Below are positions 1 through 34,282 of a DNA stretch of 34,282 bases, one piece after another. Position numbers and translations under genes: made by a program. The DNA is from Candidatus Woesearchaeota archaeon. Its GTDB lineage: Archaea > Nanobdellota > Nanobdellia > Woesearchaeales > ARS49. Each line of letters begins with the position of its first letter. The first letter of the stretch is position 1. The stretch is taken from assembly GCA_003599055.1 (NCBI GenBank), contig QZIM01000017.1, positions 1-34,282 of the forward strand, given 5' to 3'. A model generated the notes under the pieces. The model saw nothing but the letters and a program-made list of their open reading frames with translations, was not told the DNA's origin and did no database searches.

Positions 1-1
1 G

Positions 2-250
2 TGTATTTTGCAGGGCAGTGAGTGGTGTTTTGTCGGTTCTTCTGGGCAAAGTTGCGGTTCTCGTGATGATTGTTTGGCGTATGTCGCCGTTGACCAAGAG
101 TCGGTGGGCGCCTGTGAGCAAATCGAGAACAGCGAGCGTCGTGACATCTGTATCGGCACGCTTGCGATTAATCTTGGTGACGTTTCCGTGTGTGAAAGGG
201 CAGCAGACAGGGCATCCTGTGAAGATTTCTTTATCCTGCTCAATCGTTAA
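2..250 (+). CDS. C-terminal part of a cysteine-rich protein (5' end outside window)
   Basis: The reading frame is open from the first bases of the window and ends at a TAA at 248-250, so this is the tail of a longer gene. About 82 residues are visible. They carry regularly spaced cysteines in a C-x(n)-RD-x-C pattern (for example RDDCLAYVAV and RRDICIGTLAIN), as in the Cys-rich tails of some DPANN secreted or membrane proteins, which is my recollection and not a search result. No function can be assigned. Its last 11 bp overlap the end of the convergent gene at 240-1229. Confidence 0.6.
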   Translation, partial: CILQGSEWCFVGSSGQSCGSRDDCLAYVAVDQESVGACEQIENSERRDICIGTLAINLGDVSVCERAADRASCEDFFILLNR

Positions 251-1229
251 AGCAGCGCTGCGCGTTTTGCTGTATTGCTGCGATTTGTGTATCAAAAAAT
301 CGCCAAAGGTTTTTGCGGTTCACGCTTGGGTTTGCGCGAAGGATAGGAATGATTTCTGGAATGGTCTTGGCGGTAAAAATGAGGTGCCTGAATTCAGGGC
401 TGACGTCTCTTTGTTCCGGGCACGTTTTGAGGTAAAATGCAGTGTGTGGTGTTCGCGGGTAGCCCATTCCTGCCTGAAAGGACAGGTCTAAGCTTCTCCA
501 CGTTCGGTCAACGCCAAGGGACTGAATTCCCAACGCGACGATTTTTGCGTCGTGCGGGATTGCGGGCCAGGCGATGAGTTGTCGGGGGAGCCAGATGCGC
601 GCGTCAACTGAGCCGGTGGTTGCGAACCTGCTTTCTTGGTAGGTTCCGCCAAGCAGCGTTATGTGTTGTCCTTGCGGTGCGTGGACGAACCTGCCGCCCG
701 TTACGACGACATCGTATGCGGCGAGGTGAATTTGGTCGGTGAATGTTCCTCCGATGATGGTGATGTGCTGGGTGTTTCGGTCAAATGTTGAGCGAAGCGT
801 GCCGCCCATAATGATGAGGTGCGTTGAGCCGTCAAATGAGCCGACGGTGAACGTGCCGCCGAGGACGACGATTCGTTCGCATCGGTTGAATTGGCCAACG
901 CCGGTGAACGTGCCTTCGGTGATGATGATATTTTCATTACCTCCGAAAAGGTTGTCTGAGTCGTACGTTCCGGGCGGGACTTTTGCGTTTTTTTGGCGGG
1001 GCTGCCATTGCGCAAAGGGGGTTGGAGTAATTTTTTCGCAGAAGTTTTTGAGCGCGCGAACTGCGTTTTGGTTCCACGGCTGGAGTTCCACTGCGTCAAA
1101 GAGCGCGGTGAATTCTTGCCAAACGGCAGGGTCCTGCGTGCGGAGGCGTTCTTCGAGAAGTCGTGCGCGTGCGGCAGGGTCGCCCTGTGCGGTTTCACGT
1201 TCAAGTTTGCGGAGTCGTTCGTCTGACAT
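240..1229 (-). CDS. beta-helix-like repeat protein with a charged N-terminal helical motif
   Basis: This is a 329-residue protein. Residues 1-30 (start MSDERLRKLERETAQGDPAA) are a charged helix resembling a leader motif I associate with bacterial (myxobacterial or planctomycete-like) proteins. Residues about 85-215 hold at least six rungs of about 18-22 residues built on the pattern I-x-x-GGTF (ITEGTF, LGGTF, MGGTL, IGGTF, TGGRF, LGGTY), which predicts a small right-handed beta-helix or similar solenoid. The C-terminal 110 residues are unrecognised. There is no signal peptide, so it is probably cytoplasmic. A T-rich TATA-like stretch lies at about 1257-1264, slightly farther from the start than usual here. 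The function is unknown. The N-terminal motif hints at bacterial ancestry, but that is inference. Confidence 0.75.
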   Translation of the reverse strand: MSDERLRKLERETAQGDPAARARLLEERLRTQDPAVWQEFTALFDAVELQPWNQNAVRALKNFCEKITPTPFAQWQPRQKNAKVPPGTYDSDNLFGGNENIIITEGTFTGVGQFNRCERIVVLGGTFTVGSFDGSTHLIIMGGTLRSTFDRNTQHITIIGGTFTDQIHLAAYDVVVTGGRFVHAPQGQHITLLGGTYQESRFATTGSVDARIWLPRQLIAWPAIPHDAKIVALGIQSLGVDRTWRSLDLSFQAGMGYPRTPHTAFYLKTCPEQRDVSPEFRHLIFTAKTIPEIIPILRANPSVNRKNLWRFFDTQIAAIQQNAQRCFND

Positions 1230-1280
1230 CTTTTTTTCTGATTGTGTGCACTGTTGTTTTTAATGTTTTGGACGTACCAA

Positions 1281-1290
1281 ACCTTTAAAT
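1281..1290 (+). promoter_or_regulatory. TATA box (with BRE-like ACC) for the 1314 gene
   Basis: ACC followed by TTTAAAT has its TATA centre at about 1287, 27 bp before the ATG at 1314. This predicts a leaderless transcript and decides the start codon against the longer upstream reading frame. Confidence 0.7.
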
Positions 1291-1313
1291 GTCTCTTGCG
1301 CCTGTGTTTCCGT

Positions 1314-1730
1314 ATGACTGAGCTTCGTGAAACAATTGAGTTGCTTGAGGAGTTGAGTCACGTGTTGAATCCGGGGCGGGTGTTAACGCCTAAGGAGGCT
1401 GAGGCGCGCGAGGCAAAAGTGACTGCGATTTCAGGTCAGGTTGCAAAGAAGCGGCCAAAGCTTGCGCAGGGTATCAGTTCGGCGCTTGGGCACGTGCAGC
1501 GTGAGATTGGCCTTCTTTCCCGTCTTGACCACGATTTGAACAGCTTGCGCCAGAAGTTGTCTTTTCTTGACCAGGTTGCGCGCATTGATGATGTGAGCCA
1601 GCCGTCGGTGCTCGCGCAGGTTTCCGCGCAGCAGGTGAAGGCGGCAGCGTTGACCGTTGCAGAATCACTCAAGAACGTGCGTGAGCAGGCAGAGGGCGTG
1701 AAGGCGGTCAAGGATTTTCTCGGGTTATAG
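1314..1730 (+). CDS. small helical/coiled-coil protein of unknown function
   Basis: This is a 138-residue, almost entirely helical, charged protein (MTELRETIELLEELSHVLNP at the start) with heptad-like leucines, for example in the segment about residues 60-85. The frame is open further upstream (to 1242), but the extra residues are hydrophobic and upstream of the promoter. The TATA box at 1284-1290 puts transcription start at the ATG at 1314. No family is recognised. It is cytoplasmic by appearance and lies just upstream of, and codirectional with, another unknown gene that has its own TATA box. Confidence 0.7.
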   Translation: MTELRETIELLEELSHVLNPGRVLTPKEAEAREAKVTAISGQVAKKRPKLAQGISSALGHVQREIGLLSRLDHDLNSLRQKLSFLDQVARIDDVSQPSVLAQVSAQQVKAAALTVAESLKNVREQAEGVKAVKDFLGL

Positions 1731-1740
1731 TCCCGCAACC

Positions 1741-1748
1741 TTTATAAA
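1741..1748 (+). promoter_or_regulatory. TATA box for the 1772/1781 gene
   Basis: TTTATAAA preceded by AACC has its centre at about 1744.5. It is 27 bp before GTG 1772 and 36 bp before ATG 1781, so it supports the GTG as a leaderless start or the ATG with a 9-nt leader. Confidence 0.65.
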
Positions 1749-1771
1749 GCTCCTTTTGAAATCACGGCGTA

Positions 1772-2500
1772 GTGACTACTATGAGCGGGGTTGCGCAGGG
1801 GAATCAATTTGAGAAGAGTGTTTCTAAAGGGCGTCTTGCAGGTCTTGAGGCGCAGGTAATTGAGGCCTTTTTCGCTCTCGCACGTCAGCAGGGAAAGAAG
1901 GTCGTGTGCGAAACTGATCTCGACCGGTATTTGGACCTTAAGCATTCGGGCAGGGTGTTTGACCCGCAGGGGGATTATGTCGTTTTTGTGGACGAGCGCA
2001 ACGCGATTATTGACATTACTCCGGTGGTCTATCATACGATAGGGCAGGGTGTTTCGAATGAATATGTGGGCGAAGTCTTTGCAAGTATGAGGCCAAAGGG
2101 TCTTATGGTTGTTCTAAGCGACGCCCATCTTGATTTGATGAATCGGTTTGGGCAGGGCTATCTTCTTGGCAGGGTAGGCAATTCTGAGTTTGTTGCAGAT
2201 GAAGTGATTGAGTCTTCTTCAAAAAATGCGCTCTTTTGCGTTGAAGACTTGGCAGGGGTTGTTGCGCGTGTGTTGCCGGATGGTCAGGCGGCTGTTCCGT
2301 TTGCGAGAAGCGATGATGTTTCTCAATTGCACGGTGAGGCGTACACGCTCTTTAAGGCAGCAAGAAATTCTTCTGTGGATAAGTTTCCTGCCTACGGTGT
2401 GCTGGTTCCTGATGTGCGCTTTTACGCTGTTGTTCCGAATTCAGCAGGGGCGCACGTGACTGAACTGCCGTTTAGGCTGCACGGCGCGCGTAGAAAGTAA
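1772..2500 (+). CDS. unrecognised cytoplasmic protein, about 240 residues
   Basis: It encodes 242 residues from GTG 1772, or 239 from ATG 1781. The protein is mixed alpha/beta with no signal peptide or membrane segment. It contains an acidic beta hairpin (GDYVVFVDERNAIIDI), and I do not recognise a family. The end of the gene overlaps the 3' end of the convergent PIN gene by 29 bp. Codon usage matches the flanking archaeal genes, and the good promoter supports a real gene. The function is unknown. Confidence 0.75.
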   Translation: MTTMSGVAQGNQFEKSVSKGRLAGLEAQVIEAFFALARQQGKKVVCETDLDRYLDLKHSGRVFDPQGDYVVFVDERNAIIDITPVVYHTIGQGVSNEYVGEVFASMRPKGLMVVLSDAHLDLMNRFGQGYLLGRVGNSEFVADEVIESSSKNALFCVEDLAGVVARVLPDGQAAVPFARSDDVSQLHGEAYTLFKAARNSSVDKFPAYGVLVPDVRFYAVVPNSAGAHVTELPFRLHGARRK

Positions 2501-3248
2501 AGAGCCAGCGAACGTCCGAGTCATTTGAAACTGCGGTTGCTCCTCGTGAGATGACTGTTGCCGTGAACGTGATGTCATTTGTGTGCGTTTTCTTGCGGTA
2601 CGCGTCGAGTGCGGTTTTGGCTGCGGTGATTGTTCCTGCGCGCACGACTGTGCGTTGTATGTCTGCGAGCGCGGTTTCGTTGAATTTCTCAACTTCCGCA
2701 AAGTATGTTTTTTCGTCAAATTCTTCGATTCCGAGTGTGTCTATGAGTTCAAGGTAGCGTGCTTCTGCGTCTTTTCGAAGGTTTGCTTTTCCTTGTTGGT
2801 AGAGCGTGCTTAGTTCGCCGAGTTCTTTTTGCGTAAGTGATGCGGCGCGTGATGCGAGGCGTTCGTAGAGGGCAATGAGCGAGTCGACGAATTTGATGAC
2901 GACGTGATTTGACACGCTGCGCGGGAGCAGTTGCGCAAGGGGGCTAAGTTCGGCGGTGATTTTGGCAATGTCGCTTTTGGTGGGCTTAACTGCTCTGCGT
3001 TGGATGAGCTCGCGAAATGAGTCAAGGATTTTTGCCGTTTTCTTATCGGCGTTTCCGTATGCGGTGATTCCGAAGAGTTCGTTGATGTTGATGTGGGTCG
3101 GGTAGAAGTTCGGGGTTTTGGCAAGTGTTGCAAGGAATTGCGCATCGCTGTTTTCTGCCGCGTCAACAAGGACGTTTGTGTCGATGAAAAAGGGATTGCC
3201 TGACGTTATTTTCTCAATTACTTCCTGCTTTTTTTGCTGATAGTTCAC
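2472..3248 (-). CDS. PIN-domain protein with a large helical insertion
   Basis: I place the start at GTG 3248, giving 258 residues, because a TATA box (3272-3278) lies 27 bp upstream. A longer reading frame to 3647 exists, but its extra residues lie over the neighbouring gene and look non-coding. PIN features are visible: the first acidic residue D23 in FFIDTNVLVDA, E57 in NINELFGI, D225 in THTNDITFTA, and D243/D245 in SNDSDVRWLF. PIN domains are metal-dependent ribonucleases, often VapC toxins. This one is much longer than VapC (about 130 residues), with roughly 130 mostly helical residues between E57 and D225. No VapB-like antitoxin is adjacent, so it may be a housekeeping nuclease. Confidence 0.75.
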   Translation of the reverse strand: MNYQQKKQEVIEKITSGNPFFIDTNVLVDAAENSDAQFLATLAKTPNFYPTHININELFGITAYGNADKKTAKILDSFRELIQRRAVKPTKSDIAKITAELSPLAQLLPRSVSNHVVIKFVDSLIALYERLASRAASLTQKELGELSTLYQQGKANLRKDAEARYLELIDTLGIEEFDEKTYFAEVEKFNETALADIQRTVVRAGTITAAKTALDAYRKKTHTNDITFTATVISRGATAVSNDSDVRWLFTFYARRAA

Positions 3249-3271
3249 AAAAGAGGCCGAAGTGTTTTGGC

Positions 3272-3278
3272 TATTTAT
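3272..3278 (-). promoter_or_regulatory. TATA box for the PIN gene
   Basis: On the minus strand this reads ATAAATA, with its centre 27 bp before GTG 3248. It lies just beyond the stop of the upstream gene. Confidence 0.6.
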
Positions 3279-3282
3279 GCCT

Positions 3283-3669
3283 TTAGTCAGTGCTACACGG
3301 TCGTGCGTTGTCAACACTGCGCTTGGCGTCAGGGGGGTGTGTTTTTGGCGCGTTGCGGTTGCGCGGCTCGATGCCATGTTGCGGGATGGGTTTTGGCGCG
3401 CCTCGCTCACCGCGAACGTAGACTGCGGCGAGGCTGGGCAGGTATCTTCCGCTGCGGTCGTACGCGTCTTCGATTCTGATTTCCGGGTACATCTTGAAGT
3501 GGTCGCGAAGTCCTGCGCGCAGCGTGCTTTTTGCGCGTGCTTCGTCGATGAAGTACGTAAAGAGGAAATGTCGGGATTCAAGGAGGTGCCTTCCTTCTCC
3601 GGGCGGTGCGGAATAGTTGCCAAGGAATTTCCATCCTTCTGATTCAAGGCGTTGTTGTAAGTTTGTCAT
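3283..3669 (-). CDS. unrecognised 128-residue protein
   Basis: The start is taken as ATG 3669 (MTNLQQRLESEGWKFLGNYS) because a TATA-like CTTAAAAA is centred 26-27 bp upstream. An upstream ATG at 3711 would lie inside the promoter region. The first 95 residues look folded (segments such as RHFLFTYFIDEARAKSTL). The last 35 are basic, rich in proline and asparagine, and probably disordered. It ends 34 bp before the PIN gene, which has its own promoter. No family is recognised. Confidence 0.6.
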   Translation of the reverse strand: MTNLQQRLESEGWKFLGNYSAPPGEGRHLLESRHFLFTYFIDEARAKSTLRAGLRDHFKMYPEIRIEDAYDRSGRYLPSLAAVYVRGERGAPKPIPQHGIEPRNRNAPKTHPPDAKRSVDNARPCSTD

Positions 3670-3691
3670 ATCTTGTGCGCCCGCGCGGTTG

Positions 3692-3699
3692 TTTTTAAG
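3692..3699 (-). promoter_or_regulatory. TATA-like box for the 3669 gene
   Basis: The minus strand reads CTTAAAAA, centred about 26.5 bp upstream of ATG 3669. Confidence 0.5.
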
Positions 3700-3750
3700 G
3701 GTTTTGACCAAGTGCAGGTCACTGCTGTTGGGCTGTTGATGCGGAGATTA

Positions 3751-3850
3751 GTTCTGATAACTGAGAACCGAGAACTGAAAACTGATAACCGACAACGAAC
3801 ACGAATAACCAACAACAAATGACTTACCACCAACTGCCAACCACAAACAG
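3751..3850. repeat. degenerate heptanucleotide (NAACYGA) tandem repeat
   Basis: The stretch reads as imperfect 7-nt units such as TAACTGA, GAACCGA, GAACTGA, AAACTGA and TAACCGA, then decays into AACNA-rich sequence. It fills the space between the promoter of the minus-strand 3669 gene and the TATA box of the ribosomal operon. A second tract of the same unit lies at 18221-18295. No coding potential is seen. Confidence 0.7.
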
Positions 3851-3852
3851 TA

Positions 3853-3863
3853 ACCTTTATAAA
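3853..3863 (+). promoter_or_regulatory. promoter of the L7Ae-EF-2 operon
   Basis: ACC plus TTTATAAA (3856-3863) is the best TATA box in the window. Transcription should begin near 3885-3888, leaving a leader of about 55 nt before the L7Ae ATG. Most other genes here have no leader. Confidence 0.75.
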
Positions 3864-3883
3864 GGGGCACTTGTGCCGTGTTT

Positions 3884-3916
3884 CTTACCAATGAACCCAT
3901 ACGTGGGTGAGGGAGA
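3884..3916 (+). promoter_or_regulatory. predicted kink-turn in the L7Ae mRNA leader
   Basis: The RNA can fold as a canonical kink-turn. The C-stem is CC (3888-3889) with GG (3911-3912), the bulge is AAU (3890-3892), tandem sheared G-A pairs come from GA 3893-3894 and GA 3909-3910, and the NC-stem is ACCCA (3895-3899) with UGGGU (3904-3908), capped by a UACG tetraloop. UCUU 3883-3886 could extend the C-stem with GAGA 3913-3916 around a bulged A if transcription starts early enough. L7Ae is the archaeal kink-turn binding protein, and autoregulation through its own leader has been reported in Sulfolobus, so feedback control is likely here. A rival hairpin, GGAGA 3912-3916 with UCUCC 3921-3925, would compete with the C-stem. 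Confidence 0.6.
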
Positions 3917-3942
3917 TTCTTCTCCTTGGAGGCAATAATAAA

Positions 3943-4269
3943 ATGGCAGATGATGCAGCACAGCGTGCACTTGAGGCAATTGAAGTCGCGAAGAACACCG
4001 GTAAGGTGAAGCGCGGTATTAACGAAGTGACGAAGGCGCTTGAGCGGGGAACCGCAAAGTTGGTCGCGTTCGCAAAGGATGTGCAGCCGGCAGAATTGAC
4101 CGTGCACTTGCCGCTTTTGGCAAAAGAAAAGGGCGTTCCGTGTGTTCAGGTGAACAGCAAGGAAGAGCTCGGTGTTGCAGCAGGTATTGGCGCGCCGACG
4201 AGCGCGGTTGCGGTTATTGCCGAGGGTGATGCAAAGAAAGTTATTGCGGACTTGAAGTCGGCAGAGTAA
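3943..4269 (+). CDS. rpl7ae: ribosomal protein L7Ae (eL8), kink-turn binding protein
   Basis: This 108-residue protein is slightly shorter than typical archaeal L7Ae (about 118-125). The RNA-binding signature [18 protein letters not shown] (N27, E28, K31) and the later loop [12 protein letters not shown] are intact. L7Ae binds kink-turns in 23S rRNA, box C/D and H/ACA guide RNAs and RNase P RNA. The start is ATG 3943, with GGAGG at 3928-3932 as ribosome-binding site. An in-frame upstream start would lie inside the leader structure. It is first in the L7Ae-S28e-L24e-NDK-EF-2 operon, an order widely kept in archaea, although IF-2 rather than EF-2 often follows NDK. Confidence 0.95.
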
Positions 4270-4273
4270 GAAA

Positions 4274-4597
4274 ATGGCAGAGCCGAAGAAGAAAATGGAA
4301 GAGGTCTCGCAAAAGCAGGACCGAAGGGAGCAAAAGCAGCAGGCAAAGCAGGATTCGTCCGCAGTTCGTTTTAGCCCGGCTGTTCCTGCGCGCGTTGAGG
4401 AAGTTATCGGAAGGACCGGTATGCGTGGCGAGGCGATTCAGGTGCGCTGCCGCATTCTTGACGGCCGTGACAAGGACAAGGTGATGCGAAGGAACGTGAA
4501 GGGTCCTGTGCAAAAGGATGACATTTTGATGATGCGTGAGACTGAAATCGAGGCTCGCCCGCTCAGTGGTACGGGCGGCCGTGGCGGAGGGAGTTAA
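4274..4597 (+). CDS. rps28e: ribosomal protein S28e (eS28) with N-terminal extension
   Basis: This is a 107-residue protein. The S28e core occupies residues about 37-98: [20 protein letters not shown], the [20 protein letters not shown] segment and the near-invariant end [12 protein letters not shown]. The family is usually about 70 residues. Here there is a charged Lys/Gln/Glu-rich N-terminal extension of about 36 residues and a glycine-rich tail. S28e is a small-subunit protein of the head/platform near the mRNA exit. It starts 4 nt after the L7Ae stop. Confidence 0.93.
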
Positions 4598-4783
4598 ATG
4601 GCGCGTTGCACGTTTTGCAAGCATATTCTGGAGCACGGTACGGGCACGATGTACGTCAAGACGGACGGCACGGTGTTTCATTTTTGCTCGATGAAGTGCG
4701 AGAAGAACCAGCTCAAGCTCGGGCGCGTCCCACGGTACACGCGCTGGACGAAGTCGTTTGAGAAGGGCGGGGCGAAGAAATGA
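4598..4783 (+). CDS. rpl24e: ribosomal protein L24e (eL24)
   Basis: This 61-residue zinc-ribbon ribosomal protein has the metal ligands C4 and C7 (CTFC) and C30 and C34 (CSMKC). The conserved RYTRWTKSFEK tail fits archaeal L24e. It is a large-subunit protein. The start codon follows the S28e stop directly, and its stop overlaps the NDK start as ATGA, consistent with translational coupling. Confidence 0.95.
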   Translation: MARCTFCKHILEHGTGTMYVKTDGTVFHFCSMKCEKNQLKLGRVPRYTRWTKSFEKGGAKK

Positions 4784-5352
4784 TTGAGCGGACGCTCGTT
4801 TTGCTCAAGCCGGATGCGGTTCAGCGCGCCTTGGTCGGCGAGATTGTTTCTCGTTTTGAGCGCACGGGATTCAAGGTTGTTGCCTTGAAACTGTGCTATG
4901 CTTCAAAGGAGACTGCGGGGCAGCACTATGCGGATGACCAGGCGTGGCTGAAGAGTGTTGGTGAAAAGACGAAGAAGTCGTATGAGGCTAAGGGCATCAG
5001 CGTGAAGGATGATGCGCTCACGATTGGCAACCGTATTCGCCAGCAGTTGATGGACTTTATCAGTATGTCGCCTATTGTTGCGGTTGTGCTTGAGGGTCAC
5101 GACGTGATTGGCAAGGTGCGCATTATGTGCGGTGATACTGCGCCGAACAAGAGCGCGCCGGGCACGATTCGCGGTGATTTTGCGTTTGACAGTTACGGGC
5201 TTGCGGACACGTCCGGCCGTCCGATTCAGAACTTGATTCACGCATCGGACAGTGTGGAGTCTGCAAAGCGCGAGATTGCGATTTGGTTTAAGGAGTCTGA
5301 GATTCACCCGTATCAGCGGGTGGATGAGGCCTTGCTGTATCGTAAGATGTAA
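4780..5352 (+). CDS. ndk: nucleoside-diphosphate kinase with insertion
   Basis: It transfers the gamma-phosphate of ATP to NDPs through a phosphohistidine. The phosphorylated histidine is H154 in NLIHASDSVESAKREI, and the N-terminal TLVLLKPDAVQR and VLEGHDVIGKVR motifs are intact. At 190 residues it is longer than the usual 135-155 because of an insert of about 35-40 residues (about 51-88, including KTKKSYEAKG) before the helix leading to MSPIVAVVLEG. Similar inserts occur in some archaeal NDKs (my recollection). Translation is coupled to L24e by ATGA. Confidence 0.93.
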   Translation: MIERTLVLLKPDAVQRALVGEIVSRFERTGFKVVALKLCYASKETAGQHYADDQAWLKSVGEKTKKSYEAKGISVKDDALTIGNRIRQQLMDFISMSPIVAVVLEGHDVIGKVRIMCGDTAPNKSAPGTIRGDFAFDSYGLADTSGRPIQNLIHASDSVESAKREIAIWFKESEIHPYQRVDEALLYRKM

Positions 5353-5379
5353 TACTACGGAAGAGGTTTTGGGAAAAAA

Positions 5380-7581
5380 ATGGCAGCTGAAGACAAAGTA
5401 GCAAGAATGAAGCGTATGTCGCAAAAGCAGACGGTGATTCGCAATATTGCAACGTCTGCGCACATCCACCACGGAAAGACGGCGTTCACGGATAATCTTC
5501 TCGCGGCAGCGGGCTTTATGTCTGAGGCTGCGGCAGGCGAACTGGATAAGGGTATGGCGACGTGGCAGCACGCGGATGAGCAGGAGCGTTTGATGACGGT
5601 TGATGCGGCGAACGTTTCGATGGTGCACGATTTTCAGGGTGAAGAGTATTTGATTAATTTGATTGACACGCCGGGTCACGTGGATTTCGGCGGGAACGTC
5701 ACGCGGGCTATGCGCGCAATTGACGGTACTGTTGTTCTTGTGTGCGCGTCAGAGGGCATTATGCCGCAGACGGAGACGGTGATGAAGCAGGCGTTAAGGG
5801 AGCGTGTGAAGCCGGTTTTGTTCATCAATAAGGTTGACCGCCTGATTAAGGAGATGCAGTACACTCCTGAGCAGATGCAGAAGCGTTTTATTGACATTAT
5901 CCAGCAGTTCAACAATTTGCTTGAGCAGATTGCGGAGAAGGAGTTTGCGGATAAGTGGAAGGTGAACATTCAGGATGGCAGTGTTGCGTTCGGGTCTGCA
6001 AGGGACAACTGGGCGCTTTCTTTGCCGTATATGCAGAAGAAGGGTGTTAATTTTAAGGATATTTTGAAGATTTATGAGTTGCAGGATGAGGAGCGTGAGA
6101 AGTTCGTGTGGGAGAAGTGTCCGCTTCACGATGTCATTTTGGATATGGTGATTAAGCACTTGCCGAACCCGGTTGAGGCGCAAAAGTACCGTATTCCGAA
6201 GATTTGGCGCGGTGATATTGACACGCCGTTTGGCCAGTCGCTCCTGAACTGCGACCGCAATGGTCCTGTTGCGTTTGTCATTACGCGTATTTTGATTGAG
6301 CCAAAGAGCGGCCGTGAGATTAGCGCGGGCCGTTTGTACAGCGGGACGATTCGCGACGGGATGCAGGTTTATCTCAATAACGCAAAGCAGAACCAGCGTG
6401 TCTCGACCGTGTTTATGTACCAGGGTATCAAGACGGAAATTATGGAGGAGGTTCCTGCGGGGAACGTGCTTGCGATTGCGGGAATTTCCGGCAATGCGGG
6501 TGAAACAATCACGCTGCAGCCCGAGCAGCCGTTCGAGGAACTTAAGCACATTTTCGAGCCGGTTATCACAAAGGCGATTAAGCCGGCAAAGCCGCAGGAC
6601 TTGTCTAAATTGGTCGAAGTCTTAAAGAAGGTTGCAAAGGAGGACCCGTCCGTCAAAATCGAGATTAACCAGGAGACGGGCGAGAACTTGCTGCACGGGA
6701 TGGGTGAATTGCACCTGGAAATCATTGAGGGCCGTATCAAGACGGAAAAGGGCGTTGAGATTCAAACCTCGCCGCCGATTGTCGTGTATCGTGAGACGGT
6801 GAACAAGAAGTCGCCCGAGGCGGAAGGAAAGTCGCCAAACAAGCACAACAAGCTTTACTTTATGGTTGAGCCGCTTGAGCCGGAGGTTGCAGACCTCATT
6901 AGGCGCGGGGACATTCCTGAAGGCCGAACGAAGAAGAAGGACCTTGCGATGCGTGACAAGCTGGTCGCGCTTGGCTGGGATAACGACACTGCGCTCAGCA
7001 TTAAGCAGATTTACAACGGCAATATGTTCATTGATGCAACGCGCGGTATCGTGCAGCTCTCCGAGGCAATCGAGCTCATTCTTGATGGTTTCGAGCAGGT
7101 GATGAATGAGGGTCCTTTGGCGCGTGAGCCTTGCGTTGGTGTCAAGGTGACCTTGCGCGATGCAAAATTGCACGAGGATGCGATTCACCGGGGTCCCGCG
7201 CAGATGCTGCCGTGTGTCCGTGAGGGTATTAAGCTTGCAATGATGAACGCGAACCCGATTATGTTCGAGCCGGTGCAGGTGCACTTAATTGAGGCGCCGG
7301 TTGAGTTCACGGGCGATGTGACAAAGCTTGTGATGAACAAGCGTGGTCAGGTGCTTGAGCTCACGCAGGAGGGCAACCAGTCGATTGTGAAGGCAAAGCT
7401 GCCTGTCGGTGAGATGCTTGGCTGGTCTTCGGACTTGCGTTCGGCAACTGCCGGCCGTGGATTGTCATCACTCGCTGACCAAACGTTCGAAAAGCTTCCT
7501 GCAGAACTGCAGCCAAGAGTGATTCAGCAGATTGTCCAGCGTAAGGGCTTGACTGCTGCGCAATTGGGAGCAGGCGTCTAG
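5380..7581 (+). CDS. fusA: translation elongation factor EF-2
   Basis: This 733-residue GTPase drives ribosomal translocation. The G motifs are AHIHHGKT (27-34), DTPGHVDFGG and NKVDR. The domain order (G, II, III, IV, V) and length match archaeal EF-2. In domain IV, DAIHRGPAQMLP carries H603, the residue modified to diphthamide in archaea and eukaryotes, so the modification site is retained. Two oddities: the P-loop Asp of the usual AHIDHGKT is His30, and the diphthamide loop has GP where the common motif has GG. The gene lies 27 bp after ndk with no separate TATA box visible, so it is probably cotranscribed. Numerous long antisense open frames over it are codon-bias shadows. Confidence 0.97.
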   Translation: MAAEDKVARMKRMSQKQTVIRNIATSAHIHHGKTAFTDNLLAAAGFMSEAAAGELDKGMATWQHADEQERLMTVDAANVSMVHDFQGEEYLINLIDTPGHVDFGGNVTRAMRAIDGTVVLVCASEGIMPQTETVMKQALRERVKPVLFINKVDRLIKEMQYTPEQMQKRFIDIIQQFNNLLEQIAEKEFADKWKVNIQDGSVAFGSARDNWALSLPYMQKKGVNFKDILKIYELQDEEREKFVWEKCPLHDVILDMVIKHLPNPVEAQKYRIPKIWRGDIDTPFGQSLLNCDRNGPVAFVITRILIEPKSGREISAGRLYSGTIRDGMQVYLNNAKQNQRVSTVFMYQGIKTEIMEEVPAGNVLAIAGISGNAGETITLQPEQPFEELKHIFEPVITKAIKPAKPQDLSKLVEVLKKVAKEDPSVKIEINQETGENLLHGMGELHLEIIEGRIKTEKGVEIQTSPPIVVYRETVNKKSPEAEGKSPNKHNKLYFMVEPLEPEVADLIRRGDIPEGRTKKKDLAMRDKLVALGWDNDTALSIKQIYNGNMFIDATRGIVQLSEAIELILDGFEQVMNEGPLAREPCVGVKVTLRDAKLHEDAIHRGPAQMLPCVREGIKLAMMNANPIMFEPVQVHLIEAPVEFTGDVTKLVMNKRGQVLELTQEGNQSIVKAKLPVGEMLGWSSDLRSATAGRGLSSLADQTFEKLPAELQPRVIQQIVQRKGLTAAQLGAGV

Positions 7582-7641
7582 GTCGCGCGACGTCTGCGAG
7601 CGGAGAGAATGTTTTAATTATGCTCGCAACGCGGGCATTTA

Positions 7642-7702
7642 TTTCAGTCTTGGGTTCAATACCCTGAAGCTCTGCTTCGGAAGACAACAACCCAAGCTGA
7701 AA
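7642..7702. repeat. nested inverted repeat with REP-like core (copy 1)
   Basis: The outer stem is TTTCAG (7642-7647) and CTTGGGTT (7649-7656) pairing with AACCCAAG (7689-7696) and CTGAAA (7697-7702). The inner hairpin is CTGAAGC (7664-7670), loop TCT, GCTTCGG (7674-7680). The core motif AATACCC-YGRAGC-TCT-GCTYCGG is shared with the next element. It lies downstream of EF-2. Confidence 0.75.
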
Positions 7703-7707
7703 GACAG

Positions 7708-7789
7708 AAATTGCCGTTCGCGAAGCGAGAAAATTCGCGTAATACCCCGGAGCTCTGCTCCGGTGGGATAGCGAATTTTCAGGCAATTT
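7708..7789. repeat. nested inverted repeat with REP-like core (copy 2)
   Basis: Outer arms AAATTGCC (7708-7715) and GGCAATTT (7782-7789) enclose GAAAATTCGC (7729-7738) with GCGAATTTTC (7771-7780). The inner hairpin is CCGGAGC (7747-7753), loop TCT, GCTCCGG (7757-7763). A small side hairpin TCGC-GAA-GCGA sits at 7718-7728. A T-rich run follows, so the RNA could also act as a terminator of the EF-2 operon. Confidence 0.75.
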
Positions 7790-7800
7790 TTTTATTTTTT
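7787..7800 (+). terminator. T-rich terminator candidate after EF-2 operon
   Basis: Seven T residues, an A, then six T residues directly follow the closing arm of the nested hairpin. U-tracts are the usual archaeal termination signal. No other T-tract lies nearer the EF-2 stop. Confidence 0.45.
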
Positions 7801-7838
7801 GTTTCTCGACGCGAGCGGAGGAGCGCATTTTGATCAAA

Positions 7839-7899
7839 CTGCGAAAATCAAAGATTTTCGAGGACCAGAAAATCGGCGGATTTTCTTGGCTTTTCGCAG
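7839..7899. repeat. third nested inverted repeat, A/T-tract type
   Basis: CTGCGAAAA (7839-7847) pairs with TTTTCGCAG (7891-7899). Inside are CGAAAATC-AAA-GATTTTCG (7842-7860), which competes with the outer stem, and AGAAAATC-GGCG-GATTTTCT (7867-7886). The stretch 7582-8020 otherwise holds no convincing gene; a 97-codon plus-strand frame across it is unsupported. Confidence 0.65.
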
Positions 7900-7986
7900 A
7901 AAGTTTGCGGCTCAGCTTGGTGCGGGTGTTTAGTTTTTTTCTCTGTTTTGCTTTATTTTTTGGAAATTTTCCGGCTTTTTTGACGG

Positions 7987-7996
7987 AAGTTTTAAG
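7987..7996 (+). promoter_or_regulatory. promoter of antitoxin A
   Basis: AAGTTTTAAG has its TATA centre at 7993, 28 bp before ATG 8021. The same GGAAGTTTTAA core precedes antitoxin B, and a variant precedes antitoxin C. Confidence 0.6.
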
Positions 7997-8020
7997 AAGA
8001 GCACGCCCGTCACAAGAGGT

Positions 8021-8149
8021 ATGCAGATGCTCGTATGCACCAAACCAAAACAGTCGCCAAAGGCAAAAAAAGAGGAGTTTCCTTCACTTCTTGAGCAGGC
8101 AAAGGCGTCTCTTGAGGATTTAAGGGCTGGCAGAGTTCGGGAAGTTTAG
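8021..8149 (+). CDS. small antitoxin (convergent TA cassette A)
   Basis: This 42-residue protein starts MQMLVCTKPKQSPKAKKEE and ends in the helix SLEDLRAGRVREV. It is homologous by eye to the 43-residue gene at 17717 (start MQRLVS, end TLEDLKAGRVREV), and more distantly to the one at 17179 (DDIKNGRF). The conserved C-terminal helix would suit binding of a RelE-like toxin. It is leaderless by promoter position, and the start is chosen by alignment with the 17717 copy. The last 4 bp overlap the 3' end of the toxin gene on the other strand. The antitoxin role is inferred from the three-fold recurrence with RelE-like genes. Confidence 0.65.
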   Translation: MQMLVCTKPKQSPKAKKEEFPSLLEQAKASLEDLRAGRVREV

Positions 8150-8448
8150 AGTTTTTCTGCAAGTTTTTTGAACGCTTGAAGGTGCTCTTTGATGAATGCA
8201 ATTATCTCTTTTTGGTCGCGTTTATTGCCCAGTGCGATGAAGATGATTTTTTTCAAGTCGGGATAGGTGAGAAAGTGCAATCTGAGCCCGCTGAACTTCT
8301 TTTCCCGAAGAAAGTGATTGCCAAGTGGTTTGCCGATGTGCGGGTCAGTTCGCAGGCGCAGTTCGAATCGCTCGATGAGCGGGTGATAGTGGCCGTCAAT
8401 TTTTGCGTATTGTTTTGCAAATCGGGCGCCGTGAAAGATGCGGTACAT
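8146..8448 (-). CDS. RelE/ParE-superfamily toxin (cassette A)
   Basis: This 100-residue protein starts MYRIFHGARFAKQYAKIDGH. The RelE/ParE fold pattern is visible: N-terminal helices, then the strand block with HFLREKKFSGLRLHFLTY and IIFIALGNKRDQKE. RelE proteins cleave mRNA on the ribosome, while ParE proteins poison gyrase. I cannot tell which applies. The start ATG 8448 lies 26 bp from a TATA box (TTAATAT rising from 8471), so the upstream in-frame ATG at 8487 is rejected. The gene is transcribed toward its presumed antitoxin and overlaps it by 4 bp, unlike the usual codirectional type II operon. Confidence 0.7.
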   Translation of the reverse strand: MYRIFHGARFAKQYAKIDGHYHPLIERFELRLRTDPHIGKPLGNHFLREKKFSGLRLHFLTYPDLKKIIFIALGNKRDQKEIIAFIKEHLQAFKKLAEKL

Positions 8449-8465
8449 TGTCCGCACAAGATGTG

Positions 8466-8511
8466 TTCGCTTAATATGCCTTCGCATGAAAAAGCGGGAA
8501 GGTTTTCAGAA
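8466..8511 (-). promoter_or_regulatory. conserved toxin promoter element (copy A)
   Basis: Read on the minus strand: TGAAAACCTTCCCGCTTTTT, a short variable spacer, then GCGAAGGCATATTAAGCG. The last part contains the TATA box of toxin A. Near-identical blocks occur at 17627-17669, 18166-18208 and 9288-9331. Conservation well beyond a TATA box suggests a regulator-binding site or a recently duplicated cassette. Confidence 0.65.
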
Positions 8512-8546
8512 ACGACGTGCAGATTGATGCGGGTGTGTTTTTTGCT

Positions 8547-8921
8547 CTAAATGAGTATTTCCACACTCAGTTTGTCAAAATCGACTTTTGGGCGGGTTTT
8601 TCTTCGTTCATCGCGGTGTTTTTCAAGGGTGATAAGTCCTAAGCGCGCAAGAACGGCGATGTCGGTGTTGACGCTCTTAAGGTCGCGCTTGATGAGTTTT
8701 GCCAGTTGGTAGATGGAGTCGGGCTCGTGCTTTTTGATGGCGTGCAGGAGGTCGAGGCGTTTATCCGTGATGACTTTGCGAAGCGTTGCAGTATTTGGAA
8801 ACGAGAGTTCGTAAGGGTTTGCGATTCTTTGTCCGGCCCACACGTTCACGAATGCTGCTTGTGCATCTTTAATGAATTGTTCTCTTGTTTTGACGGTGAT
8901 GTTGAGATGTTTGAGGTTCAT
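8547..8921 (-). CDS. TumA-like (HVO_A0114-type) winged-helix antitoxin/regulator
   Basis: The 124 residues start at ATG 8921 (MNLKHLNITVKTREQFIKDA). A winged helix-turn-helix occupies residues about 50-110 (RLDLLHAIKKHEPDSIYQLA, then SVNTDIAVLARLGLITLEKH). Proteins of this HVO_A0114-like type pair with TumE (DUF6516) toxins in archaea and bacteria, and here a TumE-like gene lies directly upstream with an ATGA overlap. Likely role: DNA-binding antitoxin that represses its own operon. A longer frame starting at 8981 lies over the TumE gene and is rejected. Confidence 0.75.
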   Translation of the reverse strand: MNLKHLNITVKTREQFIKDAQAAFVNVWAGQRIANPYELSFPNTATLRKVITDKRLDLLHAIKKHEPDSIYQLAKLIKRDLKSVNTDIAVLARLGLITLEKHRDERRKTRPKVDFDKLSVEILI

Positions 8922-9160
8922 TTTATGGTGCCTCTTCTGATTTTGTCGAGGTCGTTTGCAAAGTCTTCGCACAGGACCCATTCATCAATGAACGCGTAGG
9001 GGACGATGCGGTCTCGGATATGCTTGTGGTGGTTGCTGGCTCCGCTTCCGTGATTCTCGTTGTCATAGCCAAGGAGTCTCTTGCCGTTCCTGATGCAGGC
9101 AAATGAATAGGAGATGCCTTCGGGGCAGCTGGACGAAGGAGGGACTCGCCATGCCCGCAT
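8918..9160 (-). CDS. TumE-like toxin (DUF6516), start region possibly frameshifted
   Basis: From ATG 9160 there are 80 residues: MRAWRVPPSSSCPEGISYSF, then the family-typical GYDNENHGSGASNHHKH and the C-terminal DEWVLCEDFANDLDKIRRG. The family normally has about 15-20 more N-terminal residues. Those are encoded in the same frame upstream (ELFNHEWTEENGDFVS, 9161-9208) but lack a normal start. The ATG at the expected leaderless position (9210, 28 bp from a TATA box at about 9238) is in a different frame. A one-base deletion just after that ATG, a rare start codon, or a truncated active form are all possible. The TumE-TumA order with ATGA coupling is standard. Confidence 0.65.
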   Translation of the reverse strand: MRAWRVPPSSSCPEGISYSFACIRNGKRLLGYDNENHGSGASNHHKHIRDRIVPYAFIDEWVLCEDFANDLDKIRRGTIK

Positions 9161-9232
9161 CGAGACAAAGTCTCCGTTTTCTTCGGTCCATTCGTGGTTG
9201 AACAGTTCATCAGTTATAGGGTACGAAATACC

Positions 9233-9241
9233 TCATATATA
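9233..9241 (-). promoter_or_regulatory. TATA box upstream of TumE
   Basis: The minus strand reads TTATATAT with its centre at about 9238, about 28 bp before the ATG at 9210. That ATG is out of frame with the TumE body. Confidence 0.5.
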
Positions 9242-9287
9242 AGTTTTCCGAAAAAACGGAAGTCTCCATCAGGAGTTCGGGACATTC

Positions 9288-9331
9288 GCGCTTAATATGC
9301 CCATCGCAGGAAAGTCCGGAATATTTTCAGA
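9288..9331 (-). promoter_or_regulatory. orphan copy of the toxin promoter element (copy D)
   Basis: On the minus strand GGGCATATTAAGCGCG and the preceding TTCCGGACTTTCC match the element upstream of toxins A, B and C with several changes. No RelE-like gene follows. A 19-codon frame (ATG 9269) at the leaderless position ends at the TumE leader. It may be a relic of a fourth cassette replaced by TumAE, or it may now serve TumE. Confidence 0.5.
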
Positions 9332-10196
9332 ATGTGAGCATATACGGTGGTTCTGCGCAAATTTCAATGTTCACGTTTTTTCGGGTGAGGTGTTTTTTGC
9401 AGAACTCTTTTGATTGGGTGTACGGAGGGTTTTTGTTGCTCGGGAATCCGTCGAGGGATTCGTGCCGGTGGATGGAGAGAGTGATTGGTCCTTCGGAAGG
9501 GGGGATGTTGTTGATGGCGGGGATGTAAAAGAGGATGTTTTGGTAGGTGTGGCTTTCTGCTGCTCTTTTTGGGGTGAGTTCCTTGCAGGTTGGGGGGCAG
9601 GTGGGCGGCGAGTGAAGGAGTGCGTTTCGTTCTTCTTCCGAGGTTGCGCAGACGGTTGCCCAGCGGTGCTGGGTGACGGCGTGGCAATACGCAATATAGG
9701 TTGTGAGCCGTTCGAATTCTGTTTTGAGGATGGGCGTGTCGCCGAGCATTCGCTGTGCGCGTTCGTACAGTCCGTCCTCGCCGTCTCTCCAGTGGGTTCG
9801 CCAGTCGAGGAAGAGGTCGGTGAGGTCGTCGTGTGTGCGCGGGTGTTTTACGGGCGGTTTTGCCGCGCGGTACTCGCGCACCCAGGAAAAGTAGCGCTGC
9901 TGTTTTTCAGAGTCAAAATGTCTGAGTGCGTAGAGGATTTCTGCGTGGACTGCTTCCTGGTGCGGGTTCTCTTCGCCGCGCGCCCGTCTTTTACTTTCCT
10001 CAAGTTCGTGGAATATCATGATTTCCCAAAATTCGCGCGGGGCGCTTTGGTCCTGAAAGAAGGTGTTGTGGCCAAAGCCGGAGTGGTCGCTTTTGATGAA
10101 TTCGTACGTGCAGCCCTCGTAACGCGCGGTAATTGCGTGCGGGGTTTCTCCAAGGAGGGTTACGCGCTCGATTGCGATGAGGTCGTCGAGGCTCAT
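9327..10196 (-). CDS. unrecognised 289-residue protein, possible metal-binding helix
   Basis: It starts MSLDDLIAIERVTLLGETPH. Residues about 60-90 contain IMIFHELEESKRRARG and QEAVHAEILYALRHF, a pair of His/Glu-bearing helices that could bind metal but do not match a peptidase motif I can name. The C-terminal third has several Cys and His (PPTCPPTCKELTPKRAAES) and a run of proline-rich loops. There is no signal peptide or membrane helix. A TATA box at 10217-10226 is 25-26 bp upstream, which supports this start. The function is unknown. Confidence 0.7.
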   Translation of the reverse strand: MSLDDLIAIERVTLLGETPHAITARYEGCTYEFIKSDHSGFGHNTFFQDQSAPREFWEIMIFHELEESKRRARGEENPHQEAVHAEILYALRHFDSEKQQRYFSWVREYRAAKPPVKHPRTHDDLTDLFLDWRTHWRDGEDGLYERAQRMLGDTPILKTEFERLTTYIAYCHAVTQHRWATVCATSEEERNALLHSPPTCPPTCKELTPKRAAESHTYQNILFYIPAINNIPPSEGPITLSIHRHESLDGFPSNKNPPYTQSKEFCKKHLTRKNVNIEICAEPPYMLTF

Positions 10197-10216
10197 ATGT
10201 GCGGGCAGGGGAAGAG

Positions 10217-10226
10217 ATTTATAAAA
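10217..10226 (-). promoter_or_regulatory. TATA box for the 10196 gene
   Basis: The minus strand reads ATTTTATAAA, placing transcription start on the ATG at 10196. Confidence 0.65.
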
Positions 10227-10319
10227 TTTCCGTTTTTAAACTACTGAGAAGTGAATACTTTTTTTGGTTTTGCGTTGTCAGGGGAGGGGTCGATGATAAC
10301 GGTCTCTTTTTTTGGGCGG

Positions 10320-10691
10320 CTAAAACATCCCTTTCTCGTTCTTTATGTCTTTTGGGACTTCCTGTGCAACATCCCACAGTTCAGCTATTTTGCCGTCAAG
10401 GAAGCGGAATAGGTGGACTATTGCATAGCCGCTCTCTTCCTTGTTGTGTTTGACGTGGAGGTGGATTGCGACTAAATCTTCATCTTCGAGTGCGTTTTTG
10501 ATATCAATTGTGATGTTCGGATTCTTCGTGTGCGCATCTATCATTGCGTTCATAAGAGACTCTGCGTCGCTTTTGAACTGCGCGTTGTGGTGGACAAAAT
10601 TCTTGCCGATATGTTTTGCGTATGCTTCTTTAATCTTGTGCGCAACTATCATTTGCAGGAATTCGACTGCGTGGTCTTTGTTGGTTGTCAT
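10320..10691 (-). CDS. SnoaL-like (NTF2-fold) protein
   Basis: This 123-residue protein has the SnoaL/NTF2-like pattern: a helical start (HAVEFLQMIVAHKIKEAYAK), FVHHNAQFKSDAESLMNAM, and the strand region VAIHLHVKHNKEESGYAIVH followed by FRFLDGKIAELWD. Members are small enzymes or ligand binders with a conical pocket, and the substrate here cannot be predicted. It is the last gene of the seven-gene operon and overlaps the TfoX-like gene by 4 bp (ATGA). Confidence 0.75.
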   Translation of the reverse strand: MTTNKDHAVEFLQMIVAHKIKEAYAKHIGKNFVHHNAQFKSDAESLMNAMIDAHTKNPNITIDIKNALEDEDLVAIHLHVKHNKEESGYAIVHLFRFLDGKIAELWDVAQEVPKDIKNEKGMF

Positions 10692-11014
10692 TTTTTGAGT
10701 GTTTGGACGAATGTTTTTGCCATTTCAATCCAACTTTTGAGTTGTTTGTCTGTTTTGATTCCTGCGGGTGCTACGTAGATGAATCCTTTCATTGGCTTTC
10801 CGGTGAAGTCCATGGGGCGTGTGTGGGGCTTCTTGAGCGCAGGTTCATTATTCTCGGGCCCGACGCGTGCAAGCAATTCGTCTTTGGTGATGCCGACGAA
10901 CATTTTACCATGCAAAAGAAAAGCAATTCCGCCGAACATTTTTTTCTCATCAATGCCGCGCAGGGACTTCACGGCCTTGCGGATTCGTTCTGCGAGTTTT
11001 TCGTCGTATGCCAT
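10688..11014 (-). CDS. TfoX N-terminal-domain protein
   Basis: The 108 residues match the stand-alone TfoX-N family: RGIDEKKMFGGIAFLLHGKM, then VGITKDELLARVGPEN and the late MDFTGKPMKGFIYV. In gamma-proteobacteria TfoX/Sxy controls competence through an additional C-terminal domain that is absent here, so that role should not be assumed. Stand-alone TfoX-N proteins have no well-defined function. It sits within a tightly overlapping operon. Confidence 0.85.
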   Translation of the reverse strand: MAYDEKLAERIRKAVKSLRGIDEKKMFGGIAFLLHGKMFVGITKDELLARVGPENNEPALKKPHTRPMDFTGKPMKGFIYVAPAGIKTDKQLKSWIEMAKTFVQTLKK

Positions 11015-11376
11015 TAGTTAAGGTCAACAATCGCTTCAAACCCGCCGTATGCCATTCTTTTCATGTCGAAGGGCATGGGTTGGTTTTTGTCGTATTTCTT
11101 TTCCATCTCTTTCATCACGCGCTTGTTCACGGCGTCGCGGTGCTTTTTGTTTGTGTAGGTGATGAAGGAGAAGACGACAGTCTCTCCTTTCTTTGCTTTC
11201 GCCATTTTCTCGTATTTGAGCGTTGACCATTTGTTGTCAAGCTCGTTTCCGATGCATTCGACGTATTGGAGCGCGCCGTGTTTCATCCATATCTTGCCTG
11301 CTTCTTGTGCTGTTTTTTTGTATTTGCCGATGTTCTTTTTTGGCAGCGGCAAAACGTATCCGTCGATGTAGGTCAT
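11014..11376 (-). CDS. DUF1428 family protein
   Basis: This 120-residue protein has the DUF1428 hallmarks: MTYIDGYVLPLPKKNIGKYK, the WMKHGALQYVECIGNEL segment, ETVVFSFITYTNKKHRDAVN and the late PFDMKRMAYGGFEAIVDL. The family adopts a dimeric alpha/beta-barrel fold (ABM-like). No enzymatic role is established to my knowledge. It overlaps the gene before it by 4 bp and the one after it by 1 bp. Confidence 0.85.
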   Translation of the reverse strand: MTYIDGYVLPLPKKNIGKYKKTAQEAGKIWMKHGALQYVECIGNELDNKWSTLKYEKMAKAKKGETVVFSFITYTNKKHRDAVNKRVMKEMEKKYDKNQPMPFDMKRMAYGGFEAIVDLN

Positions 11377-11924
11377 GGTTGTGTTCCTCCCTGCAGGAGT
11401 TCTGCAAGTTTTTGTGTGGTGTTGTAATTGCGAAGGGTCATTCGTTGATAAATCTTTTTGGTGATGAGCTTGCTGATTTTGCTTTTCATAATCCCGCTTA
11501 GGGGTGTGGAGAGGTAGAGCGCGCCTGGCCCGATTGCAAGGGAGTCAACGCCTTCTTTGAGTTCGATTTCTTTTGCCGCGTCGCCAGCAGAAGGGGGTTC
11601 TTTGATGAACGCGACGTATTTGCGCAGGTCGTTTTTTCGCGCCCAGTTCGTCGGGGCTGACGCGATGAGGTTTTTCATTTGTTGTGCGGAGCGAACAAGC
11701 ACGGTTGACTGGTAGTTGAATGTTTTGGAGAGGAATTGTTCGATGTCTTTTTCGAGTTTAGCGGTGTTTTTTTCGGTTGAGGTGAAAATGACGTTGCCGC
11801 TTTGGATGTAGGTTTTGACGTTGGTGTAGCCGTTTTTTTCAAATGCTGCCTGAAGGTCGGCCATTTTGATAATGTTTTTGCCGCCGACGTTGATGCCGCG
11901 CAGCAGGGCAACGAAAGCGCTCAT
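11373..11924 (-). CDS. DUF1697 family protein
   Basis: The 183 residues start MSAFVALLRGINVGGKNIIK, the typical DUF1697 opening, followed by MADLQAAFEKNGYTNVKTYI and QSGNVIF. The length agrees with the family. The function is unknown. It is common in bacteria and scattered in archaea. ATGA overlaps on both sides indicate translational coupling. Confidence 0.88.
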   Translation of the reverse strand: MSAFVALLRGINVGGKNIIKMADLQAAFEKNGYTNVKTYIQSGNVIFTSTEKNTAKLEKDIEQFLSKTFNYQSTVLVRSAQQMKNLIASAPTNWARKNDLRKYVAFIKEPPSAGDAAKEIELKEGVDSLAIGPGALYLSTPLSGIMKSKISKLITKKIYQRMTLRNYNTTQKLAELLQGGTQP

Positions 11925-12352
11925 GGGGTGAGCCCGGGGTTTTTTGCCGCTTTTTTGATTACTTCTTTGAGCGCGGGTAAGTTGACGTCGGCGAGTTTTT
12001 TGAACCTGATGCAGCTTTTGCCGACGGAGACTTTGCCAAGCTGTTTTTTGTATTTTTCCGCAAGGTATTTGCCCTTTTCAAGCGCGCAGATGTAAATTGA
12101 GATGTGGTGTTTTTGGCTTGCGAGTGCGACAACGGGCCAGTCGATTGTTTCTTTCTTATAATTCACGTATCTGAATTTGCCGTAGCCGAGCATGTTGTAG
12201 GCGAAGTGCGCTTTGAGTTTGGGCGACTGTTTTTGAATGAGGGTGTGCAAAAAGAGGATGGTGTCTTTGCGCTCGGGCGGGAGTGCGTCGATATATTCTT
12301 TCACGTTTCTTGCTTTTGTGGGCTTGAACATGTTGGTCATCGTTGTCGTCAC
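11921..12352 (-). CDS. DUF1801 (YdhG-like) family protein
   Basis: This 143-residue protein has the DUF1801 pattern: VKEYIDALPPERKDTILFLH, LKAHFAYNMLGYGKFRYV and a late SVGKSCIRFKKLADVNLPAL. The family has an iron-chaperone-like (frataxin-like) fold in some members, and its function is not established. The start is chosen because ATG 12352 overlaps the upstream stop as ATGA. Confidence 0.85.
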   Translation of the reverse strand: MTTTMTNMFKPTKARNVKEYIDALPPERKDTILFLHTLIQKQSPKLKAHFAYNMLGYGKFRYVNYKKETIDWPVVALASQKHHISIYICALEKGKYLAEKYKKQLGKVSVGKSCIRFKKLADVNLPALKEVIKKAAKNPGLTP

Positions 12353-12780
12353 CTGGTTTTCGGTTCTGTTTTTTTGAGGATTATTTCTTCTTTGTCCTGT
12401 TTGAAGGTTATGTGGAACTGTTCGAAAAATCCGTTTCGCCCGGGCAGAAGAGGGGTGCTGTTGGTTGCGTCCTGCAGGACGAGCGCAGGTACGGTGAGCG
12501 GGTAGTGCTCGTGTTTGCCCTTGAGGGTGAAGGTGAGCCTCGTCTTTCGGACGTTTACTTTTCCGCCGATTCCGCCTGTTTCAAGTGTATCGGTCTGTTT
12601 GAGTCCCAGTACTTCTGCGAGGTCTTTGGGAATGACCGTGGTGTCTGCGCCGGAATCAATGAGGGCATTGACGATAATGGCGCGTCCGTGTGCGTCATGA
12701 ATATGGGCGGGTATGAATGGTGCCTTCCAAAGCGTTTTGTCAGGGCGGCTGACGCGAACGTATTTGAAGATGATTGCCAT
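12349..12780 (-). CDS. retropepsin-like aspartic protease
   Basis: This 143-residue protein has the retroviral-type aspartic protease signature NALIDSGADTTVIPKDLA, with the catalytic Asp at D42 (D-S-G), and the second hallmark GRNGFFEQFHITFKQ. A single-domain protein of this type must dimerise to form the active site. It lies 3 bp downstream of a DUF5678 gene, a pairing I recall from other archaeal genomes. Substrates are unknown. Confidence 0.85.
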   Translation of the reverse strand: MAIIFKYVRVSRPDKTLWKAPFIPAHIHDAHGRAIIVNALIDSGADTTVIPKDLAEVLGLKQTDTLETGGIGGKVNVRKTRLTFTLKGKHEHYPLTVPALVLQDATNSTPLLPGRNGFFEQFHITFKQDKEEIILKKTEPKTR

Positions 12781-12783
12781 TGA

Positions 12784-12957
12784 TCAGAAGATGAGAATTT
12801 CCTCTTTTGGGACCTTGGTGAGTGTGGGGGTGGTTTTGCATTTGACCAGCGCATCGCGTATTTTGGTCAGGTCTTTATGGTGTGCGATAACGTGGTTGTT
12901 ACAACTGATTACCCATTCTCCGGGATATTTGCAAAAATCCAAGGGGCGGCTTTTCAT
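12784..12957 (-). CDS. small DUF5678-type protein
   Basis: The 57 residues start at ATG 12957. The line PGEWVISCNNHVIAHHKDL and the end VPKEEILIF match the small DUF5678 family that accompanies retropepsin-like genes. A TATA box 26 bp upstream makes this the first, leaderless gene of a seven-gene minus-strand operon running to 10320. The stop is 3 bp before the protease start. Confidence 0.75.
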   Translation of the reverse strand: MKSRPLDFCKYPGEWVISCNNHVIAHHKDLTKIRDALVKCKTTPTLTKVPKEEILIF

Positions 12958-12978
12958 AGGGTATTTGTTGTTTGCTCA

Positions 12979-12987
12979 ATTTAAAAA
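12979..12987 (-). promoter_or_regulatory. promoter of the DUF5678-retropepsin operon
   Basis: The minus strand reads TTTTTAAAT, centred 26 bp before ATG 12957. It is the only convincing promoter for the whole 10320-12957 operon. Confidence 0.65.
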
Positions 12988-13061
12988 GGTTTGTGCAAAA
13001 AAGTGAGAATGATTCCGGGCGAAGTGGCTGGTTTTTCCGCCGTTCGTTGTGGTTTCCTTCT

Positions 13062-13925
13062 TTATGCGTCCTCAAGTCTTTTAATGTCGAGCTTTTTCAT
13101 CGTCATCATTGCTTTCCACGCTTCTGGTTTTGTCAGGAGTTCTTCGATGTTTTCAGGGTCGATTTGCCACACGATTCCGAATTTGTCGGCGAGCCAGCCG
13201 CAGGGCATTTCTTGTCCGCCAATGCTGAGCGCGTTCCAGTAGTGGTCGATTTCTTGTTGGTTTTTGCACCTGACGATAAATGATATCGCGCCGGTGAAGT
13301 CGAATTGGTGTTCTCCGGGGCCGTCCATAAGGACGAATTCGTACCCGTCAAGCCGGATGCGGGCGTGTTTGACGCAGTCTTCCAGTCCGGGAGTCTCTTC
13401 GTACATGCTGCCAAGGAGCACGATTGAGTTGGGGAAAATTTCGGTGTAGCGGCTGATTGCGGCTGCGGCTTTGCCGAACCTTTTTCCGACGAAAAGGAAG
13501 CAGGGCGTGATTTTTTGCGCGGCTTCTCCAAGGATGATTTGCCAGTCTATTCCAAATTTGTCCGAGCACCAGCCGTAGCTGTCGCTCCAGGGGTATTTGT
13601 CAAGGGCCATGCGCACTTCGCCGCCGTCTGAGAGTTTTTCCCAAAGCGTTTTTACTTCGTCTGCTGTTTTGCACGTGACGAAAAAGGAGATTGCGGGGCT
13701 GAATTTGGCGAACTGTTCGCCGCCGTTTATTGCGGTGAATTGTTGTCCCTCGAGTTCAAATGCGACGGTCATAATGCTTCCTTCAGGTTGTCCGCTCGCT
13801 AAGGCGGGTTCTTTTGTGTAGTGCGTGGTTTTGGTGATTTTTGAATTTGCAAAAATAGAAGTATAGTATTCGACTGCTTTTTCTGCGTCTTTTGCGAACC
13901 AGAGGAAGGGGGTGATTTTTTGCAT
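13062..13925 (-). CDS. tandem VOC (PhnB-like) protein
   Basis: The 287 residues contain two PhnB/3-demethylubiquinone-methyltransferase-like VOC domains. The first (about 1-135) begins MQKITPFLWFAKDAEKAVEY and ends SDKFGIDWQIILG. The second (about 136-275) begins AAQKITPCFLFVGKRFGKAA and ends ADKFGIVWQIDPE. VOC domains make a metal-binding or ligand pocket, and PhnB-like members have no firmly assigned reaction. The duplication gives an internal dimer. It has its own TATA box (13947-13955) and is leaderless. The family is bacterial-looking, like its neighbours. Confidence 0.88.
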   Translation of the reverse strand: MQKITPFLWFAKDAEKAVEYYTSIFANSKITKTTHYTKEPALASGQPEGSIMTVAFELEGQQFTAINGGEQFAKFSPAISFFVTCKTADEVKTLWEKLSDGGEVRMALDKYPWSDSYGWCSDKFGIDWQIILGEAAQKITPCFLFVGKRFGKAAAAISRYTEIFPNSIVLLGSMYEETPGLEDCVKHARIRLDGYEFVLMDGPGEHQFDFTGAISFIVRCKNQQEIDHYWNALSIGGQEMPCGWLADKFGIVWQIDPENIEELLTKPEAWKAMMTMKKLDIKRLEDA

Positions 13926-13946
13926 ATTGCCTGACTTGTGCGGCGG

Positions 13947-13955
13947 TATTTAATT
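13947..13955 (-). promoter_or_regulatory. TATA box for the VOC gene
   Basis: The minus strand reads AATTAAATA, centred 26 bp before ATG 13925. Confidence 0.6.
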
Positions 13956-14036
13956 TTGACGTTCTTGGTGAGGGTCTGGATGTTCTGGCGCTGCTTGGGT
14001 GATTGAACGTACGCAGCGCAGTTCTGGCTGGCGCGT

Positions 14037-14573
14037 TTAGCGGTGCATATTCAGTCGTTTAAGGTAGTCGATGAAGGAATTATGTGCGGGGGGTGCATAT
14101 TTTTCTCTGGCAAGGGTCCAGAGTCTGTTCGTGATGTCAAGAAGGGATGCTTCTGCGAAGAGGAGGGGTAGTTTGAGTGGTCGCAAAATGGCAAGGTCGT
14201 GCTCGGTTTCAATTGTCATACAGGGGATGGTGATGTTGTGTGCTCGTGCCGCGTTCGTCCGGTGGTTTCCGTCAAGAGCAAGGTAATTTCCGGTTCCGCC
14301 CGGCCTGTCCAGTCTGATTTCTGGCGGGGCAGGGATGATAAGAATGGGAGGGACGTGGTACCATCCGTAATCAGGTTCGGGTCTCTCTTGATGTATTGCG
14401 AGGAGGTATGCGCAGAGGTCCATTAGGGGGTATTCTTGCGAGAAGAATCCGTAAGGGTATTCTGTGGAGTTTTGGCGGTCTTTTTCTTCTTGGGCGCGTG
14501 CTTCGAGGGAGCGCGTTGTTGCGCCGTGTTCGACGGGGATTATTTCGCGTGCGGGCAGGATGACTTTTTTCAT
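14037..14573 (-). CDS. ParB/sulfiredoxin-superfamily-like protein
   Basis: This 178-residue protein has a ParB-like core at about residues 75-125: PPILIIPAPPEIRLDRPG leading to the diagnostic LALDGNHRTNAARAHNI and PCMTIE. In this superfamily the DG-x-HR segment binds nucleotide (CTP or ATP) or acts as a nuclease. The absence of a DNA-binding HTH argues against chromosome segregation. The remaining parts are unrecognised. A weak A-rich TATA-like box lies at about 14600-14608. Confidence 0.7.
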   Translation of the reverse strand: MKKVILPAREIIPVEHGATTRSLEARAQEEKDRQNSTEYPYGFFSQEYPLMDLCAYLLAIHQERPEPDYGWYHVPPILIIPAPPEIRLDRPGGTGNYLALDGNHRTNAARAHNITIPCMTIETEHDLAILRPLKLPLLFAEASLLDITNRLWTLAREKYAPPAHNSFIDYLKRLNMHR

Positions 14574-14615
14574 GGTTGCAGGGGGTATGATGAGGGGGTG
14601 ATTTTTTCTGCCATA

Positions 14616-15107
14616 TTAATTGCCTTCGTTCTTGAGGAGCTCAACTAATTTGTCAAGCTGCGAGTTGTATCCGTCGATAACGCCCATTTTTTCGTGTTTC
14701 ATTTTGTCTTCAATGGTGGGGTGGCTGATGCGGATGGTGACTTTGGTTTTGCCGTTCTCGTCCTCAAAGAGCGTGGTGGTTATCATTCCGCTTGGAAGGT
14801 CCGCGCCGCCTGCGTCAAAGTCTTCGCCGAATTCGTCGGTTGAGACGATTTTTTCGCCTTCTTTGAGTTCAAGGATGGTGCCTTCGCTGGGGTATTCTTT
14901 GCCGTCGGGTCCAATCATAACATAGCGCAGCCTGCCTCCCTGTTTCAGGTCGTTTTTTTCAACGCGGGTGTTGAATCCTTGCGGGCCGAACCATTTTTCA
15001 ATGAGTGTTGTTTCGGTCCAGTATTTCCAGACGAGTGCGCGGGGCGCATCGAATGTGCGGGCGATGGTGATTTCTTTGTCGTTTTGCTGTTCTGTTGGCG
15101 TGCTCAT
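14616..15107 (-). CDS. SRPBCC/AHSA1-type (START-like) protein
   Basis: This 163-residue protein starts MSTPTEQQNDKEITIARTFD. The AHSA1 family pattern is clear: APRALVWKYWTETTLIEKWF, GPQGFNT, GGRLRYVMIGPDGKEY, and the C-terminal MKHEKMGVIDGYNSQLDKLV, giving the helix-grip fold with a deep hydrophobic cavity. The ligand is unknown. A longer frame to 15326 is rejected, because a shared TATA box at about 15133 fixes the start at 15107. Confidence 0.88.
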   Translation of the reverse strand: MSTPTEQQNDKEITIARTFDAPRALVWKYWTETTLIEKWFGPQGFNTRVEKNDLKQGGRLRYVMIGPDGKEYPSEGTILELKEGEKIVSTDEFGEDFDAGGADLPSGMITTTLFEDENGKTKVTIRISHPTIEDKMKHEKMGVIDGYNSQLDKLVELLKNEGN

Positions 15108-15126
15108 ATGCGTGGGCAGGGAGTAA

Positions 15127-15138
15127 TGTTTATATTGT
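15127..15138. promoter_or_regulatory. bidirectional TATA box for two divergent leaderless genes
   Basis: TGTTTATATTG, centred at about 15133, reads as a TATA box on both strands. It lies 26 bp from ATG 15107 (minus, SRPBCC) and 26 bp from ATG 15159 (plus, phosphatase-like). No second TATA box is visible in the 51-bp spacer. Confidence 0.65.
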
Positions 15139-15158
15139 TTGCTGCCTCTCTGTTGGCT

Positions 15159-15485
15159 ATGAATGTGCTTTTCATTTGTAATCAAAACAAGCATCGCAGT
15201 AAGACTGCGGAGGATGTGTTTCGCTCCGTGTGCGTCGCGCGTTCTGCAGGTTTGTACAATGAGCATCCGGTGACGAAAGAGCAGATCGCGCAGGCGGACG
15301 TTGTTGTGGTTATGGAGGATGCGCAAAGGAGTGAGATAGCGAAGCGGTTTCCGTCGCTGTATCTTACGAAGCGGATTTTGTGCTGGAACATTCCTGATAT
15401 TTATCGTTTTGGTCAGCCTGAGCTGGTTGATGCGCTCAAGGAAAAGGCAGGTGATTTGCTAACTGAGCCAAGCGTGATATTGTGA
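15159..15485 (+). CDS. low-molecular-weight protein tyrosine phosphatase-like protein
   Basis: The 108 residues start MNVLFICNQNKHRSKTAEDV. The phosphatase P-loop CX5RS is present (C7 to R13-S14), followed by VARSAGLYNEHPVTKEQIA and ADVVVVMEDAQ, as in COG4551-type predicted phosphatases. The protein is shorter than classical LMW-PTP (about 150), and the usual C-terminal Asp general acid (DP motif) is replaced by NIPDIYRFGQPE. Likely a cysteine-dependent phosphatase, substrate unknown. The in-frame extension to 14979 lies over the divergent gene and is rejected. Confidence 0.85.
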   Translation: MNVLFICNQNKHRSKTAEDVFRSVCVARSAGLYNEHPVTKEQIAQADVVVVMEDAQRSEIAKRFPSLYLTKRILCWNIPDIYRFGQPELVDALKEKAGDLLTEPSVIL

Positions 15486-15551
15486 GATTGCTTCTTCTTT
15501 TCTGGTAAACATTTTGGTTTCTGCGACCAGGAGTGCGGGAATTCTGCGCGT

Positions 15552-15626
15552 GACGAAGAAAAGCCAAAAATCCAACCGCCAACGCGGTTGGATGAATGGC
15601 AATAATGTTTCTGGCTTTTCTGCGTC
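15552..15626. repeat. nested inverted repeat (copy 4)
   Basis: GACG plus AGAAAAGCCA (15552-15566) pairs with TGGCTTTTCT plus CGTC (15612-15626). Inside is a perfect 10-bp hairpin, ATCCAACCGC (15570-15579), loop CAAC, GCGGTTGGAT (15584-15593). The architecture matches the elements after EF-2, with an A-tract outer stem and a GC-rich inner hairpin. Confidence 0.75.
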
Positions 15627-15718
15627 CAGAAAATGCGTGCGCCGCTTATCGTTTAGAGAGTGCCGTTCAAGCCAAGCAATTCAGTGCTTGGTGGGCGCTC
15701 GCCACGCATTTTCTTGAC
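15624..15718. repeat. nested inverted repeat (copy 5)
   Basis: A perfect 12-bp outer stem AGAAAATGCGTG (15628-15639) with CACGCATTTTCT (15703-15714), extended by GTC/GAC, encloses GCGCC/GGCGC and the inner hairpin CCAAGCA (15672-15678), loop ATTCAG, TGCTTGG (15685-15691). It abuts copy 4 and overlaps the small minus-strand frame at 15653-15796. Confidence 0.75.
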
Positions 15719-15796
15719 CTTCCATTGAGGTCCGTTTTTTGTTTCAAGTTCGCTGATGGATACTTCCCACTTTTTGAACGGGTGTTGTTTTTGCAT
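15653..15796 (-). CDS. possible small gene, 3' part inside a palindromic element
   Basis: From ATG 15796 a 47-codon frame reads MQKQHPFKKWEVSISELETK and continues to a TAA at 15653. A TATA box (rc of TTTATAT, 15819-15825) lies 26 bp upstream, as for genuine genes here. The last 20 or so residues are encoded by palindromic copy 5. In another minus-strand frame, protein-like sequence continues to about 15483 (for example FFVTRRIPALLVAETKMFTR), so this may be the remnant of a longer gene broken by element insertion. The 15486-15887 interval otherwise holds only the repeats. Confidence 0.35.
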   Translation of the reverse strand: MQKQHPFKKWEVSISELETKNGPQWKVKKMRGERPPSTELLGLNGTL

Positions 15797-15818
15797 TGTT
15801 TGTCTTTGGGCTGCGTGG

Positions 15819-15825
15819 TTTATAT
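15819..15825 (-). promoter_or_regulatory. TATA-like box upstream of the 15796 frame
   Basis: The minus strand reads ATATAAA, centred 26 bp before ATG 15796. Confidence 0.4.
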
Positions 15826-15857
15826 GCTTCGCGCGGGGGCGCGTCCAGTGCGATTTC

Positions 15858-15865
15858 TTTATAAA
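15858..15865 (+). promoter_or_regulatory. TATA box for the Cas4-like nuclease
   Basis: TTTATAAA is centred at 15861.5, 26-27 bp before ATG 15888. Confidence 0.7.
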
Positions 15866-15887
15866 GGAGGTATAGTGTCCGGACACG

Positions 15888-16982
15888 ATGGGGGAATCAT
15901 ACGAAGCGCGCCAAAAGCGCCTGAAATTGCAGCGCGAGAAGGTTGCCGCGCGTAAAAAGAAGAAGGCGGCAGCGGAGCATAAGAGGGCGGTTAATTTGCT
16001 TTTTGCGCCCAAAGAGTCTGAGCGGCAGGTGAACTATCTTGCGCAAAACGCGCCGATTCAGTATGGCATTCCGTTTCCGCCGATGATGCAGCAGCAGTTT
16101 GCGCAGCTTATGATGCAGTATTTGCAGGCGATGTATGCGCAGGCGGGTCCGGTTGTGCCGTATGTGGCGGAGCGTCCGACGCCAAGGCAGATTCCGCTGA
16201 ACTGGGCTGAGCTTTTCCGCGGGGTGCTTGATGACGGGAAGATTCGCGCGTCGAGCGCGGTTGGTTTTTACGGTATTTGTGAGCGAAAGACGCTTTTGGA
16301 AAAGGTTGAGGAGAAGGAGAAGTTTTTTCATTTTGGCGAGCGCCCCAAGGCAATGCGTGAGGGGAGCTTGCGGCATAAGGAATTGGAGAATTCTGAAAAA
16401 AGTTTGGTTGAGCTTTTGCGTAGGGAGGGTTATGCGGTGCGGTATGACAAGGAGGCGTTGTGTACTTTTCCCGGGCTTTCTTTTGTGCAGGAGACTTCTT
16501 TCGATGGTGTTTTTGACGTGCCGAGCGGGCGTGTCACGGTGATGGGGCATCCTGACCGGGTTGTTGCGGGGTGTGGCTCGGTGTACGTTTTGGAGGCAAA
16601 GACGAACGTGCACAGGTTTTCAGAGCGGCTCGTGATGGGCGCGACCGTGCAGGGCTTGCTCTACGGATTGATGCTTGCAAGATACACGGGTCGGCCGGTG
16701 AAGGTTGCGCTCACGGACAGCACGCAGCCGCTTGAGCGGCGCGAGCTTGAATTGCTTGCGCGCGGTGATGATTTGGGTTTTGAGAAGTCTTTGCTTTCAG
16801 GTAAGGCGCGTGTTTTGTTTCCGTTTGATTCTGCGGCTCAGCAGATGGCGCTTTCATTTCTTGACCATATGGTGTCCGTGTACAGGAATCCGTTGAGTGC
16901 AAGGGGTTCGGACCTTTGCGACCGGTACGAGTGCCCGTTTCGGAATAGGGGTTGTGAGTTTTATCAGGCAAAAGAAATGTGA
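15888..16982 (+). CDS. Cas4/RecB-like PD-(D/E)XK nuclease with Fe-S cysteines
   Basis: This is a 364-residue protein. Residues 1-100 are a basic, Gln/Met-rich extension of unknown role. The nuclease core follows: cysteine C131 (GICERK), motif REGSLRHKELE with H163, D223 in GHPDRV, E236-x-K238 in VYVLEAKTNVHR, and Q255-x3-Y259 in TVQGLLYG. Three C-terminal cysteines, C344, C349 and C356 (CDRYECPFRNRGCEFY), complete the Cas4/AddB-type 4Fe-4S set. Cas4 proteins trim DNA ends, and stand-alone copies may act in repair or mobile elements. No CRISPR array or other cas gene is in the window, so a repair-type role is as likely as a CRISPR one. Leaderless start. Confidence 0.8.
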   Translation: MGESYEARQKRLKLQREKVAARKKKKAAAEHKRAVNLLFAPKESERQVNYLAQNAPIQYGIPFPPMMQQQFAQLMMQYLQAMYAQAGPVVPYVAERPTPRQIPLNWAELFRGVLDDGKIRASSAVGFYGICERKTLLEKVEEKEKFFHFGERPKAMREGSLRHKELENSEKSLVELLRREGYAVRYDKEALCTFPGLSFVQETSFDGVFDVPSGRVTVMGHPDRVVAGCGSVYVLEAKTNVHRFSERLVMGATVQGLLYGLMLARYTGRPVKVALTDSTQPLERRELELLARGDDLGFEKSLLSGKARVLFPFDSAAQQMALSFLDHMVSVYRNPLSARGSDLCDRYECPFRNRGCEFYQAKEM

Positions 16983-16988
16983 CTGGTT

Positions 16989-17126
16989 CTAAAATCCAAT
17001 GTCTTCGCGAGTGTATTTTTTCTTCTGAATGTTTTGAATGAATTCACGAAGGCGTTTGTGCATTTTTTTCACAAGGTCGTCATTCAGGCAGTCTTTTTTA
17101 ATTGTTGTGAAGTTTGGGCGGAATAT
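16989..17126 (-). pseudogene. possible gene remnant
   Basis: A 45-codon open stretch on the minus strand reads as protein-like sequence (RPNFTTIKKDCLNDDLVKKM, then KYTREDIGF) and ends at TAG 16989-16991. It begins right after a stop codon and has no start codon near its beginning; the only internal ATG would leave 26 residues. It looks like the 3' end of a lost gene. No family is recognised. Confidence 0.3.
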
Positions 17127-17147
17127 TTACGGTTCTCCCTTCGGAAG

Positions 17148-17156
17148 TTTTAATAA
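17148..17156 (+). promoter_or_regulatory. promoter of antitoxin B
   Basis: TTTTAATAA inside GGAAGTTTTAA is centred at 17152, 27 bp before ATG 17179. The same core precedes antitoxin A. Confidence 0.6.
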
Positions 17157-17178
17157 CTGCGCGGTATTAATTCTTGTT

Positions 17179-17310
17179 ATGCAAGAGGCAATCGTCCTTG
17201 AGATAAGGAATAAGGAGAATGATTTTCCGGCGACAGATGAAGAGATTTGTGCAAGTCTTGACCGCGCGCTTGATGATATAAAGAATGGGCGTTTTAAGCG
17301 TGTTCGTTAG
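17179..17310 (+). CDS. small antitoxin (convergent TA cassette B)
   Basis: The 43 residues start MQEAIVLEIRNKENDFPATD and end SLDRALDDIKNGRFKRVR. The end matches the LEDLKAGRV pattern of the other two antitoxins, while the N-terminal half differs. Leaderless. It converges with, and overlaps by 17 bp, the RelE-like gene at 17294-17611. The role is inferred from the repeated pairing. Confidence 0.6.
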   Translation: MQEAIVLEIRNKENDFPATDEEICASLDRALDDIKNGRFKRVR

Positions 17311-17611
17311 GCTTGTTCGGGATTGCCGTTTTGAGAGTGTCAAGATTTTTACGCAGCCATTTCATAGCTGATTCTTGTGTTTCTTTTGTCACGATGGTAA
17401 GCAGGAGTACTTTGCGGTGTTCGGGATAAATGAAGAAAAGGGCGCGTCTGTTGTCAAATTTCTTCTCGCGAAAGAATTCATACGTGAGTTGTTTGCCAAT
17501 GTACGGGTTGGCGCAAAGGCGGTCTTCAAATCGTTCAAGTATGTGCTGATAGTTTCGTGACAGTTTGATAAAGAGTTTGTTGTATTCGTCGCTTCGGCAG
17601 ACTTCAAACAT
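17294..17611 (-). CDS. RelE/ParE-superfamily toxin (cassette B)
   Basis: This 105-residue protein starts MFEVCRSDEYNKLFIKLSRN. It is similar to toxin A along its length: ILERFEDRLCANPYIGKQLT, YEFFREKKFDNRRALFFIYP and VLLLTIVTKETQESAMKWL. ATG 17611 is preferred over GTG 17617 because the TATA box (17632-17639) is about 25 bp away. Catalytic assignment (ribosome-dependent mRNase or gyrase poison) cannot be made by eye. The three cassettes share orientation and both promoter types, which points to duplication. Confidence 0.7.
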   Translation of the reverse strand: MFEVCRSDEYNKLFIKLSRNYQHILERFEDRLCANPYIGKQLTYEFFREKKFDNRRALFFIYPEHRKVLLLTIVTKETQESAMKWLRKNLDTLKTAIPNKPNEHA

Positions 17612-17626
17612 ATCCACACAAGACGC

Positions 17627-17669
17627 GCGCGTTTAATATGGCTTCGCACAAAAAAGCGGGAAAGTTTCC
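17627..17669 (-). promoter_or_regulatory. conserved toxin promoter element (copy B)
   Basis: The minus strand reads GGAAACTTTCCCGCTTTTTT and GCGAAGCCATATTAAACGCG. It is the same element as at 8466-8511. Confidence 0.65.
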
Positions 17670-17686
17670 AATCTTTGCGGGAGTAG

Positions 17687-17693
17687 TTTTAAG
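17687..17693 (+). promoter_or_regulatory. promoter of antitoxin C
   Basis: TTTTAAG is centred at 17690, 27 bp before ATG 17717. The flanking AGTTTTAAGAAG matches antitoxin A. Confidence 0.6.
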
Positions 17694-17716
17694 AAGGAGA
17701 ACGCGCATACAATCGT

Positions 17717-17848
17717 ATGCAACGGCTCGTCAGCGTTCAGAAGAAGGGGCAAAAGCAAAAGAAGGGCGTTCCTGTTGATGATGAACTTTTGCAGAGTCTT
17801 AAGCGGACTCTTGAGGATTTGAAGGCAGGGCGGGTCAGGGAAGTTTAG
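17717..17848 (+). CDS. small antitoxin (convergent TA cassette C)
   Basis: The 43 residues start MQRLVSVQKKGQKQKKGVPV and end TLEDLKAGRVREV, the closest relative of antitoxin A. It has a Lys/Gln-rich N-terminal half and one C-terminal helix. It is intact and leaderless, and overlaps the tail of the broken toxin C by 4 bp, exactly as in cassette A. Cassette C begins only about 15 bp beyond cassette B. Confidence 0.65.
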   Translation: MQRLVSVQKKGQKQKKGVPVDDELLQSLKRTLEDLKAGRVREV

Positions 17849-18145
17849 AGTCTGCGGGCGTATTCTTTGTATTGGGTGATGTGCGCTTTGATGAAGTCAA
17901 TGTCGTGCTGCTGAAATGTCTTGGTGCTTATTTTGGCGGGCAGGATTCGCGTAAGGTCGTCAAAGACGAAGGAGTAAATGCGGAGGTGGTGGTATTTCTT
18001 TTCGCGAAGGTACGCGTGATTGAGGGGTTTTTCAAGGCGGGGTTTTTTTGCAGTCGCTCTTCAAATATGGCAAGATTTTCTTGTCGCTTCCGTCTTGCCG
18101 GTGAACATCAGCATCGTATTCGGGGGCGTGAAAGATGCGGTACAT
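17845..18145 (-). pseudogene. frameshifted RelE/ParE-like toxin (cassette C)
   Basis: From ATG 18145 the frame starts MYRIFHAPEYDADVHRQDGS, as in toxin A, but stops after about 37 codons. Family sequence continues in a second frame (IFEERLQKNPALKNP) and then a third (NHAYLREKKYHHLRIYSFVF to HITQYKEYARRL, stop 17845). Two single-base deletions, one near 18060 and one in a C-run near 18025, would explain this. If real rather than assembly error, the toxin is dead while its antitoxin is intact. Confidence 0.65.
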
Positions 18146-18165
18146 TGTCCGCACAAGACGTGCGC

Positions 18166-18208
18166 GCTTAATATGCCTTCGGAGGAAAAAGCGGGATGGT
18201 TTTCAAAA
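18166..18208 (-). promoter_or_regulatory. conserved toxin promoter element (copy C)
   Basis: The minus strand reads TTGAAAACCATCCCGCTTTT and CCGAAGGCATATTAAGCG, nearly identical to copy A, and is retained although the toxin is broken. Confidence 0.65.
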
Positions 18209-18220
18209 ACAGCAAGTGTT

Positions 18221-18295
18221 TGTTGATAATTTGCGTCTGAGAACCGATAACTGACATCTGATAACTGAGCACTGAGAACCGATTACTGACGACTA
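18221..18295. repeat. degenerate heptanucleotide (NAACTGA) tandem repeat, second tract
   Basis: Units such as GAACCGA, TAACTGA, CATCTGA, TAACTGA, GCACTGA, GAACCGA and TTACTGA run without gaps between cassette C and the 3' end of the peroxiredoxin gene. It is the same unit and strand as the 3751-3850 tract. Confidence 0.7.
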
Positions 18296-18745
18296 CTCAT
18301 TCAACTTTTTGACTTCTTCCAGTACTTCCTGTGCGTGTCCTTTGACGGTGACTTTTGGCCATTCTTTGATGATGTGGCCGTTTTTGATGAGGAATGTGCT
18401 TCGTTGTGTGCCGAGGTATTCTCTGCCCATGAACTTGAGGGGTTTCCAAACGCCGTATGCGTCCATTACTTTGTGGTCGGGGTCTGAGAGGAGCGTGATG
18501 GTGAGTTTTTGTTTGTCGATGAATTTTTGGTGGGATGCGCAGTTGTCTTTGCTTATGCCGAGGATGACTGCATTGTATTTTTCGAATTCTTTTTTGAGCT
18601 TGCTGAAGTCGATTGCTTCAAGGGTGCAGCCGGGGGTGTTGTCTTTTGGGTAGAAGTAGATGACGACAATCTTGTCCTTGTAGTCTGAGAGCGTGTGTTC
18701 TTGCTCGTCTGCGTCTTTGAGGGTGAAGTCGGGTGCTTTTTTCAT
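18293..18745 (-). CDS. bcp: peroxiredoxin, BCP/PrxQ type
   Basis: This 150-residue thiol peroxidase reduces hydrogen peroxide and organic peroxides. The active site FYPKDNTPGCTLEA carries the peroxidatic cysteine C40. The resolving cysteine usually five residues later is absent (Ile45). C69 (ISKDNCASH) is the only other cysteine noted and might resolve, or the enzyme may be 1-Cys. The later GREYLGTQRSTFLI is typical. The start ATG 18745 lies 26 bp from a TATA box that overlaps the stop of the upstream regulator gene. Confidence 0.92.
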   Translation of the reverse strand: MKKAPDFTLKDADEQEHTLSDYKDKIVVIYFYPKDNTPGCTLEAIDFSKLKKEFEKYNAVILGISKDNCASHQKFIDKQKLTITLLSDPDHKVMDAYGVWKPLKFMGREYLGTQRSTFLIKNGHIIKEWPKVTVKGHAQEVLEEVKKLNE

Positions 18746-18766
18746 AACAGTGGTCTTTGCGATTTG

Positions 18767-19738
18767 TTATTTAAGGGTTGCGGGTGGCTCGATGTCAAGG
18801 TGTTCGGGTATGTGGAGTTGGCTGATGGTCACGTAGCTGTAGTTTTTGATGTCTTCAGGGAGGGTTTGTTTAAGGGCATCAATGAGGGCGAGGAATTGTT
18901 TGAATGAGGGGGAGAAGATGTCAATTTCGACGTCAGCGCCGCCAAGGGTGCGGAAGATTGCGCCGACGTAGGCGTGGTGTTGTTCGGCAAAGCTGTAGAT
19001 GCGCGGAAGTTTTCGCACGTCCTCGAGGTTGACCATAAGCTTGTAGTAGGTGAGGTCTAAATTGAGGTCGATGCCGAAATTGCCGATGATGCCGCATTTT
19101 TGGAGGCGTTTGGTGCGCTCGCGCACGGTTTTTGGCGATAACTTCAGCTCTTGCGCAAGCGTGATGAGGGGGGCGCGCGCGTTTGCGACGAGTTTCTTGA
19201 GGAGTGCCGCGTCTTTTTTGTCGTACGGCTGGGGGTTTGACCGCTCGAATGTGCCAAAGCTGCCGTATTTTCCGGGCAGGTGGTAGAAGTATCTTTTTTG
19301 CTCGATGATGAGGCAGATTTCCTTGCGCTGGATGTATTCGCTGTACTCCTTGAGGAAATCGTCGAATATTTGGCTGTACGCGTAAGGGGAGCGTGCGATG
19401 GTGACCCAGCCAAGGTTCCACTCTCCTTCAAGGCGGCCCATAATGCGCATGCCGGGAATTTTTTTGATGCTGTTGTAAATTTTTTGCTGGATGTCGGGAG
19501 TGGTGTGTTGGAGCTTAAGGAATGTGCGGTAGCTTTGGTAGCCGAGGGCGGAGAAGTCAAGATGGGCCATATATCTGCGGATGATGCCGCGCTCTTCAAG
19601 GCGTTTGATGCGGTACCGTGCAACGTCTTTGCTGATGCGAAGCTGCCGCGCGATTTGTTTGATGCTCTGCCTGCTGTTGAGGCGCAGGCGTGCAAGGAGC
19701 TGTTCGTCAGTGTGGTCAAGGTCGGTGTGCGTGGCCAT
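18767..19738 (-). CDS. double-HTH Lrp/AsnC-like transcriptional regulator
   Basis: The 323 residues contain two AsnC-type winged HTHs: residues about 8-65 (LARLRLNSRQSIKQIARQLR, then DVARYRIKRLEERGIIRRYM) and about 172-232 (LLKKLVANARAPLITLAQEL, then KTVRERTKRLQKCGIIGNFG). Each is followed by a ligand-domain-like alpha/beta region. Duplicated Lrp-like proteins occur in several archaea. It may regulate the adjacent bcp or the large divergent exported-protein gene, but that is inference. A TATA box at 19761-19769 fixes the start. Confidence 0.85.
   Translation of the reverse strand: MATHTDLDHTDEQLLARLRLNSRQSIKQIARQLRISKDVARYRIKRLEERGIIRRYMAHLDFSALGYQSYRTFLKLQHTTPDIQQKIYNSIKKIPGMRIMGRLEGEWNLGWVTIARSPYAYSQIFDDFLKEYSEYIQRKEICLIIEQKRYFYHLPGKYGSFGTFERSNPQPYDKKDAALLKKLVANARAPLITLAQELKLSPKTVRERTKRLQKCGIIGNFGIDLNLDLTYYKLMVNLEDVRKLPRIYSFAEQHHAYVGAIFRTLGGADVEIDIFSPSFKQFLALIDALKQTLPEDIKNYSYVTISQLHIPEHLDIEPPATLK
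18768..18775 (-). promoter_or_regulatory. bcp promoter embedded in the end of the Lrp-like gene
   Basis: The minus strand reads CTTAAATA, centred 26 bp before ATG 18745, and contains the TAA stop region of the upstream gene. Confidence 0.6.
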
Positions 19739-19760
19739 TTTTGCTCAAACGGGCATATTT

Positions 19761-19769
19761 TATTTAAAT
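19761..19769 (-). promoter_or_regulatory. TATA box for the Lrp-like gene
   Basis: The minus strand reads ATTTAAATA, centred about 27 bp before ATG 19738. The surrounding 19750-19830 is very AT-rich and also holds the promoter of the divergent gene. Confidence 0.65.
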
Positions 19770-19836
19770 ATTTACCTTTTTAGAGTATTTTTTATGCAAA
19801 GTGTTTATTTTTTAGTACAAATATGGTAGTATTGGG

Positions 19837-22800
19837 ATGGAAAGACGTATCATTTGGGGGCTTGTTGCGGTTCTGCTCTGTTCGTGCGTGCTTGCGCTGC
19901 CGGTGCCGCTTCCGTTTGAGGTGCTTGCGGTGAGGGACGGCTCGCTTATCTATCAGTACCGCGTAGAGGGTGAGCCGATGAATGCAAGTTATCGCTCATT
20001 TGTGCACGTTTTGGATGATGCGGGTTCAATTGTGTATAATGATGACCACTGGCTGCGTGAGATGGTCGGCATTGAGACGTCCGCGGCGGAATTTCTCGGC
20101 CTTGTTGCGTATAACCGTTCGATTCCCCTCTCGGCTCTGCCTTCGGGTGTGTTGCGCGTGGTGACGGGTTTTTATGAGCTGACGGGCGGTGCTGCGGGGA
20201 ATCGGGTACTGCTTGATGGGTCGTTTGCAGGGGATATCGGTGGCTTGCGGTATCAGGTTGCGGTATGGGACGGCTCTTTGCTTGCGCGTCTTGTGCGTCC
20301 GCTTCCCGCGGTGTTCTCGAAAAGTTCCGTATCGCAAGGGGACGTGCTTGAGTACACGCTGAATTTTGATGCGCGCCCAACGGGCCGCTCGCTGCGCGTG
20401 TTTGTGCATTTTATTGATGATGCGGGCAATATTGTGCTAAACGATGACCATTGGCCAAAAGACGTGCTTGGTTTTTCTTCTGATGATGCGCGGTTTTCGG
20501 GAAGCGTTTCTTATTCGCGCAGGGTGGTGGTTCCTGCGTTCTCAGGCAGGCTGCGCGTAGTGGTCGGGATGTATGGGTTGGCGGGTGATGCGGCCGGTGA
20601 ACGGGTGCTTTTGGAGAGTTCGTCTGCGCCCGATATGGGAGAGTATCGTTATCTTGTGGGCGGGGTTTTTGCGGGAGGTGTTGAAGGTGCCGCGCTTTCT
20701 TTTGAGGAAGGTGAGTTGATTAAGAACAGGGATGGTTCTGAGGTGTATTTGGTGAAGGGCGCAAAGTTGCGCCACCTCAAGGATGAGGATGCATACCGTT
20801 TTTTTGTGAACAGGTGTTTTATCCGTTTTGACCGCGAGGTCTCAAAGTCAGGGCTGGATGGTTTTGGCGCGTATGGGGAGCAGCTCGTCGCGCCTTCGTC
20901 GTACACGCAGTGTCCTGCGGAGGGTGCGCTTGTGATGAGCATTTGCCTGCCGAATGTGTACTTGTTTGAGGGCGGGAAGTTTCGCTGGGTTGAGGATGAG
21001 TACACGTTTCGGAATAAGGGGTATCGTTTTTCTGACGTGAATGTGATTTCTGAGCGGTTGATTCCGACGCCGTATGGGCCTTCTGTGTGCGGGGGTTTGG
21101 GTGGGCCGATAAAGGTGCAAAACCCCGCGGACCCGGTCCCTGATACGGCAAGGCACCGCGCATTGCTTGATTTTGGGTTTGGGCAGGCGGTCGTGATGAA
21201 CGGGGTTCCGAATGTTGACTTGTTTGGCGCGCCTGATTTGGCATTGACGGTTCCGGGGGCTGCGAATTATCAGAATGCAAAGCAGAATATTCAGTATCAC
21301 GTGCCGTTTGGGAAGGCGGGGACGCTGCTGTATAATACGGCGCCGCAGGGGATGGTCGACCTTTTGCACAAGCAGGACTTTTGGCAGAGCGCGGGGAATT
21401 TGAACGAGTATTTGGCGGTTGCGGGATTGCCGCTCTTTGACGGCTCTGATTTTGCGGGGCTGTATCCGAATTGGGATTATGTTTTTGGGGATGGCGGCCG
21501 CCAGCGGTATTTGCATTTGGGGCAGGAGTCAACGAAAAAGAAGGCGGTGAATCTTTTGGTGCGCGAGCTTGCCGAGCACGCGGGCGCCTCAGGAGTGTTC
21601 GTGGATAATGTGGATGCTTCTGCAGCGGTGGATTTTGCGTATCCTGCCCGGCTGCACGATGCCCTGCGCGCGTTTATTTCGGCGTCTCCTTCGGGTCCTG
21701 TGGTTGGCGGAAATTTGTATTCCTTGCGCGCGCACGCAAAGGACAATTATGCGGTTGTTGACCCGTCTATTTTTGATGTCGTGATGGTGGAGGAGTTTGG
21801 CTTTAATGGCGATTCTGTTTTGGATGTGGTTGCGTTTCATCGCAAATTTCCGAACACGAAGGTTATTGTGAATGCGCGGTACACGCAGCCGTCGGTATCG
21901 CCGTTTGGCGCAAAAGGGGATGCAGAGGAGACGAAGTTTGCAAAAGGGGCGGTTGTTGCGGCGGCGCTCGTTGGGGGTTTTCACGCAATTGACGGGGGCG
22001 CGCAGCGGCACGGGAGCAATTTGTTTGCGCATTTGTATCTGAACCGTCCGTTTTTTCAGGCGGGCTTGCCGATGACGGATGTGCAGGAAACGGATGTGTA
22101 TGTGAAGCGCGAGTATAAGGATATGGTTGCCGTGTATGCAAAGTCTGCGGGAGAGGTGTACGTGCGCGGGCGATGGGTGGACTATTTTACGGGCGTTTTG
22201 TATGAGAACGGGCTTCCGGTCCGTGCGGGTGAGAGTTATTTGCTGTTCCGCGAGAGCGTGATGGGCGCGGTCGGCGCTGCGGTGGTGGTTTCAGAGCCGC
22301 GGGTTGGGAATGGTTCGGTATTCTTGTCGTGGGAGGATAATGCGTCGCGGTTTTTTGATGTGCGCGTGAGTGATAATGCGCTCTTTAACGGGAGTGTGGA
22401 TTTGCGAACGGAAGAGAAGTCGGTTGTGCTTCCGTTTGCGGGGGTGATGTACGTGCAGGTTAAGGGTGACTTGTCTCCTTGGAGTGAGGTGGTGGTTGTC
22501 GGGGTGCAAGAGGAGGAGGGGGAGGCAGCAGCAGGTGTGTTGCCGATTGGTGATGGCTCATCGTGCCAAAGCCCGCGAGGGCTCGTGGAGGGAAGGGAAG
22601 AGCGCAATGCAGTGTCTGCGCAAGGGGAGTCGGTGTGGTTTCAGTTTGTGGCGAACGGTTCGCAGATTGTGTACTTTACGCTCAAGGGCTTGCAGTTTGG
22701 GCGTTTTTCGATGGAGGTGTATTCGGATTGCGCAGGCACTCCTGCGCCGGTGCGTAAATGGCGTGATGATTATGAGCGGCGTTCGTATCAGGTGAGTCCT

Positions 22801-24453
22801 GCGCGGGGCGTGTATTATGTGCGGGTGGTGAAGGAAGCGTATGATAATCCGCCAAAGGAGTTCTCGTTAAGTGTTTCATCAGCGCCGCTTGACAGCGAGA
22901 CGGATTTGGAGGTGCTTGATTTTTGGGTGGTGCGAAAGGACTTCGCAAATGAGAGTAATGTGCTGGAGGTTGTTTTGCGCAATAACGGCCGCCCGCTGGA
23001 ACAGCAGGTGAATGTTGCCGCTCTGGAGAACGGTTCGGTGGCGGGTTGGGCGACGGTGTACGGGATGAAGAAAGGCGAGGTGAGGCGTTTTCCGCTGGTC
23101 GTGATGAGTAGTGCGGGGGTGAAGGTGATTACGGTGGGGAACGGCCCGGCAGGATACGGCTGGCAGTCTGCAACGAATGACCCGGTGAACGGGAATGATA
23201 ATCGGACAAAGCTGGTGCGTTTTGAGGAGCCGCGCCGCGATGTTGCGGTCTCGTCGCTTCGCGTGGCAGGTCCGGTGCCGTATGAGTCATCCGTGGTTTC
23301 GTTTGTCGTTTCAAATGAGGGGAATATGGCGGAGAGTTTTTTTGTGTCTTCATCGCAGATTGTCGGGGGCGGGGGGAAGGGCTCGTTTCATTATTCGATG
23401 CTGCCGGGTGAGCGTGTGGCCGTGTCGTATCCGTGGATTTTTTATGAGAAGGGGAATCATTCTGTTTTTGCAGAGGTTGACGTGCGTGATGAGATTGCGG
23501 AAGTTGATGAGCTGAATAATCGTGCGGAGATTTCGGTGTATTGGAATTATCCTGTTGATTTGAAGGTTGCGTTTGGTGCCGGGCGGTGTGTTGATGGTGT
23601 GTCTTTTGTTCCGGTTGCGGTGCAGAACGTGTATGGTGCGGACATTTTTGGTTCATTTACGGTCTCAACGCTCATCGATGGTGTTTTGGCGCGCGAGGAG
23701 GTCGCGTCGGGAGCATTTGTGTTTAATGCAACGTTCGCTGCGGGGGTGCATAATGTGACGGTGATGGCAGACTCGTTTGATGCGGTTGATGAGGTTGATG
23801 AGCGCAACAATATGGTGACGGGAGAAGTGGCGGGGTGCGCGGTTGTGAATGAATCGGGCTTTGGCGGGCAGGCGGCAAATGAGTCGGTTGTTCTTTGGGT
23901 GAACGAAACGGTTGTGCAGGTCGAGACCGGGCAGGAGGCAAATGAGTCAGGTGTTCTTTTGGCAAATGAGACGTCCGGTCACGGCGTGAACGAGTCTGAA
24001 TGGTCGAACGGGACTGCCCTGAATGAGGCCGGTGCGCTTGTGTCGGGCGGTGAGACTGATGCTGCGGTCTTGGAAGTGTATTTTGCGGGAAGTTCTTCGG
24101 CGGGGTTTTCCGGCGGGGGCGGGTCGCGAAGGGCAGTGCAGCCTGCGGTCGGGGATTCGTCAGAAGAGAAAAGTGTCAGGGAGGTTTCTTCGGTGATGTT
24201 TGGCGCGTTTGGCGCGCAGGGGGTGCAAAGCGGTGTTGAAGGGGATGTTCCTGCGCTCAAGCCCGGTTCTGTTTCTTTTTCCGTTTCAACGCGGCAGGGA
24301 GAGGGGGGTGTTCCTGTGCAATCTTCAGTGGTTGCTGTTGCTGAAGGAGTGTTCGTGTCCTCGTTTTCCGAGCGGCCGTTTTCAAGCGCGGCGGTGCTGC
24401 TGGTGACGGTGGTTGTGGGGCTTTTGGCGGTCAAGTGGGCGGGTTGGGAGTAG
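19837..24453 (+). CDS. large secreted, membrane-anchored multidomain protein with glycosidase-like core
   Basis: The protein has 1538 residues. A signal peptide spans about 1-21 (IIWGLVAVLLCSCVLA). Two homologous domains of about 115 residues (about 24-145 and 150-270) each carry FVH(V/F)(L/I)DDAG and NDDHW. Two EVYLVKGAKLRHLKDED-like repeats follow (about 285-425). A TIM-barrel-like region (about 435-815) has candidate acids D590 or D593 in VFVDNVDAS and E652/E653 in VMVEEFGF, as in putative glycoside hydrolases. A PPC-like beta domain (about 909-1020) and about three CARDB/Ig-like domains (to about 1350) follow. A linker rich in NES/NET sequons precedes a C-terminal membrane helix (about 1515-1535). 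It is probably cell-surface; the substrate is unknown. Confidence 0.85.
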   Translation: MERRIIWGLVAVLLCSCVLALPVPLPFEVLAVRDGSLIYQYRVEGEPMNASYRSFVHVLDDAGSIVYNDDHWLREMVGIETSAAEFLGLVAYNRSIPLSALPSGVLRVVTGFYELTGGAAGNRVLLDGSFAGDIGGLRYQVAVWDGSLLARLVRPLPAVFSKSSVSQGDVLEYTLNFDARPTGRSLRVFVHFIDDAGNIVLNDDHWPKDVLGFSSDDARFSGSVSYSRRVVVPAFSGRLRVVVGMYGLAGDAAGERVLLESSSAPDMGEYRYLVGGVFAGGVEGAALSFEEGELIKNRDGSEVYLVKGAKLRHLKDEDAYRFFVNRCFIRFDREVSKSGLDGFGAYGEQLVAPSSYTQCPAEGALVMSICLPNVYLFEGGKFRWVEDEYTFRNKGYRFSDVNVISERLIPTPYGPSVCGGLGGPIKVQNPADPVPDTARHRALLDFGFGQAVVMNGVPNVDLFGAPDLALTVPGAANYQNAKQNIQYHVPFGKAGTLLYNTAPQGMVDLLHKQDFWQSAGNLNEYLAVAGLPLFDGSDFAGLYPNWDYVFGDGGRQRYLHLGQESTKKKAVNLLVRELAEHAGASGVFVDNVDASAAVDFAYPARLHDALRAFISASPSGPVVGGNLYSLRAHAKDNYAVVDPSIFDVVMVEEFGFNGDSVLDVVAFHRKFPNTKVIVNARYTQPSVSPFGAKGDAEETKFAKGAVVAAALVGGFHAIDGGAQRHGSNLFAHLYLNRPFFQAGLPMTDVQETDVYVKREYKDMVAVYAKSAGEVYVRGRWVDYFTGVLYENGLPVRAGESYLLFRESVMGAVGAAVVVSEPRVGNGSVFLSWEDNASRFFDVRVSDNALFNGSVDLRTEEKSVVLPFAGVMYVQVKGDLSPWSEVVVVGVQEEEGEAAAGVLPIGDGSSCQSPRGLVEGREERNAVSAQGESVWFQFVANGSQIVYFTLKGLQFGRFSMEVYSDCAGTPAPVRKWRDDYERRSYQVSPARGVYYVRVVKEAYDNPPKEFSLSVSSAPLDSETDLEVLDFWVVRKDFANESNVLEVVLRNNGRPLEQQVNVAALENGSVAGWATVYGMKKGEVRRFPLVVMSSAGVKVITVGNGPAGYGWQSATNDPVNGNDNRTKLVRFEEPRRDVAVSSLRVAGPVPYESSVVSFVVSNEGNMAESFFVSSSQIVGGGGKGSFHYSMLPGERVAVSYPWIFYEKGNHSVFAEVDVRDEIAEVDELNNRAEISVYWNYPVDLKVAFGAGRCVDGVSFVPVAVQNVYGADIFGSFTVSTLIDGVLAREEVASGAFVFNATFAAGVHNVTVMADSFDAVDEVDERNNMVTGEVAGCAVVNESGFGGQAANESVVLWVNETVVQVETGQEANESGVLLANETSGHGVNESEWSNGTALNEAGALVSGGETDAAVLEVYFAGSSSAGFSGGGGSRRAVQPAVGDSSEEKSVREVSSVMFGAFGAQGVQSGVEGDVPALKPGSVSFSVSTRQGEGGVPVQSSVVAVAEGVFVSSFSERPFSSAAVLLVTVVVGLLAVKWAGWE

Positions 24454-24478
24454 GGGTGTTGTTTGCGCGCGAAACTCC

Positions 24479-24486
24479 TTTAAACC
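24479..24486 (+). promoter_or_regulatory. TATA box for the 24508 gene
   Basis: CTTTAAAC is centred about 26 bp before ATG 24508 and decides that start over the TTG at 24505. Confidence 0.6.
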
Positions 24487-24507
24487 CTCTGTGCATTTCT
24501 TGTCTTG

Positions 24508-25296
24508 ATGAAGAGGGGTTTGTTGCTGCTCGTGCTTTTTGCGTGTGCGGTGCCTGAGGCTGAGGAGGTTTTGGTTTTTGAGCCGGAGGTTTCCGTGCCT
24601 GTTTTTGAAGAGGAGGTCTCTTCTGCGCCTGATGTTGTTTTGTCATTTTTGCCGGAGCGGGTGATTGTTGCGCGTGATGTTCGCCCGTACTCATTTTTGT
24701 CTTCAGCAGGGGGTTTTGACCGTTTTGGGATTGTGCAGGCTGAGCGCTATGATGCGTTGTATTCGGTTGCGATGGTGGATGTGAACGTTTCGGTGTTTGT
24801 GTTTTCGTCACGTGCGGAAGTGGAGTTTGTTTTGGGGTCGTATTTCCGTGAGTTGTTGCGCTTTGGCGCGCAAAGGCACGGGGAGAATATCATCTTGGTG
24901 TTTTTGTCATCTAATGACCATCGGGTTGCCGTTTGGTCAAGCGGTACACGATTGGTGTACGTGGACACGGCAATTCCCGATTTTGTTTCGCGCGAGGTTC
25001 TTGAGGTGTATTTGAACAGGTATCCTTCGGACGTGGTTCCTGACCGGTGTATTGATTTTGACGGGGGGAACCATTTTGATGCGGGTAAGACTTCGCAAGT
25101 CTGGGTGGGCTCAAAAGTGATGCAGTGGACAGATGCGTGTTTGCGGGACGTCCCTTGGTACGTGCCGGAGAAAAGAATTTCTTTCGAAGGCGGCCTGCTT
25201 GAAGGCAGGTGTTCAACAGCAGAATTCGGCGCAGGGTATATTGAGGAATATGAATGTGCACGAGGGTGTGAAGGGGGACGGTGTGTGTTAGCTTAG
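24508..25296 (+). CDS. exported protein of unknown function with Cys-rich C terminus
   Basis: The protein has 262 residues. The N-terminus MKRGLLLLVLFACAVPEAEE is a signal peptide with a cysteine near the cleavage site, so a lipoprotein-like anchor is possible. An acidic spacer (about 18-40) precedes an alpha/beta domain (about 45-165, including GENIILVFLSSNDHRVAVW). The C-terminal 80 residues hold six cysteines (CIDFDGGNHFD to YECARGCEGGRC), suggesting disulfides outside the cell. No family is recognised. It follows the large exported protein and may share its location. Its last 9 bp overlap the convergent hicA. Confidence 0.7.
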   Translation: MKRGLLLLVLFACAVPEAEEVLVFEPEVSVPVFEEEVSSAPDVVLSFLPERVIVARDVRPYSFLSSAGGFDRFGIVQAERYDALYSVAMVDVNVSVFVFSSRAEVEFVLGSYFRELLRFGAQRHGENIILVFLSSNDHRVAVWSSGTRLVYVDTAIPDFVSREVLEVYLNRYPSDVVPDRCIDFDGGNHFDAGKTSQVWVGSKVMQWTDACLRDVPWYVPEKRISFEGGLLEGRCSTAEFGAGYIEEYECARGCEGGRCVLA

Positions 25297-25512
25297 TGCT
25301 TCTTCCAAGTCGTCTCTTGTCATTTCTGCTTGTTTAAGGATGCTAAGAAGGGTTCCTTTTGCGATTTCGGGGTGTTGCGGCACGACTGCGGTGAGTTTTT
25401 TGCCGTTGATTTTTCTCATGATGACGTGGCTTCCTTTTTGGTCGAGAATTTTGAAGCCTCTCTTTTGGAGGATTTTAACAACTTCCTTTCCGGAAAGGAG
25501 GGGGAGTTTCAT
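25288..25512 (-). CDS. hicA: HicA-family mRNA interferase toxin
   Basis: The 74 residues start MKLPLLSGKEVVKILQKRGF. HicA has a double-stranded-RNA-binding-like fold with a catalytic His on a Gly-Ser-His turn, seen here as QKGSHVIMRK. The later VVPQHPEIAKGTLLSILKQA is also family-typical. HicA cleaves mRNA independently of ribosomes. The gene lies 48 bp downstream of hicB, reversing the commoner hicA-hicB order, and has its own TATA box. Confidence 0.88.
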   Translation of the reverse strand: MKLPLLSGKEVVKILQKRGFKILDQKGSHVIMRKINGKKLTAVVPQHPEIAKGTLLSILKQAEMTRDDLEEALS

Positions 25513-25534
25513 GCGGTAATAAATATTTTTCCGG

Positions 25535-25541
25535 TTTAAAA
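25535..25541 (-). promoter_or_regulatory. hicA-proximal TATA box
   Basis: The minus strand reads TTTTAAA, centred 26 bp before ATG 25512, inside the hicB-hicA gap. It would allow toxin transcription separate from the antitoxin. Confidence 0.55.
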
Positions 25542-25560
25542 ACGTTGGTAAAACCCGACT

Positions 25561-25779
25561 TTATTCCGCGATTGCTAAGTGGGTGATGATTCCCTTATCT
25601 TTTTGTAAGATTTCCAATTCTTCTTTGTCTGCGTGTTCTGCCCAAAGTTCAAATGCTTCTTTGAGGTTTGCGAGTGCTTCATCTACTGTTTTTCCCTGGC
25701 TTGCGAGTTCTATCTCTACTGCTCGTGCAACGTAGAGCTTGCCTTCCTTTCTGACTGATACGGATATTTTGAGGGTCAT
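25561..25779 (-). CDS. hicB: HicB-like antitoxin
   Basis: The 72 residues start MTLKISVSVRKEGKLYVARA. The partial RNase H-like HicB fold is visible: strands followed by VEIELASQGKTVDEALANLK and EAFELWAEH. The C-terminal DNA-binding domain found in longer HicBs is absent. It neutralises HicA by direct binding. A perfect 18-bp palindrome covers its start codon and probably is the operator. Confidence 0.85.
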   Translation of the reverse strand: MTLKISVSVRKEGKLYVARAVEIELASQGKTVDEALANLKEAFELWAEHADKEELEILQKDKGIITHLAIAE

Positions 25780-25794
25780 TATAACGTTATAATG
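25777..25794. promoter_or_regulatory. perfect palindrome over the hicB start codon (operator candidate)
   Basis: CATTATAACGTTATAATG is an exact 18-bp palindrome whose first three bases are the complement of the hicB ATG. It sits just downstream of the hicB TATA box (25800-25810), so a bound repressor would block transcription start. Confidence 0.7.
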
Positions 25795-25799
25795 CTTGA

Positions 25800-25810
25800 A
25801 GATATATAAA
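25800..25810 (-). promoter_or_regulatory. hicB promoter
   Basis: The minus strand reads TTTATATATCT, centred about 26-27 bp before ATG 25779. Confidence 0.65.
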
Positions 25811-25960
25811 TCTAATTGCAGGGTATTCTATGCGGGTGTGTGCTTATCTGAAGAGGCTATTTAATAGTTTGGGAAGAAATACTGGACATTTTGGAAAGTT
25901 TTCATAGATTTATCGTCAGGAAAATATTCCGTGGCTGCACTGGACATTCTATGGCAGCTG

Positions 25961-25967
25961 TTTAAAA
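25961..25967 (+). promoter_or_regulatory. TATA box for the zinc microprotein
   Basis: TTTAAAA followed by CC is centred at 25964, 26 bp before ATG 25990. Confidence 0.5.
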
Positions 25968-25989
25968 CCGGTTTATGTGATGAGGGGCT

Positions 25990-26079
25990 ATGCTTTCCAA
26001 TCTGCGATGGTGCATGCGCTGTAACGATGAGTTATCAGTTTTGGATGATTGTTTGTGCTGTATTTGCTCTCTTGGTTAA
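25990..26079 (+). CDS. 29-residue putative zinc microprotein
   Basis: From ATG 25990 the frame reads [20 protein letters not shown], then CLCCICSLG and TAA. The WCxxCxxELxxLDDxCxxC layout looks like one compact zinc knuckle, similar to the small zinc-ribbon proteins common in DPANN genomes. A TATA box 26 bp upstream gives a leaderless start. The gene overlaps the 3' end of hsdR by 4 bp. Chance occurrence cannot be excluded for so short a frame. The rest of 25811-25960 holds only a repeated CTGGACATT (two copies) and no gene I can support. Confidence 0.45.
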
Positions 26080-29000
26080 TGGCCGTTTGCGGCTTCAGCG
26101 CAGAGAAGTTTTGCTTGTTCAAGGACAAGGTTGGCGGCCTCTTCTTCTTTATTTGGAGGGTAACCGTATTTTCTCAGAATTCTCTTGACCATGATTCGCA
26201 TTTCTGCTTGTACGTTTTCTCGTATGGTCCAGTCGATGGTAGCATTTTTGCGGACCTTTTCAACAAGTTCGCGTGCGATGTTTTTGAGTGTTTCATCACC
26301 GAGAACCTGAACTGCGCTGTCGTTCACTGAAAGAGCATCATAAAATGCAATTTCGTCTTCAGAAAGACCGAGTTTTTTGCCTTCTTTTGATGCTTCTCGC
26401 ATTTTTCTTGCAAGTTCAATAAGTTCTTCAATGACTTGTGCGGTTTCTATGCTCTTATTCGTATATGATTTGATTGCGCGATCAAGCATTTCTGCAAACG
26501 ATCGTGACTGTACGAGGTTGGTTCGTGCCTTAATTCTGATTTCGTTATGGAGTAGTTTTTTGAGCGCTTCGAACGCAAGATTTTTGTGCGGCATTCCTTT
26601 AACTTCTGCAAGGAAATCGTCTGATAAAACTGCGACATTTGGTTTCCTAAGTCCTGCTGCTGCAAAAATGTCAATGACGCGGTCTGAAACGACTGCTTTT
26701 GAGACGATTTGTTGGATTGCAGAGTCGATGTCTTCAGGTTTGGTTCCTGCAGTCTCGGTATTTTTTGCGATTCCTGCGCGCACTGCTTGGAAGAATCCTA
26801 CTTCATCTTGAATTTTAAGAGCGTCTTCATGTGGTACGGAAAGTGCAAACGCTTTACTCAGTTCAGTGACGCTTTTGAGGTATCTTTCCTTTCCGTTGGT
26901 CTGTTTGAGGATGAAATCCATTGCTTGGAAGATAAATGAGGTTCTTTTTGTTGGCTTAAGAGTGAAGAACGTTTTGTAATTGAATCCATGGAAAAGTGAT
27001 TGGATGATCTCATATTTTTCGTGAAGAAGAGCGACTGCTTCATCTTGGGGGATGCCTGTTTGTCTTTTGTCTCCTTCGGTGTACTCTGCGAGGGCTTTCT
27101 TGAGTTCGTATGCGATTCCGATGTAGTCTACGATGAGTCCTCCGGGTTTGTCTTTGAAAACTCTGTTGACTCGTGCGATTGCCTGCATGAGCCCGTGTCC
27201 GCGCATTGGTTTGTCAAGGTACATGGTGTGAAGACTTGGCGCGTCAAATCCGGTAAGCCACATGTCGCGCACAATGACGAGTTTCAGGGGGTCTGAGGGG
27301 TCTTTCATGCGATCTGCGAGGGTTTTCCTTCGGGGTTTGTTTCTGATGTGTTCTTGCCATGCAAGTTCATCTGATGCGGATCCGGTCATGACGACTTTTA
27401 CAAATCCTTTTTTGTCATCGTTGTCGTACCAGTCGGGTCTGAGTTTGACGATTTCATTATGGAGTTCGACGCAGATGCGTCTGCTCATGCAGACAATCAT
27501 TCCTTTTCCTTCGAGGATTGAGAGTCTTGTTTCAAAGTGTTTGACGATATCTTTTGCGATTCTTTTGATGCGGTTTTTGGAACCAACGACTGCTTCGAGT
27601 CGTGCCCATTTGCTTTTGAGTTTTTCTTTGCTTGCTGATTCTTCCCCTTCGGTGACTTCTTCAAAAAGGGGGTCGATTCGAGGAACTTCTTCTGGTTTCA
27701 GTTCAAGTTTCACGAGTCTTCCTTCGTAGTAAATTCTGACAGTGGTGCCGTCTTCTACTGCTTGTTCGATGTCATAGACGTCAACATATTTGCCAAATAC
27801 TGCGGGCGTGCTTTTGTCTGCTTTTTCTATTGGTGTGCCGGTGAATCCTATGAACGAAGCGTTTGGGAGTGCGTCGCGCAGGTGTTTTGCGAATCCGTCG
27901 ATGAAATCGTACTGGCTGCGGTGGGCTTCATCGGCAACGACGATGATGTTTCGTCTATTTGAGAGAAGAGGGTATTTTTCTCCTTTTATCTCGGGTATGA
28001 ATTTTTGGATGGTTGTGAATACGACGCCTCCTGATGCGACTTTGAGCAGTTCTTTGACTTCTTCTCGTGATTCTGCTTGCTTGGGTTTTTGTCTGAGGAT
28101 GTCGTGGCAACTGCTGAATGTTTCAAAGAGTTGGTCGTCGAGGTCGTTTCGGTCGGTGAGTATGATGATGGTGGGGTTTTCTAGTGCGTCTTCAACTGCG
28201 AGTTTGGCGGTGTAGAAGACCATGACGAGGCTCTTGCCGGATCCTTGGGTGTGCCAAACGATGCCGGCTCGTTTATCGGCTTTTGTCGCTTTAATAGTGG
28301 ATTCAATTGCCTTGTTGACTGCTTGGTATTGATGATATGCTGCCAGTTTCTTTACAATTTTGACGGTGTTTGTTTTCTTGTCTTTTTCGGCTTCAAAGAC
28401 GATGAAGTTTCTCATAATGTCGAGGAACCGTTCAGGGTGGAACATGCCTTGAATGAGAACATCGAGGGGGGTCATCGATTTTGGCGGGTTTTCTCCGTTT
28501 ATTTTCTTCCAGGGAATGAATCGTTCTTTGTTTGAACTGATGGTGCCTGCTCGTGCTTCGAGTCCATCGCTGAGTACGAGGATTTCATTAAATCTGAAGA
28601 GTGAGGGGATTTGTTCTTTGTACGTTTCTATTTGGTTAAATGCGCTCCAGATGGTCGCGTTTTCGTCTGCCGGGTTTTTGAGTTCGATGACTGCTAAGGG
28701 GAGACCGTTGATGAAGAGGATGATGTCTGGTCGTCTGGTGTTTCTCTCTTCAACAATCGTGAACTGGTTTATGGCGGCAAATTCGTTGTTTTTTGGATTG
28801 GAGAAATCGATGAGGTGGACTGTGTCGTGTTTGATGTCGGTCCTTTTTTTGTACTCGACGGGGACTCCTTCTCTTAAAAGTTTATGGAATGAGTGATTGT
28901 TGGCGATGAGATTCTGGCTGTCGGTTCTCAAAATTTTCTTGATTGCGTCATGTACGGCATCTTTTGGGACGGCGGGGTTGATTTTTTCCAATGCTGAGCG

Positions 29001-29153
29001 CAATCGATCCACTAAAACAATATCATGGAGCGTTTTTCTCTCAGGAGATGGTCCGTCAGGGAGGATGTCTGGGCCGTGGATGATTTTGTAGCCTATGTCA
29101 CGTAACAAGTCAAGCGTGTTATTTTCGAGGTCGGCTTCAGTAAGGCGGATCAT
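26076..29153 (-). CDS. hsdR: type I restriction enzyme R subunit
   Basis: The 1025 residues form the motor and nuclease subunit. The N-terminal PD-(D/E)XK nuclease has D143 in [21 protein letters not shown]158, K160 and the QxxxY motif (Q174-IET-Y178). The SF2 translocase has Walker A TQGSGKS (302-308), DEAH (408-411), GFTGTPI and [11 protein letters not shown] helical C-terminal region binds the methylase core. It translocates DNA and cuts at a distance when unmodified HsdS targets are present. It is expressed from its own TATA box, 55 bp after the caspase-like gene, and is separated from hsdS by about 3 kb of accessory genes. Confidence 0.95.
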
Positions 29154-29178
29154 ATGCGCTCTTGTATGACTGGAGTGT

Positions 29179-29188
29179 ATTTAAATAT
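29179..29188 (-). promoter_or_regulatory. hsdR promoter
   Basis: The palindromic TATTTAAATA is centred about 28-30 bp before ATG 29153. Confidence 0.55.
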
Positions 29189-29208
29189 CTTTGATTTTTT
29201 CGGTTTTG

Positions 29209-29862
29209 CTAAAATGCGGCTTTGCCATCTCCGACGTGGTTGAGGCAGTCTAAGTTCCATGTCAATGCAAAGCCGATGAGTGGTGCATCGCCGTAAGGGT
29301 CATCTTCACTTGTGCCATATGCTTTTATTGATTTGATGTATTCTTTTCTGGTGAGTTGCACTGCCTTTTCGACTCTGGTTCCTTCAATTAATGCTTCTAT
29401 TAGCGTGTTGCAGGCTCTTCTAAATGGCTCGGCGTTCATATCGATGTCAGGAGAACTGGTTCTTGATTCATCTTTAACGCACATGAATGCTGCCCCGTAG
29501 CCGATGTATGCTTTTGCGCCATTCCTGATGGATTTTTCTCCCAGTTCGATTAAAGAATCGCAAGCGAGGGCGTAGATGATTTTATCTTTTGTTAATTTGA
29601 CGTTGTCAAAGTCAAGGAGGGGTTGATCGTTGTGTCCCCAGACGCTTTGCGTGTTTCCATGGCCGTTAAGAAAAACAAGTGCTGCTTGCGTTTTGAGCAG
29701 AGCTTTTTCAAATTCTGAGCGATTTGCTTTGGTGCCTTCAAGATTCGAAGTGTGAATGTCTTTGTTTCCTTTGAGTTTCTTAATGATTGGCTTTGAAAAA
29801 CTGTGCAAGTAGGATGTTTCCACGTCATGGTTTGGTCTGGTGATGATGAGGTTTTTTGTCAT
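29209..29862 (-). CDS. caspase-like (CHAT/C14-type) cysteine protease
   Basis: The protein has 217 residues. The clan CD catalytic dyad is visible: H68 in AALVFLNGHGN and C101 in IIYALACDSLIELGEKS. These are followed by the typical GAKAYIGYGAAF strand and a specificity region with acidic residues (SSPDIDMNAEPF, TSEDDPYGDAP). Stand-alone caspase-fold proteases of this kind act as effectors in several prokaryotic immune systems. Two very small genes directly upstream (stop-to-start gap 1 nt, then ATGA) are likely partners. It sits between hsdS-side genes and hsdR. Substrate and activation are unknown. The lack of a fused sensor suggests that the small proteins or the type I complex provide control. 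Confidence 0.75.
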   Translation of the reverse strand: MTKNLIITRPNHDVETSYLHSFSKPIIKKLKGNKDIHTSNLEGTKANRSEFEKALLKTQAALVFLNGHGNTQSVWGHNDQPLLDFDNVKLTKDKIIYALACDSLIELGEKSIRNGAKAYIGYGAAFMCVKDESRTSSPDIDMNAEPFRRACNTLIEALIEGTRVEKAVQLTRKEYIKSIKAYGTSEDDPYGDAPLIGFALTWNLDCLNHVGDGKAAF

Positions 29863-29863
29863 G

Positions 29864-30067
29864 CTATTCGGTGAGAATTTTCAGCATTTTCATCTGAACG
29901 GAGACGATTCTTTTACCGAGTTCATCGTTGTTTTCGACATGTTTGATGAGTTCTCCAACGCTTAATTCTTTGCCACCGCCAAGCATGAGTTTTGATTTTG
30001 AGTTTAAGGTTTTGAATCTTGCAAGAACGAGTTCTCTTTGTGCGTCTGCAATGTCTTGTGGGTTCAT
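29864..30067 (-). CDS. 67-residue helical partner of the caspase-like protein
   Basis: The sequence starts MNPQDIADAQRELVLARFKT and ends IVSVQMKMLKILTE. It is almost entirely helical with a GGGKELSVGELIKHVENND turn, and looks like a small adaptor. Its TAG lies 1 nt before the caspase-like ATG, and its ATG overlaps the upstream stop (ATGA). No family name is recalled. The conserved-looking composition and coupling support a real gene. Confidence 0.7.
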   Translation of the reverse strand: MNPQDIADAQRELVLARFKTLNSKSKLMLGGGKELSVGELIKHVENNDELGKRIVSVQMKMLKILTE

Positions 30068-30243
30068 AATATTCCTAAATCGTGCATTTTTTTAAGGATT
30101 TTCTTGCCTAACGGGGTGTCGTTGCTGATCTCGCTGTATGCAACGTCCCACGAGTACGGTTTTCCATCTATAATTGCAATAATCTGCCTTCTTTCCGGCT
30201 CTGGAAGCCGGGCGTAGGCGCCCAAAAACTTTTCTTTTGTCAT
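30064..30243 (-). CDS. 59-residue first gene of the caspase-like module
   Basis: It starts MTKEKFLGAYARLPEPERRQ and contains IIAIIDGKPYSWDVAYSEIS and a basic C-terminal helix (GKKILKKMHDLGIL). It appears soluble and has no recognised family. Coupled by ATGA to the 67-residue gene, it heads a three-gene unit whose promoter is bracketed by a 10-bp inverted repeat, so it could be the regulator or sensor of the module. That is inference. Confidence 0.65.
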   Translation of the reverse strand: MTKEKFLGAYARLPEPERRQIIAIIDGKPYSWDVAYSEISNDTPLGKKILKKMHDLGIL

Positions 30244-30258
30244 TCTTAAAATTCTTGA

Positions 30259-30293
30259 AAAAATAGGGGTAATTAAAGGTTCACCCTATTTTT
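30259..30293. promoter_or_regulatory. inverted repeat bracketing the promoter of the caspase-like module
   Basis: AAAAATAGGG (30259-30268) and CCCTATTTTT (30284-30293) are perfect inverted arms, 15 bp apart, on both sides of a TATA-like TTTAATTA (minus strand, about 30270-30277) that lies about 30 bp before ATG 30243. The layout fits an operator. Confidence 0.55.
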
Positions 30294-30369
30294 GCCTTTC
30301 TAGTATAGTTATTTGTATACTGGTAACTGGTATATATTCCTTTTGCTCTTGGAGAATTCGTTGTAAGTT

Positions 30370-30399
30370 GGGAGTAATTGGGAGTGATTAGAAGTAATC
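30370..30399. repeat. three 10-bp direct repeats
   Basis: GGGAGTAATT, GGGAGTGATT and AGAAGTAATC follow one another without gaps in the 190-bp spacer between the membrane-protein gene and the caspase module. They may be iterated binding sites. No gene is seen in 30244-30434. Confidence 0.5.
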
Positions 30400-30434
30400 C
30401 CCTTGCGCAACAACTTTTCTCAAGGTATAACGGC

Positions 30435-30716
30435 TCACTTATCATCTTTGTGTTGTACTGATTTAACTCGGAAGATGCTTTCTATGGCGTCCTTATGAAT
30501 GACAAGGAAGAAGAACGCACCTATTACTATGTATGTAGCGAGGCGAATACTTTCCTGATCATAAACTCCTCTTTGTTGAAGCAAATGATAGTAATACATG
30601 AGTAGATGAATTGAACCAAAGATGAGCAAGAGCCAAAGAAAACCGCAGAGAATGACGTGTAACCATGATCTGCAGATTTCCCACTTCGTTGGCTTATTTG
30701 GGACTCTTTTCCTCAT
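30435..30716 (-). CDS. small two-helix membrane protein
   Basis: The 93 residues contain two hydrophobic segments: about 18-44 (VILCGFLWLLLIFGSIHLLM) and about 59-75 (LATYIVIGAFFFLVIHK). Both termini are basic and probably cytoplasmic. No family is recognised. It is coupled to the zinc-ribbon gene upstream by an ATGA overlap and ends the nuclease-membrane unit. In a restriction locus such a protein may anchor a nuclease or act at the membrane, which is inference. Confidence 0.7.
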   Translation of the reverse strand: MRKRVPNKPTKWEICRSWLHVILCGFLWLLLIFGSIHLLMYYYHLLQQRGVYDQESIRLATYIVIGAFFFLVIHKDAIESIFRVKSVQHKDDK

Positions 30717-30883
30717 TTAAACTCCTCCCAATTAAGCCCTTGTCCGCAGTTTGGACACTCAGTATAACTATTTGTAACGGGATAATTACATCGGGGGCAT
30801 TTGCCATGTTTTCTGCTTAAGAGCCAACCAAGTAACGCCAAAGCTCCAACCCATTTTAGTAATTCTCTGTCTTGTTTGTTCAT
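30713..30883 (-). CDS. 56-residue membrane zinc-ribbon protein
   Basis: It starts MNKQDRELLKWVGALALLGW, a short membrane helix (about 9-22), followed by a zinc ribbon with CPRC and CPNCG pairs (HGKCPRCNYPVTNS, then YTECPNCGQGL). ATGA overlaps link it to the nuclease gene upstream and to the two-helix gene downstream. Function unknown. Confidence 0.7.
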   Translation of the reverse strand: MNKQDRELLKWVGALALLGWLLSRKHGKCPRCNYPVTNSYTECPNCGQGLNWEEFK

Positions 30884-32097
30884 TTATTCACCGAAGGCAC
30901 GTCAAATGCAACGACAGTCAAGTGAATTAATTTCTCTTTGTCATCATTTTGATGTAGTTTGAATCTGAATGTAGTTTCATCGTGTTCCAATTCTTCTTTG
31001 AAGTTTGGATGGCTCTGCACGATGGCGGGGATCTGTTTCAGAACTTCGCTGAAATTCTTATTTCTGTTAAATAGGATGATGGCGGTTTTGGTATCTCTCC
31101 AAGAGGTGTACTTGAGCAATTGTTCAATGGTTTCAGTAAATCTCTTTTCTCCAGACCAAAATTTGCATTCAGCGATAAAAATATTTTTGTCGTTAATCCT
31201 CACGATGATGTCAGTCTTACCTCCGAAGTTGAAAGTTTCTCCCGTTGCTTGACCTTCGTATTGTCCATTTAACTGAACGAGAAAGTGAACTCGAAGGTCT
31301 TCTTCTTGAATTTGTTCAAATGCGCGGGGGCTGCGTTCCATGACATGGGCCATGCTGGTCACTATTGTTAAAATGTGCTCGTAATGTTCTTCTTCAAGTA
31401 CTAGTTCAGGAGATCCTTCCTTCAGTTGGACTGTGGGCAGTTTTTTCCTTATTAGTGGAGCAGTATACGTCTTTGGAGCATCTTTTCTTTTTTTAAGAGG
31501 AAATCCAACGGTTAAAGTAAGTTTTTCGTCATCTTTACACTTGCTCCAGCGGCTGTTTACCCAAATATCAATTTTTCTGGGAATTGATTTATAATGCGTG
31601 ATGAGTTCTGCACGCAGTCGATCCAATTCTATTTTAACATCTGCTATATTCTTATTAAATTCTTTTCTAAACTCATCTGATCGATGGGGAAGTTCATCAA
31701 CATTTACGACTAATTCCGAGTCCTGCACCACTCCTTTAGGTAGCCTGAGGTTGCGTGTTGACGGAGTATATTGAAAAAAGGATGCGTTTCCTTCAAATGG
31801 CACGTGGAATGTCATTCTTGTTCCGTTCTGGAGTGCTGGTTTGTGGTCTGGCCAAAACGCACTTTGCGGAGAGTCTGTTTGAATTTGGACTTCGCTTTGT
31901 GTTACCTCAATAGTCTCCATTAATTCTGGAATAAAATCTTCATAGTTCTCAAAGAGTGACTTCTTCAATTCAGCAAGATCGACATGCAAAATGTAGTCAG
32001 ATGTAAATTCGTCTATTTGTTGCTTCAGTTGTCTCTCTTTTCTTGAAAGATATGCGGACAACTCTTCTGTTGAGAAAAGAAGAGGATCGTTAATCAT
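30880..32097 (-). CDS. PD-(D/E)XK nuclease-like protein of the restriction locus
   Basis: The protein has 405 residues. The C-terminal third carries a PD-(D/E)XK core: D296 in FGGKTDIIVR, E310-x-K312 in NIFIAECKFWSGEKRF and Q326-x3-Y330 in IEQLLKYTSW, with acidic E265-E267 on the preceding helix. The N-terminal 200 residues are helical or beta and unrecognised, perhaps for target recognition. It overlaps the end of hsdS by 8 bp, so it is cotranscribed with hsdM-hsdS. It may be a second effector nuclease or a repair accessory. Confidence 0.75.
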   Translation of the reverse strand: MINDPLLFSTEELSAYLSRKERQLKQQIDEFTSDYILHVDLAELKKSLFENYEDFIPELMETIEVTQSEVQIQTDSPQSAFWPDHKPALQNGTRMTFHVPFEGNASFFQYTPSTRNLRLPKGVVQDSELVVNVDELPHRSDEFRKEFNKNIADVKIELDRLRAELITHYKSIPRKIDIWVNSRWSKCKDDEKLTLTVGFPLKKRKDAPKTYTAPLIRKKLPTVQLKEGSPELVLEEEHYEHILTIVTSMAHVMERSPRAFEQIQEEDLRVHFLVQLNGQYEGQATGETFNFGGKTDIIVRINDKNIFIAECKFWSGEKRFTETIEQLLKYTSWRDTKTAIILFNRNKNFSEVLKQIPAIVQSHPNFKEELEHDETTFRFKLHQNDDKEKLIHLTVVAFDVPSVNK

Positions 32098-33400
32098 GAA
32101 TGTGCACCCTAATTTGACCGGACATGAGTTTTGGGAGGAGAGAGTCGCGAAGCTGCTGAAGAACGACAGATTCGGATTCAGTTATGAGTTGTTTTCTGAA
32201 TCCGTTCATCATCAAGGTACCAAACTTATCAATGATTTCTTTATCAGGTACCAACGTTCGATATTCAGGGATGGCCCTTGCACTTAAATGAAGGACGGTG
32301 GTACCATTTGCATAGCCTATTGCATGACTCTGAAAGTCTTCCGATCTAAGCAGATAGTACAAGAAATCGTTGTTTAGTAATTTGATTGGTCTAACGACAA
32401 CAAGATCAAGTGATGCCACAAGCGTTTGATACTTCTGAACAGATTGAACTCTTGCAGGCTTTCCAAGTACCTCTGCATTTTGCGTTAAATCAGTCTGTGC
32501 TACGATTATGTCGCCATTCTTCAGTATTTGAGCGGGTTTGAACTTGCCAATATATTCTTTGAATCCTTCGGCTTGAAAACCACCTCCTCTCCCAACGGAC
32601 TTCAAAGTAACAAGCGCAGTTTTTGAATCCTTCAACTCAGAACTCTTATATGAAACTCCTTTGATTACTGATACAAAATCTGCCAGCTTCCCAACCTTCC
32701 ACCCCTCCGGCACTTCTTTCTTCAATTCTTCGTTATAAACCATTCTTCCCCCAGAACTCTTGTACGGCTTGCCTTGTTTGTTGGGGAATTCAAAGTCCAC
32801 GAACCAGTGTTTGAAGAGTGCTTGTCCGATGGCTTCAAGCGTTTTGTTCATTTGGTCATTGAGTTCGATTTTAGAGTCAAGGTCGGAGAGGACTTTGGCG
32901 ATGCGATGTTGTTCGGGGAGGGGCGGGATGTTTATGGCGACTTGGTCAAAGGTCTTTCTTGTTATGGTATTGAAGACTGAGCCATGGGTTTTTGATTGGA
33001 TATTGCCAATTAGGTTTTTGAGACAGTAGTATAGGAAATCATTATTGACTGTTTGACCACCATCCAAACCATAGCAAGACTGATTGAATGCCATGTCTTT
33101 TGTGACTTGTCCCAATTCACCGACAGTTCCTCGCGCAGAGATGATTAGTTGACCCTTATGTAGAAGTTTAGTTGGACTATTTTCTAGTCCTTCCTTTGAG
33201 ATATGTTTCTCAGTAGCAGTTATCCATCTTCTTCCCTTGCCAAAATCAGTTATTGATATCCAGGGGATTGTTCCGTTCCAGTACTCTGGAACACTCGTTT
33301 TCGGGGTTCCGCCGCTTATTATATCAACTACTTCAGAAAAGATAACAGTCTTCCAATTCGCTGAATTTCTTTCAGTTTTTTTGAGTCTGTTTTTGTTCAT
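32090..33400 (-). CDS. hsdS: type I restriction-modification specificity subunit
   Basis: The 436 residues contain two target-recognition domains, each followed by a conserved helix. TRD1 (about 15-165) includes IISGGTPKTSVPEYWNGTIP and ends at NIPPLPEQHRIAKVLSDLDS. TRD2 (about 230-385) ends with the second helical spacer (EIIDKFGTLMMNGFRKQL). HsdS selects the bipartite DNA site for both methylation and cleavage. It overlaps the upstream membrane-protein gene by 29 bp and the downstream nuclease gene by 8 bp. Confidence 0.95.
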   Translation of the reverse strand: MNKNRLKKTERNSANWKTVIFSEVVDIISGGTPKTSVPEYWNGTIPWISITDFGKGRRWITATEKHISKEGLENSPTKLLHKGQLIISARGTVGELGQVTKDMAFNQSCYGLDGGQTVNNDFLYYCLKNLIGNIQSKTHGSVFNTITRKTFDQVAINIPPLPEQHRIAKVLSDLDSKIELNDQMNKTLEAIGQALFKHWFVDFEFPNKQGKPYKSSGGRMVYNEELKKEVPEGWKVGKLADFVSVIKGVSYKSSELKDSKTALVTLKSVGRGGGFQAEGFKEYIGKFKPAQILKNGDIIVAQTDLTQNAEVLGKPARVQSVQKYQTLVASLDLVVVRPIKLLNNDFLYYLLRSEDFQSHAIGYANGTTVLHLSARAIPEYRTLVPDKEIIDKFGTLMMNGFRKQLITESESVVLQQLRDSLLPKLMSGQIRVHIHD

Positions 33401-34034
33401 CGTGTAATAGGTCTAGAAGTTGTCGTAGTTTAGTCAGATAGTCTTTAGTACTAATGAAAAATAAGTTAATGGTATTCTTGACCATCTTGGAATCCAATTT
33501 CTCAGCGTAACGAATCTTAAGAACGTGAAGACAATGGATGACGTTGAGAACATTATCAATATCTTCAATTATTTTTTTTCTTATTTTTGCTAATGAGTGG
33601 AGGCTCAGTCCAACGAAGATCAGAACTCCAGCAAATCCCACAAGGATGAGTGCTCCGGAAGATTTTACAATTGAGGTAAGCACATTTTGACTTACATTCA
33701 TTCCATAGATGGAAAAGTTTATAGTGTTTAAACTTGAATTTATCAAAATATCTCTTGCAGTGGAGTTATCCTGTCCGATTAGTTGTATTAAATAACCTGT
33801 ATTTTGGTTTGCAGTTTGTGCAAAGTTGTTATAGTTATTCAGATTGTATGGTAGTAGTAGCGAATTGCTGACTGTCACAAGTGATAGGATAATTCCAAGA
33901 ACAATGAGTGCTCCGTGAATAAGGTTGTTGGCTTGCGTTTGATTTTGATAGTATTGTTGTTTGAGAAGGTCCCTGTCGTTTGAGTAATAGTTTATTATTG
34001 CCTCAATGTCCTGAACACTAGAACCCATACCCAA
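33372..34034 (-). CDS. two-helix membrane protein between hsdM and hsdS
   Basis: The protein has 220 residues. Membrane helices lie at about 38-62 ([20 protein letters not shown]) and about 130-152 ([20 protein letters not shown]). The loop of about 65 residues between them carries Asn-rich sequence with possible glycosylation sequons, so it is likely outside. The C-terminal 65 residues are a charged cytoplasmic helix. It overlaps hsdM by 17 bp and hsdS by 29 bp, so it must be made with the methylase. A membrane protein at this place is not part of a standard type I system. No family recognised. Confidence 0.75.
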
Positions 34035-34282
34035 TCCCCTTCAAATTTTTCTTTATCTCTGCATCTAATCGTTTTCCTTCTTCCATTTGTTTTGCAAGTT
34101 CAGTGACGAGTCGTTTCATCTTTTGGTCGAATGGTTCGGTGTCTTCTTCCTCGGCTTCAGTGCCGACGTAGCGGCCGGGGGTTAAGATGAATTCGTGTTT
34201 GCGTACTTCATCCAATTTAGCAGATTTGCAAAAACCAGCAATGTCAGCATACTTGATTTTCTTGCCGCCAACAAGTTCTCCT
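34018..34282 (-). CDS. hsdM: type I restriction-modification methylase, C-terminal part
   Basis: The frame runs in from the right edge, so the N-terminal catalytic part is outside the window. The 87 visible residues contain the typical HsdM ending: [40 protein letters not shown] and the last residues [17 protein letters not shown]. HsdM transfers a methyl group from S-adenosylmethionine to adenine within the HsdS site. The 3' end overlaps the membrane-protein gene by 17 bp. Confidence 0.9.

What the first reader, a model, noticed from the sequence alone, without database searches (positions are those of the whole stretch)
3884..3925. Kink-turn in the L7Ae leader, predicting autoregulation
The leader contains all canonical kink-turn parts (CC/GG C-stem, AAU bulge, tandem GA/GA, 5-bp NC-stem with UACG loop) directly before the gene for the kink-turn protein. 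A competing hairpin (GGAGA/UCUCC) lies next to the ribosome-binding site, so L7Ae binding could switch structures. This would extend feedback seen in Sulfolobus to a DPANN-type archaeon. The predicted transcription start is near 3885-3888, so the C-stem may be only 2 bp.
Basis: partly seen in the sequence, partly recalled or inferred. Interest (0 to 1): 0.66.

Follow-up and report, generated by a model that had tools for sequence, protein, structure and literature searches.

The report
Tandem kink-turn leader controlling archaeal L7Ae
The start of the messenger RNA for ribosomal protein L7Ae carries the RNA bend that L7Ae itself binds, so the protein very probably turns down its own synthesis; most relatives in this archaeal order carry a doubled version of the bend plus a competing hairpin, a form I did not find described.

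Summary
In detail: window 3888-3912 reads CC[AAU]GA-ACCCA-UACG-UGGGU-GA-GG, a textbook kink-turn 30 nt before the L7Ae start codon. Alone it is weak evidence, because similar geometry occurs nine times on this 34-kb strand. Comparison makes it convincing. About 80% of 169 L7Ae leaders from the window's order (Woesearchaeota MAGs) carry two kink-turns in tandem on one stem, CC[NRU]GA-NN-[NAU]GA-stem-GA-NN-GA-GG. Both L3 uridines and the G·A pairs are near-invariant, the stems covary, the element sits at a fixed distance from the TATA box, and it is found about once per genome, almost always before L7Ae. Rfam has no match. A second hairpin (P2) that consumes the kink-turn's 3' GG strand covaries too, so the two folds exclude each other. 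Energy modelling predicts that locking the kink-turn hides the Shine-Dalgarno. The window lost the inner kink-turn but kept the outer one and P2. Autoregulation through an L7Ae-leader kink-turn is already known in archaea (Daume 2017, Huang 2019); the order-wide tandem architecture with its alternative hairpin appears new. L7Ae binding and repression in this organism are inferred, not shown.

The parts
3856..3863 (+). TATA-box-like TTTATAAA
   Evidence: Sequence; first T is 32 nt before the C-stem, within the dominant 29-34 nt range in relatives
3888..3912 (+). Kink-turn: C-stem CC/GG (3888-3889/3911-3912), bulge AAU 3890-3892, tandem G·A 3893-3894/3909-3910, NC-stem 3895-3899/3904-3908, loop UACG 3900-3903; corresponds to the OUTER kink-turn of the order-wide tandem element
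3910..3927 (+). Alternative hairpin P2: 3910-3916 with 3921-3927, loop UUCU; uses A3910, G3911 and G3912 of the kink-turn, so the two folds exclude each other
   Evidence: MFE fold; conserved P2 in relatives
3928..3932 (+). Shine-Dalgarno GGAGG directly after P2
   Evidence: Sequence; accessibility model
3943..4269 (+). L7Ae (eL8) gene, 108 aa
   Evidence: Pfam; best PDB hit is an L7Ae, E=1e-29
4274..5352 (+). Downstream genes S28e (4274-4597), L24e (4598-4783), NDK (4780-5352), tightly spaced and probably co-transcribed with L7Ae
   Evidence: Pfam; spacing

Best explanation
The leader is a protein-sensing translational OFF switch for L7Ae. When free L7Ae is scarce, the kink-turn's 3' strand (GAGG) is taken by hairpin P2 and the Shine-Dalgarno just 3' of it is open. 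When L7Ae exceeds its rRNA and sRNP sites it binds the kink-turn at the extreme 5' end, which captures the same GG in the C-stem. P2 is lost or shortened, its pyrimidine-rich 3' strand is freed, and the Shine-Dalgarno becomes less accessible, so translation of L7Ae (perhaps also of S28e-L24e-NDK behind it) falls. In most of the order two kink-turns are stacked in tandem, offering two potential L7Ae sites; the window species keeps only the outer one. Shown here: anatomy, conservation, covariation, mutual exclusivity of the folds, fixed position at the promoter, association with L7Ae. Inferred: L7Ae binding, direction of regulation, the switch itself, any effect on downstream genes.
For: Tandem kink-turn in 136 of 169 order leaders, 134 with L3=U in both bulges. 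In 117 non-redundant leaders, L3=U in 115 (outer) and 117 (inner), inner L2=A in 114, outer L2 purine in 115, none of which was used for selection. On 25 leaders 90.2% of cells pair and the covariation score is 0.58 against 0.19 in shuffles and at most 0.16 when slid. C-stem own vs swapped z=6.0. P2 uses the C-stem GG in 104/117; own vs swapped z=15.8, 11.8 without GG, 8.9 on 46 diverse leaders. SD accessibility with kink-turn plus GG locked versus only the 5' part locked: mean 0.37 vs 0.55, down in 71 and up in 9 of 116 leaders, p=5e-15; window 0.71 to 0.26. Shuffling the interval removes most of the effect (-0.178 vs -0.029). 82 of 87 checked pattern hits lie just upstream of L7Ae. In other orders of the class the same CC[NRU]GA...GAGG has the Shine-Dalgarno itself as its 3' strand. 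Experimental precedent: PMC5539422, PMC6298567.
Against: No species-specific co-evolution between the P2 3' strand and the Shine-Dalgarno (own vs swapped z=-2.8); both are near-constant, so the test has little power, but SD occlusion then rests on energy modelling alone. In some leaders the element is 100-200 nt from the start codon, where occlusion is hard to see. In the window the modelled occlusion involves pairing with the coding region and a 4-bp remnant of P2 survives. C-stem covariation weakens on the most heavily pruned sets. The conserved UUCU of P2 (103/117) is not explained.
Confidence: 0.7

Rival explanations
1. Autoregulation without a switch: the L7Ae-bound kink-turn at the 5' end simply blocks 30S loading or hides the Shine-Dalgarno by bulk, and P2 is an independent stabilising hairpin.
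For: In known leaders the SD lies in or next to the k-turn (PMC6298567). In 20 of 51 class leaders, nearly all from other orders, the 3' GAGG of the k-turn is the SD itself, e.g. UUAAACC[AAU]GA-UAG-GA-GGUUUAA (L204, L211).
Against: In this order the SD is usually well outside the kink-turn (median 47 nt from GG to start codon), and P2 competes for the same GG in 104/117 leaders, unexpected if P2 were independent.
Confidence: 0.2
2. The kink-turn acts on mRNA stability or processing (5'-end protection or RNase access) rather than on translation initiation.
For: The element sits at the extreme 5' end at a fixed distance from TATA, and in some leaders is 100-200 nt from the start codon.
Against: Known precedents act on translation (PMC5539422, PMC6298567); the modelled SD effect is consistent and mostly disappears when the interval is shuffled.
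Confidence: 0.07
3. Chance resemblance: the window kink-turn is not functional.
For: K-turn geometry of this quality occurs 9 times on the window's + strand; the window lacks the inner kink-turn of its relatives, so it may be decaying.
Against: The window keeps promoter spacing, C-stem, G·A pairs, L3=U, P2, UUCU and SD while the inner part was replaced by a different 5-bp helix, which is not what decay looks like.
Confidence: 0.03

Closest known systems
L7Ae mRNA leader kink-turns of Sulfolobus acidocaldarius and other archaea (Daume 2017, PMC5539422)
   Same: Kink-turn in the l7ae 5' UTR, 3-nt bulge and tandem G·A, expected repression by L7Ae
   Different: Those are single kink-turns with the SD in or beside them; here the order has two in tandem with a competing hairpin and the SD further downstream. 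Of Nanoarchaeota-type archaea the text I read names only N. equitans, as lacking an SD.
Archaeoglobus fulgidus l7ae leader with bound L7Ae (Huang 2019, PMC6298567)
   Same: 3b:3n = A:U as in the window; OFF-switch logic
   Different: The A. fulgidus RNA is largely single-stranded without L7Ae and its SD is in the C-helix; here a defined alternative hairpin is conserved
Box C/D kink-turns (UGAUGA / CUGA)
   Same: The inner kink-turn reads UGAUGA...CUGA in many leaders
   Different: Located in an mRNA leader; the two kink-turns share a 2-pair spacer instead of being separated by guide sequences
Archaeal ribosomal-protein leaders S15, eL15, L4 (Eckert and Weinberg 2020, PMC7247131)
   Same: Covariation-supported cis-regulatory leaders of archaeal r-protein genes
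   Different: No L7Ae leader is among the 20 new motifs in that text; different structures and ligands

Membership tests
Kink-turn | 3-nt bulge followed by tandem G·A and A·G pairs between a C-stem and an NC-stem | tested here: met
   Window 3888-3912; order-wide conservation
Kink-turn | Folds into a kinked conformation, at least on L7Ae binding | not testable with these tools
   Needs FRET, probing or a structure
L7Ae autoregulatory leader | Kink-turn in the transcribed 5' UTR of the L7Ae gene | tested here: met
   Gene identity; fixed TATA-to-C-stem spacing (transcription start inferred, not mapped)
L7Ae autoregulatory leader | Shine-Dalgarno inside or immediately next to the kink-turn (usual in the described examples) | tested here: not met
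   SD at 3928-3932, 15 nt 3' of the kink-turn, separated by P2; median kink-turn-to-start distance in the order 47 nt. Hence called a variant.
L7Ae autoregulatory leader | L7Ae binding represses translation | not testable with these tools
   Modelled SD accessibility falls but there is no experiment
Known Rfam family | Match to a curated covariance model | tested here: not met
   No match in the window or in 20 relatives at E<=0.1
Tandem kink-turn L7Ae leader (described here) | Two kink-turns on one stem with a short, usually 2-pair, spacer | tested here: not met
   The window has only the outer one; sibling L004 (92% identical protein) and 136 of 169 leaders have both
Tandem kink-turn L7Ae leader (described here) | P2 hairpin competing for the C-stem GG, with UUCU | tested here: met
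   Window 3910-3927; relatives

The most novel reading that the evidence does not exclude
Most of the order uses a double-site, two-state leader: two L7Ae molecules bind two kink-turns that share a 2-pair spacer at the 5' end of the mRNA, giving a steeper (cooperative) response than single kink-turn leaders, and toggle a conserved alternative hairpin with a UUCU loop that controls ribosome access.
Probability: 0.35. Interest if true: 0.72.

Novelty: new variant of a known kind. Interest (0 to 1): 0.55.

Why it matters
It extends L7Ae feedback to a large DPANN order with strong comparative evidence and describes a structured leader with two kink-turns in direct tandem. That makes testable whether L7Ae can occupy two kink-turns two pairs apart and whether this makes feedback cooperative, and it offers a natural protein-driven switch whose two folds can both be read from covariation. 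It would also give a new RNA family for annotating hundreds of uncultured genomes.

Tried and rejected
An attenuator model in which the P2 3' strand specifically co-evolves with the Shine-Dalgarno: own vs swapped z=-2.8, not supported; kept only as an energy-model effect. Pairing of the conserved AUUCU with the GAAU of the kink-turn 3' strand: judged by eye, does not covary. Other regulon members: an exact tandem pattern finds about one hit per genome, 82 of 87 at L7Ae, the five others comparable with the four control hits; fibrillarin is missing from this incomplete MAG, so its leader could not be read. Strict tandem form outside the order: only L192 of 51 class leaders, from a genome with a second L7Ae; four leaders of one other lineage (L231, L237, L240, L252) have a related tandem with a 4-nt outer bulge and the SD in the C-stem, which my first parser missed. 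Paper searches for tandem or double kink-turns in L7Ae leaders found nothing relevant.

Full report
What is in the window. The leader between the TATA-like box (3856-3863) and the L7Ae start codon (3943) contains CC[AAU]GA-ACCCA-UACG-UGGGU-GA-GG at 3888-3912. Every part of a standard kink-turn is present at the stated place. The gene is L7Ae: Pfam PF01248 at 94.6 bits, and PDB L7Ae chains match over residues 4-104, with the segment [12 protein letters not shown] aligned to GTNETTKAVERG. Behind it follow S28e, L24e and NDK, tightly spaced, then EF-2.

Chance. By itself this is not decisive. The same geometric criteria hit nine places on the window's + strand, with about three expected from a first-order Markov model, and the leader's folding energy is only 1.4 sd better than shuffles. 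The case rests on comparison.

Relatives. L7Ae was found in 265 of 288 genomes of the order and in named Woesearchaeota MAGs; 169 unique leaders were read. Most do not have one kink-turn but two, one inside the other on the same stem: CC[NRU]GA-NN-[NAU]GA-stem-loop-stem-GA-NN-GA-GG. Of 169, 136 parse as tandem and 134 have uridine at L3 of both bulges. In 117 non-redundant leaders L3 is U in 115 (outer) and 117 (inner), L2 is a purine in 115 (outer) and A in 114 (inner), and the outer 3' GA is intact in 115. The bulge letters were not used to select the leaders. Such a bulge is what the known GAU-bulge L7Ae leaders show (PMC6298567).

Covariation of the kink-turn stem. On 25 equal-length leaders 90.2% of cells pair, with 43 double changes against 11.7 in shuffles and a covariation score of 0.58 against 0.19, and no slid register comes close. 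The NC pairs carry several pair types. The pair joining the two kink-turns is kept in 115 of 117, mostly as U-A, U-G, A-U or C-G. Outside the nearly invariant CC/GG, pairs -3 and -4 are kept more often than independence predicts (83 vs 58, 78 vs 57), and pair -5 is not (48 vs 51). The helix therefore ends about two nucleotides before the CC, which is also where the TATA spacing puts the transcript start: 29-34 nt from the first T of TATA to the first C in most of 106 leaders, 32 in the window. In the window the third pair is a mismatch (A·G), so its C-stem is two pairs plus a possible fourth.

The alternative hairpin. Downstream of the kink-turn, leaders form a second hairpin whose 5' strand starts at the GAGG of the kink-turn (104 of 117 use both Gs of the C-stem), typically GGUAAC...UUCU...GUUACC. 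Own partners are far more complementary than partners swapped between species: z=15.8, and 11.8 with the GG left out. After pruning to 46 and to 12 diverse leaders z is still 8.9 and 5.2, so shared ancestry is unlikely to explain it. The kink-turn C-stem shows its own covariation on the same GG strand (z=6.0; 5.6 on 46 leaders, not significant on 12). Two mutually exclusive folds, each with comparative support, is the signature of a switch. UUCU lies 9-12 nt after the start of GAGG in most leaders and is present in 103 of 117 against 23 expected; its role is not explained.

What the switch could do. With the kink-turn and GG locked, the computed openness of the Shine-Dalgarno averages 0.37, against 0.55 when only the 5' part is locked; it is down in 71 and up in 9 of 116 leaders. 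Shuffling the interval between kink-turn and Shine-Dalgarno removes most of the effect. In the window the value goes from 0.71 to 0.26. This supports repression when L7Ae is bound. It is a model, not a measurement, and the P2 3' strand and the Shine-Dalgarno show no species-specific co-evolution.

Specificity and distribution. An exact tandem pattern hits 156 of 288 genomes, nearly always once, against four hits for the reversed control pattern. Of 87 hits with listed L7Ae coordinates, 82 lie within 350 nt upstream of L7Ae on the same strand. In the rest of the class, 20 of 51 leaders fit CC[NRU]GA...GAGG (19 of them not tandem), and there GAGG is commonly the Shine-Dalgarno itself, as in UUAAACC[AAU]GA-UAG-GA-GGUUUAA-AUG: the simple, already known arrangement with the ribosome site in the C-stem. 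Four leaders of one other lineage carry a tandem with a 4-nt outer bulge, again with the Shine-Dalgarno in the C-stem. My inference is that in the window's order the C-stem GAGG is the ancestral Shine-Dalgarno position, that the working Shine-Dalgarno moved downstream, and that P2 now links the two.

The window's own form. The sibling L004 (92% identical protein) has the full tandem; the window keeps TATA spacing, CC, outer bulge, outer G·A pairs, GG, P2, UUCU and Shine-Dalgarno, but the inner kink-turn and its stem are replaced by a plain 5-bp hairpin. L018 shows a similar outer-only form, and L022, L024 and L026 appear to keep only the inner one. One kink-turn therefore seems to suffice.

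Relation to what is known. L7Ae feedback through a leader kink-turn was shown in Sulfolobus acidocaldarius and supported for other archaeal leaders in a reporter, with 121 archaea aligned (PMC5539422); a crystal structure and probing exist for Archaeoglobus (PMC6298567). I found no description of a tandem kink-turn in such a leader, no Rfam family, and no L7Ae leader among recent r-leader motifs (PMC7247131). The paper library holds open-licence papers only, and supplementary alignments could not be read, so prior description elsewhere is possible.

Not shown: L7Ae binding, the transcription start, repression, occupancy by two proteins, any effect on the downstream genes.

Noticed in passing
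window 3866-3877: Perfect inverted repeat GGCACTTGTGCC between the TATA box and the likely transcription start; absent from sibling L004. Possible operator or chance.
   Followed up: no
window 3907-3909: An in-frame GTG twelve codons before the L7Ae ATG lies inside the kink-turn 3' strand; automatic annotation may place the start there.
   Followed up: partly
L192 (G331:C32:9062-9379): A genome of another order carries a Woesearchaeota-type L7Ae with tandem leader besides a second L7Ae (G331:C16): contaminating contig or transfer.
   Followed up: no
L044, L053, L064, L160 leaders: Tandem kink-turn 100-200 nt before the start codon; intervening sequence unexplained.
   Followed up: no
G000 (own genome): No fibrillarin match although 57 of 59 good genomes of the order have one; probably a gap in this 88.7% complete MAG.
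   Followed up: partly
window 3917-3920 and P2 of order leaders: Strongly conserved UUCU in the P2 region, 103 of 117 leaders, role unknown.
   Followed up: partly
L231, L237, L240, L252 leaders: Related tandem kink-turn with a 4-nt outer bulge and the Shine-Dalgarno inside the C-stem, in another lineage of the class.
   Followed up: partly

Follow-up and report, generated by a model that had tools for sequence, protein, structure and literature searches.

Introduction

Can one TATA box serve two divergent protein genes, both of them leaderless? The question is raised by a short spacer in a Candidatus Woesearchaeota archaeon (GenBank assembly GCA_003599055.1, contig QZIM01000017.1), in which an original prediction placed a single symmetric TBP site about 26 bp from each of two divergent ATGs, and saw in it an unusually clean natural case that would make the genes mutually exclusive or co-regulated. 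Here we examine this spacer within its window, by which we mean the whole stretch of 34,282 nucleotides that was analysed (contig C15 of a 1.15 Mb genome in 26 contigs), and among the relatives of the host genome.

Warman et al., writing in Nat Microbiol in 2021, reportedly attributed divergent transcription from bacterial and archaeal promoters to symmetry in the DNA sequence. In the bacterial type, which rests on the -10 element, the starts are usually 18 bp apart (PMC10268837). A study of Pyrococcus furiosus (PMC6640164) describes antisense transcription that begins about 50 bp upstream of the primary start, with a shared TATA box and a BRE on both sides, and reports that in vitro both RNAs arose in similar amount at PF1918, where the starts are 49 bp apart; head-to-head genes, with a median intergene distance of 117 bp, could not be resolved. 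The direction of an archaeal promoter is set by the contact between TFB and the BRE (PMC7289017). In the literature consulted, archaeal shared-TATA transcription is mostly an antisense by-product, and a search of open-licence literature found no publication on shared-TATA divergent pairs in Woesearchaeota.

Results

Two start codons 51 bp apart

The genes on either side of the spacer, and the gene run to which one of them belongs, are as follows.

10320-15107, minus strand: accessory-gene run assigned by family matches (SnoaL, DUF1428, DUF1697, DUF1801, retropepsin-like aspartyl protease, PhnB/3-dmu-9_3-mt, AHSA1)
14616-15107, minus strand: AHSA1/SRPBCC-domain gene, 163 aa, predicted leaderless, A of the ATG at 15107
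15159-15485, plus strand: short low-molecular-weight phosphotyrosine-phosphatase-like gene, 108 aa, MNVLFICNQNKHRS N-terminus, predicted leaderless, A of the ATG at 15159

Pfam matches were obtained for the minus-strand product (AHSA1, PF08327, E=6.1e-25) and for the plus-strand product (LMWPc, PF01451, E=1.8e-6); an NCBIfam search of the two proteins found a family for neither. The minus start codon reads CAT at 15105-15107 and the plus ATG occupies 15159-15161, which leaves a spacer of 51 bp between start codons (15108-15158), as originally predicted, and 52 bp from one start-codon A to the other. The same two starts were picked de novo by a codon-model gene call. Alignments of AHSA1 relatives begin at query residues 5-17, and the closest phosphatase-like genes among named genomes belong to Candidatus Woesearchaeota and other DPANN bins. 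An earlier ATG for the phosphatase-like gene (15126-15128) was rejected because it would put the box within the gene, and because relatives start at the residue whose codon begins at 15159.

Operon heads in this genome are mostly leaderless

The genome belongs among the Woesearchaeota-type (DPANN) archaea, in which gene starts are typically leaderless and have a TATA box 28-32 nt upstream of the ATG. Promoter geometry was drawn from 419,852 bases, comprising 20 stretches and the window, or 36% of the genome. In this sample, TTTAWA shows a sharp peak 28-32 nt upstream of operon-head start codons, and its matches among 263 operon heads number 66 at 27-32 nt, 11 at 37-42 nt and 4 at 17-22 nt. Among inner genes of operons (gap <20), 54 of 110 have an SD-like motif upstream, as against 35 of 152 divergent heads. 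Together the peak and the distribution of SD-like motifs indicate that most operon heads lack a leader and have their box some 28-30 nt upstream. The focal genes fit this geometry, with a box at 30 nt on the plus side and 27 nt on the minus side (some of the genome's boxes lie at 27 nt), and inspection by eye upstream of both focal ATGs found no SD motif.

One hexamer scores on both strands

The elements proposed within the spacer are these.

15129-15136, no strand assigned: TTTATATT, proposed shared TATA box, from sequence and matrix scores
15129-15134, both strands: common hexamer TTTATA/TATAAA, top match on each strand, offset 0
15123-15128, plus strand: BRE position of the plus promoter, GTAATG, matrix window GTAATGTTTATATTGT
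15135-15140, minus strand: BRE position of the minus promoter, AAACAA as read on the minus strand, matrix window AAACAATATAAACATT

TTTATATT is centred at 15132.5, at 25.5 and 26.5 bp from the start-codon As, close to the 26 bp originally given for either side. It is one TATA element, roughly halfway between divergent starts some 50 bp apart, these starts being start codons rather than mapped ends. In a matrix trained on the organism's own genome, with gap-45-60 pairs excluded, the hexamer scores 6.2 on the plus strand and 6.1 on the minus strand. An alternative, earlier matrix with different pseudocounts returned 3.5 and 6.4, respectively, so the plus score is matrix-dependent. Scores of at least 6.1 at 25-35 nt were reached by 1.1% of 6156 non-start plus-strand ATGs, compared with 46.7% of 255 operon-head starts, and each box by itself therefore lies well above chance; the plus and minus scores are nevertheless not independent, because TATA boxes in this genome are nearly palindromic. 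The symmetry that had been ascribed to the TBP site holds in part, in that TTTATA/TATAAA is near-symmetric without being a true palindrome. The flanks differ, the minus flank AAACAA being near the genome BRE consensus and the plus flank GTAATG being poor.

A scan of the 400 bp ahead of the AHSA1 ATG gives just four matches above 2: the shared box itself at 6.1, an overlapping match shifted by one base at 2.6, a TTCATA at d=56 (2.6) and a match at d=296 (6.3). The last, as good as the shared box, occupies 15398-15403 on the minus strand, inside the phosphatase-like gene, and would imply a leader some 270 nt long. The predicted sharing is supported on the minus side in that no better box lies near the AHSA1 start, and we infer that the AHSA1 gene would use the shared hexamer as the sole good box in its vicinity.

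The plus promoter and the gene pair in relatives

The phosphatase-like promoter is conserved across relatives. Phosphatase-like matches occur in 29 of 57 near genomes, with the ATG at the same residue in most; 28 of 39 relatives' genes carry TTTAWA 27-32 nt upstream of their start codon, and 31 of 36 scored promoters exceed 3 in the matrix of this genome (G000). Both totals omit partial matches (L029, L030) and same-contig loci (L036, L041, L042, L048, L050); the total of 36 also omits L027 and L028, and L024 was not scorable. In most orthologues the BRE is A-rich (AAAG, AAAC or AAAA before the box), and GTAATG of the window is weaker. This conservation, together with genome-wide box position, lends support to the prediction of leaderless genes with a shared TATA box.

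The minus side has a different distribution. AHSA1 is present in 3 of 57 near genomes, 17 of 287 genomes of the order and 2 of 26 of the family, the organism's own included each time, and the phosphatase motif was absent from all 18 AHSA1 loci checked. AHSA1 heads the minus-strand accessory-gene run, which may be acquired, since the gene is rare in relatives. Among loci searched by tblastn, the window's own was the only one to hold both focal genes, and with the pair in no other genome searched, the 51-bp spacing is not conserved and therefore stands without comparative support.

Two relatives have a phosphatase-like gene opposite another divergent neighbour, a radical SAM protein in one (gap 56; L009:323-1501) and a 485-aa protein with no Pfam match in the other (gap 57 bp; L043:1489-3001). 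Backward scores at these gaps are weak (0.8 and 1.8, respectively, in this genome's matrix).

Shared boxes elsewhere, and one-way controls

The locus proved less exceptional than the original prediction had supposed. Three other divergent pairs with one two-way box occur in the sampled 36% of the genome, with gaps of 52, 54 and 56 bp and two-way scores of 8.9/11.7, 10.8/12.3 and 4.1/8.3, respectively, so that two of them score higher than the focal pair. Across 16 genomes, 16 of 361 divergent pairs have gaps of 51-56, of which 12 score above 3 both ways at one site. One-way promoters provide a control, and 72 of 151 likewise exceed 3 when their own site is read backwards; for this genome the figure is 21 of 28. 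As about half of one-way boxes read well backwards, symmetry alone says little, and on these controls we rejected the notion that a both-strand match is special in itself. Where the plus score exceeds 3, however, the minus score does so in 12 of 13 pairs with gaps of 51-56, as compared with 72 of 151 in the one-way control (Fisher p=0.0025); shared boxes are two-way more often than ordinary boxes.

A bimodal rule for gaps (51-56 with one box, at least 72 with two boxes, and little between) was also considered; it seemed strong in the first set of pairs, failed in the second and proved weak in the third. In the first 200 pairs, from seven genomes, 11 gaps fall at 51-56, none at 39-50 and 9 at 57-71; in set 2 (60 pairs), none falls at 51-56 and 4 at 39-50; in set 3 (101 pairs), 5 fall at 51-56, 3 at 39-50 and 4 at 57-71. 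Pooled, 16 of 38 gaps of 39-71 lie within 51-56 (p=0.0005, the bin having been chosen on set 1), and the test sets give a binomial p of 0.22, such that the excess of 51-56 bp gaps is a hint only. As for the high-scoring 52-bp pair, which joins an MscS-type channel and a 131-aa protein, no other locus searched held both of its genes.

A pair with comparative support

The 54-bp pair of the same genome (L063:17318-18637, G000:C12) consists of an Asn-synthase-like gene (PF00733) and a DUF371 gene (PF04027). The two are divergent on the same locus at 11 of 27 DUF371 loci. Seven of these have a clear ATG on each side, with gaps of 54, 53, 52, 52, 53, 76 and 96 bp; this list omits four of the 11 head-to-head loci, where one or both starts are unclear. 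Gaps of 52-54 bp thus occur in five genomes of four genera, the other four DUF371 proteins being 44-60% identical to that of this genome. Boxes in these spacers (L189, L191-L194) score 8.9-13.5 both ways. When the five spacers are aligned on the box, the eight core columns read T, T/C, T, T, A, A, A, A, with a single C as the sole deviation, and a TTTAAA-type core lies 28-30 nt from both ATGs. Outside the core the spacer is variable, except for two T columns to its right. Unlike the focal pair, the Asn-synthase-like/DUF371 pair is comparative support for what its aligned spacers suggest to be a kept shared-TATA promoter. The two pairs are alike in that each comprises two apparently leaderless genes around one TATA box, with a gap of 52-54 bp in the one and 51 bp in the other; they differ in that the former spans four genera with a symmetric TTTAAA-type core, whereas the latter is confined to one genome with a score of about 6.

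In genus-mate G001 (L190, about 1424-1501), the Asn-synthase-like/DUF371 gap is 76 bp, GAGGAG stands upstream of the DUF371 ATG, and a box at the standard distance is present only on the Asn-synthase side. Perhaps this box now yields a leadered DUF371 mRNA, in a switch from leaderless to leadered in which the box itself was kept.

Discussion

We consider it likely that the spacer of this Woesearchaeota-type archaeon holds a bidirectional core promoter of the BRE-TATA-BRE kind, flanked by two leaderless protein genes. In the mechanism envisaged, TBP would bind near-symmetric TTTATATT, and TFB would dock on either flank, such that RNA polymerase would make either the RNA of the phosphatase-like gene, beginning rightward at the A of 15159, or that of the AHSA1 gene, beginning leftward at the A of 15107. 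One pre-initiation complex at a time would be expected from steric overlap. The plus promoter is old, and in the simplest history the AHSA1 run would have come to lie beside it and to use its near-symmetric box backwards.

Such an arrangement resembles the BRE-TATA-BRE promoters of P. furiosus (PMC6640164), in that the TATA box lies midway between opposite starts about 50 bp apart (49 bp there, and 52 bp from A to A here). There, a BRE stands on each flank and direction is chosen by TFB, whereas the focal pair has one good BRE flank and one poor. Moreover, the proven cases in P. furiosus couple a primary with an antisense start among head-to-tail genes, while the focal case couples two predicted leaderless mRNAs whose starts are read from sequence. 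Given these likenesses, the focal box is probably a further case of an already known two-way archaeal promoter, ordinary rather than exceptional.

The shared hexamer might instead be a one-way promoter for the phosphatase-like gene only, with AHSA1 transcribed from a start inside that gene or from a TATA-less start. On such an account the backward match would be the ordinary near-symmetry seen in almost half of the one-way controls; among relatives, 17 of the 31 phosphatase-like promoters with good scores also exceed 3 backwards, none with an AHSA1 partner, and the 6.3 match within the phosphatase-like gene offers the minus strand a box of its own. We nevertheless regard this explanation as unlikely, as the backward box lies at 27 nt from the AHSA1 start, is flanked on the correct side by an A-rich BRE and has a score that just 1.1% of non-start ATGs attain, and as the SD that a long leader would usually want is missing before that ATG. 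More improbable by far is that the spacer, being too short for two boxes, holds two distinct TATA elements offset by 1-3 bases that merely coincide. In its favour, the 8-mer is no palindrome, and a second minus-strand match (2.6) lies one base over, but the top match on both strands is the same hexamer with an offset of 0.

Least credible, in our estimation, is that the shared box is a regulatory switch, selected as a device to make the two genes mutually exclusive; the original prediction had named mutual exclusion or co-regulation as the outcome. Two complexes on one box would be expected to overlap, and in E. coli, whose bidirectional promoters are built on another element, strong activation one way can repress the other direction (PMC12825309). 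The same study reports, however, that none of the five bidirectional promoters it tested showed competition at basal activity, each being used too weakly for that, and the focal pair is both restricted to this genome among those searched and composed of genes whose functions nothing links.

A broader possibility, which we put forward tentatively and hold rather more doubtful than the promoter itself, is that a single near-symmetric TATA box midway between two leaderless genes is a selectively kept arrangement in this archaeal family, and that new genes can be captured by existing boxes used backwards, AHSA1 being a fresh capture of the old phosphatase promoter. The conserved Asn-synthase-like/DUF371 pair makes selection on a shared promoter testable, with the focal pair as a younger example. 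If both outputs are leaderless mRNAs, then the start codons mark both start sites, and such a genome would allow the choice of direction by TBP and TFB, competition between complexes, and gene capture to be studied from sequence.

Other features of the window

GC skew is strong, at about 0.2-0.3 in most 5-kb blocks of the whole window and of the sampled stretches (L052-L071). Plus-strand genes were missed by a single codon model, because this skew splits plus and minus codon use; the final gene call employed a two-class codon model in place of the single-model call. On the minus strand, translations within 26076-33400 include what we take to be type I restriction-modification subunits, one R subunit-like (26076-29153) and one S subunit-like (32090-33400). 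Lastly, imperfect direct repeats at 8102-8513 and 17801-18210 comprise segments of 89 nt (90%) and 51 nt (78%), which recur in the same order about 9.7 kb apart, as if a small locus had been duplicated.
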